A DNA stretch of 64,000 nt from Porphyromonadaceae bacterium (GCA_021372865.1 JAJFTO010000017.1:186001-250000); one strand, 5' to 3'. Shown: positions 1 through 64,000, counted from the stretch's first letter. Notes: a model not told the origin generated them from the sequence alone. Program-made: numbers and translations.

Positions 1-1579
1 TCTCCGCCGGCTTCATCCGTCCGTGCATCTTGCAGACGGTAAACTCCGGGAACGCCGCTTTTACATGCTCATAACCCTCTTCCAGATTCTTCAGATCAAG
101 TGTCTCACTCTCCTCGATCAATGGGTAGACCATGTAGACCTGTCGTCCTGTATGGATCTGATCACGGATAAACTGATAAAGAGGGCCCCGCTTCTTGTCA
201 TAACGGTGCAAGGTCTGCACCGGCTTACGCCCCGGGGGAAGTTCATCGATCACCGAGACATCCAGATCCCCATAGACCGTCATGGCCAGCGTGCGGGGGA
301 TGGGCGTGGCGGTCATCACCAGCATGTGTGGAGGCTGTTTACTTTTCTCCCACAGCCTGGCACGTTGCACCACACCAAAACGGTGCTGCTCATCGATCAC
401 TACGAAACCGAGATTGCGGAACCGCACCACATCCTCAATAAGGGCATGGGTTCCAATCAGGATATTTACTTTCCCTGAAAGCAGGCCGGCATGGATTTCC
501 TCCCGTTCTTTCTTCTTTGTGGAGCCGGTCAGCAGTGCCACTTCCACCTCCATTCCGGAGAGCATCTGGGTGAAGGTCTCGTAATGCTGTGCGGCCAGAA
601 TCTCCGTGGGAGCCATCAGGCAGGACTGAAAGCCGTTGTCGAGGGCAATCAGCATGCTCATGATTGCCACCATGGTCTTGCCACTCCCCACATCGCCCTG
701 CAGAAGCCGGTTCATCTGTTTTCCGGAGGCGGTATCCTTCCGGATCTCCCTGATTACCCTTTTCTGGGCGTTGGTTAGCGGGAAGGGGAGTTTCTTCTTG
801 TAAAACGAATTAAGGTAATCTCCAACCTTCGGAAAGAGGATCCCTTTCAACTTTGCTTTCCGGTCGGCTGCATAGCGTACGATGCTCAGCTGGATATAAA
901 AAAGTTCTTCGAACTTCAATCGGAATTCAGCATCGCGCAACAACACCGGTGACTTTGGAAAGTGAATATTTTCTATCGCATCATGAAAGGGCATCAGCTT
1001 CGCCAACTTCACCACATCGGGTGAAATGGACTCCGGAAGCGGGTCCTTGATCAGACCGAATGCATTTTCGATGATCTTCTGCATCGCCTTTGAGTTGAGG
1101 AAGTGATTCTTCATCTTCTCAGTGGTGTTGTACATCGCCATCAGTCCTTCCGGTCGGTCCAACTCATCCATGAAGGGATCGATCTCAGGATGGGGGATGT
1201 TCCACTTGCCGTTGAATAGACTGGGTTTCCCAAAAACGATGTACTCCTGGTTTAGCTTATACTTGTTTTCTATAAATCGAACACCCTGAAACCAGACCAG
1301 GTCTACGAAGCCAGTGCCATCGGTGAAGTGCGCCACAAGTCGTCTTTTCCTGCCTTCCCCAAAAACCTCGAAGGCGGTGATCTTCCCCTTCAGTTGAATG
1401 TAGGCCTGCGACTGGTCAATCTCATGTACATAGTACATCCGCGTCCGGTCAATATACCGGTAGGGGTACCACCGAAGCAGGTCGCCCAGCGTAAAGACGT
1501 CGAGCTCCTTCTGTAGGATCTCGGCTCTTTTAGGTCCCACGCCGGGAATATATTTTATTTCGGTCTGAAGAATATGCAT
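1..1579 (-). CDS. recG: ATP-dependent DNA helicase RecG (partial, C-terminus outside window)
   Basis: Superfamily 2 helicase that remodels stalled replication forks and Holliday junctions. About 526 residues are present; the last part of the second helicase domain lies beyond position 1. The N-terminal wedge/OB region comes first (it begins MHILQTEIKYIPGVGPKRAE). The Walker A motif GDVGSGKT is near residue 293, a DEQHRFGV motif (DExH box) near 396, and TATPIPRTLA near 425. The ATG at 1577-1579 is preceded by an AGGAG-like stretch and fits the usual RecG start. The gene lies upstream of and co-directional with nothing else in the window, since glyA ends at 1756 with its own terminator. Confidence is high because motif order and spacing are typical of RecG. 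Confidence 0.95.
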   Translation of the reverse strand, partial: MHILQTEIKYIPGVGPKRAEILQKELDVFTLGDLLRWYPYRYIDRTRMYYVHEIDQSQAYIQLKGKITAFEVFGEGRKRRLVAHFTDGTGFVDLVWFQGVRFIENKYKLNQEYIVFGKPSLFNGKWNIPHPEIDPFMDELDRPEGLMAMYNTTEKMKNHFLNSKAMQKIIENAFGLIKDPLPESISPDVVKLAKLMPFHDAIENIHFPKSPVLLRDAEFRLKFEELFYIQLSIVRYAADRKAKLKGILFPKVGDYLNSFYKKKLPFPLTNAQKRVIREIRKDTASGKQMNRLLQGDVGSGKTMVAIMSMLIALDNGFQSCLMAPTEILAAQHYETFTQMLSGMEVEVALLTGSTKKKEREEIHAGLLSGKVNILIGTHALIEDVVRFRNLGFVVIDEQHRFGVVQRARLWEKSKQPPHMLVMTATPIPRTLAMTVYGDLDVSVIDELPPGRKPVQTLHRYDKKRGPLYQFIRDQIHTGRQVYMVYPLIEESETLDLKNLEEGYEHVKAAFPEFTVCKMHGRMKPAE

Positions 1580-1672
1580 GCTCTCTTTTATTGCTCTCCT
1601 GATCAAATATACTGTTTTTTAAGCAGTACGACTCATTTATTGCAAATCTTTTTTAAATTCGAATCAGGAATC

Positions 1673-1704
1673 AAAAAAAACGGGGAACGGTTCTACCATT
1701 CCCC
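1673..1704 (-). terminator. Intrinsic terminator downstream of glyA
   Basis: Read on the minus strand, GGGGAATGG and CCGTTCCCC form a hairpin with a 5-base loop, followed at once by eight T residues. It lies about 50 bases past the glyA stop codon and before recG, so it should separate the two transcripts. Confidence 0.85.
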
Positions 1705-1755
1705 ATCAATTTATTCAGATTCTTCGAACACAATTGGCGCTCGTCGAACGATATG

Positions 1756-3036
1756 TTACCAGGCAAAAAGCGGATATTGCTTCATTGTCGCATTCACCTT
1801 CTCACGTACCGAAACGATTGTTTTAGGGTCATCGACATGAGAGAGCACGGTGTCTATTAATTCAACAATTTCTTCCATTAGTTCCTCCTTCACTCCACGT
1901 GTGGTGATGGCCGGTGTACCGAAACGAAGACCTGATGTCTGGAAAGGTGAACGACTGTCGAAAGGAACCATGTTCTTGTTGGTGGTGATATCTGCTTCCA
2001 CAAGCACTTTCTCAGCGACTTTTCCAGTCAGTTCAGGGAATTTGGTACGCAAATCCACCAGAATACAGTGGTTGTCTGTACCCCCCGAAACCACATTGTA
2101 ACCCTTATCCATAAAAGCCTGTGCCATTACTGCTGCATTCTTCTTCACCTGCGTCTGATAGGTTTTATACTCGGGCTGCAGTGCCTCGTGGAATGAAACG
2201 GCCTTGGCAGCTATCACATGTTCCAAAGGACCTCCCTGCATACCTGGAAAGACTGCAGAATCCAACAGTGCCGACATCATCTTCACCTCACCTTTGGGTG
2301 TGGTGAGCCCCCAGGGGTTTTCAAAATCCTTACCCATCAGAATCACGCCTCCGCGGGGTCCGCGCAGCGTTTTGTGGGTCGTGGAGGTAACAATATGCGC
2401 GTGCTTGAGCGGATTTTCCAACAGCCCGGCAGCGATCAGTCCGGCAGGATGTGCCATATCCACCATAAAGATGGCACCGATCTCATCGGCTACCTTGCGG
2501 ATGCGGGCATAATCCCATTCGCGTGAATAAGCCGAAGCGCCGGCGACAATCAGTTTGGGGCGTTCGGAGCGCGCCAGCGATTCCAGCTGGTCGTAATCCA
2601 CCCGCTGGTCTTCTTCGCGTACATTGTAGGCGACAGGCTGGAACATCAAACCGGAAAAATTAACAGGAGAACCATGGGAAAGATGGCCTCCATGCGACAG
2701 ATTCAGTCCGAGGAATTTATCGCCCGCCTTCAGGCATGCCAGGAAGACGGCGGCGTTTGCCTGTGCACCCGAGTGCGGCTGCACATTGGCCCATTCAGCA
2801 TCGAAGATTTTTTTTAACCGGTCTATGGCAAGCTGCTCGCCCATATCTACCACCTCACATCCACCGTAATATCTCCGTCCGGGATAGCCTTCGGCGTACT
2901 TGTTGGTGAGGACAGAGCCCATGGCCTGCATCACCTGTTCACTTACAAAGTTTTCAGAGGCAATCAGCTCAATTCCTTTGAGTTGACGTTCGCGCTCTTT
3001 TTGTATTATCGCAAAGATTTCTCTGTCTTGTGTCAT
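1756..3036 (-). CDS. glyA: Serine hydroxymethyltransferase
   Basis: PLP enzyme that interconverts serine plus tetrahydrofolate with glycine plus 5,10-methylene-THF, the main source of one-carbon units. The 426-residue length matches bacterial GlyA. Visible family signatures include the N-terminal [12 protein letters not shown], the substrate-loop region [24 protein letters not shown], and the PLP-lysine segment [14 protein letters not shown] near residue 230. The C-terminal [11 protein letters not shown] segment is also typical. It is monocistronic, with a -7-like box 28 bases upstream and an intrinsic terminator downstream. Confidence 0.97.
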
Positions 3037-3063
3037 AGCGTCTTATTATGCAAAAAATATCCG

Positions 3064-3071
3064 CAAAGGTA
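3064..3071 (-). promoter_or_regulatory. Bacteroidota-type -7 box for glyA
   Basis: TACCTTTG on the minus strand matches TAnnTTTG, 28 bases before the glyA ATG. The -33 position holds CTTG with an 18-base spacer rather than TTTG, so the match is partial. Confidence 0.5.
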
Positions 3072-3221
3072 AGGAACATTTTCTTAAAGCAAGGTAAGTA
3101 AAGGGTAAATTTATTTGAACTTTGCTATTGAGAGAATTGAAAATCGAGGAGCGAAAGCGACTCAAAATGACTAATTTTGTGAACATTTTCGTAAGCAAAA
3201 GACAAATTTATTTGGATACTT

Positions 3222-3252
3222 TTTGTCCGATCAGATTTACTATCTATATTTG
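3222..3252 (+). promoter_or_regulatory. Promoter (TTTG - 19 bp - TATATTTG)
   Basis: TTTG at 3222-3225 and TATATTTG at 3245-3252, separated by 19 bases, match the Bacteroidota primary-sigma promoter exactly. It sits 25 bases before the ATG of the small outer-membrane protein gene at 3278. Confidence 0.8.
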
Positions 3253-3277
3253 TTTAAAATTCTTAAACAATTGAATC

Positions 3278-3823
3278 ATGAACCGGTTATTCTTTACTTT
3301 CCTGTTTGCCATGGTTGCATTTAATACAATGCAGGCACAAAAAAACAATTACATTCATATCTCTGTCGATGGCGGATTCATCGTGAATTCTGTCCGCGAC
3401 GAAAAAATCGGCCTTGGTGGTACGTTGAGCTGGATTACTACCGACAATCTGATCGTACCCCAGTCAAACAACTACATATCACTGGGAATCAAGGCAATCA
3501 ACAATCCATACGGTGAAGGGAAATTTTTCTCAAGCATCAACAATGACAAAAACGATGCCTTCAACTATCTCATGGCGCTGGCGGGTTATCGCATTACGCA
3601 GCAGGGTGTCACAGAAGGTTTTTTCCTGGAACCACGCCTTGGTGTGGTTTTTGGAGCAAGCGGATACACGGGGTTTGCTTTTGCTCCGTTGGTCGGTTAT
3701 GCTTATCGGAATTTCGATTTCTCAGTCTATTGTGATATGGGATTCGGTCACGAAGACAGCGCGATATTGAAGAAAAATTTCTTTACACCGGGTCTGAGTA
3801 TCGGTTACAATTTCGGCTTTTGA
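3278..3823 (+). CDS. Small outer-membrane beta-barrel-like protein, uncharacterised
   Basis: A 181-residue protein with a clear Sec signal peptide (MNRLFFTFLFAMVAFNTMQA, cleavage likely after Ala20). The mature part is rich in Gly, Tyr and Phe, with alternating hydrophobic strands and a terminal aromatic residue (SIGYNFGF), as in small outer-membrane barrels. No enzymatic motif is visible. It is monocistronic, driven by a good promoter just upstream and facing the HAD gene convergently. The barrel assignment is inferred from composition and the C-terminal Phe; the exact family is not recognised. Confidence 0.7.
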   Translation: MNRLFFTFLFAMVAFNTMQAQKNNYIHISVDGGFIVNSVRDEKIGLGGTLSWITTDNLIVPQSNNYISLGIKAINNPYGEGKFFSSINNDKNDAFNYLMALAGYRITQQGVTEGFFLEPRLGVVFGASGYTGFAFAPLVGYAYRNFDFSVYCDMGFGHEDSAILKKNFFTPGLSIGYNFGF

Positions 3824-3934
3824 AGATTAACCCATAAGGGGATGTTGCCCGGATGGACCCTTAAAGAAAGGCGAAATCAGCAGGTATTACAAGAAGATTT
3901 TTTTTAAGAAAGGCCTACATTACATGTCGGGGGT

Positions 3935-4357
3935 TTATCTTCTCCCGAACAATCCCTTTTTCTTTTTCGGTTCCGGCATCGTCGATGAACCGGCCATAAT
4001 CTGCAGTACCCTTCCATTATTCACGGTGGCATTCACTGCGTTATAGATCACTCCCCAGTCGGGTAAGCCGCCCAGATTCCGGTCGTCAATAAAAAGATCA
4101 GCTTCCAATTTGCGGGAGGCTTTTTCTTTGTCTTCACCCGGATGATTGGCGTTCTCCGCGTAGAAATAAAGGCCCTGTCTGGCGCAATAATCAATGGCAT
4201 CCTGCAACAACTGTCCCTCGCGGACAGTCCATAGTATCAGTTTGTGATTGTCTTTCTGTAATTGGAGGAGCGTTTCAATGGCAAACGGGACGGGTCTGCC
4301 AATGGCGGGATATTCGTGTTCGACGATGGTTCCGTCGAAATCAATTGCTATAACCAT
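3935..4357 (-). CDS. HAD-superfamily hydrolase, small cap-less type (BT0820-like)
   Basis: A 140-residue protein that opens with the HAD motif I DFDGTI (Asp nucleophile and +2 Asp near residues 6-8). A motif II-like LILWTVREG segment follows near 41, and LEADLFIDDRNLGG near 87 supplies the motif IV acidic pair. The small size and lack of a cap resemble the uncharacterised Bacteroides HAD proteins typified by BT0820. It follows rfbB by 23 bases on the same strand and is probably co-transcribed with the dTDP-sugar genes. The Lys/Arg-rich tail (PKKKKGLFGRR) is unusual. The substrate is unknown. Confidence 0.8.
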   Translation of the reverse strand: MVIAIDFDGTIVEHEYPAIGRPVPFAIETLLQLQKDNHKLILWTVREGQLLQDAIDYCARQGLYFYAENANHPGEDKEKASRKLEADLFIDDRNLGGLPDWGVIYNAVNATVNNGRVLQIMAGSSTMPEPKKKKGLFGRR

Positions 4358-4380
4358 TGTTTTCTAACTTTCGATTTTTA

Positions 4381-5433
4381 TTATTCTCCGTACATCCTGC
4401 GATAATAGTTTTGGTATTCGCCGCTGGTTACACTGTCGAGCCACTCTTGATGTTCCAGATACCAGCGGACCGTTTGGTCTATACCCTCCTCAAACTGTAG
4501 CGAAGGTGTCCAGCCAAGTTCATTCCTGAGTTTCGATGCGTCGATGGCGTAGCGTAGATCGTGCCCGGCACGATCGGTCACAAAAGTAATCAGTTTCTCT
4601 GAAGCACCCATCTCTCGTCCCAATAACCGGTCTGTGGTTTTTATCAGTAACTTTATCAGATCAATATTTTTCCATTCGTTGCCACCCCCAATATTATAAG
4701 TTTGTCCTACCCTACCCCGGTGAAAGATGAGGTCAATGGCCCGGGCATGATCTTCCACGTAAAGCCAGTCTCTTACATTTTCTCCTTTTCCATACACAGG
4801 CAGCGGTTTATTGTATCGAATATTGTTGATAAAGAGAGGAATCAGTTTTTCAGGGAACTGATAGGGACCGTAGTTATTTGAACAGTTGGATAGCACAACC
4901 GGCAATCCGTAGGTATCATGATAGGCCCGCACAAAGTGGTCGGATGAGGCCTTTGATGCAGAGTATGGACTGTGAGGATCATAGCGTGTCTCCTCCGTAA
5001 AGCGTGATTCATTAAAATTGAGGGCCCCATATACCTCATCGGTAGAGATATGGTAAAACAATTTGCCTTCATAGTTTTCCCTCCATGCGTCTTTGGCTGA
5101 TTGCAATAAATTTAGCGTTCCGATCACATTTGTTTTGGCAAAAGAAAAAGGATCGGTGATCGACCGGTCTACGTGACTTTCTGCAGCCAAATGAATCACA
5201 CCGTCAATTTTCAGTGTCTCAAAGATCTTTCGGATGGCATCGTAATCACTGATGTCCGCCTTTATAAATTTGTAATTGGGTTTTCCCTCCAAATCACTCA
5301 GATTGGAAAGGTTGCCAGCGTAAGTGAGTTTATCAAGATTTATAATCTCATCATCCGGATATTTATTAACAAACAGCCGTACAACATGTGAGCCGATGAA
5401 TCCTGCACCTCCGGTAATTAAAATGTGTCGCAT
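4381..5433 (-). CDS. rfbB: dTDP-glucose 4,6-dehydratase
   Basis: Extended short-chain dehydrogenase that converts dTDP-glucose to dTDP-4-keto-6-deoxyglucose. It has the N-terminal NAD motif GGAGFIGSHVV near residue 8, the ISTDEVYG loop carrying the catalytic Thr-Asp-Glu near 130, and the catalytic YSASKASSDHFV Tyr/Lys near 157. VRDWLYVEDHARAI follows. The 350-residue length is normal. It overlaps the end of rfbC by 16 bases, which indicates tight translational coupling in the order rfbA-rfbC-rfbB. Confidence 0.96.
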   Translation of the reverse strand: MRHILITGGAGFIGSHVVRLFVNKYPDDEIINLDKLTYAGNLSNLSDLEGKPNYKFIKADISDYDAIRKIFETLKIDGVIHLAAESHVDRSITDPFSFAKTNVIGTLNLLQSAKDAWRENYEGKLFYHISTDEVYGALNFNESRFTEETRYDPHSPYSASKASSDHFVRAYHDTYGLPVVLSNCSNNYGPYQFPEKLIPLFINNIRYNKPLPVYGKGENVRDWLYVEDHARAIDLIFHRGRVGQTYNIGGGNEWKNIDLIKLLIKTTDRLLGREMGASEKLITFVTDRAGHDLRYAIDASKLRNELGWTPSLQFEEGIDQTVRWYLEHQEWLDSVTSGEYQNYYRRMYGE

Positions 5434-5957
5434 AAAAAAGGGTTTTTTTTGTCTTTTTCCGATAAAATGATGTCAGCAGCCGGAAGCCGCCAGTCTATAT
5501 GTAAATGGGGATCATTCCAGCGAATTGCTCTTTCGTGCATGGGAGAATAGTAATTGTCACATTTGTACTGAAAAATCACTTCATTGCTCAACACAGCAAA
5601 TCCGTGAGCAAATCCGCGGGGTATAAAAAGCTGGAGTTTATTGTCCTCTGAGAGTTCAAGCGAGAAATATTTGGCAAATGTTGGAGAGTCTTTCCGGATA
5701 TCCACAGCTACATCCAATACACGGCCTTTCACTACGCGCACCAGCTTTGCCTGTTCAAAAGGAGGTATCTGAAAATGCAACCCACGCAATACTCCATATT
5801 GCGATTTGCTCTCATTGTCCTGCACAAAAACAGTTTTGCATGCTTTCTCTTCGAATTCCCTCATGGAAAAAGACTCAAAGAAGTAGCCCCGCTCATCCTC
5901 AAAAATTTTTGGCTTGATTATTGACAATCCGTTTATTTCCGTTCTATTCACCTCCAT
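5418..5957 (-). CDS. rfbC: dTDP-4-dehydrorhamnose 3,5-epimerase
   Basis: Cupin-fold epimerase that acts on dTDP-4-keto-6-deoxyglucose, the third step towards dTDP-rhamnose. Family signatures are FEDERGYFFESF near residue 19, the LRGLHFQIPPFEQAKLVRVVKGRVLDVAVD block (catalytic His and substrate Arg/Lys) near 58, and PRGFAHGFAVLSNEV near 113. The 179-residue length is typical. It is embedded between rfbA and rfbB. The rfbD reductase that would complete dTDP-rhamnose synthesis is not in this window. Confidence 0.96.
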   Translation of the reverse strand: MEVNRTEINGLSIIKPKIFEDERGYFFESFSMREFEEKACKTVFVQDNESKSQYGVLRGLHFQIPPFEQAKLVRVVKGRVLDVAVDIRKDSPTFAKYFSLELSEDNKLQLFIPRGFAHGFAVLSNEVIFQYKCDNYYSPMHERAIRWNDPHLHIDWRLPAADIILSEKDKKNPFLCDTF

Positions 5958-6002
5958 ATATCACGTTTCAATTCACTCTAATATTTTCAATCTTATTCAA
6001 TT

Positions 6003-6884
6003 TTATCTGCCTGACTCCACCAATTTCAACAGATATTCTCCGTACTGGTTCTTTTTCATGGGTTCTGCAATTCGTTTGAGTTCATCACTCGAAATCCATC
6101 CGTTGTGCCAGGCAATCTCTTCCAGACAGGATATTTTGAGCCCCTGCCTTTTTTCCAGTACTTCGATAAAGGTGGATGCTTCAGAAAGTGAATCGTGTGT
6201 ACCGGTATCAAGCCAGGCAAATCCTCTTCCAAAACGTTGCATCTTCAACCTGCCGTCTTTCAGGAAGGTCTGATTGACGGAAGTGATCTCCAGCTCACCA
6301 CGAGCTGAGGGTTTTATCTGTTTCGCAATCTCGACAACCCGATTCGGATAGAAGTACAATCCGGTCACAGCCCAATTCGACTTCGGTGAGACCGGCTTTT
6401 CTTCAATCGTCAACACTTGTCCTTTTTCATCAAATTCGGCAACACCGTACCTCTCGGGGTCGTTTACGAAATAGCCAAAAACCGTAGCTACTGCATTATT
6501 TTCGGCTTCTCCTACCGCTTTTTTTAATAAATCAGGGAAGCCATGGCCATAGAAAATATTGTCACCCAACACCAGACTGACGGCATCGTTTCCAATGAAT
6601 TCTTCTCCGATGATAAATGCCTGTGCAAGTCCGTCGGGACTGGGTTGTTCCGCATAGGTGAACTTTACGCCATAATCGGTTCCATCACCCAACAACCTCC
6701 TGAAAGCAGGCAGATCCTGGGGTGTGGAAATAATCAGGATATCTCTTATTCCCGCAAGCATTAATGCTGAAATGGGATAATAAACCATGGGTTTATCGAA
6801 AATGGGAAGCAGTTGCTTGGAAACCCCCTTTGTAATCGGATATAATCTTGTACCGGAACCACCGGCGAGTACAATACCTTTCAT
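6003..6884 (-). CDS. rfbA: Glucose-1-phosphate thymidylyltransferase
   Basis: Nucleotidyltransferase that makes dTDP-glucose from dTTP and glucose-1-phosphate. The N-terminal [31 protein letters not shown] contains the Gly-rich nucleotide loop and the catalytic Arg/Lys. [10 protein letters not shown] near residue 110 supplies the metal-binding Asp, and EEKP near 162 and the [11 protein letters not shown] segment near 223 are also present. The 293-residue length matches short RfbA/RmlA. It is the first gene of the rfbACB run, with 45 bases to rfbC. About 190 bases of low-information DNA lie upstream. Confidence 0.97.
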
Positions 6885-7071
6885 AATTTATTTATTTCAT
6901 GTTCAAAGTTGTGCACTTTATCGGTTCACTACGTTATTTTATTCTGTAAACGCCTTTAGTTGCTTACTTCGTTCACATAATTTTGACATGCCATTAGTTG
7001 TTCACTTTGTCCGCGTTATCTGCTGCATGTCACTTGTGCTATGCACATTAATTGCATGCGAGTGTTGTTGC

Positions 7072-7746
7072 TTAGCACATCAGATCGGGTCGAAGGCGTT
7101 TTGTACGCTCTACCGACTGTTCATGGCGCCATTCCGCAATTTTCCGTTCGTGACCCGAAAGGAGTACTTCCGGTACTTTCCAGCCTTTATATTCTGCCGG
7201 ACGGGTATACACGGGAGGCGCCAGCAATCCATCCTGGAATGAATCGGAAAGCGCGGATTGTTCATCTCCGATGGCACCGGGGATCACTCTGACAACTGCA
7301 TCGGCAATCATGGCGGCAACCAGCTCTCCGCCGGTGAGTACAAAATCTCCAATGGAAATCTCCCTGGTAATCAGATGTTCCCTCACCCGGTAATCAATTC
7401 CCTTGTAATGCCCGCAGAGTATAATGATATTCTGCATCATGGAAAGTTCATTGGCCACGGATTGGGTGAACTGTTCGCCGTCGGGTGTAGTAAAAATCAC
7501 CTCGTCGTAATTGCGCTGAGACTTTAGAAGCGAGATAGCCCGGTCGATCGGTTCAATCTGCATCACCATCCCGGCTTCCCCGCCAAATGGATAATCATCT
7601 ATTCGTTTGTGCTTATCGAGTGTGTAATCACGAAGGTTGTGAAGGCCGAAATCCACCAGACCTTTCTCCTGAGCCCTCTTCAGAATACTATTATGAAGGG
7701 CACCCTCTATCATTTCCGGTAAAACTGTAATAATATCAATCCTCAT
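7072..7746 (-). CDS. trmD: tRNA (guanine-37-N1) methyltransferase
   Basis: SPOUT-family methyltransferase that forms m1G37 in tRNAs reading CNN codons, preventing +1 frameshifting. The SAM-binding trefoil knot is clear: [14 protein letters not shown] near residue 110 and the [21 protein letters not shown] block near 132. The N-terminal [13 protein letters not shown] is typical. The 224-residue length matches the family. It is apparently a single gene, unlike the rimM-trmD-rplS operon of Proteobacteria. Confidence 0.96.
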
Positions 7747-7855
7747 CCCGTGTGATTCCGATATCTGATCTTATCAATAAAATTTTCGAAATGAAAATCT
7801 CATGTCCAGACATCAATTTGCGCCAAAAATAACAGAAAAAAGCGTCAATACAAAA

Positions 7856-10315
7856 TCAATTTCCTGTTGGATTCGTACTTGTCCCTTGCTGCGTGTTACT
7901 TTCTCCCTGCATTACATCTTCATTGCTGATGCTTCGCTGCACCTTCTTCATGGATGTTTTTAAATCACCAAAACGATAAGTCACACTAATCCGGAAATTT
8001 CGCATGGGGTTCATGAACTCGTTTCTCTGGGTAAACCCAACACCTGTGGTGGTGGAAGTGATTGCCCTGTATTTTGAAAACAGATTTTGTATGTTGAGTG
8101 CCAGATCGAGTTTTTTATTCAAAATGCTTTTTTGCAGACTGAACGAGTAAAAATAGAAAGCCGACTGTTCCGTCTGTAACTGAATACGGTTCAAAAACAG
8201 ACCGCCGTTGGTGCCTACTCTGAAATCCCTGGGGAAAGTAAAGGTAAGTCCGCCAAATGCACGTCCGGAGAAACCGCTGTTTTTTAATTCACTGTTTTCC
8301 GTGCTCTGGATATCGGTATAATTTATTCCGCCGTTAAGGTAAGTACGGATCATCTGTGTGGGTGTCCAGCTCACATATAGGTTCGTTCCCACTGTCTGGT
8401 TACGTCCGATGTTGGCGTAGGTGTTGTGGGTCACGCCATTTTGTACAAAACTGTAACCGGTAACGGCATTTTTTGCGAAAGAATAGCTGAGTGTCGCGTT
8501 GAAGTTCAGTTTTTGTGAGAAGGAGCCGTAATTTACATTGAAGTTGTGCTGCTGCTCCGCATCGAGCCGGGGATTTCCATAGCTGATATTATTGGGATCC
8601 ACATCGTTCACGTAAGGGTTCAGATACCATATTCCCGGACGGGAGATGCGCATGTTATATCCTCCCCGCAAAGTCTGCGTCATTCCAAGCTGGTAGGATA
8701 GTGTGGCAGAGGGAACCAGATCAAAAAAGCTGGTTTGCACAATCGTATCCAGGTCATTGCTCATAAAGTGGATATTTTGTTCAGTATTCTCGGCCCGTAA
8801 CCCCAGCTTCATCCCCACTTTGCCCATTTTATATCCATAGCCGGCATACCCGGAGGTAATATTCTGGGTATGATCCAGATCATTTTTCTTGCCCGGATCG
8901 GGCTTCCAGGTGTCATCGTTCACATCAAAGAAGGTATGGTCGGCCCGACTTGTGTTATCCCTGTAAATGTACTTTAATCCTGCTTCTACGCTATGCTTCC
9001 CGTTGAGGGGATTCACGTAGTCGACCTGGCCGGTGTGCTCACTTCCGCCGGCATCGTTTGTACTTTTTATCCGATGCCCGTCGGGGTAGTAAAATGAGCC
9101 CGTCACACCATCATATGTACTTTCATATTCACTGTCATTGGGGTTGTTCTCAAACCGATAGGAGGCAGTAAGCATTTCTCCCTTTTTTTTGAAACTACGT
9201 TGATAGTCGGCCGACAGGTTCATCCCTCCAAACTGATTCGTACTCTCGCTGCGTGTATTGTAGCTATAGGGACGGGCACCTGTGGAAAGAGCCTCCTGCA
9301 GATTCAACGAATTGAATTTCCCTCCGAAGCGGGATGCCGACAAGTTGAAGAGATTTGACGTATCCGGTTCAAAACTAATTGATCCGTTCAGAAAAAGTCC
9401 ACCTCCATCGCTTTCATTGGTGCCATTGAGGGTAAGCGTATTTTGTGGATTTGGCGTATATTCCTCCCGCCCGAAATTGGATTCCGACTCGGGCCTTTTA
9501 TGATGAAAGTATCCTGCGTTACCGGTGAAACCAAACTTGCCGTACTTTGTTGCCAGATAGGCGTTCCCGCCATAGCCTCCGAAATTATCGCCATTGGCTC
9601 CCACAGAGCCGGAATAACCATCGTCGGCTCGTTTATCTGTGACGATGTTGATAATGCCACCCACACCTTCGGCATCATATTTTGCACCGGGATCGGTAAT
9701 CACCTCTACATCCTTCACGCTGTTTGCTGGCATGCTCTTCAATACCTGTGAAGGATTTCCGGAAATCATGTTGGACGGTTTTCCGTTCAGGTAGATCTTG
9801 AAGTTTGACGATCCTTTCAGCTGGATCTCATCTTCGCCGTCCACTGTCACCAACGGTACTTTTCGCAGCAGATCGAGCACATTGGATGTCGATGATTCCG
9901 GATCGTCCTTGGCACTATAGGTGAGTTTATCGATCTCTACTTTCACCAGTGGCTTCTGCGCAGTGACTTTTAATTCATCGAGCTCTGTAGCGCCTTCCGT
10001 GAGGGAGACCTCACCCAGTTCCAGGGGATTTTGCGAAGCATTGACCTCGACTGCCTTTGTCAGTTCATTCATGCCGACAAAATGAAAAACAAAAAGATAT
10101 TTTCCGGGTGCCAATGAGGTAGAGAAAGATCCATTCTCCCGGGTTGCAAATTTTTTAATACTGTTTGCAGGTGAGGCTTCACGGGAAACCGAAATTGTGG
10201 CATAAGGGAGCGGATCATGATCTATAGCTGAAACCAATTTCCCATTTACGGTCACATTTTGCGCTGTCAAATTGAGCGATAATAGAAATAAGAACAAAAT
10301 AAATGTTTGTTTCAT
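7856..10315 (-). CDS. Outer-membrane beta-barrel receptor with carboxypeptidase-regulatory N-domain
   Basis: An 819-residue outer-membrane protein. The signal peptide (MKQTFILFLFLLSLNLTAQ) is followed by a CarboxypepD_reg-like beta-sandwich near residues 22-110 and a plug-like segment with LKGSSNFKIYLNGKPSN near 165 and DPGAKYDAEGVGGIINIVT near 208. A long Tyr/Asn-rich barrel follows and ends in aromatic strands. This layout fits the outer_membrane_beta-barrel (OMP_b-brl_3) branch of TonB-dependent-receptor-like proteins. No SusD partner is adjacent, so a classical glycan locus is unlikely. The ligand is unknown. The Gln/Asn/Thr-rich last 25 residues look like a disordered tail. Confidence 0.85.
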   Translation of the reverse strand: MKQTFILFLFLLSLNLTAQNVTVNGKLVSAIDHDPLPYATISVSREASPANSIKKFATRENGSFSTSLAPGKYLFVFHFVGMNELTKAVEVNASQNPLELGEVSLTEGATELDELKVTAQKPLVKVEIDKLTYSAKDDPESSTSNVLDLLRKVPLVTVDGEDEIQLKGSSNFKIYLNGKPSNMISGNPSQVLKSMPANSVKDVEVITDPGAKYDAEGVGGIINIVTDKRADDGYSGSVGANGDNFGGYGGNAYLATKYGKFGFTGNAGYFHHKRPESESNFGREEYTPNPQNTLTLNGTNESDGGGLFLNGSISFEPDTSNLFNLSASRFGGKFNSLNLQEALSTGARPYSYNTRSESTNQFGGMNLSADYQRSFKKKGEMLTASYRFENNPNDSEYESTYDGVTGSFYYPDGHRIKSTNDAGGSEHTGQVDYVNPLNGKHSVEAGLKYIYRDNTSRADHTFFDVNDDTWKPDPGKKNDLDHTQNITSGYAGYGYKMGKVGMKLGLRAENTEQNIHFMSNDLDTIVQTSFFDLVPSATLSYQLGMTQTLRGGYNMRISRPGIWYLNPYVNDVDPNNISYGNPRLDAEQQHNFNVNYGSFSQKLNFNATLSYSFAKNAVTGYSFVQNGVTHNTYANIGRNQTVGTNLYVSWTPTQMIRTYLNGGINYTDIQSTENSELKNSGFSGRAFGGLTFTFPRDFRVGTNGGLFLNRIQLQTEQSAFYFYSFSLQKSILNKKLDLALNIQNLFSKYRAITSTTTGVGFTQRNEFMNPMRNFRISVTYRFGDLKTSMKKVQRSISNEDVMQGESNTQQGTSTNPTGN

Positions 10316-10428
10316 TGTGGTTTTAAATAAAAAATTCGTGCATTTGGAGAGTTAAAAGTAGATATAAATTTGACTTGTTTTTTGAATAGCATTGTGATTA
10401 AACTTATTTAACAAAAAAAATATTGCTT

Positions 10429-10590
10429 CTATTTCAATCGCCCGCTTTTTTTGAGTGCTTGATCCAGTATCCATTGTATCTGACCATTCACACTGCGAAA
10501 TTCATCTGCAGCCCATTTCTCGATTGCATTCATTGTTTCCGCATCCAGTCGCAACGCAAAATTTTTTGTCGTCTTCTCTTTCTTCGCCAT
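10429..10590 (-). CDS. Arc-like small DNA-binding protein
   Basis: A 53-residue protein with a ribbon-helix-helix pattern: a basic N-arm (MAKKEKTTKN), the strand FALRLDAE, and two helices (TMNAIEKWAADEF, VNGQIQWILDQALKK). I start it at the ATG at 10588-10590; an upstream TTG at 10617 would run into the preceding gene. It is the third gene of a run with the SPFH and PH-like membrane proteins, only 7 bases after the stop of the latter. It may autoregulate that operon, but no operator was identified. Confidence 0.75.
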   Translation of the reverse strand: MAKKEKTTKNFALRLDAETMNAIEKWAADEFRSVNGQIQWILDQALKKSGRLK

Positions 10591-10597
10591 GGTTCGT

Positions 10598-11143
10598 TCA
10601 TTCGGAAATTTTACCAAGTGTGACCAACTTCCTGTTCAGTTCGCCAGGTTGTTGTGTGCCTATCAATATTTTCTTACCGTTTTTCAGTTCAATCTGCAAT
10701 CCGGTATTTCCTCCCACAGTATACGCAATGTTTCGGGTGAAATGTACGGTCTTACCCATAAAGTGCCAGGGGGACAATCGCATTCCCCAACCGCCAAACT
10801 CACGAAAAGAATGATAATTTCTAACGTAAACATGACGGATGTCGTTCCATGCATAAAACCGATATTTAAAATGGTAGGGTGAGTACCTGACAAAGATTCC
10901 TTCACGATTGATGTAGGTCTGAAGATTACCTGAAAGAATCAGTAGGGAGATAAAAAAAATAGCAACAGCTGTAATGATCAGGCCTGTATCGCTCATGGGG
11001 TTGTCTCCAAAAGGTCGTTCAAATCCAATTTGCATGATGCACCCAACGACAAAAATAAGGTTTACGCCGATCATTACCACCCATACCCACCACTTTTCAC
11101 GTTGCTTCTCGTAATAATAAGTACCGGCACTTCTCATATGCAT
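10598..11143 (-). CDS. Membrane protein with two TM helices and PH-like domain
   Basis: A 181-residue protein with two hydrophobic segments near residues 18-42 and 53-72. A soluble tail contains GIFVRYSPYHFKYRFYAWNDIRHVYVRNY and GLQIELKNGKKILIGTQQP, a pattern typical of bacterial PH-like (bPH/YdbT-type) domains. It lies 10 bases after the SPFH gene and just before the Arc-like gene, so the three are probably one transcript. The molecular role is unknown; a membrane-associated partner of the SPFH protein is the simplest inference. Confidence 0.7.
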   Translation of the reverse strand: MHMRSAGTYYYEKQREKWWVWVVMIGVNLIFVVGCIMQIGFERPFGDNPMSDTGLIITAVAIFFISLLILSGNLQTYINREGIFVRYSPYHFKYRFYAWNDIRHVYVRNYHSFREFGGWGMRLSPWHFMGKTVHFTRNIAYTVGGNTGLQIELKNGKKILIGTQQPGELNRKLVTLGKISE

Positions 11144-11153
11144 TTTTTACTTC

Positions 11154-12092
11154 TTATTGATAAAGAGATCCCGTATTCAACACCGGCTGTGCCGATTCAT
11201 CGGCACAAAGCACCACCAGCAAGTTACTCACCATGGCCGCTTTTTTATCACTGTCCAGATCTACAATGTTTTCATCCTCAATCTTTTCGAGCGCCATTTT
11301 CACCATGGTAACGGCACCTTCTACAATCTTTTCACGCGCTGAGATAATGGCTTCCGCCTGTTGGCGGCGCAACATCACCGCGGCAATCTCAGGCGCATAC
11401 GCCAGATAATTGATGCGGGCCTCCACGATTTCGATGCCGGCCATATCGAGGCGGTCATTCAATTCAAGGAGCATGTTCTCATTGATTTCTTCCCCACCCG
11501 ACCGCAGCGTAATCTCCTGATCGGAGACCACATTGTTGTCGTAGGCATATTGGCCGGCAACCTGCCTTAGAGCGGCATCGCTCTGTACAGCCACAAAATT
11601 TTCAAATGCGCCCATCTGCTTGCTTACCATGTTTACTGTAGATCCGGGGAGGCCGGCATCAGCAGCCATTGTTTGCGCGTCGATTTCAAACATAGACTTA
11701 TAGGTATCTTTCAGCCTCCAGACTAATACCAGGCCTATCAAGACCGGATTTCCCACTTTATCGTTTACTTTAATGGGCTCGATATTCAAGTTGCGGGCAC
11801 GCATCGATAATTTTTTCCTTGTGATAAAAGGGTTGACCCAAAAGAATCCGGTCTCCTTGAGCACTCCTTTGTATTTACCGAAAAATATCATCACAATCGC
11901 TTCATTCGGCTCCAGCTTGGTAAATCCCACCAGAAGCAACACCCATACCAGCCCGAGAACAAAGCCTGTGACAATACCCAAGGCTCCCTGAAAGAAAAGC
12001 CAGATGATCAATGCCAACAGCAAAAACAACATAAAAATCATCAGGAACCCGTTGGATTTAAATCCTTTAAAACTGAATTCTTTTGTCTCCAT
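11154..12092 (-). CDS. SPFH (stomatin/prohibitin-like) domain protein
   Basis: A 312-residue membrane-anchored protein. Two closely spaced hydrophobic stretches near residues 15-58 precede the SPFH/Band 7 domain, which includes EAIVMIFFGKYKGVLKETGFFWVNPF, LSMRARNLNIEPIKVNDKVGNPVLIGLVLVWRLKDTYKSMF and a basic/acidic coiled helix RRQQAEAIISAREKIVEGAV. Such proteins form membrane microdomain scaffolds or chaperone membrane proteases. It is the first gene of an operon with the PH-like and Arc-like genes, driven by a consensus promoter at 12128-12158. Confidence 0.88.
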   Translation of the reverse strand: METKEFSFKGFKSNGFLMIFMLFLLLALIIWLFFQGALGIVTGFVLGLVWVLLLVGFTKLEPNEAIVMIFFGKYKGVLKETGFFWVNPFITRKKLSMRARNLNIEPIKVNDKVGNPVLIGLVLVWRLKDTYKSMFEIDAQTMAADAGLPGSTVNMVSKQMGAFENFVAVQSDAALRQVAGQYAYDNNVVSDQEITLRSGGEEINENMLLELNDRLDMAGIEIVEARINYLAYAPEIAAVMLRRQQAEAIISAREKIVEGAVTMVKMALEKIEDENIVDLDSDKKAAMVSNLLVVLCADESAQPVLNTGSLYQ

Positions 12093-12127
12093 AATACAAT
12101 ATTTAAAATGATATTATTTTAATATCA

Positions 12128-12158
12128 CAAATATATCGCATATCCTTTGAATTGCAAA
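12128..12158 (-). promoter_or_regulatory. Promoter of the SPFH operon
   Basis: On the minus strand, TTTG (12158-12155), a 19-base spacer and TATATTTG (12135-12128) match the Bacteroidota promoter exactly. The -7 box ends 35 bases before the SPFH start codon. Confidence 0.8.
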
Positions 12159-12268
12159 ACATTTTTTGATTTTTTTTAAAGTGCCATTTGAATTTCCCGT
12201 GAATCAATCTACTCATTTGCAATTTATTTTAAGTCATCCCATCTTTTGCCTATTTTTGCAAAAAAAAT

Positions 12269-12529
12269 ATGATAAATATTCTGCTTTGTATAATGGCAGG
12301 TATTGTGGTGGGTTATCTGGCTAAAAAAACCACCGTCGTGAAATATACCGGTTCATTGTTAAATGTGACGATCATGCTTTTGCTCTTTTTTCTGGGTCTC
12401 TCAGTCGGCAGCAACGAGCAGGTCGTAAGCAATTTTACAACCATCGGACTGGACGCCTTCCTGCTAGCCGTTGGCGCCACATTGGGAAGTTTGTTCTGTG
12501 CAAAATGGGTGTATAAAAAATTCTTTTAA
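12269..12529 (+). CDS. LysO-family transporter, N-terminal subunit
   Basis: An 86-residue hydrophobic protein with three predicted membrane helices, matching the N-terminal third of E. coli LysO (YbjE, DUF340), a lysine exporter. The motif LLFFLGLSVGSNEQV near residue 40 fits the family. It stops 5 bases before the gene for the remaining two thirds. Together the two make 286 residues, close to a single-chain LysO. A TATTTTTG -7-like box lies at 12251-12258. The two-gene form looks like an intact operon, not a frameshift, since the second gene has its own ATG. Confidence 0.8.
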   Translation: MINILLCIMAGIVVGYLAKKTTVVKYTGSLLNVTIMLLLFFLGLSVGSNEQVVSNFTTIGLDAFLLAVGATLGSLFCAKWVYKKFF

Positions 12530-12534
12530 TCCAC

Positions 12535-13137
12535 ATGAAACAATCCATTGTGTACCTTCTCCTCTTTGTTGTAGGCGTTATACTGGCACTCTCCGGAATT
12601 ATGCCGGACCTGCTGCTCAACAGGGACATCACCACCTGGGTCCTTTACGCATTACTTTTCCTGGTGGGTATACAGATCGGTGCAGGGAAGAACATGTTTG
12701 CAGCAGTAAAACGTTTCGGCTGGAGGATGCTGATGATTCCGCTCGCAACCACGGTGGGGACTTTTGCTGGCGTATCCCTGTTGAGCCTGATCATCCCCGG
12801 GAGGAGCCTGATCGATTGTCTGAGCGTGGGAGCCGGCTTTGCATACTATTCGCTGTCGAGTATACTCATCACCGAATTCAAGGGAGCTGAACTGGGAACG
12901 GTGGCACTGTTGGCCAATATCATGCGTGAATTCAGTGTGCTTATTCTGGCACCGTGGATGGTAAAGTATTTCGGGAAACTGGCGCCCATCTCGGCCGGTG
13001 GAGCTACGACCATGGATACAACGCTGCCGGTAATCACCAGGTATTCAGGATCGGATTATGTGGTCATTGCTCTTTTTCACGGAATGATTATTGATTTTTC
13101 TGTACCATTATGGGTAAGTTTCTTTGTCAGTTTGTGA
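12535..13137 (+). CDS. Lysine exporter LysO family protein, C-terminal subunit
   Basis: A 200-residue polytopic membrane protein that matches the conserved C-terminal part of LysO/DUF340. The signatures are LFLVGIQIGAGKN near residue 41, the strongly conserved SVGAGFAYYSLSSILITEFKGAELGTVALLANIMREF near 96-132, and GGATTMDTTLPVITRYSG near 150. E. coli LysO exports lysine and thialysine; the substrate here is inferred. It is co-transcribed with the 86-residue N-terminal partner and they presumably assemble into one transporter. Confidence 0.85.
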   Translation: MKQSIVYLLLFVVGVILALSGIMPDLLLNRDITTWVLYALLFLVGIQIGAGKNMFAAVKRFGWRMLMIPLATTVGTFAGVSLLSLIIPGRSLIDCLSVGAGFAYYSLSSILITEFKGAELGTVALLANIMREFSVLILAPWMVKYFGKLAPISAGGATTMDTTLPVITRYSGSDYVVIALFHGMIIDFSVPLWVSFFVSL

Positions 13138-13191
13138 CATAAAAGAGTAAACAAACCTCAACAATAAAACGTTAGTTACGAAACAAGTTGT

Positions 13192-14328
13192 ATGCGAGCA
13201 CTTATTAATGCTTTTATAGTCCACCTCACACTGAACATTTTGGTTTTTCTGAAAGGATGGTATGCCTTTGATGAAAAAAAATGGGCCCGCATCCTGTTGA
13301 CTCTGATTTTCGGGGTGGAATTGGTTGTATATTCTTTCGGGCTGCTTTTCTTCCGGATTATTCCCGATCCTGTCACCCAGTTTATCCGGGTCATGGGTAC
13401 CAGTTGGATGCTTTTTCTGCTTTATGCGGGCGGGTTGTGGCTGATCATTGATATGACCTATATTATCCGAAGAAGAATACAACGACAATCGTGGCGTTTC
13501 AAAGATCAGCCCCGGAAATACAGGATCATCACTTTTCTGTTACCTATCGTTTTGGTATCGGGCGTGATGGTCCACGGTCATTACAAGTTTCTGCACCCGG
13601 TGGTACAGCAGGTGCCCGTCACTGTGAACAAGAAGGCTGGAGAGATTGATTCGCTGCGTATTGCCATGGTAGGAGATTTGCATATGGGATGGATGATCAA
13701 CAGAAAACACACGAAGCGGTTTGTCGATCTGATCATGGCACAAAAGCCCGATCTGATTCTGTTTGTGGGTGACATCATCGACTCACACATCGAACCAATT
13801 CTGGCAGAACGGATGGATGAAGAGTTGTCACGACTTGCCGCACCCCTTGGCGTATACTCCTGCACCGGCAACCACGAATATCGGCATGATGCCGAAGAGA
13901 AAATTCAACTTCTGAATGATGCAGGTATCATTGTGTTGCGCGATTCTGCAGTTTTAATTGACAGCGCATTTTATGTGGTGGGACGTGAGGACAAGGTCAT
14001 TCATAACCGACAATCCACGAAAAATCTCTTTTCCACACAGGGCATCGACCTTGACAAACCGGTGATTGTACTGAATCATACACCGGATGATCTAAACGAA
14101 GAAGTACAAGCCGGGGCAGATATTGCACTGTACGGACATACGCACCACGGCCAGTCCTTTCCGGGCAACATTGCGACACAAATTGTTTTTGAGGTGGCAC
14201 ATGGCTACAAGAAGAAACAAAATACGCACATATACGTTACTTCCGGCATCGGACTGGTCGGACCGCAATACCGCATAGGTACCGTATCAGAGATGGTGAT
14301 GTTGACAGTGAAACTCAGAGATAATTGA
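13192..14328 (+). CDS. Membrane-anchored metallophosphoesterase (calcineurin-like)
   Basis: A 378-residue protein. Four hydrophobic helices cover roughly residues 1-135, followed by a calcineurin-like phosphoesterase domain. The metal ligands are visible as GDLHMGW near 160, GDIIDSH near 192, GNHEYRHD near 223, and LNHTPDD with YGHTHHGQ near 294-322. The layout matches YkuE/YaeI-like UDP-sugar or lipid-linked phosphoesterases anchored at the inner membrane; the substrate is unknown. The gene converges on murF and their coding ends overlap by 14 bases. Confidence 0.88.
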   Translation: MRALINAFIVHLTLNILVFLKGWYAFDEKKWARILLTLIFGVELVVYSFGLLFFRIIPDPVTQFIRVMGTSWMLFLLYAGGLWLIIDMTYIIRRRIQRQSWRFKDQPRKYRIITFLLPIVLVSGVMVHGHYKFLHPVVQQVPVTVNKKAGEIDSLRIAMVGDLHMGWMINRKHTKRFVDLIMAQKPDLILFVGDIIDSHIEPILAERMDEELSRLAAPLGVYSCTGNHEYRHDAEEKIQLLNDAGIIVLRDSAVLIDSAFYVVGREDKVIHNRQSTKNLFSTQGIDLDKPVIVLNHTPDDLNEEVQAGADIALYGHTHHGQSFPGNIATQIVFEVAHGYKKKQNTHIYVTSGIGLVGPQYRIGTVSEMVMLTVKLRDN

Positions 14329-15619
14329 CTGCCTTTTCGAGATGTACCGAATGGGAACCTTTCAACAAGATATAATATCCCGTGAGAGGCTCATCATTTA
14401 ACGATTTCACCAGCGCATCCACATCCTCAAAAAAACGATAGGATGAATTGGCGGGCAACATTTTCCTGAAAGTGTCCCCCACAAGATAAATCCGGGTGTA
14501 GGATTGTCTTTGTAAAAAATCTATCATCCTTTGATGCTCCTCCTGACTGATCTCACCCAACTCCTTCATCTCACCGAGGATGACCATTTTTGGTAATGAC
14601 GAGGGAACCGATGTGAAAAATTCAAGCGAAGTTTTCATGCTGGTCGGATTGGCATTGTACGCATCGATAATCAGGTCGTTTTGCTCTGTACGCTTAAACT
14701 GAGACCGGTGGTTTTGTGGCTCATATTCCTCCAATGCTGCACTGATACGATCAGCATTGATCCCGAAGTACTTGGATACAGCCACAGCAGCAATTGCGTT
14801 GTCAAAATTATACTCGCCCACGAGACTGGTCTTCACGCGATACGAAGTATCAAAGAAGCTCCAATCGAATTCCAGAAAAGGTGTCGCGTTGGCAATGGCT
14901 CCGGAAGCAAAAAGAGTAGGATCATTTTTTCCATAAAGAATACGATCCATACCTTCCGACAATTCATACAAAATCTGATTGTCTTTATTCACAAAAACCT
15001 TTCCATCATTTTCACGAATGAAACCGTACAGCTCTCCTTTTGTTTTAATTACATTCTCGAAGGAGCCGAACCCTTCGAGGTGCGCTTTGCCCACATTGGT
15101 GATAAGTCCATAATTGGGTTCGGCAATTTCGCATAGTTCTCTGATATCGCCCGGATGACTGGCACCCATTTCAATCACGCCAATTTCATGTGATTTATTC
15201 ATCGACAGCAAGGTAAGCGGTACGCCGATTTGGTTGTTGAAATTTCCCTGGGTATAAGCCACCTTAAACTCGCGTGAAAGGGCAATGGCAATCAGTTCTT
15301 TGGTAGTAGTCTTACCGTTGGTACCCGTGATGCCGATAATGGGAATCTTTAACTTACGGCGATGAAAATTGGCAAGCTTCTGCAGGGTAACCAGCACATT
15401 GTCCACAACAATAATGCGATCGTTAGCGGGCTCATCTTCGGGACGTTCATCCACCACGGCATATGCACATCCCGCTTCGAGTGCTTTTTCGGCAAACAGG
15501 TTTCCATTGAATCTTTCCCCTTTGAGTGCAAAAAAAATAGAGCCTTTGGAACACATGCGTGAGTCGGTCGTCACGGAAGGGTAATTCCGAAAGAGCTCGT
15601 AAAGATTTGCTATTTCCAT
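14315..15619 (-). CDS. murF: UDP-N-acetylmuramoyl-tripeptide--D-alanyl-D-alanine ligase
   Basis: Cytoplasmic Mur ligase that adds D-Ala-D-Ala to the UDP-MurNAc-tripeptide. The Mur motifs are present: DSRMCSKGSIFFALKGERFNGN near residue 20, the ATP loop GITGTNGKTTTKEL near 96, VIEMGASHPGDI near 148, NYDNAIAA-type segment (EYNFDNAIAAVAVSKY) near 270, and DAYNANPTSM near 318. The 434-residue length is normal. It stands alone, outside the mur cluster, as is common in Bacteroidales. Confidence 0.96.
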   Translation of the reverse strand: MEIANLYELFRNYPSVTTDSRMCSKGSIFFALKGERFNGNLFAEKALEAGCAYAVVDERPEDEPANDRIIVVDNVLVTLQKLANFHRRKLKIPIIGITGTNGKTTTKELIAIALSREFKVAYTQGNFNNQIGVPLTLLSMNKSHEIGVIEMGASHPGDIRELCEIAEPNYGLITNVGKAHLEGFGSFENVIKTKGELYGFIRENDGKVFVNKDNQILYELSEGMDRILYGKNDPTLFASGAIANATPFLEFDWSFFDTSYRVKTSLVGEYNFDNAIAAVAVSKYFGINADRISAALEEYEPQNHRSQFKRTEQNDLIIDAYNANPTSMKTSLEFFTSVPSSLPKMVILGEMKELGEISQEEHQRMIDFLQRQSYTRIYLVGDTFRKMLPANSSYRFFEDVDALVKSLNDEPLTGYYILLKGSHSVHLEKAVNYL

Positions 15620-15660
15620 ATAAAGATGACTTGTGTCGTGTACGTAAGATTATGACTGGA

Positions 15661-16827
15661 TCAAAAGCCCAGTTTAACGGCTATTTCAGCCGGAAGAGCA
15701 TCCTTGTGCAGCACGATACTGATCGTTTTATAACGCACAAACGGATCGGAAGCATACCATAAACCATTATACGGACCGGTGTCGCCCCATGAATTTTTTA
15801 CCATGTAGAATTTTTTACCATTTTGATCTTTTGCAATTCCGTAAATTTGCATGCCGTGATCATCGGTAGTAGCATAATTATCGAACGCCGACTGACGCAT
15901 TTCCTGGGTAATCTGCTTCTCGGCAAGCATCTCCTTTCCAACACGCGCTCTGATGTTGGCATCCTTTTCGCGACTGGATAATCCAAGCCATCGGGCTTGG
16001 TCTGATCCTGCATTTTCAGCTGAAAGTTCATCCGGAACGATCGCAATTCCATCGCGCGAGAATCCCGCTTCACTCACGTCGGAAGCCCAGGCAACAGTGT
16101 ATCCTTTCATGATAGCCTGTTCTATCACTTCCATCAGCTCATTTATCGGCAGGTTATAGGAAAGTGCCCAACGCCAGTTGTCGGGCACCTCAATGGCGAA
16201 CGGCTTATAAAAAGGATGATGGTTAAAAGAAGTGAGAGAAATATAATCGCCCTGTTTCAATCCTAAAAATGTGGCAAATGAATGGGGCGTATATTCTTTG
16301 CCCTCATATGTGAATTTTTCCGGTACTCTGCCCAGATAGGTATCCAATACGCTTGTGAAACCATTATACCAGACAGGGGAAAGATTTTGTTCACCGATAA
16401 TTCCTTCGATATACCCTTTCAGTACCTTGTCGAGTTCACCGTGATCATGTTTTTCGGACCCGTAGTTGAGTCCCGTGTAGGCGTTATCCGGTATGATACC
16501 AAATTCTTCGATGGTCTCCACCACATCAGCAAACGAACCGCCGGCAGCAAAATTCAGACTGCCATGGAGGCGTGCATACTTTTGTGCTTTGTCTTCGTAG
16601 TTTCTGCGCACAATGTACATCTCCGAAAGGTCAAATTTTCCCTTTCCCATACGGATGAGCTCAGATTCCAACATACCTACACCCGAAAAACTCCAGCAGG
16701 TACCTGTTTTGGCCTGATTCTTAACCGGTGTAATCGGATTTTCTCTTATTACCGAAAATTTATAGCCGCTTTGCGAAAATGAAACAAGGGCTGCTAACCA
16801 TGCAAAAATGATGATAAATCGCTTCAT
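15661..16827 (-). CDS. C1-family (papain-like) peptidase, exported
   Basis: A cysteine peptidase related to aminopeptidase C/bleomycin hydrolase. The signal peptide starts at MKRFIIIFAWLAALVSFSQS, so I use the ATG at 16827 and not the one 9 bases upstream. The catalytic Cys lies in NQAKTGTCWSFSGVGMLESE near residue 43. The catalytic His is in TTDDHGMQIYGIA and the Asn in MVKNSWGDTGPYNG near the C-terminus. At about 388 residues it is shorter than cytoplasmic PepC. Secretion suggests peptide scavenging in the periplasm or outside the cell. It lies 41 bases upstream of murF, possibly co-transcribed. Confidence 0.9.
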   Translation of the reverse strand: MKRFIIIFAWLAALVSFSQSGYKFSVIRENPITPVKNQAKTGTCWSFSGVGMLESELIRMGKGKFDLSEMYIVRRNYEDKAQKYARLHGSLNFAAGGSFADVVETIEEFGIIPDNAYTGLNYGSEKHDHGELDKVLKGYIEGIIGEQNLSPVWYNGFTSVLDTYLGRVPEKFTYEGKEYTPHSFATFLGLKQGDYISLTSFNHHPFYKPFAIEVPDNWRWALSYNLPINELMEVIEQAIMKGYTVAWASDVSEAGFSRDGIAIVPDELSAENAGSDQARWLGLSSREKDANIRARVGKEMLAEKQITQEMRQSAFDNYATTDDHGMQIYGIAKDQNGKKFYMVKNSWGDTGPYNGLWYASDPFVRYKTISIVLHKDALPAEIAVKLGF

Positions 16828-16861
16828 TTGAAACATATATAGTTGTTATTCAATTGCTATT

Positions 16862-16869
16862 CAAATTTA
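16862..16869 (-). promoter_or_regulatory. -7-like box upstream of the C1 peptidase
   Basis: TAAATTTG on the minus strand lies 35 bases before the peptidase start. A second match, TATCTTTG, is at 16943-16950. Neither has TTTG at the right distance, so the active one cannot be told. The rest of the 360-base gap to the LysR gene holds one more plus-strand TATCTTTG (17062-17069) and nothing else recognised. Confidence 0.4.
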
Positions 16870-17187
16870 CTTTGTAAATTTTGATGTTTGTGCGCACAAC
16901 ACAAATTGTAAAACAAAAATACATAAATGTTTTGTAGATATACAAAGATACATAAAAATTGAGGACGACACCTCACTTCATTTTGTCATGCACAAAAATG
17001 TGAATTGAAATTTGGATTTGGAAATAGCCTCTCCGGTCTTGTTTGATGAACCATTTTCGGTTATCTTTGATCGTCAGTTATCAGGATTCACAAGATCGAC
17101 ATCTTCATAACAGTCACCCGGGCTGCTTAACTTCGGCGATGTGCAGGCACAAAGAGGGCTTTTTTGGAGAGAAACATTAAAAAAAAG

Positions 17188-18075
17188 ATGGATTACAGAG
17201 ATACCGTGTTTCTTTCGGTGGCAGAACAGCTGAGCTTTTCAAAGGCTGCAGAAGCCTTACACATCAGTCAACCAGCTGTCTCCCGGCATATTAAAGAGCT
17301 GGAACTACGCTATGACGCCAGCCTGTTTGAACGGAAAGGGAACCGCATCTATCTCACCGTTGCGGGAGAGAAGGTGTATCATGCACTCAGGGAGATAGCA
17401 CAACACTACCGCAACCTCAATTTTGAAATGGGAGAGATGCACAGTGCGCAGTCGGGCGAAATCATCATTGGAGCAAGTTCCACCATCTCACAGTACGTGA
17501 TTCCCCGGGTGATGGCTTCCTTTTACAAGCACCATTCACATATTCAACTACATCTGATAAACGGCAATTCGTATGAAATGGAGCAGCTGCTGCTGGACAA
17601 CCGGGTGGATCTGGCGTTGGTGGAAAACCTCTCCTCACAGGGAGGAATCCGTTACCGTGATTTCCAGCACGACGAGCTGATCGTGGTGACAGGTAAAAAC
17701 AGCCTTTATGCAGGACGCGGTACGATTGAAAAAGAGGATTTGCAGCAAATACCGTTGGTGTTACGGGAAGAGGGTTCCGGTACCCTGGAAGTGATACGTC
17801 AACTTTTCAACAAACACCAGATTCCATTTGGGGACCTCAACACGCGAATTCATCTGGGAAGCACTGAATCAATTAAAAACTTCCTGCTTGATTTCAACGG
17901 CCTGGCCATCATCTCCGAGAAAGCAATTCAGAACGAATTGTACCTTAAAACACTTGTTAAACTCCAGGTAACCGGCATTACTTTTCCCCGTGAATTTCGC
18001 ATCGCACAAAAGATCGGACACAAAAGCAGACTGACAGATCGCTTTGTACAATATCTGCTAAATTACACGTTTTAA
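17188..18075 (+). CDS. LysR-family transcriptional regulator
   Basis: About 295 residues. The N-terminal winged helix-turn-helix is clear: YRDTVFLSVAEQLSFSKAAEALHISQPAVSRHIKELELRYDASLFERKGNRIYLTVAGE. A type 2 periplasmic-binding-like effector domain follows (QSGEIIIGASSTISQYVIPRVMASF onwards). I start at the ATG at 17188, since the longer frame opens with a TTG. It is the immediate upstream neighbour of a YeiH-type exporter on the same strand. Dyads in the gap between them make it the probable regulator of that gene, as in LysR/YeiE-YeiH pairs. The effector is unknown. Confidence 0.92.
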   Translation: MDYRDTVFLSVAEQLSFSKAAEALHISQPAVSRHIKELELRYDASLFERKGNRIYLTVAGEKVYHALREIAQHYRNLNFEMGEMHSAQSGEIIIGASSTISQYVIPRVMASFYKHHSHIQLHLINGNSYEMEQLLLDNRVDLALVENLSSQGGIRYRDFQHDELIVVTGKNSLYAGRGTIEKEDLQQIPLVLREEGSGTLEVIRQLFNKHQIPFGDLNTRIHLGSTESIKNFLLDFNGLAIISEKAIQNELYLKTLVKLQVTGITFPREFRIAQKIGHKSRLTDRFVQYLLNYTF

Positions 18076-18109
18076 ACAACCACAAGATTTTATCTGACGC
18101 CCATTTTAT

Positions 18110-18160
18110 ATAACTTCATGTTATTTAATATAACTATTTTGTATTTGCAAATGTTATATT
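18110..18160 (+). promoter_or_regulatory. Probable LysR operator dyads before the yeiH-like gene
   Basis: Two inverted repeats lie side by side. ATAAC/GTTAT with a 5-base spacer is at 18110-18124. AATATAAC at 18127-18134 pairs with GTTATATT at 18153-18160. The second dyad straddles the TTTG of the promoter at 18144. Placement and the A/T-rich dyad form suit a LysR-type operator; binding itself is inferred. Confidence 0.55.
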
Positions 18161-18175
18161 GAGATGCTACTTTTG
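18144..18175 (+). promoter_or_regulatory. Promoter of the yeiH-like gene
   Basis: TTTG at 18144-18147 and TACTTTTG at 18168-18175 with a 20-base spacer match the Bacteroidota consensus. The box covers the bases right after an upstream in-frame ATG (18164), so translation must start downstream of it. Confidence 0.8.
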
Positions 18176-18217
18176 TGCTCAAAAAGAATGGAAGTAGTTA
18201 AAACGATCAGAATTTAC

Positions 18218-19144
18218 ATGTCAGACAGGAAAGAAATCATACATAAACGATTGTATGCTGTTCTGATAGTTCTCTTTTTTTTACCGTTTATGTCGCCGGC
18301 AATTGCGCTCTTTGCCGGATTAATTTTCTCACTGCTCGGCATAAGACATGCCGCGTTTCATCGATACACCTCGCTGGTACTGCAACTCTCCATTGTATTA
18401 ATGGGATTCGGAATGAATCTGAACGAAGTGATCATTGCCTCAAAAACCGGATTTGTGACCACAGCCATCTCTGTTGTTACGGTAATGATACTCGGTATTA
18501 TGTTGGGTAAACTGTTCAAAGTGGAGAAGAACATCACTCTGTTGATCGCATCCGGCACGGCCATTTGCGGTGGAAGTGCCATCGCGGCAGTTGCACCAAT
18601 CCTGCGCAGTAAGAACTATCAGAATTCATTCGCACTCATCGTCGTCTTCGTACTCAATGCCATTGCCCTTTTCCTTTTCCCCTTTGTTGGCCGGGAGCTG
18701 GGACTAAGCCAGGAGCTATTCGGTAACTGGGCTGCCATTGCAATACACGACACCAGTTCGGTGGTAGGCGCAGGAGCAGAATATGGAGAGAAGGCCCTGC
18801 AAGTGGCCACTACGGTCAAACTGATCCGGGCGTTATGGATCATCCCCTTGTCACTGGTAATTGCCTTTTTCCAGAAGAACGAAGACGGGAGATCGGTGAA
18901 ATTTCCCTGGTTCATTCTCTTTTTTCTCTTTGCGATTCTCTTTGCCAATTTCTTTCCAGGACTGCATGCCAGTTACGATCATTTTAACTGGCTGGGCAAA
19001 AGGGGGCTGGTGATTGCTCTATTTCTGATCGGATCGAACATCACCCTGGGTGAAATCAAAAGGTCAGGCCCTCGTAGTTTTGCTCTTGGCATCACCCTGT
19101 GGGTGGTAACCGCTGCCGGCTCCCTGTATTTCCTGATGCGGTAG
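18218..19144 (+). CDS. YeiH-family putative sulfate/anion exporter
   Basis: A polytopic inner-membrane protein of about 308 residues with roughly ten hydrophobic segments. Family signatures are YTSLVLQLSIVLMGFGMNLNEVI, the very conserved IASGTAICGGSAIAAVAPILRSKN near residue 105, and AIHDTSSVVGAGAEYGEKALQVATTVKLIRALWIIPLSL near 175-210. I choose ATG 18218 (MSDRKEI) because the promoter overlaps the earliest in-frame ATG; ATG 18188 is possible. The substrate is not proven; UPF0324/YeiH proteins are annotated as sulfate exporters. It is probably regulated by the upstream LysR protein. Confidence 0.88.
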   Translation: MSDRKEIIHKRLYAVLIVLFFLPFMSPAIALFAGLIFSLLGIRHAAFHRYTSLVLQLSIVLMGFGMNLNEVIIASKTGFVTTAISVVTVMILGIMLGKLFKVEKNITLLIASGTAICGGSAIAAVAPILRSKNYQNSFALIVVFVLNAIALFLFPFVGRELGLSQELFGNWAAIAIHDTSSVVGAGAEYGEKALQVATTVKLIRALWIIPLSLVIAFFQKNEDGRSVKFPWFILFFLFAILFANFFPGLHASYDHFNWLGKRGLVIALFLIGSNITLGEIKRSGPRSFALGITLWVVTAAGSLYFLMR

Positions 19145-19213
19145 GGATTTTCCCAAAAATGGACGATTCGTCAGGTATTTTGTCACTATTTCTCTAAAAA
19201 GTCAAAAAATAGG

Positions 19214-19221
19214 TATCTTTG
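19214..19221 (+). promoter_or_regulatory. -7-like box
   Basis: TATCTTTG lies 22 bases before the ATG at 19243 of the membrane-anchored protein. No TTTG is found at the -33 position. Confidence 0.45.
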
Positions 19222-19242
19222 CAGCCATACAAAACAAAGAAA

Positions 19243-19698
19243 ATGGACGACCTGACCCCAAAGAAGAAAAAGAGCCGGAAAGTATTGAAATGGTTTCTCG
19301 GCATACTGATCGTGGCACTCGGAATTTTTGTCTACGTGCGTTACTACTATGTATTTGGCACGGGTGTGAAATCGGGAGAATTAAACTACCTCGTATACAA
19401 AGGAGTAATCTTTAAAACCTATGAAGGGAAGCTGATACAATCGGGCTTTCGTGCAGACGAACCGGGTGGGTTACAATCCAATCAGTTCGACTTCTCAGTG
19501 GAAGACGAGGAGATTGCAAAGCAACTGATGGTAGCGGGTGGCAAAATGGTACAGCTCCATTATAAAGAATACTTTGCCACCCTGCCCTGGCGTGGTTATA
19601 CCAAATTTATAGTGGACAGCATCGTATCTATCCAAGAAAAAAGAATGGAACAGTCCACGGAGGAAGGGCTTAGACCCTACATCCTGGAATCCATGTGA
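19243..19698 (+). CDS. Membrane-anchored protein of unknown function
   Basis: About 151 residues. A Lys-rich cytoplasmic N-terminus (DDLTPKKKKSRK) is followed by one TM helix near residues 17-37, then an extracytoplasmic domain with GVKSGELNYLVYKGVIFKTYEGKLIQSGF and VQLHYKEYFATLPWRGYTKF. I start at the ATG at 19243, since the longer frame begins with a TTG inside the -7 box. Similar short proteins occur across Bacteroidales, sometimes mislabelled 6-phosphogluconate dehydrogenase; there is no dehydrogenase motif here. It is followed within 13 bases by the RNase H gene. Confidence 0.75.
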   Translation: MDDLTPKKKKSRKVLKWFLGILIVALGIFVYVRYYYVFGTGVKSGELNYLVYKGVIFKTYEGKLIQSGFRADEPGGLQSNQFDFSVEDEEIAKQLMVAGGKMVQLHYKEYFATLPWRGYTKFIVDSIVSIQEKRMEQSTEEGLRPYILESM

Positions 19699-19710
19699 AA
19701 GAAAGATTAA

Positions 19711-20334
19711 ATGGCGCAAAACAAATACTATGTAGTCTGGCAAGGCTTCAAACCCGGCATCTATACTTCATGGGAGGAATGCAGAAAACAAGTATCGGGT
19801 TTCGAAAATGCACGGTACAAATCATTCCCCTCCCGGGAGGAGGCTGCGCGGGCATTCCTTGATAATCCATGGAAGCATTTAAACACAAAAAAGGGGATTG
19901 GCAGCGCAGGGTCCTTGCCGAACGCCGGAATAATAAAGGAGAGCCTGGCCGTGGATGCAGCCTGCAGTGGCAATCCGGGGCTTTTGGAGTATCGGGGTGT
20001 ATATATTGCGGACAATAGGGAGATCTTTCACATGGGACCTCTTGAAGAAGGTACAAATAATGTAGGTGAATTTTTGGCTATAGTGCATGCCCTGGCATTA
20101 CTCAAGAAACAAAATCAAAATATTCCTGTCTATTCTGACAGTATGAATGCCATCAAATGGGTTACCAAAAAGAAATGCAATACCAAACTGGAACAATCGG
20201 AAAAAAACAGATTGCTTTTTGAGCTGATTACCCGTGCCGAAATCTGGCTTCAAAATAACAGCTATGAAAATCCCATCCTTAAATGGGAAACAAAGCAATG
20301 GGGCGAAATTCCCGCCGACTTCGGGCGAAAATGA
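19711..20334 (+). CDS. Ribonuclease H with N-terminal viroplasmin domain
   Basis: A 207-residue protein that degrades RNA in RNA-DNA hybrids. The N-terminal caulimovirus viroplasmin/hybrid-binding domain is clear (KYYVVWQGFKPGIYTSWEECRKQVSGFENARYKSF). The RNase H catalytic domain has its acidic residues in AVDAACSGNPG near residue 76, NNVGEFLAIVHAL near 115, VYSDSMNAIKWV near 142, and the C-terminal IPADFGRK. This two-domain form resembles eukaryotic-type RNase H1 of Bacteroidetes. It is probably co-transcribed with the upstream membrane protein gene. Confidence 0.9.
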   Translation: MAQNKYYVVWQGFKPGIYTSWEECRKQVSGFENARYKSFPSREEAARAFLDNPWKHLNTKKGIGSAGSLPNAGIIKESLAVDAACSGNPGLLEYRGVYIADNREIFHMGPLEEGTNNVGEFLAIVHALALLKKQNQNIPVYSDSMNAIKWVTKKKCNTKLEQSEKNRLLFELITRAEIWLQNNSYENPILKWETKQWGEIPADFGRK

Positions 20335-20399
20335 CTACACCTTCGAAAGTCTTATTATACTTTTTTTCTTTAAATAAGACTTTTGATTTCAAAAACAAT

Positions 20400-20407
20400 T
20401 ATCTTTG
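20400..20407 (+). promoter_or_regulatory. -7-like box for rnpA
   Basis: TATCTTTG lies 24-36 bases before the possible rnpA start codons. There is no TTTG at the consensus distance; a closer TTTG has only a 14-base spacer. Confidence 0.45.
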
Positions 20408-20442
20408 CTTCCATAATTGCTTTCAGAGGAATGCTTTTATCT

Positions 20443-20847
20443 ATGAATGAAGGAAAATGCTTCAGCTTTCAGAAGGAAGAACGTGTTACAGGAAAAAAGA
20501 GAATCGAATCCCTTTTTGCTCAGGGCCATTCTATGATGGCATTTCCCTTCAGGGTTGTGTATTTGGAAACTGCTCACCCGTTTACTGTGCCGCTGTCGGT
20601 ACTGATCAGTATCCCTAAAAAAAGACTCCGCTCAGCTGTCAGCCGAAACAGGATGAAGCGACTTGCAAGGGAAGCATACCGGTTGAACAAACATCTCTTT
20701 AATGAGATACAAACCTGTGAAGGAACTCATACCGATATTGCTTTCATTTATGTGAAAGATAAACTGAGCGACTTTGCCACAGTGGAGAAAAGTGTGCGAA
20801 AAGCACTGATTGCATTGAAGAAACAGATTGGTAAAGAACAATGTTGA
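20443..20847 (+). CDS. rnpA: Ribonuclease P protein component
   Basis: Protein subunit of RNase P, which trims tRNA 5' leaders. The hallmark basic motif is present ([26 protein letters not shown]), with N-terminal [25 protein letters not shown] use ATG 20443 (MNEGKCFSF) to match family N-termini; ATG 20431 is an in-frame alternative and the longer frame begins with a TTG before the promoter box. The end overlaps yidD by 7 bases, the common rnpA-yidD coupling. No rpmH is found upstream. Confidence 0.93.
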
Positions 20848-21122
20848 AAGCATTAAAGCAACTGCTGACATGGATATTACTTCTACCCGTCTATTTCTAC
20901 CGGGCTGTCATCTCTCCGCTCACTCCACCCAGCTGCCGGTACACGCCTACCTGTTCACAATATACGATAGAAGCATTGAAAAGTCACGGGCCTTTTAGAG
21001 GTTCCTACTTGTCAATCAAGCGCATTTTAAGTTGTAATCCCTGGGGTGGATCAGGTTATGATCCCGTACCAGAGCCAAAACAAAAGCACCGGAAAGACAA
21101 ACTGAAGGCAGAGGACAATTAA
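20841..21122 (+). CDS. yidD: Membrane protein insertion efficiency factor YidD
   Basis: A 93-residue small protein with the conserved Cys-rich core: [54 protein letters not shown]. An amphipathic N-terminal segment precedes it. YidD assists YidC-dependent membrane insertion. It overlaps rnpA and lies 3 bases before the TatD-like gene, so rnpA-yidD-tatD is one transcript. Confidence 0.95.
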
Positions 21123-21125
21123 TGT

Positions 21126-21827
21126 ATGGAATTTTACGACCTGCACACCCATCAGATGTTTCTCGAGGATAATGACGACCCCTATCACTCGTGTATCTTC
21201 GATGTATACCCTCTTGAATTTGAAGTAGCCAAAGACTCTCACCACCGTCATGCATTCTCATGTGGCATTCACCCCTGGTATTCCGAGGACAGTGATACAC
21301 AAATGGCTTATCTGAATGAGATTGCCTCCAACCCACGCATAGTAGCGATCGGAGAGACCGGTCTCGACAAACTCAAAGGCCCTTCATTCGAGGTGCAAAT
21401 ACCAGTTTTTAAAAAGCATATCGAACTCTCGGAGAAGCTGCATAAGCCGGTTATCATTCATTGTGTAAAAGCCTGGGAGCAGCTTATCCAGATAAAGAAA
21501 GAGATAAAACCCACTCAGCCCTGGATCATACATGGTTACCGCGGAAAGCCGGAGCTAACCAAACGTCTTATTCATGAAGGATTTCTTTTTTCCATCGGAG
21601 ACCAGATAAACATAGAATCCATGCAGTTGATACCCGTTGATGCGTTGTTTTGTGAAACCGACGAAGATGAAATGTCTATCAAAGAAGTTTATTTCCAGAC
21701 GTCACAAGCCGTAAATATGGATATGAAAGTGTTTTCCGACAGAATTGCACAAAACATACGAAGGATATTTCCCACGGTCCAGCCACCCAAACCATACTAT
21801 CCGAAAGAAGTGGAAGAAGAAATCTAA
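21126..21827 (+). CDS. TatD-family metal-dependent hydrolase
   Basis: A 233-residue TIM-barrel amidohydrolase-type nuclease. Metal ligands are visible as DLHTHQ at residues 5-10, the Glu of AIGETGLDKLKG near 77, the His of PVIIHCVKAW near 115, the His of WIIHGYRG near 138, and the Asp of CETDEDE near 181. It is shorter than E. coli TatD (260). Family members have 3'-5' DNase activity; the physiological role is unclear. It is the last gene of the rnpA-yidD run and converges on hemD with a 27-base gap. Confidence 0.85.
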   Translation: MEFYDLHTHQMFLEDNDDPYHSCIFDVYPLEFEVAKDSHHRHAFSCGIHPWYSEDSDTQMAYLNEIASNPRIVAIGETGLDKLKGPSFEVQIPVFKKHIELSEKLHKPVIIHCVKAWEQLIQIKKEIKPTQPWIIHGYRGKPELTKRLIHEGFLFSIGDQINIESMQLIPVDALFCETDEDEMSIKEVYFQTSQAVNMDMKVFSDRIAQNIRRIFPTVQPPKPYYPKEVEEEI

Positions 21828-21854
21828 GGAGAAAGAAGGTGAATCGTCAGCTAC

Positions 21855-22619
21855 TCAGTTATGATTTTTATGATTTTCCCTTAGAAAAGCCTCCAGTGCG
21901 GCCGCCATTGAGGGGTAATCGGGTTGCGGTGCTTCGCAATCCAGCCTCAGTCCGGCTTCTTCTACAGCTTTGGCAGTAGATGTGCCAAAACAGCCGATAG
22001 CGATGTCTTCCTGTTTAAAATCGGGGAAATTGGTAGTCAGGGACTGAATGCCCAATGGGCTGAAGAAGATGATCATGTCATAGTCAAGTTTCTCCCCCTC
22101 CTCGAAATCATTGCTTACCGTTCTGTACATCACACTTTTGGTGTAGTTTATTTTTTTTTCATCGAGGAAATGGGCAACTTCGTCGTTGTGTTCCTCAGGC
22201 ACAGGAAAGAGAAATTTTTCTTTCGCATGCTTGGTAAAGGCACTATTCAATCCGTCGATTTTACCTGTCTGGCTGAAAAAAATCTTTCTTTTTCTGTACA
22301 CAATATATTTCTGCAGGTACAACGCCACAGTTTCTGAAGTACAAAAATACTTCATTGTTTCGGGAATGACCACCTTCAACTCCTCACAGATAGAGAAAAA
22401 TTTGTCAACCGCGGTTCTTGCAGTAAAGATAATTGCGGTGAAATCCAGTATATTAATTCGTTGTTGGCGAAATTCTTTTATAGACACTCTTTCCACCTTA
22501 ATGAAAGGATAGAAATGCACCTCGACGTGAAACTTTTCCGCTATATCGAAATAGGGTGATTTTTCGCTGCTGGGCCTGGGTTGAGAAATCAGGATTTTCT
22601 TTACTTTCCGAATGTTCAT
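21855..22619 (-). CDS. hemD: Uroporphyrinogen-III synthase
   Basis: A 254-residue cytosolic enzyme that cyclises hydroxymethylbilane to uroporphyrinogen III. HemD is poorly conserved; support comes from the two-lobe pattern with KILISQPRPSSEKSPYFDIAEKF, DFTAIIFTARTAVDKFF near residue 58, MIIFFSPLGIQSLTTNFPDF near 178, and AIGCFGTSTAKAVEEAGLR near 205. Its start overlaps the DUF4271 stop by 4 bases (ATGA type coupling), the usual Bacteroidales partner. Confidence 0.9.
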   Translation of the reverse strand: MNIRKVKKILISQPRPSSEKSPYFDIAEKFHVEVHFYPFIKVERVSIKEFRQQRINILDFTAIIFTARTAVDKFFSICEELKVVIPETMKYFCTSETVALYLQKYIVYRKRKIFFSQTGKIDGLNSAFTKHAKEKFLFPVPEEHNDEVAHFLDEKKINYTKSVMYRTVSNDFEEGEKLDYDMIIFFSPLGIQSLTTNFPDFKQEDIAIGCFGTSTAKAVEEAGLRLDCEAPQPDYPSMAAALEAFLRENHKNHN

Positions 22620-23506
22620 ATAAAAATATTTCCTGCCAAACTAATCAATAGTATCACTCCCTTATAAAACAGTATATAGGGCGCAATTTCAGTCCCGCAA
22701 AGATAAATAAAAAAATAAAAACCACCGACTTTATTTTTAACAAAAATATTTAATAACCCGAGTACAATGACGAGACGGCTCATAATAAAAATGAACAGAA
22801 AAATCATTTGCATGCTATTTCTTAATTCTGGGATGAAAACGTACAGCAACACGGGTAAAAAAAGAAGAATACCCGTCAGCCCCACCAACCGGTAATAGCG
22901 ACTTGTCCAGCGTCTCATATCATACTGCATAAAGAAGGCACCCACGGTACGATACATAAGCAGCTTCAATAATATCAACACAGCAGGGATAAGCAGGAGA
23001 GCAGAAAAGAAGAGTGCATTCCCCTTCACTGACTGTATGACGATTCCCTGACCCCATAGAAAAATGTAAATGAGGATGGCAATGATCAGTATGGCCTGCA
23101 GTACCAAAAAAAATTCGCCCCAGACCTCGGTGGTGGTAACCTGTCTCTTAAAACCGGCAGCATGGTGCTTTCTGACAGATAATATTTGTCTGAAATTCCC
23201 AATTATAGCCACTCCCTCCTTGCGAAAAACCAATGAAAAAATGACAAAACAGGCGACAAAAAGAAGAAAAAAAACGCTGTTTACCCAAAGTGAAAAAGGC
23301 ATGGACATTCCTGCGTGTCCAATGGAGAAGGAATTGATGTGCGTGGCGGTTATTGAATCAACAGAAAACAAAATACGACTTGAATCAGTAGGAAGAAATT
23401 CATATCGTCCAAAGTTCATCTCCACTGAATCAGTCTGAAGGGGAAGTTTTTCCACATCCAGGTAGAACGGAACTTCCCGCAGGGTATCGGTGATCAACTG
23501 AAACAC
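22616..23506 (-). CDS. DUF4271 family membrane protein
   Basis: A 296-residue protein with an N-terminal soluble part of about 60 residues, then seven or so hydrophobic helices spread over residues 68-295. This matches the DUF4271 family, which in Bacteroidales sits directly upstream of hemD. No catalytic motif is visible. The first gene of a two-gene transcript; a TAAATTTG -7-like box lies at 23535-23542. The function is unknown; a role linked to haem metabolism is only suggested by the neighbour. Confidence 0.82.
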   Translation of the reverse strand: MFQLITDTLREVPFYLDVEKLPLQTDSVEMNFGRYEFLPTDSSRILFSVDSITATHINSFSIGHAGMSMPFSLWVNSVFFLLFVACFVIFSLVFRKEGVAIIGNFRQILSVRKHHAAGFKRQVTTTEVWGEFFLVLQAILIIAILIYIFLWGQGIVIQSVKGNALFFSALLLIPAVLILLKLLMYRTVGAFFMQYDMRRWTSRYYRLVGLTGILLFLPVLLYVFIPELRNSMQMIFLFIFIMSRLVIVLGLLNIFVKNKVGGFYFFIYLCGTEIAPYILFYKGVILLISLAGNIFI

Positions 23507-23580
23507 TTTTATTGCGTATTTTATCTTTAGACAGCAAATTTACAATTCTTTTTGCTGAAATATAATTACGCTGAAGGTTA

Positions 23581-24138
23581 TCAATGAAAGAAACTCATTA
23601 AAAGGACCACTGCCTCCTCCGGGGTAGAAACAACTTTCCAAAGATCTTGACCGTTCTGCATCAGAAATTTCTCCTCTTTCATTTTATCAAAGAAAGAGAG
23701 CAAAGGGCCGTAATAATCATTGGTGTTGACAATGATTACAGGATTATTATAAATCCCAAGCTGCTTCCAAGTGATAATTTCAGCCAATTCCTCCAAAGTA
23801 CCGATGCCTCCTGGCAAAGCAACCACCGCACGGGCCGCACGGGCCATAAGCTCTTTTCTTTCGTGGATAGTCTGTGTTATGATTGTCTCGTTCAGTCGTT
23901 CATGACACCATCCAGCATCTACCATAAAACGGGGAATAACACCTTTTATGATTCCGCCGTGGCGAATGACTGAATCGTTTAAAGCGCCCATCAATCCCTG
24001 TTTCCCAGCCCCGTTAATACAGACAATACTTTTCTCCGCGAGGAGCTTCCCCAAGCGTTCTGCTGCTTCGTAATAGCATTTATTGACCAGCGAGCTGGAG
24101 GCACAGTAGACCACCACTGCACGTTGTGTCTCGTTCAT
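23581..24138 (-). CDS. LOG-family protein (cytokinin riboside 5'-monophosphate phosphoribohydrolase-like)
   Basis: A 185-residue Rossmann-fold protein of the TIGR00730/LOG type. Signatures are VVVYCASSS at the start, ARAARAVVALPGGIGTLEELAEIITWKQLG near residue 98 (PGGxGTxxE nucleotide/phosphoribose site), and NGAGKQGLMGALNDSV near 42. Bacterial LOG proteins hydrolyse AMP or modified AMP to base and ribose-5-phosphate. The ATG lies 7 bases after the metK stop on the same strand, so it is likely translated from the SAM-controlled metK transcript. Confidence 0.88.
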   Translation of the reverse strand: MNETQRAVVVYCASSSLVNKCYYEAAERLGKLLAEKSIVCINGAGKQGLMGALNDSVIRHGGIIKGVIPRFMVDAGWCHERLNETIITQTIHERKELMARAARAVVALPGGIGTLEELAEIITWKQLGIYNNPVIIVNTNDYYGPLLSFFDKMKEEKFLMQNGQDLWKVVSTPEEAVVLLMSFFH

Positions 24139-24145
24139 TCTACAT

Positions 24146-25450
24146 TTATAAGCCGAACTCTTTTTTAATTTTCTCTACATAATCCAGCTTTTCCCAGGTA
24201 AACAGTTCCACTTCAAGTACTACCGGTTCAGACATATAGCGTGAGTTGAACACTTTCTTCACTTTGCGAGGCTCACGTCCCATGTGTCCATAGGAAGCTG
24301 TTTCAAAATAGATGGGATTGCGCAGTTTCAATCGTTGTTCGATGGCTTTGGGACGCAAGTCGAACAACAATCGGATCTTTTCGGCGATTTCAGCATCCGA
24401 CAGATTTACATTGCCCTTACCATATGTATTCACATAAATACTCATCGGTTCAGCTATACCGATGGCGTAAGACAACTGAATCAGCATTTCTGAAGCCACC
24501 CCGGCGGCCACCATATTTTTGGCAATATGCCGTGCTGCATATGCAGCCGAACGATCAACCTTCGATGGATCCTTTCCTGAAAAAGCGCCTCCGCCGTGCG
24601 CAGCTTTTCCGCCATAAGTATCCACGATAATCTTGCGGCCAGTCAGTCCCGTGTCGCCGTGAGGACCGCCAATGACAAATTTACCGGTGGGGTTCACAAA
24701 GTATTTAATCTCGTTCTCAAAAAGTTTGTGTATGTCTTTTCTACGCTTGTACTGTGCCTGCACTCTTGGAATAAGGATTGTACGTACATCGGTTTCGATG
24801 CGTGAGCGCATCTTCTCATCTGCCTCAAGAGCAGCTTCTCTTGTATTCTGTCTCGGGCTCTCAAACTCGTCGTGCTGGGTAGAAACCACAATGGTGTCGA
24901 TACGGAGAGGGGTACCATCTTCTGCATATTCCACGGTTACCTGTGACTTTGCATCGGGACGTAAATAAGGCATCAGGTCGGGTTCATTTTTACGGATGTT
25001 GGCAAGCTCCATCAGTAATGCATGGCTTAGATCGAGTGACAGCGGCATGAAGTTGTCGGTCTCATTGGTCGCATAGCCGAACATCATTCCCTGGTCGCCG
25101 GCGCCCTGTTCCATTGGATCAGTTTTCTGATCCACACCACGGTTTATGTCATCGGACTGCTCATGGATACTTGAAAAAACACCACAGGATTGTGCTTCAA
25201 AACGATATTCACTTTTGGTATACCCTATTTTGGCGATCACATCGCGTGCCACTTCTGCCACGTCTACATAGCTATTGGATTTCACTTCACCTGCAAGGAC
25301 CACCTGTCCGGTAGTAACCAATGTCTCGCAAGCCACTTTGGAGTTACGGTCGTACGCAAGAAATTCGTCCAGCAATGCATCGGATATCTGATCGGCCACT
25401 TTGTCGGGATGTCCTTCCGACACCGATTCGGAGGTAAATAAATAATTCAT
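24146..25450 (-). CDS. metK: S-adenosylmethionine synthetase
   Basis: Makes SAM from methionine and ATP. The start at 25450 gives [25 protein letters not shown], the canonical N-terminus; an in-frame ATG 39 bases upstream adds an atypical segment. The ATP/metal motifs [12 protein letters not shown] near residue 119 and [27 protein letters not shown] near 285 are present. The length of about 434 residues is on the long side but normal for Bacteroidales. A probable SAM-II riboswitch lies in its leader, giving end-product control. Confidence 0.97.
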
Positions 25451-25591
25451 CTTTGTAAGAAGTTTAGTTGTCTTCGGGCAAGTGCTCATTTCCAGCTGTG
25501 AAACAAGTGTAAGTCACCTGACAAAGACAATTGTTGATATTATTTTATTCAACCTGTGCAGAAACTGTAACAATAGGAAGAAAGTAAATGC

Positions 25592-25650
25592 AGGAATTTG
25601 TTTTTAGCATTTTTTTCTGTGGTTGCAAGCAGTTCAAATCTGTCCACATG
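25592..25650 (-). ncRNA. Probable SAM-II (SAM-alpha) riboswitch in the metK leader
   Basis: Read on the minus strand, the leader has a P1 stem TGTGG (25648-25644) with CCACA (25622-25618). Inside it is GATTTGAACTGCTTGCAA. After it, an A-rich joiner leads to GCTAAAAA (25608-25601). This order and these words match the SAM-II pseudoknot (P1, GATTT-A, TTGCAA, then GCTAAAA). The aptamer lies about 140 bases before the metK ATG and just after a -7-like box. Recognition is by eye from memory of the consensus; a covariance search is needed. Confidence 0.75.
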
Positions 25651-25664
25651 GTTTGAATTGGTGG

Positions 25665-25672
25665 CAAAGGTA
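25665..25672 (-). promoter_or_regulatory. -7 box of the metK riboswitch transcript
   Basis: TACCTTTG on the minus strand puts the transcription start just before the aptamer. Only a degenerate TTG stands at the -33 position. The rest of the gap up to 25841 shows no gene or recognised element. Confidence 0.55.
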
Positions 25673-25841
25673 ACAAGAATAAAAGAAAAGCAATGTTAAC
25701 AAAGGGTTAAAATAATGCGGCTAATCTTAACTCTTCATCGTAGTTCATGGTTGCACCACTTGTCTGAATCCACCCGTTAATGATTTCCCTGCCGTAGGGA
25801 TGAAGGCTTTGACAACCTAAAGATCATTTAAAAATTCTGTT

Positions 25842-26447
25842 TCAGAGGATTCCTTTTTGATGAAAAAATTGCTCCAGATTCAGGTCATCGGTAAAATGTA
25901 AGACTCTAAAGCCCAAATCCCGGGCAGTTTCAATGTTTGTGGCATTGTCATCGATAAAAAGCGATTCTTCGGCATAGAGATCGTACCGATCCAACAGGAT
26001 TTCGTACAACCTCCTGTCGGGTTTAACAATCTTCTCTTCGCCCGAAACCACCATTCCATCCAGATCCTGAAAAAAATCATAACGATTTATGGCCAGGGGT
26101 AATGTTTCTGCCGACCAGTTGGTGAGTCCATACACTTTGTACCTCTCTTTCAGTGGTCTGATTAGTTTCGTGTTCTCATCGTATGTGCCACCCAACATCT
26201 CTTCCCATCGGCCATAGTACAGGGCAATCTCATCGGCATAGTCCGGATATTTTTCCTGCAAAAGATGGGTACCTTCTGCCAGTGAACGACCTTTATCTTG
26301 TAACAGATTCCAATCGTACCGGCAAATGTTTTCCAGAAAGTATTTTACATCTTCCTCTGTTTTAAAAACTTTCTGATAGAGGTAAACCGGATTCCAGTCG
26401 ATCAATACTCCTCCAAAATCGAAAATAATATTTTTCAGTTCCTTCAT
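25842..26447 (-). CDS. HAD-family phosphatase (subfamily IA, YihX-like)
   Basis: A 201-residue haloacid-dehalogenase-type phosphatase. Motif I is IIFDFGGVLIDWNP near residue 8 (Asp nucleophile plus a Gly-Gly-Val-Leu run typical of YihX-like proteins), motif II is VYGLTNWSAETLP near 110, and motif IV is SLFIDDNATNIETARDLGFRVLHF near 166. A helical cap lies between motifs I and II. The substrate is probably a small sugar phosphate such as glucose-1-phosphate, by family only. It lies 31 bases after the NlpC/P60 lipoprotein gene stop, on the same strand. Confidence 0.88.
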   Translation of the reverse strand: MKELKNIIFDFGGVLIDWNPVYLYQKVFKTEEDVKYFLENICRYDWNLLQDKGRSLAEGTHLLQEKYPDYADEIALYYGRWEEMLGGTYDENTKLIRPLKERYKVYGLTNWSAETLPLAINRYDFFQDLDGMVVSGEEKIVKPDRRLYEILLDRYDLYAEESLFIDDNATNIETARDLGFRVLHFTDDLNLEQFFHQKGIL

Positions 26448-26478
26448 TGGATCGAAACGCTATAAAGATTGGTTTAAT

Positions 26479-27258
26479 TTATTCAACATCCACCGCTTCA
26501 GGTTCAGGAATATCTGCAGAATCTCTTCTCAGAATCACATCATTCTTATTGCGGGGAACCGGCTCTTTGCGCTGTTCATTTTCTTTGTCGGCAGCATGGC
26601 TCTCTTTTAACACAGGATTTTTCTTCGGATCGTTTTGAATAAGGATGACCAACTGGCTCTGATCGCCTTCCGAGGTCAGGGATTTTGTATCAACCGTTTC
26701 AGGGACAAATGAATCGTTGTTATCTTTGGTAGTTCTGTTTCCGGTTTGTACCCTCAAAATACCCGGCATTTCTTCCAGTACCCTGCCACCACGAAGATAA
26801 CGGGATGCATAATAGGGTTCCGTAGAGGATGACACAATAACCCCATAGTTCGTAGAAGCATGTATGAACTTGAATGCGCCGTCGGACCGATTTTCAGTGA
26901 CGATGCCCACGTGACCCACCCTGCCGTCTCCTCTCCGACCTTCGAAAAAGACCAAATCGCCTTTTTTCAGATCTTTTGTATTTTTGATCGTCGGGAACTG
27001 TTTATCCTGACCTTCGGAGCTGGAGTTTAGTTTGTATCCGAATTCTCTGAAAACAAACGAAGTAAATCCGGAACAGTCAAATGAACCGGGACCTTTTCCG
27101 GCATGACGATAAGGTTTTCCGATAAATTTCCGGCTGTAGCTTATGAGATCATTTTGAATTGAAGTGTAGGTATTATTATGGGTCACCGTGTTTCGTCCGG
27201 CTCCGCATGAAGCCAATAGAATCGTCGTAAAAAGGATGGCTGCTATTTTTTTATACAC
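26479..27258 (-). CDS. NlpC/P60 (C40) peptidoglycan endopeptidase, lipoprotein
   Basis: About 259 residues. The lipoprotein signal is VYKKIAAILFTTILLASC, with Cys at the lipobox. The NlpC/P60 domain follows, with catalytic Cys in GSFDCSGFTSFVFREFG, His in RVGHVGIVTEN and a third polar position in FKFIHASTNYG. The acidic, low-complexity tail (residues 190-259) looks disordered. I start at a GTG at 27258. The in-frame ATG at 27306 lies upstream of a TATTTTTG -7 box at 27280-27287, so it would not be on that transcript. It probably cleaves peptide crosslinks in the periplasm. Confidence 0.82.
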   Translation of the reverse strand: MYKKIAAILFTTILLASCGAGRNTVTHNNTYTSIQNDLISYSRKFIGKPYRHAGKGPGSFDCSGFTSFVFREFGYKLNSSSEGQDKQFPTIKNTKDLKKGDLVFFEGRRGDGRVGHVGIVTENRSDGAFKFIHASTNYGVIVSSSTEPYYASRYLRGGRVLEEMPGILRVQTGNRTTKDNNDSFVPETVDTKSLTSEGDQSQLVILIQNDPKKNPVLKESHAADKENEQRKEPVPRNKNDVILRRDSADIPEPEAVDVE

Positions 27259-27368
27259 TGTCGTAGCATTAGGAATACGCAAAAATAAACAAAAAACCCG
27301 GTGCAAACCCCACTTTTAACAATAAATAGTCTTATTTGGAAATTATGGGATAATTGATTTTTATCGTG

Positions 27369-27376
27369 TATCTTTG
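27369..27376 (+). promoter_or_regulatory. -7 box for prfB
   Basis: TATCTTTG followed by GCAG, 23 bases before the prfB ATG. The TTTG upstream is 30 bases away, outside the usual spacing. Confidence 0.5.
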
Positions 27377-27399
27377 CAGCCTGAAAAAAATTGAATATT

Positions 27400-28513
27400 A
27401 TGATTACTGCAGACCAACTGAAAGATGTGTTGGAGCGCGAGCAGGCGCTGAGGGGGTATCTTTGACGTCGATACAAAGATAATACAACTCGAAGAAGAAG
27501 AATTACGTACCCAATCGCCCGATTTCTGGAACGATGCCAAAGCTGCTGAGAGCCAGATGAAGGTTGTGCGTGAGCTGAAGTTCTGGATCAATGCATACAA
27601 TGAGGTAAAATCGGCAACCGAAGAGCTGCAGCTTGCCTTCGATTTCATGAAGGAAGAAATTGTTTCCGAGGGGGAGGTCGATGGCAATTATACCCATGCG
27701 ATCAGACTGATTGAAGATCTGGAATTGAAAAACATGCTTCGCAGGGAAGAGGATAAACTGGGTGCTGTGCTGAAAATAAATGCCGGAGCCGGTGGAACGG
27801 AAAGCCAGGATTGGGCTTCCATGTTGTTTCGGATGTATCAGCGCTGGTGCGAAAGCAAAAAATATAAAACCACCGTCACCAACTGGCAGGATGGTGATGA
27901 TGCCGGTATCAAGACTGCCACACTGCAGGTTGAGGGCGATCTGGCATACGGTTTTCTGAAAAGCGAGAATGGGGTGCACCGTCTGGTACGTGTTTCGCCT
28001 TATAATGCGCAGGGCAAACGGATGACTTCCTTCGCATCGGTATTCGTGGTACCATTGGTAGACGATACCATTGAAATAGAAGTAAACCCGGCTAACTTGA
28101 GCTGGGATACCTTCCGTTCATCTGGAGCCGGTGGACAAAATGTGAATAAGGTAGAGACCGGCGTACGGTTGCACTACATCTATAAAGATCCCGATACGGG
28201 AGAAGAACAGGAAATCGTGATTGAAAATACGGAAAGCCGTTCTCAAATGGGTAACAGGGAGAATGCTCTGCGGCTGCTCAAATCACAGCTCTATGAGATC
28301 GAAATAGAAAAGCGACGTGCAGCGCAGGCAGTCATCGAGGCAGGTAAAAAGAAAATTGAGTGGGGCTCTCAGATCCGCAGTTATGTTTTCGACGACCGTC
28401 GCGTGAAAGATCACCGCACCAATTATCAGACATCCGATGTCAATGGCGTCATGGATGGTGATCTGGACGAATTTATCAAAGCCTATCTGATGGAATTTGG
28501 CGGAGCTGAATGA
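27400..28513 (+). CDS. prfB: Peptide chain release factor 2, programmed +1 frameshift
   Basis: RF2 releases peptides at UGA and UAA. Translation starts at ATG 27400, runs 21 codons (MITADQLKDV...) to CTT-TGA, and must shift +1 at 27460-27465 to continue in the frame that ends at 28513. The slip site CTTTGAC is preceded by AGGGGG with the spacing of the classic RF2 autoregulatory site. The GGQ motif lies in SSGAGGQNVNKVETGVRLHY. The tripeptide anticodon position reads SPY in HRLVRVSPYNAQGKR rather than the E. coli SPF. The total length, about 370 residues, is normal. It is not a pseudogene. Confidence 0.95.
27451..27466 (+). promoter_or_regulatory. prfB programmed frameshift site
   Basis: AGGGGG at 27451-27456, then TAT, then CTTTGAC at 27460-27466. 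The internal Shine-Dalgarno-like stretch sits 3 bases before the CTT shift codon and the in-frame UGA with 3' C follows, the standard RF2 arrangement. Low RF2 would slow termination at this UGA and raise shifting. Confidence 0.93.
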
Positions 28514-28536
28514 TCGCCTTAGGGCACCACCGTTCC

Positions 28537-29298
28537 CTACAATTTATTTTCTACAGATAATCCGAACAAGGCGAAATCATACTTTACCGGATCATCGGCA
28601 TCCATTTCCCGGAGATGTCGGGTCAGTTCAAGTGCTGTCTCCCAGTCGGTTTGTTTGCGTGTGATCAGTCCGAGCTGACGGGCAGTTCTGTCTACATGCA
28701 GATCGATGGGACAGATGAGTGCCTGTTGCGGAATCTGTTTCCATAAACCAAAATCTACTCCCTTGTCGTCCTTTCTGACCATCCAGCGCAGAAACATATT
28801 GATACGCTTGCAGGCAGATTTGCGCGCAGGTGTTGCTATGTGCTTTCGTGTGCGCATCGGTGCATGGGGATGATCGAAAATGTATCGTTCAAAATAAATC
28901 AACGATTGTTCCACGTTTTTAAATCTGCCATCGCACAGGAAAGCGTATTCCAGACTCTCATGCTGTTGATAATGCCTACGTAAGAAGTCAACGAAAAATA
29001 ACAGATCGGTATCGTTAAAGGTACGGTGCTTGAATCCAATCAGCTGCTTCAGGTCCTGTTCACTGTGCTCCATCACAAACCGGAAGGGTTCATGTCCAAA
29101 TCGGTCGGTCAGTTCACGACATTTGGAAATGATTGTTTTCCGCTGTCCCCATGCCAGAATGGCTGCAAAAAAGCCCATAATTTCCCGGTCCTGTTTCCCG
29201 GAAAAAAGATGTGGAACAGATATCGGATCCTTTTCAATAAAGTGGGGATTGTTGTATTGATCTGCTTTTTCGTCGAGAAATTTTTTTAAATGATGCAT
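28537..29298 (-). CDS. TIGR02757 family protein (DUF2400)
   Basis: About 253 residues. Recognised by DPISVPHLFSGKQDREIMGFFAAILAWGQRKTIISKCRELTDRFG near residue 24, HRTFNDTDLLFFVDFLRRHYQQHESLE near 85, and the conserved ACKRINMFLRWMVRKDDKGVDFGLWKQIPQQALICPIDLHVDRTARQLGLI near 160-210. The helix-hairpin-helix-like composition suggests kinship to DNA glycosylase folds, but the function is unknown. I start at ATG 29298 (MHHLKKF); the longer frame runs through the divergent promoter zone. It ends convergently with prfB. Confidence 0.85.
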   Translation of the reverse strand: MHHLKKFLDEKADQYNNPHFIEKDPISVPHLFSGKQDREIMGFFAAILAWGQRKTIISKCRELTDRFGHEPFRFVMEHSEQDLKQLIGFKHRTFNDTDLLFFVDFLRRHYQQHESLEYAFLCDGRFKNVEQSLIYFERYIFDHPHAPMRTRKHIATPARKSACKRINMFLRWMVRKDDKGVDFGLWKQIPQQALICPIDLHVDRTARQLGLITRKQTDWETALELTRHLREMDADDPVKYDFALFGLSVENKL

Positions 29299-29316
29299 AT
29301 TCAGGAATTCTTCCTG

Positions 29317-29353
29317 CAAAAGTAGGCCTATTTCCTGAAAAAATGTACATTTG
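29317..29353. promoter_or_regulatory. Divergent -7 boxes
   Basis: TACTTTTG on the minus strand (29324-29317) serves the TIGR02757 gene and TACATTTG on the plus strand (29346-29353) serves the T9SS protease, 21 bases apart. Neither has a TTTG at -33. The plus box covers the earliest in-frame ATG of the protease, which supports its start at 29382. Confidence 0.5.
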
Positions 29354-29381
29354 CAGGAAGAACCGAATTTTCCAGTTACGC

Positions 29382-31652
29382 ATGACAAGCCAGCACAATG
29401 CATTTGATACTTTCCTGAAGTGTACCCTCTTCATCTCCTTCAGTTTCATATTCCATGTTGCTCACGGCCAAATAAGCCACGGGGGCAGGCCATTGCCTCC
29501 GCAGGCTGCTGCGGCTGCAAGATCCATGGTAACGGCAGCTGATCTGTTCGTGGAAATGCCCTCCTTCGATAAACAGGCTGCATTGTGGCACTCCCAACAG
29601 GAGCAGTCGCAATTTAAAAGTCTTGAGTTTGCCCACAAATTTTTTGTCCACCTCCGTCCCGACAATTCGGGTGTGACTTTTACGTCGGGTGGCATGAAAG
29701 TATGGCGGGTGGGTATCCGGTCCAAAGGAGCCTATTCGTTGAACATCCTCTTTTCAAAATTCCGATTGCCTGCCGGTGCAAAACTGTTCGTTTATAATGC
29801 GGATCAGACAGAGATACTGGGTTCCTTCACACAGGAAAACAATACCGAATTGAACCTGCTGCCCCTTCAACCCATTGGCGGTGAAGAGCTAATTGTGGAG
29901 TATCAGGAACCTTTACTGGCCGACTTCGCTGGAGAGATTGAAATTGGAGAGATAAATCACGATTATGTAGGCATCTTCCGGGCAGGAGAACCTCGTGATC
30001 CGGCCAATATGTGTCATCCCAATCTAATCTGCTACCCTGAGGATGTTCTTCCCGGAAGTGGTGTGGTGGCCCTGATTATCAACGGAACAACCTACTGTAC
30101 CGGATCTCTCATAAACAATACTGCGGATGACGGCACCCCCTATCTGATTACAGCCACCCATTGTCTGAATAACAATTACAGCGCTGCTTTTCTGGCCGAC
30201 AGAAAATATGATTTGATTGCTGGACGTATTGTTGCTTTTTTCAATTACAACTCACCGGTCTGTGGTACCGATATTCGCGGACCGCTACAAATGACCATGG
30301 CTTCTGCCGATTCGGTGTTGATCAGTGAACGGCATGATATCTCATTGCTGAAACTGAAACAGACTCCCTCAAAGGAGTATCAGCCCTACTATCTGGGATG
30401 GAATGCCGAATCATCTCCTTCAGCACCCTTTCACGGGCTACACCATCCCAATGGTGGCATCAAGAAGGTCGCTATCGAAGAGGGTTCTCTGGGTATGGGT
30501 TCTTTCAATGATTCCGGTATTGATTTTACCTGGGAGCCCGGCTCTTTTTGGGTGGTGAAAGACTGGGAAACCGCTTCCACGGAAGGCGGTTCTTCCGGAT
30601 CGCCCCTGCTCGACAGGGAGAAACGGATCGTGGGCACGCTTACCGGCGGGGTATCGCAGTGTTCATCACCGCGCGGGCCCGACATATATGCTTCACTGCA
30701 GAAATTCTGGCAGGTTTCCGGTTCACTCGGAAATCCCAATCCCATCAGTTATTATCTCGATCCAAAAGGGTTGCAGGCAACGCAGCTGAATGGTTTTAAT
30801 CCAAATACTTCCGAGCCTTACACCAAAAGTCACAATTTCAAAACCGACGAAACCCCCGTGGGAACTTATTTCCAATCGGTACCCATGTTTGCAACCGGAA
30901 ACACATTCGGCTATACCGAATTTGCAGAAGAGTTTTATGTCAGAAAACAGACGCAACTACAGGGTGTATTTATTTCTTCGCCTTCCACCAGCAACGTATT
31001 GAATCTGAATATCCGGATCAGGGTTTATTCCGGAAACGATGGTCCGCTCCAACTTCTTTATGAACAACCTTACGATTTCAGTTACCGTTATTACAGCAAT
31101 GGCAGTTTTCCATTAGCCCTACGTGATATGAGACACAATCTCGAGAATTATATCAGGTTTTCTCAACCCGTCACGGTATCGGGTTCATTCTATATTTCCT
31201 ATTCTGATGCCAATGGAATTCCTGCAGGCTTTTCAGTTTTTAACACGGAGCCTCGAAAATTAGGCTCAGGAATCATTTCCTCAGCATGGATGAAAAACAT
31301 TACAGGATGGGTAAGATCTTCTGAAAACATTGAAAACCCCATTAACACCTCTCTGCTTATAGCGCCCTATGTAATTGGTAATGAAACAACTGCAACAGAA
31401 CCGCAGGTCAAAAAGCCCGAAGTGAAAGTATATTACTCGGGTGAAGTGAAACGAATTTTTATCGAATCGAACCGCGACCTTCTTCAATGGGAAATATTTT
31501 ATTCATCAGGACAGAAAATCCATCAGGAGAGTACAGACAAGAGCATAAACAGAGCTTCCTATTCAGCAGCTCATCTGCCTGGCGGAGTATATATTGTAAA
31601 GGTGAAAACCATTGAAGGAACGGTCAATGTAAAGAAAGTACTGGTCATGTAG
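29382..31652 (+). CDS. Secreted trypsin-like serine protease with type IX secretion tail
   Basis: About 756 residues. The signal peptide is in FDTFLKCTLFISFSFIFHVAHG. A propeptide/beta-rich region comes next, then a chymotrypsin-fold domain with His in LITATHCLNNNYSAAF near residue 257, Asp in SERHDISLLKLKQ near 320 and Ser in EGGSSGSPLLDREKRIVG near 405. This resembles lysyl endopeptidase-type S1 enzymes. A beta-sandwich region and a C-terminal Por secretion domain follow (LPGGVYIVKVKTIEGTVNVKKVLVM), so the protein should cross the outer membrane by the type IX system. It is monocistronic. Confidence 0.9.
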   Translation: MTSQHNAFDTFLKCTLFISFSFIFHVAHGQISHGGRPLPPQAAAAARSMVTAADLFVEMPSFDKQAALWHSQQEQSQFKSLEFAHKFFVHLRPDNSGVTFTSGGMKVWRVGIRSKGAYSLNILFSKFRLPAGAKLFVYNADQTEILGSFTQENNTELNLLPLQPIGGEELIVEYQEPLLADFAGEIEIGEINHDYVGIFRAGEPRDPANMCHPNLICYPEDVLPGSGVVALIINGTTYCTGSLINNTADDGTPYLITATHCLNNNYSAAFLADRKYDLIAGRIVAFFNYNSPVCGTDIRGPLQMTMASADSVLISERHDISLLKLKQTPSKEYQPYYLGWNAESSPSAPFHGLHHPNGGIKKVAIEEGSLGMGSFNDSGIDFTWEPGSFWVVKDWETASTEGGSSGSPLLDREKRIVGTLTGGVSQCSSPRGPDIYASLQKFWQVSGSLGNPNPISYYLDPKGLQATQLNGFNPNTSEPYTKSHNFKTDETPVGTYFQSVPMFATGNTFGYTEFAEEFYVRKQTQLQGVFISSPSTSNVLNLNIRIRVYSGNDGPLQLLYEQPYDFSYRYYSNGSFPLALRDMRHNLENYIRFSQPVTVSGSFYISYSDANGIPAGFSVFNTEPRKLGSGIISSAWMKNITGWVRSSENIENPINTSLLIAPYVIGNETTATEPQVKKPEVKVYYSGEVKRIFIESNRDLLQWEIFYSSGQKIHQESTDKSINRASYSAAHLPGGVYIVKVKTIEGTVNVKKVLVM

Positions 31653-31686
31653 CGTGTTATTCATTCTCCGCTTTGTCTTCATTTTT

Positions 31687-33318
31687 TTATTGTACGGTCC
31701 GCTCTGCACTATTTTCCATCTGTTCTTTCAGGTAAGAAGATATGGTTTTGCTCCCGCCGTCGGATGTATTGACACGACTGTACTCAATTGTTTTTTCATC
31801 CACCGGTTTGGCAGGTACTATCACCTCTTTCATACCCACAATCAATTGATCTCCTACATCGATGCGTGTTGATTTCAATCTGTTCCAGGACTGAAGCTGT
31901 GATATGTTCACGCCATTTTTGTGGGCTATCTTTCCCAGGGTATCACCCTTTCTCACCCGGTAATATTGGTTGATCTGTTCGACCCTGCCCGACGTTCCAT
32001 CAGCCAACATGTTTGTCGCTTGCTCTTTATCATCCTGTGTGGATGCGGCTACTTCCCGCTGTCCCACGATTAACCTTTTCCCAATACCTATACGATTCGA
32101 TTTCAGTCCGTTCCATGATTTCAGCTGTGTAAGGGAAATTCCGTTTTTGTGGGCTATGCTGGAGAGATTATCTCCCCTTTTTACACTATAATATACATTG
32201 GCACTGATTCCGGAAGTCGACAATTCGGAATCTTCCAGGTAACTTTCTGTATTGCTGCGGTGAGTAAAATACTGACCTCTTTGAAAATTTGTAATTTCTG
32301 TTCCTTTGTCAACAAAAACATGCATCTTTTCAGAGGGAAGAACCAGCGAATAAGCCTTAAAATCACCGGGAATCACATCTTTTTTAAATTGTGGATTGAG
32401 GCGTCGAACATCATTTACCGGAATTTCGAGCACACTGGCGATCTGTTCCAGGTGAATGCGTGTATTCACTTTTACAGTATCCAGGGCAACATCCGTATTG
32501 TAGCGATGAGCGGGGCAAATGTTATGGTCAGCATAATAACTCATAATATAATTGGCAGCGATAAAAGCTGGGACATATCCTCTTGTTTCGCGGGGTAACT
32601 GGTTATAAATTTCCCAGTAATCCCTTTTTCCCCCGCTTCGGGCGATTGCTTTGTTCACATTCCCCGGTCCGCAATTATAGGCAGCGATCACCAGATTCCA
32701 GTCGCCATAAATGGCATAGAGATCCTTCAGATACAGGGCAGCCGCGTCGGTCGATTTGTAAGGGTCGCGCCGCTCATCTACCAGACTATTTACTTCCAAC
32801 CCATAACTTTTACCGGTGGGCAGCATAAACTGCCAAAGGCCAGTGGCGCCGGCACGGGATACAGCTACCGGATTGAGAGCCGACTCAATCACCGGCAGGT
32901 ACTTTAATTCCAATGGTAAACCCTGTCTGTCCAATGCCTGTTCAAACATAGGGAAATAATAATCTCCCAGCATGAGCATGTAACTCACCTGTTCTCTTTT
33001 TCTGTCGGCATACATCTCAATGTATTTCTTCACAACGCTGTTGTAGGACAATTCCATCTCTGTGGGCATGCTGCAAAGCCTGCGTGTATATACAGAGTCG
33101 TGGAAATTTATATTTTCCCCCCTCTCACATTCAGTTTCGACACCTTTCAGATTAAGTTGCCACGCTTTCAGCAGATCACTCAATTGTTCGGTCATACTTT
33201 CAGGGTAAACAATCGCATTGTCGCTGATAGAGTCAGTCACTGAAATCGTGTTATGTTGAGCTGGCAGTGTTGTACACAACAATAACCCAGTTACCGTGAG
33301 TAAAAATAAATTTCTCAT
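31687..33318 (-). CDS. Membrane-bound lytic transglycosylase MltD-like with two LysM domains
   Basis: About 543 residues. The signal peptide is MRNLFLLTVTGLLLCTTLPAQ, starting at 33318 rather than an ATG 60 bases upstream. The SLT domain has its catalytic Glu in YLPVIESALNPVAVSRAGATGLWQFM and the AAYNCGPGNVNKAI segment. Two LysM repeats follow: YYSVKRGDNLSSIAHKNG and YYRVRKGDTLGKIAHKNG, each ending in KRLIVG or DQLIVG. It cleaves glycan strands in the periplasm. It follows DUF5683, parB and parA on the same strand, the common Bacteroidales order. Confidence 0.92.
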   Translation of the reverse strand: MRNLFLLTVTGLLLCTTLPAQHNTISVTDSISDNAIVYPESMTEQLSDLLKAWQLNLKGVETECERGENINFHDSVYTRRLCSMPTEMELSYNSVVKKYIEMYADRKREQVSYMLMLGDYYFPMFEQALDRQGLPLELKYLPVIESALNPVAVSRAGATGLWQFMLPTGKSYGLEVNSLVDERRDPYKSTDAAALYLKDLYAIYGDWNLVIAAYNCGPGNVNKAIARSGGKRDYWEIYNQLPRETRGYVPAFIAANYIMSYYADHNICPAHRYNTDVALDTVKVNTRIHLEQIASVLEIPVNDVRRLNPQFKKDVIPGDFKAYSLVLPSEKMHVFVDKGTEITNFQRGQYFTHRSNTESYLEDSELSTSGISANVYYSVKRGDNLSSIAHKNGISLTQLKSWNGLKSNRIGIGKRLIVGQREVAASTQDDKEQATNMLADGTSGRVEQINQYYRVRKGDTLGKIAHKNGVNISQLQSWNRLKSTRIDVGDQLIVGMKEVIVPAKPVDEKTIEYSRVNTSDGGSKTISSYLKEQMENSAERTVQ

Positions 33319-33408
33319 GAAACGAGCATATAAACAATTATACCCAAAAACATAATTATAGCGAGTTCCATACACCATAATAAAAAAATAATCGTATGAA
33401 ATAATTAA

Positions 33409-34173
33409 TTAAAAACTAAAACTCCATTGAATCCCATATGCGGAGTTTCCTTTGATCCTTGGCTGCTCTGTTTTCAGGACAGCCGGTTCCACACGCATTG
33501 ACAAATCGGGACTGATGTCAAAGTCGAACAATTGTGCATCCACGTAGGCATCCACCATGGCCACAAAATACAAAGCCACCGTTCCGATGATGCTTAAGTC
33601 CCTGTAATATCGGTAATAATCTTTACGTTGTTGCAAAACATCAGTGAACCACTGAATATCCGTGGTACCGGGATCCTGTCCGTAAGGCAACAAGTTGTGC
33701 CAGCGATTTGTATCCGGGTTGTCATCCATAATATCCTGATAGGCTCCCAGATAGTCCCGGTAATAGCCGTTATTCCAGGATATGGCATATGTAAAGCCGA
33801 CAAATCCCCCGTACAGAATGGGCAATTTCCAGTATTTACGGTTGTATATCTGTCCTAGGCCCGGAAAAATAGCCGAGTAAATTACTGCTTTCCGGGGAGA
33901 AGGTTTAAAAAGGTAAGCAGGGGCGAACAGGGCATCGGAAGAAGTAGCCGTAATTACACTGTCGACCTTTCTGCGCATTGGGTCTCCCTGTACAGAAGTC
34001 GCATATATGCTGTCTGAAGAAATAATCGAATCGGTCTTTGCGATAGATTTTAACGAATCGGTCCCGATAAGTAAAGCCGAATCACGTGGTTGTTTTATTG
34101 AGGGAGGCTGTGACCAGGCGCTGGCAGCACAACAAACAAAACACATCCAAATGAGAATTCCGGCAATCTTCAT
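33409..34173 (-). CDS. DUF5683 domain protein
   Basis: A 254-residue exported protein with a signal peptide (MKIAGILIWMCFVCCAASAWS). A disordered Ser/Asp-rich stretch follows, then PSPRKAVIYSAIFPGLGQIYNRKYWKLPILYGGFVGFTYAISWNNGYYRDYLGAYQ near residue 92. The Gly-rich PGxGQ-Y-NRKYWK motif with following hydrophobic helices defines DUF5683. It sits 11 bases after parB. The function is unknown; a membrane role next to parAB and a cell-wall lytic enzyme is the only contextual hint. Confidence 0.85.
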   Translation of the reverse strand: MKIAGILIWMCFVCCAASAWSQPPSIKQPRDSALLIGTDSLKSIAKTDSIISSDSIYATSVQGDPMRRKVDSVITATSSDALFAPAYLFKPSPRKAVIYSAIFPGLGQIYNRKYWKLPILYGGFVGFTYAISWNNGYYRDYLGAYQDIMDDNPDTNRWHNLLPYGQDPGTTDIQWFTDVLQQRKDYYRYYRDLSIIGTVALYFVAMVDAYVDAQLFDFDISPDLSMRVEPAVLKTEQPRIKGNSAYGIQWSFSF

Positions 34174-34184
34174 CTTTGAGGCAG

Positions 34185-35084
34185 TTATTTCATCTTATCG
34201 AACATCACCATGATACGTTCCAAATCTTCCGGTGAATTAAACGGGATGGTTATTTTTCCATTTCCACGCTTGTTATAACTAAACTGTACATCCGTTTTGA
34301 AATAGGCTGACAGATGTTGTTTCAGTACATCAAAATCGTCTGGCCATAATTTATTTCCGACTTTCTTTTCCGGTTTGATTTTTTTTCGGGATGCAGGTGT
34401 GGGCAGGGGCTTCCCATCACTGAAGTCGCGCACGATCGCTTCCACCTTCCGTACCGAAAGTCCTTCCTCAAGAATGAGATTATAGAGCAACAATTGCGAC
34501 ACCGGATCGTTCATGGTGACCAATGCACGGGCATGACCCATATCTATTTTCTTGTCTTTCACACCCATCTGTACCTCGGCAGGAAGCTTTAGCAAGCGCA
34601 AATAATTGGTGACGGTAGCACGTTTTTTTCCTACCCGCTCGCTCAACTGTTCCTGTGTGATGGAAAGGCTGTCAATCAACGATTGGTAAGCCAGGGCAAT
34701 TTCTATGGAATTGAGATCTTCGCGCTGAATATTCTCGATGAGTGCCATCTCCATGGTTTCATCGTCATCTGCAGTCTTAATATAAGCAGGGATGGACGTT
34801 AATCCCGCCATCTGAGAGGCGCGGTAACGCCGTTCACCGGCAATGATCTGATAGGAGTCTTCGTCAATTTTACGCAGTGTAACGGGTTGTATCAAACCGA
34901 TTGATTTAATGGAGGCAGCCAGTTCCTGCAACGCCTCTTCATTTATCACACGGCGCGGCTGGCCGGGGTTTGGAACTATTTGATCCAGTTTTACTTCGTT
35001 AATGGAGGAAGAGCCCTGTGTTTCGCCGTTGTTGAATGTTATCAACGCATCCAACCCTCTTCCCAATGCATTCTTTCTAGCCAT
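34185..35084 (-). CDS. parB: Chromosome partitioning protein ParB
   Basis: A CTP-dependent DNA clamp that loads at parS sites. The N-terminal KNALGRGLDALI is typical, then the ParB/Srx nuclease-like domain with IVPNPGQPRRVINEEALQELAASIKSIGLIQPVTLR and GERRYRASQMAGL near residue 100. The helix-turn-helix follows: ITQEQLSERVGKKRATVTNYLRLLKLP near 145. The C-terminal dimer domain ends IPFNSPEDLERIMVMFDKMK. It lies 24 bases after parA. The start is at MARKNALGRG. No parS-like palindrome was spotted in the window. Confidence 0.95.
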   Translation of the reverse strand: MARKNALGRGLDALITFNNGETQGSSSINEVKLDQIVPNPGQPRRVINEEALQELAASIKSIGLIQPVTLRKIDEDSYQIIAGERRYRASQMAGLTSIPAYIKTADDDETMEMALIENIQREDLNSIEIALAYQSLIDSLSITQEQLSERVGKKRATVTNYLRLLKLPAEVQMGVKDKKIDMGHARALVTMNDPVSQLLLYNLILEEGLSVRKVEAIVRDFSDGKPLPTPASRKKIKPEKKVGNKLWPDDFDVLKQHLSAYFKTDVQFSYNKRGNGKITIPFNSPEDLERIMVMFDKMK

Positions 35085-35108
35085 ATTCAATCCGGTAAAA
35101 AGACAAAG

Positions 35109-35873
35109 TTAGGATTTTTTTTCGATTAGTTCCTGTGCAAGCTGCATATGGTTCACAGCCCCCTTGGACCCGGCATCATACATTAATGCAGGTTTTGCGT
35201 GGCTTTGCGATTCACTGAGTGTTATGTTACGCTGAATGACCGTAGTGAAAACCAACTCTTTAAAGTGATGTTTCACTTCCTCATATATCTGATTATGAAG
35301 ACGAAGCCTCGAATCGTACATCGTAAGTACAAAGCCCTCAATCTCCAGGCGGGTATTGAGTTTGGATTTGATAATCTTAATCGTATTTAACAATTTACTC
35401 AATCCTTCGAGTGCAAAATATTCACATTGCACGGGAATAAGTACCGAGTCGGCCGCTGTGAGTGCATTCACCGTGATGATTCCCAGCGAAGGCGAACAGT
35501 CGATAAGAATATAGTCGTAAGCTTCCTGCAGCGGAAGCAACAGATCTCTCAGTCTTTTTTCCCTATTTTCCATCTGTACCATCTCTAGCTCGGCACCTAC
35601 CAGATTAATGTGAGACGAGATGATGTCAATATTTTCAAAAGGTGTCTGATGAACTGCCTCCCGGGGGGTACACTTACCGATTAGACCCTCGTAAATAGTA
35701 TTCGCTGTTTTTTTAATGTCGATACCCAGTCCGGAAGAAGCGTTTGCCTGCGGATCGGCATCCACCACCAATACTTTTTTATCCAATGCAGCCAACGATG
35801 CTGCGAGATTGATTGTGGTGGTTGTTTTTCCCACCCCTCCTTTCTGATTTGCCAACGAGATGATTCGACCCAT
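35109..35873 (-). CDS. parA: Chromosome partitioning ATPase ParA/Soj
   Basis: A deviant Walker ATPase of about 254 residues. Starting at 35873 gives MGRIISLANQKGGVGKTTTTINLAASLA, with the KGGVGKTT loop at residues 11-18. The Walker A' and B motifs VLVVDADPQANASSGLG and YILIDCSPSLGIITVNAL, and IPVQCEYFALEGLSKLL, are all present. The longer frame (29 more residues) is not usual for ParA. ParA moves ParB-origin complexes. It is operonic with parB. Confidence 0.96.
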   Translation of the reverse strand: MGRIISLANQKGGVGKTTTTINLAASLAALDKKVLVVDADPQANASSGLGIDIKKTANTIYEGLIGKCTPREAVHQTPFENIDIISSHINLVGAELEMVQMENREKRLRDLLLPLQEAYDYILIDCSPSLGIITVNALTAADSVLIPVQCEYFALEGLSKLLNTIKIIKSKLNTRLEIEGFVLTMYDSRLRLHNQIYEEVKHHFKELVFTTVIQRNITLSESQSHAKPALMYDAGSKGAVNHMQLAQELIEKKS

Positions 35874-36050
35874 ACGTATAGTTTTGTTTTCAGACAACTG
35901 CGTTTCCAGAAATTGACGATGTTTTATCTCATCTTTGAGAAACGGTTGTTTAAGGGACAAAATAAGTAATAAATCAGATAATTCTGTGTTAATTAATTAA
36001 AACATTGGTGTTTTTGTTGATAAATTGAAAGATTGATTGCGGCGTCTTCC

Positions 36051-37388
36051 CTACTCCCACAAAAAATCAGTGTCTCTCCCGTTTTTTCCCAACAAGTTAT
36101 CTTTCTGAAAGAAAAACTCCTTTTCACCAAAAGCAGGAAGTAATTCATCGAACCAGGTGGCCTTATTGTCGTATCTGGCAAAGAACGGGATATCAATAAG
36201 ATCTGGATTTCTACACTGCAGGAAGCGCAATACAAAAACCTTTTCGCCCTTGACTTCCGTTATGCCCAGAATCTGAATCTTCCCCGGATTTGCACTCATG
36301 CTGGGTCCGCGGACCGTACGGCAGATGCCACTCACATTCCGATAAGCCTTTCGGAAGATGTTCCAGGCTTTTTCCAGTGGAACATCAAAAAATGCTTTCG
36401 AACCTGTGTCGCGGGCCACAAACATGTAGTAGGGTATCAATCCAAGCCGGACCTGTTCTTTCCACATCTCTGCCCATATCATGGGCTCATCGTTGATGTG
36501 CCTGAGCAAAGGTGACTGTGTTCTGATTTGTGTACCAGTATTCTGTATTCTGGCAATTGCCTGCTTCACTGCTTCGGTGGAAAGTTCAACCGGATGGTTA
36601 AAATGTGCCTGAAATGCAAGGTGCTTCCCGGCCTTTTTCACCTTCTCGAAAAGTCGCAACATGTCATCGGCATCTTTGTCGGTTAAAAATCGATAGGGCC
36701 AATAGGACAATGTCTTGGATCCGATGCGGATATTCCGGATGTGGGAGAATTCTTTTGTTAAAAGCGGTTCAATATAGGCAGCCATGACGCTTGTTTTAGC
36801 TGTCAGCGGATCACCTCCGGTGAAAAGCACATCAGAAACCCGGGTATGCTTCTGCAGATAACGATGAAGCAGATCGGCCTCCTTCATTGCAAATTTCAGT
36901 TCATTCATGCCGGAAAACTGAGGCCAGCGAAAGCAGAAGGTACAGTAGGCATGACAAGTCTGTCCCTGACTGGGAAAAAACAACACCGTTTCGCGATATT
37001 TGTGTTGCATGCCATGCAATTTCACCCCATCAATGACAGGAATATTGTGCTCCTGCCCTGCAGGATTGGGATTGAGTTTCATTCTGATTTCATAAACTTT
37101 TTTCTTCAATGCCACCTCATCATTTTCATCCATCAATTTCTTTACCTGGTTATAGTGCGACTTGGATAACATCTCTTTTCGTGGGAAAGTAAGTGTGTAA
37201 ATAGGGTCGTTGGGTACGTTCTGCCAGTCAATCAGTTCTTCCACTACATAGTTATTTGATTTGAAAGGAAGTACCTGCCCTACAACCCCGATGGCTTCCC
37301 GTTCCATCGCAGAGAGTGCACTCAGTTGGGGTAAATCGTTGTAATTACGAAGGATAAAGTTTCTGTATTTGATCGTTTCCATTTGCAT
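36051..37388 (-). CDS. KamA-family radical SAM protein (lysine 2,3-aminomutase-like)
   Basis: A 445-residue radical SAM protein. The CxxxCxxC cluster motif lies in QTCHAYCTFCFRWPQFSGM near residue 140. VLFTGGDPLTAKTS near 190 is the GGD SAM-contact motif, followed by IRIGSKTLSYWPYRF and LAFQAHFNHPVELS. The fold resembles lysine 2,3-aminomutase, but the cluster context (CFRW) differs from classical KamA, which has a CRHCTRRR-type motif. The amino acid acted on is therefore uncertain; an EpmB-like or novel aminomutase role is possible. It is isolated, 178 bases from parA. ATG 37382 is an alternative start. Confidence 0.8.
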   Translation of the reverse strand: MQMETIKYRNFILRNYNDLPQLSALSAMEREAIGVVGQVLPFKSNNYVVEELIDWQNVPNDPIYTLTFPRKEMLSKSHYNQVKKLMDENDEVALKKKVYEIRMKLNPNPAGQEHNIPVIDGVKLHGMQHKYRETVLFFPSQGQTCHAYCTFCFRWPQFSGMNELKFAMKEADLLHRYLQKHTRVSDVLFTGGDPLTAKTSVMAAYIEPLLTKEFSHIRNIRIGSKTLSYWPYRFLTDKDADDMLRLFEKVKKAGKHLAFQAHFNHPVELSTEAVKQAIARIQNTGTQIRTQSPLLRHINDEPMIWAEMWKEQVRLGLIPYYMFVARDTGSKAFFDVPLEKAWNIFRKAYRNVSGICRTVRGPSMSANPGKIQILGITEVKGEKVFVLRFLQCRNPDLIDIPFFARYDNKATWFDELLPAFGEKEFFFQKDNLLGKNGRDTDFLWE

Positions 37389-37641
37389 ATAATTCTTTTT
37401 TTGTGTTTAAACTACAGAAGGTACAAGGGATGTCCACTGAATAAAAATGGGAAATGAGAGGAAGTGCATTTACAGCCCGGGAAACAAATAAAAGGAAAAA
37501 ATATCAAAAAGACAAATTATTCTGTATATTTCTGCTTTTTTCTGATAATTAGAAAACATTTTGAATATTTTCAATCGAAAAGACAAGATTTTTTTTCAGA
37601 TCGTCGGTTATTAAAAATATAATATGTATTTTTGCAGTCTA
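37389..37641 (+). promoter_or_regulatory. Upstream region and -7 box of the arginine operon
   Basis: TATTTTTG at 37627-37634 is a good -7 box without a TTTG at -33. The preceding 240 bases are A/T-rich and contain no gene I can support. The transcript would start near 37641 and run about 160 bases before the GNAT start codon at 37803. Confidence 0.5.
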
Positions 37642-37707
37642 ATGAAAATGATTTTTTCACATACTCACTTCCGTAAAGCAACAGACCTGGTCCGACGATG
37701 CTTTTAA
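37642..37707 (+). CDS. Possible Arg-rich leader peptide of the arginine operon
   Basis: A 21-codon reading frame (starting MKMIFSHTHF, ending DLVRRCF) begins just after the predicted transcription start and ends 95 bases before the first enzyme gene. It has three Arg codons, two of them in tandem (CGA CGA) four codons from the stop. ACAGAC inside the frame (37681-37686) can pair with GTCTGT at 37727-37732, and ACAG at 37714-37717 can compete for the same strand; a T6 run follows. This looks like an arginine attenuator, but the terminator stem is weak. Inference only. Confidence 0.4.
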   Translation: MKMIFSHTHFRKATDLVRRCF

Positions 37708-37802
37708 TTTTTACAGGCAATCTTATGTCTGTACCTTCCCTTTTTTATATCATTCGCCATATGGCGTCAAACAACAACCCTTAATTTTTTATTTGTTTTA
37801 GG

Positions 37803-38420
37803 ATGAATGTAGAAATTCATATAGCCAACAGCAGCTACGTCAGTTATGCACAAAGTATTTGCGATCTGATTTATGTATCGGCACAGGCACGCGGTACAGG
37901 TATCGCGAAGCGGAGTGCCGAATATGTGGCCGAGAAGATGGAAGCAGGAAAAGCAGTGATCGCCCTCGACGGCGACAAGCTGGTGGGCTTTTCGTACATT
38001 GAGACGTTCAGTCACCAACGGTTTGTAGCCAACTCAGGGTTGGTGGTCCATCCCGATTATCGGAATCAGGGATTGGCAAAGAAGATCAAACGGAAAATTT
38101 TTGATCTCTCACGCAAATTGTATCCCAATGCAAAAATTTTCAGCATCACCACGGGACTGGCAGTGATGAAAATGAATACGCAACTGGGATTTAAACCGGT
38201 TACCTTTTCGGAACTCACCGACGATGAAGAGTTTTGGAAGGGATGTCAGGGTTGCAGAAACTACGATATTCTGCAACGAAACAATTATAAAATGTGTCTC
38301 TGCACCGGACTTTTATACGATCCCAAGGTCCAACCGGCACAGCAGGCAAGCTCTTTTGCAAAAAAAATGGTAAAGCCGGTGATTAAAGTAAAGAAAAACA
38401 ATAAATTATTCAAGAAATGA
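37803..38420 (+). CDS. GNAT-family N-acyltransferase, probable ArgA-like glutamate acyltransferase
   Basis: A 205-residue protein with the GNAT acyl-CoA motif in NSGLVVHPDYRNQGLAKKIKRKIFDLSRK near residues 78-106 (R/Q-x-x-G-x-A). FSITTGLAVMKMNTQLGFKPVTFSEL follows. It is the first gene of the arginine operon and overlaps argG by 4 bases. No classical argA or argJ is present, so it is the natural candidate for the glutamate N-acylation step. Given the succinyl-type argF' downstream, succinyl-CoA could be the donor. The Lys-rich tail and a Cys-rich patch (GCQGCRNYD, KMCLCTG) are unusual. Confidence 0.78.
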   Translation: MNVEIHIANSSYVSYAQSICDLIYVSAQARGTGIAKRSAEYVAEKMEAGKAVIALDGDKLVGFSYIETFSHQRFVANSGLVVHPDYRNQGLAKKIKRKIFDLSRKLYPNAKIFSITTGLAVMKMNTQLGFKPVTFSELTDDEEFWKGCQGCRNYDILQRNNYKMCLCTGLLYDPKVQPAQQASSFAKKMVKPVIKVKKNNKLFKK

Positions 38421-39607
38421 AACAAAAAGTAGTTCTGGCATTCAGCGGTGGCCTCGACACCTCTTTCTGCGTGCCTTACCTTATTCACGAAAGAGGACTT
38501 GAAGTACACACCGTCATTGTGAACACCGGCGGATTTTCCAAAGAAGAGGCACAGCGAATTGAAGAACGGGCACTTTCACTGGGAGCTGCATCGCACACAT
38601 GCATCGATGCCGTAGACGATTATTATTCACGGGGCATTCGCTATCTGATTTTCGGAAATGTGTTAAAAAATAACACCTATCCATTGTCGGTTAGTTCCGA
38701 ACGTTTTTTTCAGGCGATGGCCGTACTGGATCATGTGAAGAAGACCGGAGCCAATTTTGTAGCTCATGGCAGCACCGGTGCGGGAAATGATCAGGTTCGT
38801 TTCGACCTGGTATTTGAAGTACTGGCTCCCCAGGTGAAGATTATCGCCCTCATCCGTGAACTGGCATTGACACGTCAGCAGGAGATCAATTATCTGAAAG
38901 AAAAAGGATTTGATTTTTCATGGGAAAAGTCAAAGTATTCCATCAACCAGGGAATCTGGGGTACGAGTGTGGGTGGTGTGGAAACGTTGAAATCCTCCGG
39001 TGTATTGCCTGAAGAAGCTTATCCTTCCCAAGTGACCAATCATGGAACGGAACGTCTCACCATTGGTTTTGAAAAAGGAGAACCTGTCTCATTGAATGGA
39101 GAAAAAAGCGATCCTGTTTCTCTAATTCACAAACTGCATCAAATTGCCTCACAGTACGGTATAGGCCGCGATGTGCACGTAGGTGATACCATCATCGGCA
39201 CCAAGGGAAGGGTCGCTTTTGAAGCACCGGCCCCGCTGATCATCATTAAAGCCCACCATCTGCTGGAGAAGCATGTGCTGACCAAACAACAGCTTTACTG
39301 GAAGGATCAACTCTCCAACTGGTATGGACAACTGATGCATGAGGCCCAATATCTTGAACCGGTGATGCGCAACATCGAGTCGTTCCTTACCGACACGCAA
39401 CAGTTTGTTACCGGAGAGGTAGAGGTGGAACTGCGTCCCTACCATTTCGCGGTACTGGGCTGTTCAAGCGAATATGACCTGATGAGCTCAAAGTTCGGTG
39501 AATACGGTGAATCCAATAAATCCTTCTCCGGTCAGGATGTGGTGGGATTCACAAAAGTAACTGCCAACCCGTTGAAAATATATTACACCATTCACGACAA
39601 TGATTAA
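38417..39607 (+). CDS. argG: Argininosuccinate synthase
   Basis: Condenses citrulline and aspartate with ATP. The ATP loop is VVLAFSGGLDTSFCVPYL at residues 4-21; ATP/citrulline-binding AHGSTGAGNDQVRFDL lies near 117, and the segment SKYSINQGIWGTSVGG near 174 contacts substrates. The 396-residue length fits. The N-terminal region is typical of the variant ArgG of Bacteroidetes. It is coupled by overlap to the GNAT gene upstream (4 bases) and argC downstream (8 bases). Confidence 0.95.
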   Translation: MKQKVVLAFSGGLDTSFCVPYLIHERGLEVHTVIVNTGGFSKEEAQRIEERALSLGAASHTCIDAVDDYYSRGIRYLIFGNVLKNNTYPLSVSSERFFQAMAVLDHVKKTGANFVAHGSTGAGNDQVRFDLVFEVLAPQVKIIALIRELALTRQQEINYLKEKGFDFSWEKSKYSINQGIWGTSVGGVETLKSSGVLPEEAYPSQVTNHGTERLTIGFEKGEPVSLNGEKSDPVSLIHKLHQIASQYGIGRDVHVGDTIIGTKGRVAFEAPAPLIIIKAHHLLEKHVLTKQQLYWKDQLSNWYGQLMHEAQYLEPVMRNIESFLTDTQQFVTGEVEVELRPYHFAVLGCSSEYDLMSSKFGEYGESNKSFSGQDVVGFTKVTANPLKIYYTIHDND

Positions 39608-40574
39608 TGTAAGTATAGCCGGGGGAACAGGATATACAGCAGGTGAGCTGCTGCGTATCCTGCTGCATCATCCTGAGGTAAACATCGAATCGGTAATCAG
39701 CACGACCTCTGCCGGAACACCAGTTGCAGAGATGCACCGTGACTTGCTGGGAGAGACCGATCTGCTGTTCAGCGATCATTTTACCGATCCCGATGTGATC
39801 TTTCTTTGTCTGGGGCACGGATTGTCTCGTGCCTTCCTGCAAGAGAACGCAATCCCGAAAAACTGCAGGATCATAGATCTCGGGAATGATTTCCGGAACG
39901 AATCCATTTTTGACAACAGAGAGTTTGTCTTCGGCTTATGCGAGCTGAACAGAGAACAGATACGCCGGGCTACCCACGTGGCCAACCCGGGTTGCTTTGC
40001 CACAACAATCATGCTGGCGCTGCTGCCATTGGCCTCAAAAAATCTATTGCAGGATGAGGTGCATGTACACGCCATCACCGGTTCCACCGGTGCCGGCAAG
40101 AAACCCGGAGCAACAACCCATTTCAGTTACCGCGACAACAACATCTCGGTTTATAAACCTTTCACGCACCAGCATCTCGAGGAGATTGGGAATACGCTGG
40201 CTGCTGCCGGCAACAACCCACTTCCACAGATTAACTTTGTGCCGATGCGCGGGGATTTTACCCGCGGTATCTTTGCCAGTGTCTACACGAAGTGGAACGG
40301 TCCGCTGTCTGAAGCCGAAACGGTCGCGTACTACAAAGCGTACTACCAGACGTCGCCCTTCGTCTTCGTTTCAGACGAGCCCATCAACCTGAAAGAAGTG
40401 GTAAACACCAACAAATGTTTGTTGCACATTGAATTTCATAATGGTTATATCCATATCACTTCCATTACCGACAATCTGGTAAAAGGGGCTTCGGGACAGG
40501 CAGTGCAGAATATGAACCTGATGTTCGACCTGGATGAGGGCACGGGATTAAAACTGAAGGGAAGTGCGTTTTAA
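39600..40574 (+). CDS. argC: N-acyl-gamma-glutamyl-phosphate reductase
   Basis: NADPH-dependent reductase of the third arginine step. N-terminal Rossmann motif VSIAGGTGYTAGELLRILLHHPEV, and the catalytic Cys in ATHVANPGCFATTIMLALLPL near residue 134. The HAITGSTGAGKKPGATTHFSYRDNN block near 160 and VNFVPMRGDFTRGI near 208 are family-specific. The 324-residue length is that of the short ArgC class. The acyl group may be acetyl or succinyl. Confidence 0.95.
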   Translation: MINVSIAGGTGYTAGELLRILLHHPEVNIESVISTTSAGTPVAEMHRDLLGETDLLFSDHFTDPDVIFLCLGHGLSRAFLQENAIPKNCRIIDLGNDFRNESIFDNREFVFGLCELNREQIRRATHVANPGCFATTIMLALLPLASKNLLQDEVHVHAITGSTGAGKKPGATTHFSYRDNNISVYKPFTHQHLEEIGNTLAAAGNNPLPQINFVPMRGDFTRGIFASVYTKWNGPLSEAETVAYYKAYYQTSPFVFVSDEPINLKEVVNTNKCLLHIEFHNGYIHITSITDNLVKGASGQAVQNMNLMFDLDEGTGLKLKGSAF

Positions 40575-40577
40575 TAA

Positions 40578-40609
40578 GCCAATGTGCCAACGTGAGAATG
40601 TGTCAATTA
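40578..40609 (+). repeat. 8-base periodic repeat in argC-argD gap
   Basis: Four consecutive units with an 8-base period: GCCAATGT, GCCAACGT, GAGAATGT, GTCAATTA. The same kind of unit recurs after argF' at 42724. No coding function is visible. Confidence 0.6.
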
Positions 40610-40620
40610 ATTGAAATAAG

Positions 40621-41745
40621 ATGAATCTATTCGATGTATACAGTTTATGGAATATTGAACCGGTAAGAGCTGAAGGTTGCCGCGTGTGGGACAAAGAGGG
40701 AAAAGAGTATCTCGACTTTTACGGCGGCCATGCCGTCATATCCATCGGACACTCCCATCCAGCCTATGTGAAAGCGATTCAGCAACAGGTTGCTAAAATC
40801 GGTTTTTACTCCAACTCGGTTTTAAATTCATTGCAAGGCGAATTGGCCCGGAGGCTGGGTGAACAAAGCGGTTATCCCGATTATTCGTTGTTCTTGTGCA
40901 ATTCAGGCGCCGAGGCCAACGAAAATGCCCTCAAACTGGCATCATTCCACACAGGAAAGCGCCGCGTAATCGCTTTTAAAGAAGCTTTCCACGGTCGCAC
41001 ATCGGGTGCCGTGGCTGTCACGGATAATCCCGCCATACAGTCGCCTTTCAACCATGGACATGAAGTCGTCTTTGTGCCGCTCAACGACATCAATGCAGTT
41101 ACAAATGAAATTGAAAAAGGAGATGTGGCTGCCCTGCTTATTGAAGGTATACAGGGGGTAGCAGGTATTTATGTGCCGGATGCTTTATTTCTGCAACAAT
41201 TGTCAGCAGTATGTAAGGCACATGGAGTGGTACTGATTCTCGATGAGATTCAGTCCGGCTACGGCCGCACCGGTCAATTCTTCGCACATCAGCAGTCCGG
41301 CATAAAACCCGATCTGATTACGATGGCAAAAGGGATGGGGAACGGGTTCCCTATTGGCGGTGTCCTGATTTCTCCTCACTTTGAAGCTAAAAAAGGAATG
41401 CTTGGTACCACTTTCGGCGGCAATCATCTTGCCTGTACTGCAGCCATTGCGGTATTGGATGTGATGAAAGAAGAAGCGCTGGTCGAAAATGCAGCCCGTA
41501 TGGGAAGTTTTCTCACCGAAAGACTCGGAGAAGTCAAAGGTATCAAAGAAGTTCGCGGACGCGGACTGATGCTGGGTATTGAATTTTTGCCTGAACATGC
41601 AACCGTACGTAACCAGTTGTTGTTTAAAAGTCATATCTTTACAGGCGGGGCAAAAAACAATGTAATGCGACTTTTGCCTCCATTATCGATCTCTGAATCG
41701 GAAATCGATTCTTTTATCGGGGAATTAAAAAAATTGACCGATTAA
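40621..41745 (+). CDS. argD: Acylornithine aminotransferase
   Basis: PLP class III aminotransferase that makes N-acylornithine from the semialdehyde. Signatures are LDFYGGHAVISIGHSHPAYVKAI near residue 31, SNSVLNSLQGELARRL, LCNSGAEANENALKLA near 95, the ILDEIQSGYGRTGQFFAHQ segment near 207, and the PLP Lys in LITMAKGMGNGFPIGGVL near 236. The 374-residue length is usual. It lies in the arg operon between argC and argF'. Confidence 0.94.
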   Translation: MNLFDVYSLWNIEPVRAEGCRVWDKEGKEYLDFYGGHAVISIGHSHPAYVKAIQQQVAKIGFYSNSVLNSLQGELARRLGEQSGYPDYSLFLCNSGAEANENALKLASFHTGKRRVIAFKEAFHGRTSGAVAVTDNPAIQSPFNHGHEVVFVPLNDINAVTNEIEKGDVAALLIEGIQGVAGIYVPDALFLQQLSAVCKAHGVVLILDEIQSGYGRTGQFFAHQQSGIKPDLITMAKGMGNGFPIGGVLISPHFEAKKGMLGTTFGGNHLACTAAIAVLDVMKEEALVENAARMGSFLTERLGEVKGIKEVRGRGLMLGIEFLPEHATVRNQLLFKSHIFTGGAKNNVMRLLPPLSISESEIDSFIGELKKLTD

Positions 41746-41763
41746 TTTATCAACCCAATTAAA

Positions 41764-42720
41764 ATGAAAAATTTCACCTCTGTCCGGGATATGGGCGACC
41801 TGAAAGTAGCGCTGGAAAAGGCAAAATATGTAAAAGAAAATCCTTTTGCCGATCAGGAGCTCGGAAAGAACAAAACACTCATGCTTATCTTCTTCAACTC
41901 GAGTCTCCGTACCCGTCTGAGTACTCAGAAAGCGGGGATGAACCTCGGGATGAACGTGATCGTACTCGACATCAACCAGGGTGCGTGGAAACTGGAGACT
42001 GAAAGAGGCGTAATCATGGATGGCGATAAATCGGAACATATTCTGGAAGCAATCCCGGTGATAGGCTCCTACTGCGATGTGATTGGCGTGCGTTCTTTCG
42101 CTCAGTTTGAGAACAAGGCCTACGATTACAATGAGGTTATTCTGAACCAGTTTATTCAATATTCTGGAAAACCGGTCTTCAGCATGGAAGCCGCCACACG
42201 CCATCCACTGCAGAGCTTTGCCGACCTGATCACGATAGAAGAGCATAAAAAGAGGTCCCGTCCAAAGGTGGTACTCACCTGGGCCCCCCACCCCCGTGCG
42301 TTGCCGCAGGCTGTTCCCAACTCATTTGCAGAATGGATGAATGCTGCCGGATACGAGTTCGTAATTACACATCCCGAAGGTTATGAACTGGATGAACAGT
42401 TTGTAGGGAATGCGATAGTGGAGTACGACAAGGAGAAAGCATACAAGGATGCCGATTTTATTTACGCGAAAAACTGGGCGGCTTACCAGGATCCGAATTA
42501 TGGGAAGATACTGAACACCGACCGCTCCTGGACCGTGGACAATGCCAAGATGGCTCTGACAAATAATGCTTACTTTATGCACTGCCTTCCTGTACGTCGC
42601 AACATGATCGTGACCGACGAGGTGATCGAGAGCAAACAATCCATTGTAATCCCGGAGGCAGCCAACAGAGTAGTCTCTGCTCAAACCGTGCTGAAAGAGA
42701 TTTTGCTTGAAATGCGATAA
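41764..42720 (+). CDS. argF': N-succinylornithine (or N-acetylornithine) carbamoyltransferase
   Basis: Converts the N-acylornithine to N-acylcitrulline with carbamoyl phosphate. The CP-binding motif reads FFNSSLRTRLSTQKA at residues 44-58, and MHCLPVRRNM is near 276. Strong resemblance to the Bacteroides fragilis N-succinyl-L-ornithine transcarbamylase, which I recall. That enzyme has Pro at position 90, where acetylornithine enzymes have Glu; here position 90 is Ser (MDGDKSEHILEA). From memory of the mutational literature, small non-acidic residues at this site favour succinylornithine. A plain OTC is excluded by motif context. The 318-residue length is typical. Confidence 0.92.
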   Translation: MKNFTSVRDMGDLKVALEKAKYVKENPFADQELGKNKTLMLIFFNSSLRTRLSTQKAGMNLGMNVIVLDINQGAWKLETERGVIMDGDKSEHILEAIPVIGSYCDVIGVRSFAQFENKAYDYNEVILNQFIQYSGKPVFSMEAATRHPLQSFADLITIEEHKKRSRPKVVLTWAPHPRALPQAVPNSFAEWMNAAGYEFVITHPEGYELDEQFVGNAIVEYDKEKAYKDADFIYAKNWAAYQDPNYGKILNTDRSWTVDNAKMALTNNAYFMHCLPVRRNMIVTDEVIESKQSIVIPEAANRVVSAQTVLKEILLEMR

Positions 42721-42723
42721 TGG

Positions 42724-42751
42724 GCCAATATGCCAATGTGTTGATGTGCAA
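42724..42751 (+). repeat. 8-base periodic repeat after argF'
   Basis: GCCAATAT, GCCAATGT and GTTGATGT follow one another with an 8-base period, then decay. The unit is the same as in the argC-argD gap. Confidence 0.6.
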
Positions 42752-42795
42752 ATTGCATGCATAATGCTGAAATTGAAAAATTTTGACAACTGGAG

Positions 42796-42858
42796 CTGAA
42801 TCCTGAGTCCTGACTTCTGAGTCCTGACTCCTGAAAAGCTGACCGCTAAAAACTGAAT
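42796..42858 (+). repeat. 7-base periodic repeat before argB
   Basis: Nine units in strict 7-base register: CTGAATC, CTGAGTC, CTGACTT, CTGAGTC, CTGACTC, CTGAAAA, GCTGACC, GCTAAAA, ACTGAAT. It ends 18 bases before the argB start. No long open frame covers it in a supported way. Confidence 0.75.
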
Positions 42859-42876
42859 TGAATAAAAAATAAATAC

Positions 42877-43683
42877 ATGGACAAGGAAAGCCTCTCCATT
42901 GTAAAGATTGGAGGGAATATCGTTGATAATCCGGAAGCGTTGGAACTCTTTCTGGCAGACTTTAACCACCTCCAGGGGCGGAAACTGCTGATTCACGGCG
43001 GTGGCGTGATGGCATCCAGGATGGCCATGAAGCTGGGCATTGAGACAAAGATGGAGCAGGGACGCCGCATCACCGACGCAGAGACACTGAAGCTGGTCAC
43101 CATGGTTTATGCCGGGTGGATCAACAAAAATATCGTGGCAACACTCCAAAAAATCGGGTGCAATGCCGTCGGTCTCTCAGGGGCAGATGGTAACGCCATT
43201 TCCGCGCTGCGACGCTCTCCGGTACCGGTAGACTATGGATATGTGGGCGATCCTGACCCGAAAAAGGTGAATACAGACTTTCTGTCTCAACTGATTGAAG
43301 TGGAAATCACGCCGGTTTTTTGTGCAATTACCCACGACGGCAACGGTTCTTTGCTGAATACCAATGCCGACACGATCGCCTATTCCCTGGCAACAGCCTT
43401 ATCGGACAAATATGAGACTTCGCTCTACTATTGTTTCGAAAAAGAGGGAGTTTTAAAGGATGTGAACGATCCGCAGAGTATGATCCCCTCCATGGATTGT
43501 GAAGAAAGCGAAGCTTACAAAAAGAAGGGTATTATCGCCGACGGCATGATCCCCAAACTGGATAATTCTTTTCGTGCCATCGAAAACGGAGTGAAGGAGG
43601 TGATCATCCTGCATGCAAGAAATCTGTTGTCAAAAAAAGGAACGATCCTGATTAAAAGCCGGCCCAAATCGGATGCAATTTAA
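42877..43683 (+). CDS. argB: N-acylglutamate kinase
   Basis: Amino acid kinase family enzyme of 268 residues, phosphorylating N-acetyl- or N-succinylglutamate. VKIGGNIVDNPEALELFLADFNHL starts the protein; the LLIHGGGVMASRMAMKLGIE loop near residue 47 binds substrate and ATP. AVGLSGADGNAISALRR near 102 and LNTNADTIAYSLATALS near 165 are typical. It follows argF' with a 156-base gap that is filled with periodic repeats. The GTILIKSRP end is unremarkable. Confidence 0.93.
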   Translation: MDKESLSIVKIGGNIVDNPEALELFLADFNHLQGRKLLIHGGGVMASRMAMKLGIETKMEQGRRITDAETLKLVTMVYAGWINKNIVATLQKIGCNAVGLSGADGNAISALRRSPVPVDYGYVGDPDPKKVNTDFLSQLIEVEITPVFCAITHDGNGSLLNTNADTIAYSLATALSDKYETSLYYCFEKEGVLKDVNDPQSMIPSMDCEESEAYKKKGIIADGMIPKLDNSFRAIENGVKEVIILHARNLLSKKGTILIKSRPKSDAI

Positions 43684-43722
43684 ACCGCATGCAACCGGTA
43701 ACCGGTATATTTCATTCACAAA

Positions 43723-44790
43723 ATGAACAAAGAACAGACGAATAGTGCCACCGAACTGTTAAGAAAGCTGATTTCTCTCAGATCATTCTCAGGCGAAGAG
43801 AACCTACGGAGCGATTTCCTGATGAAATATTTCCAGGAAAAAGGTATCGCAGTGGGGAGAATCGGGAATAACCTGGTTATCAGACAGCCGAATCCCGACA
43901 GCACAAAGCCGACGCTGATGCTCAACTCCCATCTCGACACGGTCCAGCCAGCTTCAACCTACTCCTTTGATCCGTTCAGTTCTCCCATCTCTGACACGCA
44001 TATTTACGGACTGGGTAGCAATGATGCCGGTGCCAGCCTTGTATCCATGATCATATCCTTCCTTCATTTCTACGATAAAAAGCTTCCGGTTAACCTGATG
44101 CTGGCGCTGTCGACCGAAGAGGAAAATTCGGGAGCAGGCGGCATGCGGATGCTGTGGCAGACACTTCGGGAGGAAGTAGATATGGCAATCATCGGTGAGC
44201 CTACCGGGATGAAGGCCGCAGTGGCAGAACGGGGATTATTGGTGATCGATGGCGAAGCAAAAGGAATAAGCGGCCATGCAGCCCGGGAGGAAGGAGTGAA
44301 CGCCCTCTACATCGCACTGGAAGATATTGAAGTACTTCGGTCGGTAAAATTCCCCAAAATATCTTCTGTCATGGGAGAGGTAAAGCTTACTGTAACACAG
44401 ATACATGCCGGTACGCAACACAATGTGATACCGGACCGGTGCAACTTCGTGGTCGATATTCGTCCCACCGAGCTGTACACGAATCAGGAGATCATGGATA
44501 TCCTGCAGCCGAAGGTAAAGAGTACCCTGCAAGCAAGGTCGCTGATTAACCGAAGTTCGGCAACACCTGCGCGTCATCCGCTCCTGCAGTGTGCAGAACG
44601 ACTGGCTATTGAGACCTACACCTCCCCCACGACGTCGGACTGGATGCGTATTACCTGCCCGGCACTGAAGATGGGTCCCGGGGAGTCGTCACGCTCACAC
44701 CAGGCCGATGAGTTCATTCTCATTGAGGAGCTGGAAAAGGGAATTGAGGGATATATCCAATTCATCACACAGTTAAAAGCTGAAAGCTAA
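43723..44790 (+). CDS. argE: M20-family deacylase (acylornithine/acylcitrulline deacylase)
   Basis: Zinc-dependent M20 peptidase of 355 residues that would remove the acyl group of acylcitrulline or acylornithine. Metal ligands appear as NSHLDTVQPA near residue 66, GSNDAGASLVSMI near 99 and STEEENSGAGGM near 131, with IGEPTGMKAAVAERG near 156 and GHAAREEGVNA near 185. The last codons run into a 7-base periodic repeat (GCTGAAA, GCTAACT); the stop codon lies inside a unit. Confidence 0.9.
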   Translation: MNKEQTNSATELLRKLISLRSFSGEENLRSDFLMKYFQEKGIAVGRIGNNLVIRQPNPDSTKPTLMLNSHLDTVQPASTYSFDPFSSPISDTHIYGLGSNDAGASLVSMIISFLHFYDKKLPVNLMLALSTEEENSGAGGMRMLWQTLREEVDMAIIGEPTGMKAAVAERGLLVIDGEAKGISGHAAREEGVNALYIALEDIEVLRSVKFPKISSVMGEVKLTVTQIHAGTQHNVIPDRCNFVVDIRPTELYTNQEIMDILQPKVKSTLQARSLINRSSATPARHPLLQCAERLAIETYTSPTTSDWMRITCPALKMGPGESSRSHQADEFILIEELEKGIEGYIQFITQLKAES

Positions 44791-44920
44791 CTTAAAAACG
44801 CGGCATGCGCAAGGCATTTTTTTTAAGAGCTGAAAGCTGACCGCAGAAAACGGAGAGCTTAAAACAAACCGCTGACTCTGAAACACTTTTACTAAACAAG
44901 CTGATAGCTGACCGCTAACA
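44779..44920 (+). repeat. 7-base periodic repeat spanning the argE end and argE-argH gap
   Basis: Units with a 7-base period: GCTGAAA, GCTAACT at 44779; GCTGAAA, GCTGACC, GCAGAAA, ACGGAGA, GCTTAAA, ACAAACC, GCTGACT, CTGAAAC at 44829-44884; GCTGATA, GCTGACC, GCTAACA at 44900-44920. The register slips by one base between the blocks. It matches the units before argB. Confidence 0.75.
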
Positions 44921-44938
44921 AACTTACAACTAATAGAA

Positions 44939-46234
44939 ATGGCAAAAATCTGGGATAAAGGCTTCGATGCCAACAAACGGGTAGAGACATTCACGGTGGG
45001 GAACGACCGGGAACTGGATCTGCGTCTGGCAAAACATGACATACTGGGATCGATGGCGCACATTAAAATGCTGGTACGTATTGGTCTCCTCGGGGAAGAC
45101 GAGGAAAAAGCCCTCCAGACCGAACTGCAGGACATCCTGGCAGGGGTGGAGAAAGGCAATTTTCGCCTCGTCGATGATGCCGAAGACATTCACTCCCAGA
45201 TAGAGGCAATGTTGACAGAGCGACTGGGTGAAATGGGCAAGAAGATCCATTCGGGTCGTTCCCGCAACGACCAGGTATTGGTAGACATCAAACTGTTTCT
45301 CAAGGAGGAAATTCAACAAATAAAGAAAGAGGTGCTTTCATTGTTTGAATTGTTGCAGTCGCTCAGTGAAAAGCACAAAGATATCCTTCTGCCCGGCTAT
45401 ACCCACGCACAAATTGCAATGCCATCATCTTTTGGCTTGTGGTTTGGAGCCTATGCCGAAACGCTGGTAGATGACATGCAGACGCTCGCAGCGGCCTGGA
45501 AGGTGGCAGATCAGAATCCACTTGGTTCTGCAGCCGGTTATGGAAGTTCTTTTCCGCTCGACAGAGAGATGACAACCCGCGAACTGGGCTTCGCCACGAT
45601 GAGCTACAACGTGGTAGCCGCCCAGATGGGACGGGGCAAGACCGAACGAATTCTCGCACAAAGTATGTCCAACATTGCCTCCACGCTCAACAAACTTGCT
45701 TCCGACAACTGCATGTATCTGTCCGGGAATTTCGGGTTTATCTCTTACCCGAAAGAGCTGACCACCGGATCGAGTATCATGCCCCACAAAAAAAATCCCG
45801 ATGTATGGGAACTTATCAGGGCTCACAGCAACCGCCTGCAGAGCCTGCCCAATGAGATCTCACTGATGACCACCAACATGCCGCATGGTTATCACAGGGA
45901 CTATCAACTACTGAAAGAAGTGCTCTTCCCGGCGATTGAGACCTTGCATACACTGCTGGGAATGTCTCATTTTATGCTGGAACATATTGTCGTCAATGAA
46001 GATATTCTCTCCGATCCACGATATGAATACCTGTTTACTGTGGAAGAAGTAAACAAACGCGTGCTGCAAGGTATTCCTTTCAGGGAAGCGTATCAGCAGG
46101 TGGGTAAAGAAGTGCAGGCAGGCATTTTTCACGCCGAGAAGAGAGTGCATCACTCCCACGCAGGGAGTATCGGCAATCTCTGCACCGAAGAGATCAGAAA
46201 AAAAATGGAGGTGGCATCACAATCCATCCAATAA
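44939..46234 (+). CDS. argH: Argininosuccinate lyase
   Basis: Fumarase/aspartase superfamily enzyme, the last arginine step. DAEDIHSQIEAMLTERLGEMGKKIHSGRSRNDQVLVDIKLF near residues 80-120 carries the substrate loop and catalytic region; LLPGYTHAQIAMPSSFGLWFGAYAE near 150 and the signature TTGSSIMPHKKNPDVWELIRAHSNRLQ near 277 are clear. The 431-residue length is normal. It is the last gene of the operon, followed by a strong terminator. Confidence 0.96.
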   Translation: MAKIWDKGFDANKRVETFTVGNDRELDLRLAKHDILGSMAHIKMLVRIGLLGEDEEKALQTELQDILAGVEKGNFRLVDDAEDIHSQIEAMLTERLGEMGKKIHSGRSRNDQVLVDIKLFLKEEIQQIKKEVLSLFELLQSLSEKHKDILLPGYTHAQIAMPSSFGLWFGAYAETLVDDMQTLAAAWKVADQNPLGSAAGYGSSFPLDREMTTRELGFATMSYNVVAAQMGRGKTERILAQSMSNIASTLNKLASDNCMYLSGNFGFISYPKELTTGSSIMPHKKNPDVWELIRAHSNRLQSLPNEISLMTTNMPHGYHRDYQLLKEVLFPAIETLHTLLGMSHFMLEHIVVNEDILSDPRYEYLFTVEEVNKRVLQGIPFREAYQQVGKEVQAGIFHAEKRVHHSHAGSIGNLCTEEIRKKMEVASQSIQ

Positions 46235-46238
46235 AAAA

Positions 46239-46277
46239 GGGGGTGGGGTCACTACAAAATGATTCCGCCCCTTTTTT
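46239..46277. terminator. Bidirectional terminator between argH and the DUF6448 gene
   Basis: A G-rich arm starting at 46239 pairs with a C-rich arm ending at 46271 (with some G-T pairs) around an ACAAAA-containing loop. It is flanked by an A6 run and a T7 run, so it can end both convergent transcripts. Confidence 0.8.
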
Positions 46278-46298
46278 TGAAGTGATTTTTTAAAGAGA

Positions 46299-46913
46299 TC
46301 AGTGCTGGTGAGCTTCGCCACGGGCCAGAAGATCGTGCACGGCCTCCACGCTGTGGGTGTAGTCGACATATGCTTTCACAAACTGACGACCCTCCTCCAC
46401 TGAATTGTCCTTCACTTTATACAGAGCGGCTGTTTTGTCGTATTTCTCCTGAAGTTGACTATTTACATGTTTGTTTAATGCTTTTAGCAAAGAAGCAAAA
46501 TCACCGGTATTCAATGCTTTATCACTCATCACCGTGATCTGTGCCGTTGTTCCGGCAGGTTTTAATCCGGTAAAAGGAGCACCTTCCATTTCACGATGCA
46601 GACGGATAAATGTTTCATAGAAATGCTTTTTCACGATTTCATACACTTCCTTGTCGCCATTCTTCAGGCTGTATGTTTTGTGAAACAATGGGACCACTTC
46701 CGCTTCCATATCAGTGTTGATCCATTTCAATACCAGATTCACATTATTGGTTTCCAAAGCTTTGGCTGCGTCCTGTAACGCAGGTCCATCAAAAGAATCG
46801 CAATGAGCCGAAGCAGGCTGAACGTTTACAAAAGAGAAAGCCACAATCAGCGATAAAATGAATGCTGATTGAAGCAGGTTGCTTTTTAATGAGTAATTTC
46901 TTGTTTTCATCAT
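46299..46913 (-). CDS. DUF6448 family secreted protein
   Basis: A 204-residue exported protein. The long signal peptide ends near VQPASA; the mature chain begins HCDSFDGPALQDAAKALE. It is helical, with YETFIRLHREMEGAPFTGLKP near residue 114 and DYTHSVEAVHDLLARGEAHQH at the end. Conserved His/Cys at the mature N-terminus and the HQH tail could bind a metal; this is inference. It is divergent from the Crp/Fnr gene with a palindrome between. The function is unknown. Confidence 0.8.
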   Translation of the reverse strand: MMKTRNYSLKSNLLQSAFILSLIVAFSFVNVQPASAHCDSFDGPALQDAAKALETNNVNLVLKWINTDMEAEVVPLFHKTYSLKNGDKEVYEIVKKHFYETFIRLHREMEGAPFTGLKPAGTTAQITVMSDKALNTGDFASLLKALNKHVNSQLQEKYDKTAALYKVKDNSVEEGRQFVKAYVDYTHSVEAVHDLLARGEAHQH

Positions 46914-46925
46914 GCTTAATTTTTA

Positions 46926-46951
46926 GTTGTTTGTTTTTGTTGTTTGTTTTT
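46926..46951 (-). repeat. Perfect 13-base tandem repeat, two copies
   Basis: GTTGTTTGTTTTT occurs twice in a row on the plus strand. On the minus strand it forms an A/C-only leader just 12 bases upstream of the DUF6448 ATG. Confidence 0.85.
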
Positions 46952-47000
46952 GCTAATTTCGTTTTATATTACAAAGATCGGTTTCCTGCTCCCCGAAAAT

Positions 47001-47016
47001 TGTCACCCGGGAGACA
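47001..47016. promoter_or_regulatory. 16-base palindrome, candidate Crp/Fnr operator
   Basis: TGTCACCCGGGAGACA is a near-perfect inverted repeat (TGTC, one mismatch, CCCGGG core, GACA). It lies 84 bases before the Crp/Fnr gene and 88 bases before the divergent DUF6448 gene. Dyad size and place suit a Crp/Fnr dimer. Binding is inferred. Confidence 0.5.
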
Positions 47017-47099
47017 CTCCTCATTTTTTTTAATTAATTAACAACAAAAAAATAATCCAGGTCATTTCCCATTGTTTAACTTCAAACTCTCGTTATTTT

Positions 47100-47882
47100 A
47101 TGGAAGACAGTACACATATTACAGAGCAAACGGGACACTCTCACAGTCATCTGCACCATCTGTTGGAAAACCAGATACCCACAGATTATGGGCACAGCGA
47201 ACAATCACACGGAGCATATCATCACGATCAGGAATTATCTTATTGTCCCTTATTCAAGGGAATGTCACAGAAGGAACATGATCAGTTTCTCGACAGGAAT
47301 GTAAAGGAGGTGCTCACCTACAAGAAAGGAGAAACCATCGTACTCCAGGGAGAACCCATAAAATGGGTCATGTTGCTGGTACAAGGCAGCGTGCGCACAG
47401 AGATGATCACCCTGGAAGGGAACGTCTTGAATATTGACATCCTTGAAGCTGTGATTCCCCTTGCTCCTGCCTTCATTTATGGTGCGAAAAAAAGCTACCC
47501 GGTGGATGTGATTGCCGCTGAGCCCTGCGTTTTCCTGAAAATATCCAAAGAAGCCTGGCTCGACGAGATGGCAGAAAACAGGCAGTTGTTGACCAATTTT
47601 CTGACAATGAATGCCGACCTTACCTTTTTTCTGACCAACAAATTGCAGATGATCTCCCTGAAAAGTCTGAGAAAAAAGCTGGCCACTTTCTTTCTGGAGA
47701 AAACCACAGTGGAGAAAGACACTTTTAATCTGAAACGTTCCCGGACGCAGTTGGCGGAGTATTTTGGCGTACAGCGTCAATCGCTTGCCAGGTCATTGAA
47801 GGAAATGGAGGATGAGGGTATTATTCAACTCAGAGGGCGTATAGTGAAAATACTCGACCGAAGCAGACTCATCAGAGAATAA
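47100..47882 (+). CDS. Crp/Fnr-family regulator with a His-rich N-terminal extension
   Basis: A 260-residue regulator. The first 46 or so residues contain ten His (clusters HSHSHLHH and YHHD) and precede the normal Crp/Fnr start (SYCPLFKGMSQKEHDQFL). The cyclic-nucleotide-like beta roll runs to about 170, the dimer helix follows, and the C-terminal HTH includes SRTQLAEYFGVQRQSLARSLKEMEDEGIIQ near 222-250. The beta roll lacks the cAMP Arg pattern. The His-rich arm could sense or carry a metal. It is divergent from DUF6448 and separated from pta by a -7 box. Confidence 0.87.
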   Translation: MEDSTHITEQTGHSHSHLHHLLENQIPTDYGHSEQSHGAYHHDQELSYCPLFKGMSQKEHDQFLDRNVKEVLTYKKGETIVLQGEPIKWVMLLVQGSVRTEMITLEGNVLNIDILEAVIPLAPAFIYGAKKSYPVDVIAAEPCVFLKISKEAWLDEMAENRQLLTNFLTMNADLTFFLTNKLQMISLKSLRKKLATFFLEKTTVEKDTFNLKRSRTQLAEYFGVQRQSLARSLKEMEDEGIIQLRGRIVKILDRSRLIRE

Positions 47883-47927
47883 AAGCTTTTCACTACCATT
47901 TTGCTATCTGTTTCGCGCAAATTTTCG

Positions 47928-47935
47928 TACTTTTG
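47928..47935 (+). promoter_or_regulatory. -7 box for the pta operon
   Basis: TACTTTTG lies 68 bases before the pta ATG. A TTTG at 47900-47903 is 24 bases away, longer than the usual 19-21, so the match is partial. Confidence 0.5.
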
Positions 47936-48003
47936 CGGATCATTTATTTTATTTTGAAATTCTATCCTGATCATTATAGGATAACCAAAACATTAGATAA
48001 ACA

Positions 48004-49017
48004 ATGAATTTACTTGACAGTCTTGTCGAAAGAGCAATAGCGAATAAACAACGGATCGTTTTACCCGAAGGATCAGAGGAGCGCACGCTCAGAGCAGCAG
48101 ACCGATTAATCTGCGATGGTGTGGCTGAAATTATTCTGTTGGGAAACCCCGGGGAAATTGCGGAACAAGCAAAAAAATTCGGACTCGACAATATAAACAG
48201 CGGCACGATCATCGATCCGAAGAATCACGACAAAAAAGAAATATACACGAACCTGTTGCTGGAATTACGCAAAAAAAAGGGGATGACTCCCGAACAGGCT
48301 GCATCACTCGTGGAGGATCCTCTTTACCTGGCCTGCCTCATGATCAAAAATGGTGATGCCGATGGTGAGATTGCCGGCGCACAAAATACCACGGGCGACG
48401 TGTTGCGCCCTGCCCTGCAGATTATAAAAACCGCTCCCGGAGTAAAAGTAGTATCGGGAGCCTTTATTATGTTTACACAAACCCCACAATACGGCGAAAA
48501 CGGCATCCTGTTGTTTGCCGACTGTGCGGTGATGCCCAATCCCACGGCAGAGGAACTGGCATCCATTGCCATAGCTTCGGCACAAACGATGAAGAGTCTG
48601 GTGGGCATAGAGCCTCGAGTAGCCATGCTAAGCTTTTCTACCAAAGGAAGTGCAGAGCATGAAATGATCGACAAGGTGCGTGAAGCCACCCGCATTGCAA
48701 AAGAGATCAGTCCCTCCCTGCTGATCGACGGGGAGTTGCAGGCCGATGCCGCACTCGTACCTGCTGTCGGAGCGAGCAAAGCCCCGGGAAGTGATATTGC
48801 CGGGAAAGCCAACGTCCTGGTCTTCCCCACCCTGGAGTCGGGAAACATTGGATATAAGCTGGTACAACGATTGGGGAATGCCGAAGCGGTAGGTCCCGTG
48901 CTGCAGGGAATGGCAGCACCCGTGAACGATCTGTCACGGGGTTGTTCGGTAGACGATATTTACAAGATGGTGGTCATCGCTGCCAATCAGGCCATCGGGA
49001 TGAAACAATATAAATAG
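48004..49017 (+). CDS. pta: Phosphate acetyltransferase
   Basis: Interconverts acetyl-CoA and acetyl phosphate. A single-domain Pta of 337 residues: IVLPEGSEERTLRAADRL at the start, the catalytic GDVLRPALQIIKTAPGVKVVSGAFIM near residue 132, and FPTLESGNIGYKLVQRLGNAEAVGPVLQGMAAPVNDLSRGCS near 278. It opens a three-gene run with a dehydrogenase-like gene and ackA. With AckA it yields ATP from fermentation acetyl-CoA. Confidence 0.96.
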   Translation: MNLLDSLVERAIANKQRIVLPEGSEERTLRAADRLICDGVAEIILLGNPGEIAEQAKKFGLDNINSGTIIDPKNHDKKEIYTNLLLELRKKKGMTPEQAASLVEDPLYLACLMIKNGDADGEIAGAQNTTGDVLRPALQIIKTAPGVKVVSGAFIMFTQTPQYGENGILLFADCAVMPNPTAEELASIAIASAQTMKSLVGIEPRVAMLSFSTKGSAEHEMIDKVREATRIAKEISPSLLIDGELQADAALVPAVGASKAPGSDIAGKANVLVFPTLESGNIGYKLVQRLGNAEAVGPVLQGMAAPVNDLSRGCSVDDIYKMVVIAANQAIGMKQYK

Positions 49018-49023
49018 TTGGAT

Positions 49024-50004
49024 ATGAGCGAAATGGTCATAGAGCCTATTGAAAAATACGGACTTACAATCACTGCAGAGAGTAAAAACAAGCCTTTGTT
49101 CTCAAAGATCGGAGTCGTGGGTGCCGGCAAGGAGGGAAGAACCATCATTATCATGACTGCGACTGCAGGAATGGATGTGGTCTTTCTGGATGAATCGCAG
49201 GAACGGATCGATTTCGTGATGAGCGAGCTGAGTAAAGTGATGGATCAGAAGATCAGCAGCTGGGGGCTGACCCCCTCGGAAAAGAAGATTATCATGAATC
49301 GCATCACGCCCACGCTGGTATATGAAGACTTTGCAGGATGTGATCTGGTCATTGAATGTACCCGATATTCGGAGGGCGGACGAAGAAGTACACCGGTGCG
49401 AAAGAATATTTTTAAGAAACTGGAAGAAGTGCTCGATCCTGATGCCATCATCGCCACCAACGGATCTACCATTATCATTAGTGAGCTCGCTGCGGAACTT
49501 GATCACAAAGAACGTTGTGTAAGCCTTTATTTTCCGGTCTCACACCCCGATGCGCGCATCCTGGAGATTTCCAAGGGGATGTATACATCGGAAGAGGTTT
49601 ATCAGGAGATGGAGATCTTTGCCAAACTTATCAATTTTAAGCCTCACCGCATCAATGAAAGCAATGGAAATGTAAGTCTTCGTTTTCTGGCGATCATGCT
49701 GAACGAAGCTTGTCAGATGTTGCTCGAAAGAGTCAGCTCCCCGGAAGATATAGAAGAAACCCTGACGATCATTTACGGACAGCGCTTTGGCATTTTCCGC
49801 ATGGCCGACATCGTGGGTATTGAGCGCCTGGTTACCCTCATGGAAGCCATGTTCAACGATTTCGGAGAAACACATTACAAGCCCAATCCGCTACTTTGGA
49901 AGCTATACCGTTCCAATCAACTGGGAGTGCGTACAGGAAAGGGATTTTATATATACGATGAAAACGGCAATCCGGTTTCGATAAATAAAACGGTGTTTAA
50001 TTAA
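49024..50004 (+). CDS. 3-hydroxyacyl-CoA dehydrogenase-like protein with altered catalytic sites
   Basis: About 326 residues. An NAD-binding Rossmann motif GVVGAGKEGRTI (GxGxxG) and the C-terminal GVRTGKGFYIYDENG mark the family. Where active enzymes have the catalytic His in a G-L-H-F-F-x-P motif, this reads SLYFPVSHP; the Asn of the VNRLL motif aligns with Leu in SLRFL, while the acidic Glu (RILEIS) is kept. It may not catalyse the canonical reaction. It lies between pta and ackA (7 and 17 base gaps) on one transcript. ATG 49024 is used; the longer frame starts with TTG. Confidence 0.85.
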   Translation: MSEMVIEPIEKYGLTITAESKNKPLFSKIGVVGAGKEGRTIIIMTATAGMDVVFLDESQERIDFVMSELSKVMDQKISSWGLTPSEKKIIMNRITPTLVYEDFAGCDLVIECTRYSEGGRRSTPVRKNIFKKLEEVLDPDAIIATNGSTIIISELAAELDHKERCVSLYFPVSHPDARILEISKGMYTSEEVYQEMEIFAKLINFKPHRINESNGNVSLRFLAIMLNEACQMLLERVSSPEDIEETLTIIYGQRFGIFRMADIVGIERLVTLMEAMFNDFGETHYKPNPLLWKLYRSNQLGVRTGKGFYIYDENGNPVSINKTVFN

Positions 50005-50021
50005 GGAGAAGCAGATACAGC

Positions 50022-51227
50022 ATGAAGATATTGGTTTTAAATTGCGGAAGTTCATCCATCAAGTACAAGCTTTTCGAAATGGAAAGCAAAGAGGTGATCG
50101 CGCAGGGAGGCATTGAAAAAATCGGAATGAAAGGTTCATTCCTCAAACTTACATTACCCGGCGGGCAGAAAGTAATGCTCGAAGGAGAAATTCTCGAACA
50201 TCGTGCCGGCATTGAATATATTCTGGGCGTGTTGCTCAGCGAGAAGTACGGATGTATCAAATCGCTCGACGAGATCGATGCGGTGGGTCATAGGGTGGTT
50301 CACGGCGGCGAACGTTTCAATGCAAGTGTACTGATTACCGACGAGGTGATTGATATGCTGAATGAATGCATTGAACTGGCTCCCCTGCATAACCCGCCCA
50401 ATCTGAAAGGTATTTATGCCATCCAGGAACTGATGCCCGACACGCCACAAGTGGGTGTCTTTGATACGGCATTCCATCAGACCATGCCCGATTATGCCTA
50501 TATGTACGGAATTCCCTATTCTTTATACGAAAAATACGGCATCCGCAGATACGGCTTTCACGGCACCAGCCATCGATATGTATCCAGGAGAGCTTGCGAA
50601 TTCCTAGGAGTCCCCTATGAGGAACAACGCATCATCACGGCGCATATTGGTAATGGTGGATCTGTCACAGCCATCAAAAACGGAAAATCGATTGACACAA
50701 GCATGGGCATGACACCCGTGGAAGGTCTTATCATGGGTACCCGTTCGGGTGACGTGGATCCAGGTGTTATTTCCTACATCATGGAGAAGGAACATATGGG
50801 CACCAAAGGAATTTCCACACTGCTGAACAAGTTCTCCGGAGTGCTCGGTATTTCCGGCATCTCCTCCGACATGCGTGAAATACAGGCAGGCATAGAAAAT
50901 GGGAATAAACGGGCTGAACTGGCCATGAACACTTACAATTATCGTATCCGGAAATATGTGGGATCCTATGCCGCCGCGTTGGGAGGCGTGGATATCCTCG
51001 TATTCACAGGGGGTGTAGGTGAAAACCAAGCTATTACCCGTAGCGATGTATGCAAAAACATGGAGTTTATGGGCATAGAGCTGGATGAGGAACTGAACAA
51101 CTCGGTACGTGCCAAAGAAGTGGTCATCAGCAAGCCCACGTCGAAGGTAAAGGTGGTGATCATTCCCACCGATGAGGAGCTCACCATTGCCAGAGATACG
51201 ATGGAGATTTTTTGTCAACATCATTGA
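50022..51227 (+). CDS. ackA: Acetate kinase
   Basis: ASKHA-fold kinase forming ATP from acetyl phosphate. ILVLNCGSSSIKYKLFE at the N-terminus, AVGHRVVHGGERF near residue 85, VFDTAFHQTMPDYAYMY near 146, RRYGFHGTSHRYVSRRA near 173, and GNGGSVTAIKNGKSIDTSMG near 208 (the ATP/substrate loops) are all intact. The 401-residue length is normal. It ends the pta operon; IS debris begins about 10 bases after its stop codon. Confidence 0.97.
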   Translation: MKILVLNCGSSSIKYKLFEMESKEVIAQGGIEKIGMKGSFLKLTLPGGQKVMLEGEILEHRAGIEYILGVLLSEKYGCIKSLDEIDAVGHRVVHGGERFNASVLITDEVIDMLNECIELAPLHNPPNLKGIYAIQELMPDTPQVGVFDTAFHQTMPDYAYMYGIPYSLYEKYGIRRYGFHGTSHRYVSRRACEFLGVPYEEQRIITAHIGNGGSVTAIKNGKSIDTSMGMTPVEGLIMGTRSGDVDPGVISYIMEKEHMGTKGISTLLNKFSGVLGISGISSDMREIQAGIENGNKRAELAMNTYNYRIRKYVGSYAAALGGVDILVFTGGVGENQAITRSDVCKNMEFMGIELDEELNNSVRAKEVVISKPTSKVKVVIIPTDEELTIARDTMEIFCQHH

Positions 51228-51236
51228 AATTAGATT

Positions 51237-51440
51237 AGAGCCTGTCTCAAAATAAAAATTAATCTTCAGAGAAATGAATGTCTGAATTTGTTCTCAAACA
51301 GGTCTCCGAATAGAAAGAGGGTGTAATCACGTTGAACCGACCCCCAAAAGTTAGACAAAATACTTTTGGGGGTTATTTTTATGTCTAAACACACGTTTGA
51401 AAAGAAATTATCTATTGTATTCTGTGATACACCCTCTTTT
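51237..51440. mobile_element. IS debris with nested inverted repeats
   Basis: AAAGAGGGTGTAATCAC (51314-51330) and GTGATACACCCTCTTTT (51424-51440) form a near-perfect outer inverted repeat with one base inserted. Inside it ACCCCCAAAAGT (51340-51351) and ACTTTTGGGGGT (51362-51373) form a perfect 12-base inner dyad with a 10-base loop, followed by TTATTTTT. The inner end and the short transposase frame resemble the left end of an IS3-family element. GAGCCTGTCTCAAAA at 51238 resembles another IS end. The rest of the gap to 51558 shows nothing clear. Confidence 0.6.
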
Positions 51441-51470
51441 TTGGTTAAATTGGTATCCAGTCTGTAGTAA
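51381..51470 (+). pseudogene. Truncated IS3-type orfA fragment
   Basis: ATG at 51381 opens MSKHTFEKKLSIV, which looks like the start of an IS3-family OrfA. It then runs into the outer inverted repeat and stops at TAG after about 30 codons. Only the first 13 codons look like transposase, so it is a remnant. Confidence 0.5.
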
Positions 51471-51558
51471 TACATTTATTTATCAAAGCCATCAATTGTC
51501 TTGGTTATTCTGGTGCTTTTACAACCGGCAATTCTTTGTCGAGATTGTTGATCCCCTC

Positions 51559-52392
51559 TTAATATGCAAGACCCTCATACTTCTGATAGGCTTTTTCCAA
51601 TTTTGTATCATAGCGATTCTGTCTGTAACCCGACCCGTTATATCGTTCAGCAAATCCAGCCCACTGTTTGGAGGCCAGTAACGGAATCAGCCCGTTTACC
51701 CGAAGAAACCGACCAAAAGCGTCGAGATGCTCTCTCTCATGCAGGTGCATCCGGTCCACGAAATCATATACATCATTGTAACCGAGGCTCACTGCATGGT
51801 ATCCCATTATCTGAAAAGAGCCCCACGATGCAGCAGAGAACGCGGCTTCCCGGAAAATATCACTTCCTGATATTTGTATTGCTTTTTGAAGCCGGTCATA
51901 TTCTCTTACACCTCCCAGATAATAATTTTTTGTCCATCTCTCATAGAGTACATCCTGGTTGTCCGCATTCATAAACTGTTGTGGATTGATGCCTCGTTTC
52001 TCCAGTTCACGAAAAAAAATATGACCTTCGAATAAGATTATCGGTTTGCCATTCATCAGAAATCCTTTGCCACCACTCTCAACCTCGTTTACGGCTTTGA
52101 CTACGGTCAGCTCCAATCCGAAATTTCTCGCAAAGTCAACCAGATCGGATTCAGAGAGTAATTTATCATTTTGACTGATTATCTCAGGAGACAGCTCATA
52201 TAGTTTTTGCCACGTTTTGGGACCTGCAATGCCATCAACGACCAACGAATGATGCCCTTGAAATTGTTTTACAGCTGCGTCGACTTCCAGACTGAATGAG
52301 TCTGATATTTTCACGTTATACCCCAGTTTGTAAAGCATTTCACACAATATTTTCACTTCCGGCGACTTCGAATAATATCTTAATGTTCTCAT
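51559..52392 (-). CDS. N-acetylmuramidase (DUF3380) with peptidoglycan-binding domain
   Basis: A 277-residue protein. The N-terminal part is PG-binding-1-like (ILCEMLYKLGYNVKISDSFSLEVDAAVKQFQGHHSLVVDGIAGPKTWQKLYEL). The C-terminal part is a DUF3380 muramidase domain with VKAVNEVESGGKGFLMNGKPIILFEGHIFFREL (candidate catalytic Glu) and ASWGSFQIMGYHAVSLGY. This is the form of phage Gp110-type endolysins. It has no signal peptide, so export would need a holin or other route. It follows the RGWF protein gene by 15 bases on the same strand, with IS debris downstream. Confidence 0.85.
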   Translation of the reverse strand: MRTLRYYSKSPEVKILCEMLYKLGYNVKISDSFSLEVDAAVKQFQGHHSLVVDGIAGPKTWQKLYELSPEIISQNDKLLSESDLVDFARNFGLELTVVKAVNEVESGGKGFLMNGKPIILFEGHIFFRELEKRGINPQQFMNADNQDVLYERWTKNYYLGGVREYDRLQKAIQISGSDIFREAAFSAASWGSFQIMGYHAVSLGYNDVYDFVDRMHLHEREHLDAFGRFLRVNGLIPLLASKQWAGFAERYNGSGYRQNRYDTKLEKAYQKYEGLAY

Positions 52393-52407
52393 TTTTTTGA
52401 TTTTTAT

Positions 52408-54210
52408 TTATTGGGGCATTTTGGGTATACGCTCACAAACCATTCCTACCAGAAAATAGGATTTGAACTTCACCTCTTCACGGTCCATAGAAAAAGTAAG
52501 TGTGACGGGATTGGCGTTTTCCAATCTAAAATTTTTAATCAACGCCTTATACCCATCAGCCCGCATTTCCATTTCAAAACTTCCGACTGGTATGGTGACT
52601 GAGATTTGTCCGTTTTGATCTGTTTCCACTTCATAAACACGGCTATTATCGGTTCCTTTGACTGAGAGGGAACATTTATATATCCCTTTCCCGGAATTAC
52701 TGTCGTGGATATTAAAAAATACCCGGGAGGCCTGCTCAATCTGATTCACATAAATTTTAGTAAACAACCCGCCTCCTTTGAATGGAAGCATTTCCAAAGA
52801 CAACGCCTCTCGATTCGGCCCGGCACTTTCCATTGATGGGGATTCTCTCCCCGGGAGATTTACCGCCATGGGTTTCATCCTCCGGTAGAAAGGTATGCTC
52901 CTTGTCCTGATGGCCGATTCTGCAATGCCGGAATCCTCTTTCATCGGCTTTTCAGGGAGAGTGTGAGTCTCCGCCACATCGGCTTTGCGGATCATGTAAT
53001 TCAGCTGATCCGACCTGATTGTTCCTTTGTTGGTCACAGTTTTCAGAAATTTTTGTTTGGTCCTGTCATTTATAAAAAGCTGCTGCTTGAGAATCACAGG
53101 ACCAAAATGAATGAGCTGGTCCTGGTTAATTACCTGATCCTCCGAGATTGCATCGACAAGATTAATCTTCAGATTTTTCACCAGCAGCATTACTTTGGGA
53201 AAAGCCGGAAGTTTAAAATCTGTCGATATTGTCTCACCGTCAGAGATAGGCTGCGATTCATTCCACTGAAAACAGGTGGAGCTGAATATCTGTTTATTGA
53301 ACCATCCTCTCTTGAGATGGATGAAAGCGTAATCAAACTCAATACTTTCAATATATTGTTCGTCATATTCAATATCCAGAATTTGTGCAGGCAAGTGTTG
53401 CGAATCAGCTTTAGCCTTCGTGAAAAGTGATTCCATCTCATTTTTATCAAGGAAAAGATTGCGCCAGCCAGATTCATTTTCCATGAAATCGTACGGTATA
53501 AAATGGATGTCGTGAATTGCTGAAAGTGCAGTAACATCTGTTTTTTCGGAAGCATCGAAATAGTTCTTTACCGATTGAAACAAATCGAGGAAGCGATCTG
53601 TTTCCGATAATTTGTTTTGTACCTGCAAAGCCTCCTCAATAAATTCCTTATTACCTTTAATTTTCCAGTTTGCCAACGCCATATCTTTTTTCAAGGTGAT
53701 CAAGGTGAGCTGATCTGACCAGTTCCTTTTTTCCTCTTCGGTCATCTTTTCATCAAACTGAGCCAGATGATCTTCTATGAAAGTCAACTGCTTTTCATAC
53801 TCTTTCATATGTTTGACATATGCCTTATACTCCGGCGTTTCCTTCCCGTCCCTAATCAATTTATCATTTTCGGAAGCCAGGAGTGTCTCCAAACCCTGCT
53901 CCAGGTCCTTTACACCTGCGTAGTTGAGAATTTCTCTATATGCGTCAAACAACGTATTGTTTGGGTTAAGATCCCAGTACTTATCGGAAGAAGGAAGAGA
54001 ATTCAGTTCGTAGGAGACCTGCTGTTTCTTCAGTATGGAGCCTGCGATCTGGGAAGGATCTGTTATCAGACTCAGCGGTTTAAGCAAGGTAAGATCTTCC
54101 ATCTCATAGAGACGAAGTGAGGGACAGAGCAAAACCAGATCATTTACCTTTGAGCTCTCCGAAAAATAAATTTCCTTCAGTTTTTGGTATAATGCAATAT
54201 AATATTTCAT
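52408..54210 (-). CDS. Uncharacterised RGWF-domain protein with carboxypeptidase-regulatory-like domain
   Basis: About 600 residues, no signal peptide. An N-terminal helical half (residues 1-230, charged) precedes a beta-rich region with YAFIHLKRGWFNKQIFSSTCFQWNES and DGETISTDFKLPAFPKVMLLVKNLKI near 300-350. A carboxypeptidase-regulatory-like sandwich (YEVETDQNGQISVTIPVGSFEMEMRADGY) sits near 520-570. The tail YFLVGMVCERIPKMPQ resembles the neighbouring protein's CYIIGYKCHIVPKSP. I start at ATG 54210; the longer frame begins with TTG at the -7 box. The family is not recognised. Confidence 0.75.
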   Translation of the reverse strand: MKYYIALYQKLKEIYFSESSKVNDLVLLCPSLRLYEMEDLTLLKPLSLITDPSQIAGSILKKQQVSYELNSLPSSDKYWDLNPNNTLFDAYREILNYAGVKDLEQGLETLLASENDKLIRDGKETPEYKAYVKHMKEYEKQLTFIEDHLAQFDEKMTEEEKRNWSDQLTLITLKKDMALANWKIKGNKEFIEEALQVQNKLSETDRFLDLFQSVKNYFDASEKTDVTALSAIHDIHFIPYDFMENESGWRNLFLDKNEMESLFTKAKADSQHLPAQILDIEYDEQYIESIEFDYAFIHLKRGWFNKQIFSSTCFQWNESQPISDGETISTDFKLPAFPKVMLLVKNLKINLVDAISEDQVINQDQLIHFGPVILKQQLFINDRTKQKFLKTVTNKGTIRSDQLNYMIRKADVAETHTLPEKPMKEDSGIAESAIRTRSIPFYRRMKPMAVNLPGRESPSMESAGPNREALSLEMLPFKGGGLFTKIYVNQIEQASRVFFNIHDSNSGKGIYKCSLSVKGTDNSRVYEVETDQNGQISVTIPVGSFEMEMRADGYKALIKNFRLENANPVTLTFSMDREEVKFKSYFLVGMVCERIPKMPQ

Positions 54211-54231
54211 ACGATAAAAATTATTTATTTT

Positions 54232-54239
54232 CAAATGTA
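54232..54239 (-). promoter_or_regulatory. -7 box for the RGWF protein/muramidase run
   Basis: TACATTTG on the minus strand lies 21 bases before the ATG at 54210. No TTTG at -33. Confidence 0.5.
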
Positions 54240-54330
54240 TCGTATGGAACTCGCTTTAATCATCTACTTGTATGATAATGATTATCATGCTCGTTTCATA
54301 TGATCCGCTGTCATTATAATTTATAACAAA

Positions 54331-54360
54331 GCGTGCCGCCATACTTACTGTGCGGCACGC
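54331..54360 (-). terminator. Terminator after the second RGWF protein gene
   Basis: GCGTGCCGC and GCGGCACGC form a perfect 9-base stem around a 12-base loop. On the minus strand a T-rich tract (TTTGTTATAAATT) follows. It lies 18 bases after the stop at 54378, so the two RGWF genes are separate transcripts. Confidence 0.85.
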
Positions 54361-54377
54361 CACTGAGTTCGAATATT

Positions 54378-55985
54378 TTATTCGGACTTTCCATCCGTCC
54401 ATTTAGTTATTGCAGGATTTGGATTGGGCGATTTGGGTACAATATGACATTTGTATCCGATAATATAACACCCGGGTGACAGCAGATCTTTTCCTTTGAA
54501 ACTTGCGTCGATGTGTGATTCCTGGTTCTCATAACTGTAACCTCCACCCAGGACAAAGGGACCGATCCCCACCACTCCTCCGGCATTCACATAATCTTTG
54601 GTAAACTTTGTACTGGTGGTGCTGTCCCCAAATCGCATGACGACATCTTTCGCGATAATCAGTTCAGTGATGATAGAAGGCATCAGCCCATCTTTGTCGT
54701 TTCCTGAACTTATCGTATCTCCGTTCAGTTCCTGCGGCGAGTTTTCATGCAGTTTCCAGTATTTTGATTCCACGAACTCCTGGCTGAACCATCCCCTTTC
54801 TACCCTTACTTTTCCCAATTTGAAAGAGATATATACGTTGCTCATATCAATCTCTGATTCCCGTTTCTGATGTTCTCCGCCCCCTCTTGCTCCGATGGAG
54901 AAGATTCCCAAATTTAAGCCCAGACCGGCTTTCCATTTGTGGGTGGTACTGGAGGAATCGTAACTGAATTCCCGTTCATTCAGGACGATGGTGGGCCAGT
55001 TTTTAGATTCTGTCATCACTCCGGCCGGAATGGGAATAGAAGGCGAATAGTTGATGTAATCCAGAATGCGGGTACGCTGGCTGTTCCGAAACTCCGACTG
55101 CAACCGTTTCTTGATCACAAGCATGTGTTTTTCTTCTATTTCACTCAGATAATTCTGAATCCGCTCTACCCCTTCTTTATAGCCAAGCGACTGCCATGCT
55201 TTCAGAGCCATATCTTCCCGTTTCTTCATGTTTTTTCCGTCAATGGAAAGTTGAGCCATGGCATCGGGATCTCCGTTATCTGCAGCGACCCTCACTTCGT
55301 TGTTCTTTTCCACCTCTGCATAGTACTTCATTTCGTACTCCACGTACTTTGCATACATGGGTGAAACAAATGAATGTACAATCTCAGGCTGATTGGTGTC
55401 GTCGATGGGTAACGTCTCATCAAAATCGGGATTCTTGATTTTCTTAATCTTGAAAAGTTTGTTACGCAATGAATCGAGTTTCTTCTCCACCTTGGCATCC
55501 ATGGGAGTATCCACCACCACCGACCATTGCAGCAGATCTTCATAAACCTTTGACACTCTTTTGCTGGAGTCGTTGAAAATCGTCACCTGCCGTCCGTTCT
55601 TTCCCTCCACCATGGATGGAATCCGGGATGGTATGGCATCCACCATCGCTGCAAATTGTTCCATTTGGAGGTATCTTCGGAACTTGTTTTCCGCCAGTAA
55701 ATTTTTGTATCCTTCCATGTCGATGACTGGATTACCGTTTTTATCCAGGATTGGTTTTCCATCTTTATCGAGCTCTGGTTTTGGAGAAGGAGCTGAGCCA
55801 AAAAGTCCTTTCAGTGCGAAATCGAAAGTATCCTCGGTCAATACAATTCCTATCGGATCAAAGGCGATAAAATCATTAGGCCCCACAGAATCGGGATCTC
55901 CCCCGTTGGTAATAGTATCATATACCTGCTTTAGCAGCATACTCATCAGCGAGTTTGATCGGGCTTCATCAATTAATTTTGCCAT
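54378..55985 (-). CDS. Uncharacterised RGWF-domain protein
   Basis: A 535-residue protein without signal peptide. Residues 1-220 are mixed helical and acidic (includes VGPNDFIAFDPIGIVLTEDTFDFALKG). The beta-rich part has VYISFKLGKVRVERGWFSQEFVESKYWKLHENS near 385-420, then NGDTISSGNDKDGLMPSIITELIIAKDVVMRFG near 425-457, and the tail CYIIGYKCHIVPKSP near 506-522. These three blocks line up in order with the next gene's product, so the two are distant paralogues. I do not recognise the family. A TACGTTTG -7-like box is at 56057-56064. Confidence 0.75.
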   Translation of the reverse strand: MAKLIDEARSNSLMSMLLKQVYDTITNGGDPDSVGPNDFIAFDPIGIVLTEDTFDFALKGLFGSAPSPKPELDKDGKPILDKNGNPVIDMEGYKNLLAENKFRRYLQMEQFAAMVDAIPSRIPSMVEGKNGRQVTIFNDSSKRVSKVYEDLLQWSVVVDTPMDAKVEKKLDSLRNKLFKIKKIKNPDFDETLPIDDTNQPEIVHSFVSPMYAKYVEYEMKYYAEVEKNNEVRVAADNGDPDAMAQLSIDGKNMKKREDMALKAWQSLGYKEGVERIQNYLSEIEEKHMLVIKKRLQSEFRNSQRTRILDYINYSPSIPIPAGVMTESKNWPTIVLNEREFSYDSSSTTHKWKAGLGLNLGIFSIGARGGGEHQKRESEIDMSNVYISFKLGKVRVERGWFSQEFVESKYWKLHENSPQELNGDTISSGNDKDGLMPSIITELIIAKDVVMRFGDSTTSTKFTKDYVNAGGVVGIGPFVLGGGYSYENQESHIDASFKGKDLLSPGCYIIGYKCHIVPKSPNPNPAITKWTDGKSE

Positions 55986-56279
55986 AACTTTATTTTTTTT
56001 GGATTACGCATACTCTATACAGTTTTCTGCATCCCTGATCAGCGCATTTAAGACGACAAACGTAGCAGATATCGTAAATAAATGTTAGGATTATTTTTTC
56101 AAAAAATTGGATGAATCAAGCATTAACAATTGAGCCAATTTGTGTTATTCTCGCACAACGGCCATTTATATATCTGATAATCAAACGATATATAAACCAA
56201 AACCGAAACGGAATATACAATTTGAAGAAGATGGGGAATAGTCAGGTTGCTCCTTGTTTAACGGATGACAGATACAGCA
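55986..56279. other. Intergenic gap without recognised content
   Basis: About 290 A/T-rich bases between the second RGWF gene and the hybrid regulator gene. Apart from the -7-like box at 56057-56064 I see no supported gene or structure. Confidence 0.6.
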
Positions 56280-59135
56280 TTACATCGGTAAACGCCGGTA
56301 TTGGGAGGGAGACACGTGTGTTAGTTTTTTAAAAATACGGGAAAAATAGGCCAGATCATAAAAACCACATTCTTCGGCAATCTGACCAATCGGTTTATCT
56401 CCCGATGCAAGTTTCTTTTTGGCACAGTTCACACGCAGATTCATGATAAATAAGGACGGCGTATAACCGGATACTGCACTCAGTTTTCTGTTGAGTTGCG
56501 AAGGGCTGACACAGAGTCTTTCGGCCAGAGTTACCGTGGAGAAATGAGAATTCTGCATTTCGCTGTACACGATATCCGTAGCTTTTTGCAGGAATTCCAT
56601 ACCGGCATCTTTTTCCCCTGACACGTCACCTTTTAGAATTGCCCGCATGTATTTTTCCTTGAGTAAACGGCGGTTTTCTATCAGGGTTTCAATCTGTATT
56701 AAAAGTTCATTCAGATGAAAAGGTTTACGTATATATGCATCTGCGCCCTGTTGCAATCCTTTCAACCGGTCCTCCTGTGTACCTTTTGCAGTAAGTAGGA
56801 TCACCGGAATATGATTCAACAACATAGATGTGCGAATCTCCCTGCAGAGAGTAAGCCCGTCTTTGTTGGGCATCATGATATCGGAAATAATGATGTCAGG
56901 CATCAGTTCACTGGCACGCTCCAACCCTTCAACACCGTCACGTTCGGCAAACACGTTGTAGCGGGCAGAAAGCAGGGCTTTAATATAGAGTACCACGTCC
57001 TCGTTGTCTTCTATAATCAGGATCGTAGATCTCCGGTCAATTCCTGTAATTGGTTCTCCGTAATGTGACTCATTTGATGCTGTGCCGGGGTATCCTATTT
57101 CCGGGATTACCCTGACAGGTGAAAAAATTTCGGGCTGATGAATTTTCCAGAGAGGCAGATTGGCCTCGATTGACTGCCGGAGAGGTAACGTAATCGTAAA
57201 TATGGTTCCTTGTCCTTCCTCACTTTCTGCCTCAATTTTTCCATGCATCATTTCTACCAGCTGTCGGCAATAACTTAAGCCAATTCCGCTTCCGTTATTT
57301 TTATCAGATTGCGTTCCCTGGTAAAAAAGATCAAAAATATGTTCTATCTCCTGCTTCGATATCCCCTTTCCATGATCAGCCACTGTTAGGATCACATCTT
57401 TCTGTTTCAGGGTGACAAGTTGAATGGAAATATTGCTGCCGGGGTGACTGAATTTGATGGCATTTGACAACAGGTTCTGCATTATATCGTCCATATAATA
57501 GGAAACGAAATCCATCTCTATGATCGCTTCATTATAGGTGAAAATTAACTGAATATTCTTGCTTTTAGCGTATAGCCGAAAAGAATCTATTATCATCTGC
57601 AGGTAGACAACAATGTTCCCTTTCTGCCACTCAGGCGTATCTAATCCTGCATTGATCCTGGACATACTCAGCAATTGATTTACCAGTGACAGCAAATGTG
57701 CGCCCTGTCTGTCGATTGCTTTCAGATACGATTTCGTTTCGGCCAGAGAGAGATATTTCTCATTCTGCATGTGATTGCTCAGACCCAGAATAACGGTAAG
57801 CGGAGTTCTGAATTCATGTGTCACGTTGGTGAAAAAATTTGTCCGTATACGGTTTAAATTCCGGAGAATCTTGTTGCTTTTTGTGCGTTGAAGGTATGCA
57901 TACATGAGCGTAATCAGCAAAAGAATCAACAATACGACGAAGATAAAGGATGCATACAGAATGGTCCTTTTCTGACTGGTCTCCATTTCGTTTCTCAGAT
58001 TCAGTTCTGATATGAAGTGCCTGTTTTTATCCCGTTCATATTTTAATCGCATGTCGGTTACCTTATTAAGTTTCTCAATATTCTGGATGCTATCCTGAAA
58101 TGCCATGCTGATCTTGTAATCGTTCAGTGCTCCTGCAAAGTTTCCCATCCCCAGGTGATATTCATGCAGTAAATTATATACTTTAGAGAGATGTTCCGGT
58201 GAATGAATTTCGTTAGCAGCTTCTTTTGCCAGTTCTATATACTCTTTCGATTCTGCAAAATCGCCTTTCAGCAGATTTATGCGTGCTAACGCCAGCGTAG
58301 CTTCCAGCCAGTGCCATGTATCAGTAAGATCGTTCATTATATCGTAAGCCAGCAAATAAGTATGTTCTGCTTTATCATATAGATGTTGCAGTTCATAGAT
58401 ATATCCGATATGAATATGGCATAAACCTATACCCATCAGTGATTTTGCCTGCACATTATGTTCCATGGAACGCTGATAATAGAAGAAAGCAGAATCGTAC
58501 ATCTGTTTTTCTTCGAAGATAGCACCCAAGTTTGCATAATTAATAGCCTGCCCCACATGACTATTTAGTATCTTTTCTTCCTTCAATGCTTCCCGAAACG
58601 ATCTTTCAGCCTCTTCGTAGCTTCCAGCGGAAAGGTATATATTCCCTATACCGTTTATTGCCATTACCCGATTTTTCCGGCCCATGGGTTCATTTCTGAG
58701 AGAAAAGGCTTCTGCCATCTGCAGTGCCTGGTAATGATAATCAGAAGCTTCAGGCAATGCGCCGATTCTTCTGAAATCCGTACCCAAATTATTCAGAGCC
58801 TGTGTAATCCCAATGGTATCTTTAATCTTATAAGCGGACAATAATCCCTGCTGATGATAGGCAATGGCTTTGGAGAAATTGGATGATTCTCGCATTCTTT
58901 CACCCAGTTCTTTGTAAAATACAGACATAGCCAGTTCATCTCTTTCGCTGTTGCTTTTTTTTAATAAAATATGAATGGAGTCGATTGAAAAATGATCTTG
59001 TGAAATTCTCTCTTCCAGTTTTTTTTTCTCTGCACTGGAAAATTCCTGTATATTTCCATCCGGATTGCAGGAAATAAGCAATAAGGTGAGGTTCAGGAAT
59101 ACCCATAGATTAATATGTTTCAACCGTAAGCACAT
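56280..59135 (-). CDS. Hybrid two-component regulator (TPR sensor, histidine kinase, receiver, AraC)
   Basis: About 951 residues. A lipoprotein-like signal (LNLTLLLISC) is followed by TPR repeats over residues 80-380, then a TM helix near 390-415. The HisKA phospho-acceptor His is in NVTHEFRTPLTVIL near 438, the ATPase has NLLSNAIKFSH and DHGKGISKQE, the receiver has DIIISDIMMPNKDG near 750, and the AraC HTH lies near 855-950. It differs from glycan HTCS proteins by TPRs instead of beta-propellers. I start at ATG 59135, because the ATG at 59180 precedes the -7 box. Confidence 0.9.
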   Translation of the reverse strand: MCLRLKHINLWVFLNLTLLLISCNPDGNIQEFSSAEKKKLEERISQDHFSIDSIHILLKKSNSERDELAMSVFYKELGERMRESSNFSKAIAYHQQGLLSAYKIKDTIGITQALNNLGTDFRRIGALPEASDYHYQALQMAEAFSLRNEPMGRKNRVMAINGIGNIYLSAGSYEEAERSFREALKEEKILNSHVGQAINYANLGAIFEEKQMYDSAFFYYQRSMEHNVQAKSLMGIGLCHIHIGYIYELQHLYDKAEHTYLLAYDIMNDLTDTWHWLEATLALARINLLKGDFAESKEYIELAKEAANEIHSPEHLSKVYNLLHEYHLGMGNFAGALNDYKISMAFQDSIQNIEKLNKVTDMRLKYERDKNRHFISELNLRNEMETSQKRTILYASFIFVVLLILLLITLMYAYLQRTKSNKILRNLNRIRTNFFTNVTHEFRTPLTVILGLSNHMQNEKYLSLAETKSYLKAIDRQGAHLLSLVNQLLSMSRINAGLDTPEWQKGNIVVYLQMIIDSFRLYAKSKNIQLIFTYNEAIIEMDFVSYYMDDIMQNLLSNAIKFSHPGSNISIQLVTLKQKDVILTVADHGKGISKQEIEHIFDLFYQGTQSDKNNGSGIGLSYCRQLVEMMHGKIEAESEEGQGTIFTITLPLRQSIEANLPLWKIHQPEIFSPVRVIPEIGYPGTASNESHYGEPITGIDRRSTILIIEDNEDVVLYIKALLSARYNVFAERDGVEGLERASELMPDIIISDIMMPNKDGLTLCREIRTSMLLNHIPVILLTAKGTQEDRLKGLQQGADAYIRKPFHLNELLIQIETLIENRRLLKEKYMRAILKGDVSGEKDAGMEFLQKATDIVYSEMQNSHFSTVTLAERLCVSPSQLNRKLSAVSGYTPSLFIMNLRVNCAKKKLASGDKPIGQIAEECGFYDLAYFSRIFKKLTHVSPSQYRRLPM

Positions 59136-59151
59136 AAATCTATATTTTGTA

Positions 59152-59159
59152 CAAATATA
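59152..59159 (-). promoter_or_regulatory. -7 box of the hybrid regulator gene
   Basis: TATATTTG on the minus strand lies 16 bases before the ATG at 59135, leaving a very short leader. TTG, not TTTG, stands 18 bases further upstream. Confidence 0.5.
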
Positions 59160-59328
59160 ATTAAAGTTATGAATCTGCAATTTTTTTTCGATTATTTTTA
59201 TAACACAACAAATTAAAAATAAGGGAGTTGTTGTATTTTTTGCACATATTGTTGCAATTTAATGACAACGCCGATCAATGGAAGAAATTCAGGTTATAGG
59301 ATATCACTTCAGTAAAAAAGAACAGGGT

Positions 59329-59369
59329 TAAAAACTAAAACAGCCCCGGGCAAATTACCCGAGGCTGTT
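59329..59369 (-). terminator. Terminator of the rpsF-rpsR-rplI operon
   Basis: AACAGCCTCGGG and CCCGGGGCTGTT form a 12-base stem (one T-G pair) with a 7-base loop. On the minus strand TTTTAGTTTTT follows. It sits 20 bases after the rplI stop. Confidence 0.92.
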
Positions 59370-59389
59370 TATATTATACAAAAGGTGCT

Positions 59390-59833
59390 TTATTCTGCAA
59401 CCACTTCGAACGGTATCTCAACGGTAACCTCTTTGTGAAGCTTCACAACAGCTTTGTAATTACCGACTTCTTTCACGGCATCTTTAATGAGAATCAACTT
59501 TCTATCTATCTCAAATCCTTTTGCCTGAAGAGCATCTGCAATCTGGATATTTGTCACTGACCCGAAAATAGTGCCTGTAGAACTGGCTTTGGCACCAATA
59601 GTCAGTGATATACCCTCCAGTTTGTCGGCAACAACCTGAGCGTCTGCTTTTATCTGTGCAAGCTTATGAGCACGCTGCTTTTGGTTTTCAGCCAACACCT
59701 TCTTGGCTGATTCACTGGCTATGACGGCTTTTCCTTGTGGAATAAGAAAGTTACGGGCATATCCTTTTCTCACGCTTACCACGTCATCTTTGTAACCCAA
59801 ACTCAGTATATCTTCTTTCAATATTACTTCCAT
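59390..59833 (-). CDS. rplI: 50S ribosomal protein L9
   Basis: A 147-residue protein that binds 23S rRNA at the L1-stalk base. The N-terminal domain [36 protein letters not shown] is diagnostic, followed by the long helix and the C-terminal [25 protein letters not shown] domain. Last gene of the rpsF-rpsR-rplI operon, with a strong terminator. Confidence 0.97.
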
Positions 59834-59848
59834 ATCTTTTCCTCCTTC

Positions 59849-60115
59849 TTATTTCATTAAATCTGTTACGTAAGGAAGCAGGGCGATATGACGTGCTCTC
59901 TTCACTGCTTGCGCTATACGACGTTGAAACTTCAATGATGTACCGGTAATTCTTCTGGGTAAAATCTTGCCCTGTTCATTCAGGAACTTCTTCAGGAATT
60001 CCGGATCCTTGTAATCGATGTATTTGATACCGTTCTTTTTAAACCGGCAATATTTTTTCTTTTTTACATCTACTGACAGCGGGGTCAAATATCTGATTTC
60101 TGATTGTTTAGCCAT
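59849..60115 (-). CDS. rpsR: 30S ribosomal protein S18
   Basis: An 88-residue protein that pairs with S6 on the platform. Signatures are [65 protein letters not shown]. The Cys in KYCRF is the usual one. It sits 3 bases after rpsF and 15 bases before rplI. Confidence 0.97.
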
Positions 60116-60118
60116 TGT

Positions 60119-60556
60119 TTAATCCTCCTTTTCGTTTGATTCTACTTCTGTTTCAACCGATGCTGCCTTTTCCTGCTTTCTTGATTTCACATTCTCTGCA
60201 GCATATGCATGGGATTCCTGTTTTTTACCGCCTTTGTTATTTCTTCTTTTTGCGGCATATTCCAATGCAAATTTATCCTGTTTCACGGTTAAGAAACGGA
60301 TTACACGTTCATCACGACGGAAATTGACTTCCAGTTTTTCAACCACCGACGGGTCGGCGTTAAATTCGAGGAAAGTGTAAAAACCAGTCGTCTTCTTGTC
60401 GATAGGATAGGCCATCTTGCGCAATCCCCAGTCTTCTTCGTTGACAATTTCAGCCCCTTGCTCTGAGAGGAGGTTCTTGAATTTTTCAACCGCTTCCTTC
60501 ATCTGAGCATCAGACAAAACGGGAGTCAAAATGAAAACGGTTTCGTAATTATTCAT
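60119..60556 (-). CDS. rpsF: 30S ribosomal protein S6
   Basis: A 145-residue protein, longer than the usual 95-130 because of a charged C-terminal tail (residues 105-145: [14 protein letters not shown] onward, ending [12 protein letters not shown]). The core [30 protein letters not shown] and [37 protein letters not shown] is typical. First gene of the operon, with an exact consensus promoter 51 bases upstream. I found no S6:S18 leader motif in the 5' region. Confidence 0.96.
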
Positions 60557-60607
60557 ACCAAATTAATTATTAAAGCGTTAAATAAATAAACTTATTTTTT
60601 CGAGCGG

Positions 60608-60638
60608 CAAAGATACAACAAATTATCTAACTATCAAA
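60608..60638 (-). promoter_or_regulatory. Promoter of the rpsF operon
   Basis: On the minus strand TTTG (60638-60635), a 19-base spacer and TATCTTTG (60615-60608) match the consensus exactly. It is the best minus-strand promoter in the window. Confidence 0.85.
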
Positions 60639-60748
60639 GTTCTAATCATTTTAACTTTCCATGAAAGATCGATTTTTTTTTTGACTGCGGAGTCAGTCAA
60701 CTTTTTGGTCGTACATTTGTTTTTACATGTATCCAAAAGCATCGTGTA

Positions 60749-62278
60749 ATGAAAAAAACAATCAACCAGGCACTGGTCATTTTCGGTGCCTCAGGCGACC
60801 TCACTTACAGGAAACTAATTCCGGCAGTGTTCGATCTTTATATGAACGGATCGCTTCCGGAAGGATACGTCGTATTGGGCGTAAGCCGGACTGAATTTAC
60901 TGACGGACAGTTCAGGAGAAAAATGAAAGAGGGTATCAGGTCATTTGCACATTATAAAGATGCGCCCAGAGAGAAGACCGATGACTTTCTGACCCGGCTT
61001 TATTACCTGAGCATCGACACCGGAAAAGGTGAAGAGTATGTCCACGTGAAGGACAAATTGAACTCGCTGAACAAGAAACATAACCTCGGACAGAATTATA
61101 TATTTTATCTTTCAACCCCTCCCTCTCTATATACCGTTATCCCCAAGTATCTTTACGGGAACGGACTTACACAGCAGCAAAAAGGATTCAGAAGAATCAT
61201 TATTGAAAAGCCCTTCGGCCACGATCTTGACTCTGCCATCGCTTTGAACGAACAGCTGCTGGATTTTTTCTATGAGGATCAGATCTACCGGATCGACCAT
61301 TATCTGGGAAAGGAGACCGTTCAGAACCTGATGGTGACCCGTTTTGCCAACGGAATTTATGAGCCGCTCTGGAACCGGAATTTTATTCAACATGTGGAGA
61401 TTACTGCGGCAGAGCGCATCGGAGTGGAGGATCGGGGCGGGTACTACGACCACTCAGGCGCATTGCGTGATATGATACAAAATCATCTTCTGCAGATCGT
61501 TTCCCTGGTGGCGATGGAACCACCGGCCAAAATCACTCCGGAGGATATCCGGTTTGAAAAAATGAAAGTCTTTCGTTCATTGCGTCCTTTCAGCAAAAGC
61601 GATTTGAAAAAGAATGTGATTCGCGGTCAGTACACCGACGCCACGGTCAGGGGGGAACAGTACAAAGGTTACCGGAATGAAAAAAATGTGGATAAAGACT
61701 CCCGAACCGAAACTTATGCAGCCATGAAGGTCTATATCGACAACTGGCGTTGGCAAGGTGTTCCCTTCTATATCCGAACCGGAAAAAGATTGCCTACAAA
61801 CGTGACGGAGGTGGTAATTCATTTCAAGCCATCGCCACAAAAACTTTTTAAAAAGGCCGACAACTCCACGCATTCAGACAATCAGCTTATTCTTCGCATC
61901 CAACCCGACGAGGGAATCCTGCTCAAGACGGGAATGAAGGTTCCCGGAAGCGGTTATGAGGTGAAATCGGTTAACATGGATTTTCACTACACCGAGCTGA
62001 ACGATCATTACATTCCGAGTGCTTACGAAAGATTGATTCTCGACTGTATGAATGGTGACAACATGCTCTATATGAGCAGTGAAGCAGCTGAGGAAACCTG
62101 GAGATTTGTTCAACCCGTACTCGATTACTGGAAGAACGACAAAGAGGCTCCGCTACACGGCTATCCCTCCGGATCGTGGGGACCCGATGTGGCCGATGAT
62201 CTGATTGAGGGAAAAGAAAATACCTGGCGTTATCCCTGCAAAAATCTGGCGGAAGACGGGATATATTGCGAACTATAA
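60749..62278 (+). CDS. zwf: Glucose-6-phosphate 1-dehydrogenase
   Basis: First enzyme of the oxidative pentose phosphate pathway (509 residues). NAD(P)-binding IFGASGDLTYRKLIPAVFDLY at residues 12-32, IIEKPFGHDLDSA near 149, and the signature RIDHYLGKETVQNLMVTRFAN near 178-198 with the catalytic His are intact. FYIRTGKRLP near 340 is also typical. A TACATTTG -7-like box is at 60712-60719. It is followed by pgl; no gnd is adjacent. Confidence 0.96.
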   Translation: MKKTINQALVIFGASGDLTYRKLIPAVFDLYMNGSLPEGYVVLGVSRTEFTDGQFRRKMKEGIRSFAHYKDAPREKTDDFLTRLYYLSIDTGKGEEYVHVKDKLNSLNKKHNLGQNYIFYLSTPPSLYTVIPKYLYGNGLTQQQKGFRRIIIEKPFGHDLDSAIALNEQLLDFFYEDQIYRIDHYLGKETVQNLMVTRFANGIYEPLWNRNFIQHVEITAAERIGVEDRGGYYDHSGALRDMIQNHLLQIVSLVAMEPPAKITPEDIRFEKMKVFRSLRPFSKSDLKKNVIRGQYTDATVRGEQYKGYRNEKNVDKDSRTETYAAMKVYIDNWRWQGVPFYIRTGKRLPTNVTEVVIHFKPSPQKLFKKADNSTHSDNQLILRIQPDEGILLKTGMKVPGSGYEVKSVNMDFHYTELNDHYIPSAYERLILDCMNGDNMLYMSSEAAEETWRFVQPVLDYWKNDKEAPLHGYPSGSWGPDVADDLIEGKENTWRYPCKNLAEDGIYCEL

Positions 62279-62338
62279 AAGCTGGCGGTCGGACATCAAT
62301 TTCCAAACTGCTATCCCTATCAAATTTGCTTCTGAAGA

Positions 62339-62373
62339 GTTGATAACTGAACGCTAATTAATGAAACTGAAAT
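62339..62373 (+). repeat. 7-base periodic repeat in the zwf-pgl gap
   Basis: GTTGATA, ACTGAAC, GCTAATT, AATGAAA and CTGAAAT follow in 7-base register up to the pgl ATG. The first three mirror GCTGATA, GCTGACC, GCTAACA at 44900-44920. Confidence 0.55.
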
Positions 62374-63102
62374 ATGGATATTCAGATATTTAAGACGAAG
62401 GAAGAATTGAGCCAGTCGTTCACAGCATGGTTCCTGGAGATTCTGGCAGAGAACGACAGTGTGAACATTGCCCTTTCGGGTGGCTCCACGCCAAAGTCGC
62501 TTTTTGACTATTGGGCACAACTCCGGGAAGGGGAGGTAGACTGGAACAAAATCAAGTTTTTCTGGAGCGATGAGCGCTGTGTACCGCCGACCGACGATGA
62601 AAGCAACTACAAAATGACGAAAGAGCATCTGTTCCATTTCGTACCGGTGTCCGACAAAAATATCTTTCGCATCCACGGAGAAAATGTTCCGGAAGTGGAA
62701 GCCAAACGTTATGGTGATTTACTCAGCGCCAAACTGGAATCGATACACGGTGTTCCCACATTTGACATCCTGATGCTTGGAATGGGAGACGACGGACATA
62801 CGGCGTCCATCTTTCCTCATGAAATCGAACTTTGGAATAGTCCGGATAATTGTGTGGCAGCAACCCATCCCACAAGCGGACAGAAACGGGTGAGCCTCTC
62901 CGGGAAGGTGATCAATGCCGCCAGAAACGTCGCGTTTCTGGTGACAGGCGAAAATAAGGCGGATAAGGTAGAAGAGATTATCGGCCATCCCCACCGGGCT
63001 GAAAAAAAATATCCGGCAGCACGGGTGCAACCGGATTCGGGAAATCTCCTTTGGTTCCTGGATGAAAAGGCAGCCCGAAAGCTGACTGGGAAGAGCTACT
63101 GA
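62374..63102 (+). CDS. pgl: 6-phosphogluconolactonase
   Basis: Hydrolyses the lactone made by Zwf (242 residues). NagB-like fold: [18 protein letters not shown] near residue 33, [25 protein letters not shown] near 66, and [18 protein letters not shown] near 131 with the catalytic His-containing GxGxDGHTASLFP signature. The C-terminal end overlaps def on the other strand by 7 bases. It forms a two-gene unit with zwf. Confidence 0.95.
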
Positions 63103-63659
63103 CGCACAGGCTTAATCTTGTAATCGCAGGCTACCTTACCCTTTTCCATGTTGGAAAGTTTGCTCTTGATCATTCTCTTTCGCAAGGGAGATATCTTGTC
63201 CACAAACATAATCCCGTCGAGGTGATCATATTCATGCTGAATCACCCGCGCCATATACCCCTCATATGTTTCGTCGTGGGGCTGCAGGTTTTCGTCGAGA
63301 TATGATATCCGTATTTTGTCTTCGCGTGGCACCTTCTCATGGATACCCGGAATACTCAGGCATCCTTCTTCAATCAGTACCTCTTCGCCACTGCGCTCTG
63401 TAATGTGGGCATTGATAAATGCCTTTTTAAAATCATTGAACTCGGGATGCTCTTCGCTCTCCAGCGGAGCAAGATCCACCACAAAGAGGCGATCCTCAAG
63501 CCCTACCTGCGGACCGGCAAGTCCTACCCCATCGGCCTTATACATGGTTTCAAACATGTTGCCAATGAGTTCTTTCAGTTTCGGATAATTTTCCGGGTCA
63601 ATATCCCGGGTTACCTTTCGCAACACCGGCTGACCATAAATATAAATGGGTAAAATCAT
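63096..63659 (-). CDS. def: Peptide deformylase
   Basis: Metal enzyme that removes the N-formyl group from new proteins (187 residues). The three motifs are [19 protein letters not shown] near residue 44, [16 protein letters not shown] near 97 (metal Cys), and [19 protein letters not shown] near 139 (HExxH type). The insert [18 protein letters not shown] is typical of the Bacteroidetes form. It overlaps the end of ruvX by 4 bases. Confidence 0.96.
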
Positions 63660-64000
63660 AATCTCATTCTTTTGCTTTCCATATATCCCTGCAGAATAAT
63701 GGTGGCACTGATCTCATCCACCAGCGCCTTATTTTGTCGCTCCTTCTTCTTGAGCCCTCCATCAATCATGGCCTGTTGTGCCATCTTCGATGAAAACCTT
63801 TCGTCGTAATACTCCACCGGAATGTGGGGATAGATCTTCCTGAGCCTGTTTACAAAAGGTTCCACCCGTTTCATATTCTCCGAGGGTTCATTATTCATTT
63901 GTTTGGGCAGGCCAACCACAATCACAGCAACTTCTTCCTTTTTTAAATAATCTGTCAAAAAGTCAAAAAGTCTGGAAGTCTCTACCGTTGGCAACCCGTT
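63656..64000 (-). CDS. ruvX: Putative pre-16S rRNA nuclease / Holliday-junction resolvase YqgF (partial)
   Basis: The N-terminal part lies beyond the right edge; the visible 114 residues begin [49 protein letters not shown] and [46 protein letters not shown] (with the conserved D-E-R and acidic end) identify the YqgF RNase H-fold family. It lies directly upstream of def (4-base overlap), a frequent Bacteroidales pairing. Confidence 0.93.

What the first reader, a model, noticed from the sequence alone, without database searches (positions are those of the whole stretch)
51559..55985. Two paralogous unknown proteins (RGWF family) plus a phage-type muramidase
The 600- and 535-residue proteins share three blocks in the same order: an RGWF segment, a G-[DE]-T-I-S segment followed by an [LM]-hydrophobic block, and a C-terminal Y-[FI]-[LI]-[VI]-G-x-x-C-x-x-[IV]-P-K-x-P motif. 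Neither has a signal peptide. A muramidase with a PG-binding domain, also lacking a signal peptide, follows the first. IS debris and a terminator flank the set. It could be a toxin or lysis-dependent release system, or a contractile or phage-derived effector set.
Basis: partly seen in the sequence, partly recalled or inferred. Interest (0 to 1): 0.75.

Follow-up and report, generated by a model that had tools for sequence, protein, structure and literature searches.

The report
Paired pore-like proteins with wall-cutting enzyme
Three neighbouring genes, two for distantly related proteins of an undescribed family and one for a cell-wall-cutting enzyme like those phages use to burst cells, recur as a set in scattered Bacteroidota and look like a cell-lysis kit that may punch membrane pores, although pore formation is inferred from a weak structure model and has not been shown.

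Summary
The 535-aa protein (A) and 600-aa protein (B) are true paralogues (BLASTP E=7e-11). With the muramidase they form a conserved operon, A-B-muramidase, complete in all 35 intact relatives found (Dysgonomonadaceae, Chryseobacterium, Kaistella). In Proteiniphilum relatives the site is empty, and the window's A groups with Chryseobacterium, so the cassette is accessory and moves. A and B found a superfamily without a Pfam, NCBIfam, PHROG or PADLOC model; distant A/B pairs occur in other Bacteroidota-phylum families and on rhizobial plasmids. In at least four clades the pair sits beside a signal-less peptidoglycan hydrolase (this muramidase, or a CHAP + PG-binding amidase); once also beside caspase and trypsin genes. 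The muramidase keeps the catalytic Glu of phage endolysins. A has two Gly-rich beta segments; its low-confidence model best matches gasdermin/MACPF/CDC pores in the PDB. B lacks the first segment and carries a transthyretin-like domain. Best reading: a two-component pore (A) and adaptor (B) plus endolysin, a holin/endolysin-like lysis module; pore formation is inferred. A contractile-system effector is disfavoured: 23 of 26 Chryseobacterium carriers lack such a sheath. New variant of a known kind.

The parts
54378..55985 (-). Gene A: 535-aa protein, founding member of the unnamed superfamily; helical N-terminal half, two Gly-rich beta segments, RGWF block
   Evidence: no Pfam/NCBIfam/PADLOC/PHROG match
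54801..54995 (-). A residues 331-395: first Gly-rich beta segment (candidate membrane hairpin 1), missing in B
   Evidence: beta periodicity z 2.3, p 0.016; W-to-RxW interval 67 in A vs 25-52 in B
54786..54797 (-). A RGWF block (residues 397-400)
   Evidence: W399 invariant in A across the superfamily alignment
54441..54677 (-). A residues 437-515: second beta segment with GIGPF and the C-terminal IIGYKC strand
   Evidence: beta periodicity z 1.4, p 0.08
54330..54361 (-). Terminator-like hairpin between A and B; a hairpin at this place occurs in every muramidase-type genome folded, with unrelated sequences
   Evidence: z -3.6 (window) to -8.7
52408..54210 (-). Gene B: 600-aa paralogue of A
53299..53310 (-). 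B RGWF block (residues 301-304)
   Evidence: R301 and W303 invariant across the B alignment
52471..52740 (-). B residues 491-580: carboxypeptidase-regulatory / transthyretin-like beta-sandwich lying where A has its second hairpin
   Evidence: PF13620 E=2.4e-6; VIA Z 13.4, rmsd 1.4 over 81 residues to 5aq0
52414..52464 (-). B C-terminal block KSYFLVGMVCERIPKMP, equivalent to the A C-terminal strand
51559..52392 (-). Muramidase (endolysin-like), 277 aa, no signal peptide; starts 15 bp after the B stop
   Evidence: PF11860 E=8.7e-61 and PF01471 E=1.5e-14; PDB 5nm7 E=6e-55; phrog_1224 E=4e-86
52201..52365 (-). Peptidoglycan-binding domain of the muramidase (residues 10-64)
52078..52080 (-). Codon of muramidase E105, aligned with catalytic Glu101 of the AP3gp15 endolysin
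   Evidence: E101A loses 99.4% of activity (PMC5674055)
56008..56030 (-). 5'-leader element GCAGAAAAC-N5-AGAGTATGC, 22 nt before the A start, present in all 21 aligned loci; the Chryseobacterium copy passes the Rfam DUF805b (RF02914) cut-off, the window copy does not
56280..59180 (-). Hybrid two-component regulator (TPR, HisKA, HATPase, receiver, AraC) upstream of A on the same strand; also precedes the cassette in the other three Dysgonomonadaceae; possible regulator, not tested

Best explanation
An accessory lysis cassette. A is a soluble protein that oligomerises and inserts two beta-hairpins into a membrane, in the manner of gasdermin/MACPF/CDC-type giant pores. B is a paralogue without the first Gly-rich hairpin that carries a transthyretin-like domain instead of the second; it acts as the minor partner that triggers, recruits or places A. 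[quoted passage not shown] the A/B pore would provide it and the enzyme would finish the lysis. The most likely use is lysis of the producing cell (abortive infection, programmed lysis or release of contents). SHOWN by sequence: A-B paralogy, conserved operon, accessory and mobile distribution, recurrent coupling to a signal-less peptidoglycan hydrolase of two unrelated types, intact catalytic Glu, absence of signal peptides and TM helices, B lacking hairpin 1, a hairpin between A and B. INFERRED: beta-barrel pore, A in excess over B, the enzyme crossing through the pore, own cell as target.
For: Operon A-B-muramidase complete in 35 of 35 intact loci. Peptidoglycan-hydrolase/A/B triads in at least four clades: muramidase in Weeksellaceae, Dysgonomonadaceae and G057; CHAP + PG_binding_1 upstream of A in L049, L112, L113, L114, which fall into three places on the tree. 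In G057 the same operon carries a caspase-domain gene (PF00656 E=4e-31) and a trypsin-like gene, the proteases found beside bacterial gasdermins; that literature also reports lysozymes and amidases near gasdermins and proposes holin-endolysin mimicry (PMC9612521). Muramidase E105 = catalytic Glu101 of AP3gp15. Foldseek of the A model against the PDB: all eight matches with E<0.05 are giant pore formers (8sl0 bacterial gasdermin E=6.5e-4, RCD-1, pleurotolysin, pneumolysin, GSDMD); in VIA the shown rows that cover the beta part are gasdermins, Z up to 5.9 over 189 residues. The B model, equally weak, gives no such matches. Alignment-only test: N half alpha-periodic, 331-395 beta-periodic (p 0.016), not seen in the equivalent part of B.
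Against: The A model is poor (pLDDT 45.6, pTM 0.36). VIA Z is under 8 and rmsd 8-12 A; the viral library gives levivirus maturation proteins a better E (9e-5) than any gasdermin, so the fold match is not specific. No sequence match to any pore former. Protease genes accompany only one clade. Several distant pairs (S. meliloti, Rhizobium, L048, L080, L081, L115) have no peptidoglycan hydrolase beside them, and the S. meliloti members start with signal-peptide-like segments, so there the site of action is outside the cytoplasm. A is extremely constrained (dN/dS 0.018), which is unusual for an accessory toxin.
Confidence: 0.4

Rival explanations
1. A two-component antibacterial toxin that acts on other cells: A and B are stored in the cytoplasm and freed by muramidase-driven lysis of some producers, or exported otherwise, then form pores in neighbours, in the way of the bicomponent CDC-like proteins (CDCLs) of Bacteroidota.
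For: CDCLs are adjacent short/long paralogues in Bacteroidota, the long one with an extra domain and binding the membrane as a single molecule before the short ones assemble the pore (PMC11952106, PMC11169675); A/B has a similar asymmetry and a terminator-like hairpin that would keep B scarce. S. meliloti homologues carry signal-peptide-like N-termini. B diverges much faster than A (78% vs 97% identity to the same genomes), as expected if B meets a variable partner.
Against: No signal peptide in any Bacteroidota member examined (most CDCLs have SpII), no CDCL motif, no immunity-type gene, no sequence match to solved CDCLs.
Confidence: 0.25
2. A structural or cell-envelope assembly rather than a toxin: A is an abundant polymer-forming protein, B its minor cap or anchor, and the hydrolase opens the wall locally for the assembly.
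For: A dN/dS 0.018 with about 70% identity between orders; hairpin after A and a conserved leader suggest high A expression; an OmpA-family gene follows the Acuticoccus homologue.
Against: Accessory and patchy distribution (26 of 118 Chryseobacterium; empty sites) and caspase/trypsin neighbours do not suggest a cell-structure role.
Confidence: 0.17
3. Effector or cargo set of a contractile injection system.
For: The genome has a contractile-injection locus on contig C10, and the three carriers in the window's genus all have that sheath type.
Against: Unlinked; in Chryseobacterium the sheath is found in 3 of 26 carriers versus 47 of 92 non-carriers (Fisher p 2.5e-4, not corrected for relatedness); a Petrimonas carrier has none.
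Confidence: 0.05
4. Prophage remnant: a phage lysis gene left beside two phage structural genes.
For: The muramidase is a phage-type endolysin (phrog_1224 E=4e-86).
Against: A and B have no phage or PHROG match; the window genes annotated around the cassette are housekeeping genes; gene order is kept across orders without phage genes.
Confidence: 0.05

Closest known systems
Bacterial gasdermin operons (bGSDM with caspase/trypsin-like protease and, sometimes, lysozyme or amidase)
   Same: Layout: candidate giant-pore protein, protease neighbours in one clade, cell-wall hydrolase; best though weak fold match of A
   Different: No sequence match; A is about twice as long, with a helical N-terminal half; a pair of paralogues; no protease in the window; no N-terminal cysteine
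CDC-like proteins (CDCL long/short pairs) of Bacteroidota
   Same: Adjacent paralogues of unequal make-up in Bacteroidota, one with an extra beta domain
   Different: No F/Y-F/Y-Xn-YGR motif, no PF01289, no SpII signal, coupled to a peptidoglycan hydrolase
Phage holin-endolysin lysis cassettes (endolysin AP3gp15, DUF3380/PF11860)
   Same: Muramidase with N-terminal PG-binding domain, conserved catalytic Glu, no signal peptide, so it needs a membrane hole
   Different: Partners are large soluble proteins, not small TM holins; chromosomal accessory operon, not a phage
DUF805b RNA (Rfam RF02914)
   Same: Leader element before A; the Chryseobacterium copy passes the cut-off
   Different: The window copy scores only 8 bits; function of the RNA family unknown

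Membership tests
Bacterial gasdermin | Gasdermin-N fold with two membrane hairpins | tested here: inconclusive
   Low-confidence model; Foldseek E 6.5e-4 to 8sl0, VIA Z 5.9 to 6cb8; non-specific viral matches
Bacterial gasdermin | Detectable sequence similarity (Pfam gasdermin, solved gasdermins) | tested here: not met
   No Pfam match; A3 profile against PDB sequences gives no gasdermin up to E=10
Bacterial gasdermin | Encoded next to an activating protease | tested here: not met
   Not in the window; met only in G057/L051 with caspase and trypsin-like genes
Bacterial gasdermin | N-terminal cysteine for palmitoylation (majority of bGSDMs) | tested here: not met
   A starts MAKLIDEARSNSLMSMLLKQ; no cysteine near the N-terminus
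CDC-like proteins (CDCL) | F/Y-F/Y-Xn-YGR motif | tested here: not met
   Absent in all rows of A1-A4
CDC-like proteins (CDCL) | PF01289 match or similarity to solved CDCLs | tested here: not met
CDC-like proteins (CDCL) | SpII lipoprotein signal peptide | tested here: not met
   No signal sequence in the Bacteroidota members aligned
CDC-like proteins (CDCL) | Pair of adjacent long/short paralogues | tested here: met
   A/B pairs in all full-length muramidase-type loci, in L049, L050, L080, L081, L112-L115 and in tandem on rhizobial plasmids
MACPF | Y/W-G-T/S-H-F/Y-X6-GG signature | tested here: not met
DUF3380 endolysin (muramidase) | Catalytic Glu and PG-binding domain, no signal peptide | tested here: met
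Phage holin | One or more transmembrane helices | tested here: not met
   Highest 19-residue hydropathy 1.26 in A and 1.09 in B
Contractile injection system effector | Linked to or co-occurring with the injection locus | tested here: not met
DUF805b RNA | Score above Rfam gathering cut-off | tested here: inconclusive
   Window copy 8 bits; orthologous L140 copy 36.0 vs cut-off 35.6
Gasdermin / CDCL | Pore formation in membranes | not testable with these tools
   Needs protein

The most novel reading that the evidence does not exclude
A and B found a further family of giant beta-pore formers, separate in sequence from gasdermins, MACPF, CDC and CDCL. It works as a pore-competent/pore-incompetent pair and is wired to a cytoplasmic peptidoglycan hydrolase as a chromosomal, horizontally moving holin-endolysin-like suicide or attack module, in one lineage under caspase/trypsin control.
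Probability: 0.3. Interest if true: 0.85.

Novelty: new variant of a known kind. Interest (0 to 1): 0.6.

Why it matters
If the reading is right, bacteria carry a two-part lysis kit in which a soluble pore pair replaces the phage holin. That makes the proposed link between gasdermin-type pores and phage holin-endolysin lysis directly testable in harmless environmental bacteria. Whatever the mechanism, the A/B superfamily is widespread, strongly constrained, and matched by none of the Pfam, NCBIfam, PHROGs or PADLOC models scanned here.

Tried and rejected
(1) AlphaFold of A and B: both low confidence; used only as a hint. B gave only its transthyretin-like domain. (2) Foldseek of A against viral structures: levivirus maturation proteins, taken as a sign that long bent sheets match unspecifically. 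(3) CDCL and MACPF motifs: absent. (4) PDB sequence profiles with A3 and A4: nothing. (5) PADLOC: A, B and muramidase no match. (6) Contractile-system link: tested by co-occurrence and disfavoured. (7) Fur-box-like palindrome 54272-54288 between A and B: exists only in the window, absent in the relatives checked, so dropped. (8) The conserved leader element first looked new, because cmscan on the window region gave no convincing match; a scan of relatives showed it is the known DUF805b RNA. (9) IS debris: only a short orfA-like start, no other copy in the window.

Full report
WHAT IS THERE. The window comes from a 2.7-Mb Dysgonomonadaceae MAG (G000, contig C18; closest named relatives Proteiniphilum and Petrimonas). 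On the minus strand lie A (535 aa), B (600 aa) and a muramidase (277 aa), with 167 bp between A and B and 15 bp between B and the muramidase. A and B are paralogues: BLASTP E=7e-11, profile comparison E=5.2e-8. Neither matches Pfam, NCBIfam, PADLOC or PHROGs, except for a carboxypeptidase-regulatory (transthyretin-like) domain near the B C-terminus. In A the strand GIGPF and the last strand IIGYKC are separated by a second beta segment; in B the transthyretin-like domain (491-580) lies at that place, followed by the equivalent last strand FLVGMVC.

CONSERVATION. A search of one genome per species returned 36 loci, all Bacteroidota: three Dysgonomonadaceae, about thirty Chryseobacterium (67-73% identity) and three Kaistella (45-48%). 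A-B-muramidase is complete in all 35 intact loci. Carriers are scattered: 26 of 118 Chryseobacterium and 4 of 101 Dysgonomonadaceae genomes with close orthologues. In the window's genus the acetate-kinase gene is followed directly by rplI in many relatives, or only by the histidine-kinase gene in four, so the cassette is an insertion here. The window's A and the Petrimonas A group with Chryseobacterium inside a clade that starts with Kaistella (support 93/99), which suggests transfer from Weeksellaceae. A evolves very slowly (dN/dS about 0.018), B about six times faster (0.11), the muramidase in between (0.05-0.07).

THE SUPERFAMILY. Profiles built from these found distant A/B pairs in other families of the phylum (L048-L051, L080, L081, L112-L115) and on plasmids of Acuticoccus, Sinorhizobium, Rhizobium and Neorhizobium. 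Common features are a helical N-terminal half, R-x-W-[FLM], S-x-G, a hydrophobic strand ending in [RK]-[ND]-[LV], a GPF strand and a C-terminal [IL]-[IVL]-[GA] strand. Most members come in pairs or tandems; a few are single (L070-L072). In the pairs with a clear anchor B is shorter between a conserved Trp and R-x-W: 25-52 residues, against 67 in A. The S. meliloti members begin with signal-peptide-like segments; the Bacteroidota members do not.

THE PARTNER ENZYME. The strongest functional clue is the neighbour. In the Chryseobacterium, Kaistella, Dysgonomonadaceae and G057 group it is a PF11860 muramidase with a PG-binding domain. In L049, L112, L113 and L114, which fall in three separate places of the A tree, it is instead an unrelated CHAP + PG_binding_1 enzyme upstream of A. 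None of these begins with a signal peptide by eye. The muramidase aligns over its whole length with the endolysin AP3gp15 (5nm7, E=6e-55); its E105 sits on Glu101, whose change to Ala costs 99.4% of activity (PMC5674055). In G057 the operon also encodes a caspase-domain protein and a trypsin-like protein.

FOLD. Both AlphaFold models are weak (A pLDDT 45.6, B 50.4). The A model's eight best PDB matches are nevertheless all giant pore formers, and in the structural realignment the rows shown that cover the beta part are gasdermins (Z 3.5-5.9). B gives none. Z is under 8, rmsd is mostly 8-12 A, and viral maturation proteins match with a better E, so this is a hint, not a result. Independent of the model, residues 331-395 of A alternate hydrophobic and polar in the beta manner (p 0.016), 437-515 weakly (p 0.08), the N-terminal half in the alpha manner, and the equivalent stretch of B does not.

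EXPRESSION SIGNALS. A strong hairpin separates A from B in every muramidase-type genome folded, with unrelated sequences (z -3.6 to -8.7), as expected of a partial terminator that keeps A above B (inference). Before A lies a 23-nt leader element, GCN-GAAAAC-N5-AGAGTA-N'GC, invariant but for the linker and a compensatory third pair. It occurs in 45 of 395 genomes of the phylum, against four matches to the reversed control, and in many viral contigs, usually 19-22 nt before an ATG. Relatives pass the Rfam DUF805b cut-off, including the Chryseobacterium copy before A; the window copy does not (8 bits). It is therefore a known leader family of unknown function.

MECHANISM. The anatomy reads best as holin-endolysin logic with different parts: a soluble pore pair instead of a TM holin, and a cytoplasmic wall hydrolase. 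The same combination of pore, protease and wall hydrolase has been noted for bacterial gasdermins and described as possible holin-endolysin mimicry (PMC9612521). Bicomponent giant pores with one pore-making and one placing partner are known in Bacteroidota as CDCLs (PMC11169675, PMC11952106). A/B fails the sequence tests for both families, so it is filed with neither. I put 0.40 on the own-cell lysis module, 0.25 on a toxin against neighbours, 0.17 on a structural role, and little on contractile cargo or prophage remnant.

CONTRACTILE SYSTEMS. The genome has a contractile-injection locus on contig C10 (sheath, tube, spike, PAAR, baseplate by eye; sheath family match, ORFs), but the cassette is unlinked. 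In Chryseobacterium the sheath is rarer among carriers (3 of 26) than among non-carriers (47 of 92) (p not corrected for relatedness).

Noticed in passing
window 56008-56030 (-); L116-L145 at about 1501-1523; L146-L265: The GCN-GAAAAC-N5-AGAGTA-N'GC leader is a phylum-wide element before very diverse genes, including genes on viral contigs, usually 19-22 nt before the ATG. It overlaps Rfam DUF805b, but most copies tested, the window's included, score below the Rfam cut-off, so the family looks larger than annotated and could be a general translation or mRNA-stability leader.
   Followed up: partly
L105 7314-19000 (own genome, contig C10): A contractile-injection-system locus (639-aa sheath, tube, spike, PAAR, gpW-like and large baseplate proteins) in the same genome.
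   Followed up: partly
L051 5978-8215: A caspase-domain gene, a trypsin-like gene and a 117-aa partial copy of the A helical region stand directly upstream of A in a complete same-class genome (G057).
   Followed up: partly
L046 1742-13565 (S. meliloti plasmid accessoryA): Three tandem homologues with signal-peptide-like N-termini follow a radical SAM gene and lie near a row of five TIR-domain genes, possibly a defence region.
   Followed up: no
window 56280-59180 (-) and L082 4314-7875: A hybrid two-component regulator precedes the cassette at two different chromosomal sites (window genus and Petrimonas), with an HU-HIG protein in between in Petrimonas; it may travel with and regulate the cassette.
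   Followed up: partly
window 54272-54288: Near-perfect palindrome ATGATAATGATTATCAT (Fur-box-like) between A and B, absent in relatives.
   Followed up: yes
window 25594-25653 (-): SAM-II riboswitch (RF01726, 58.5 bits) just upstream of an S-adenosylmethionine synthetase gene, both on the minus strand.
   Followed up: no
L072 8009-9376, L070 7592-9754, L071 1417-2676: Single, unpaired members of the A superfamily in other Bacteroidota; the L070 gene has the same leader element just before its start.
   Followed up: no
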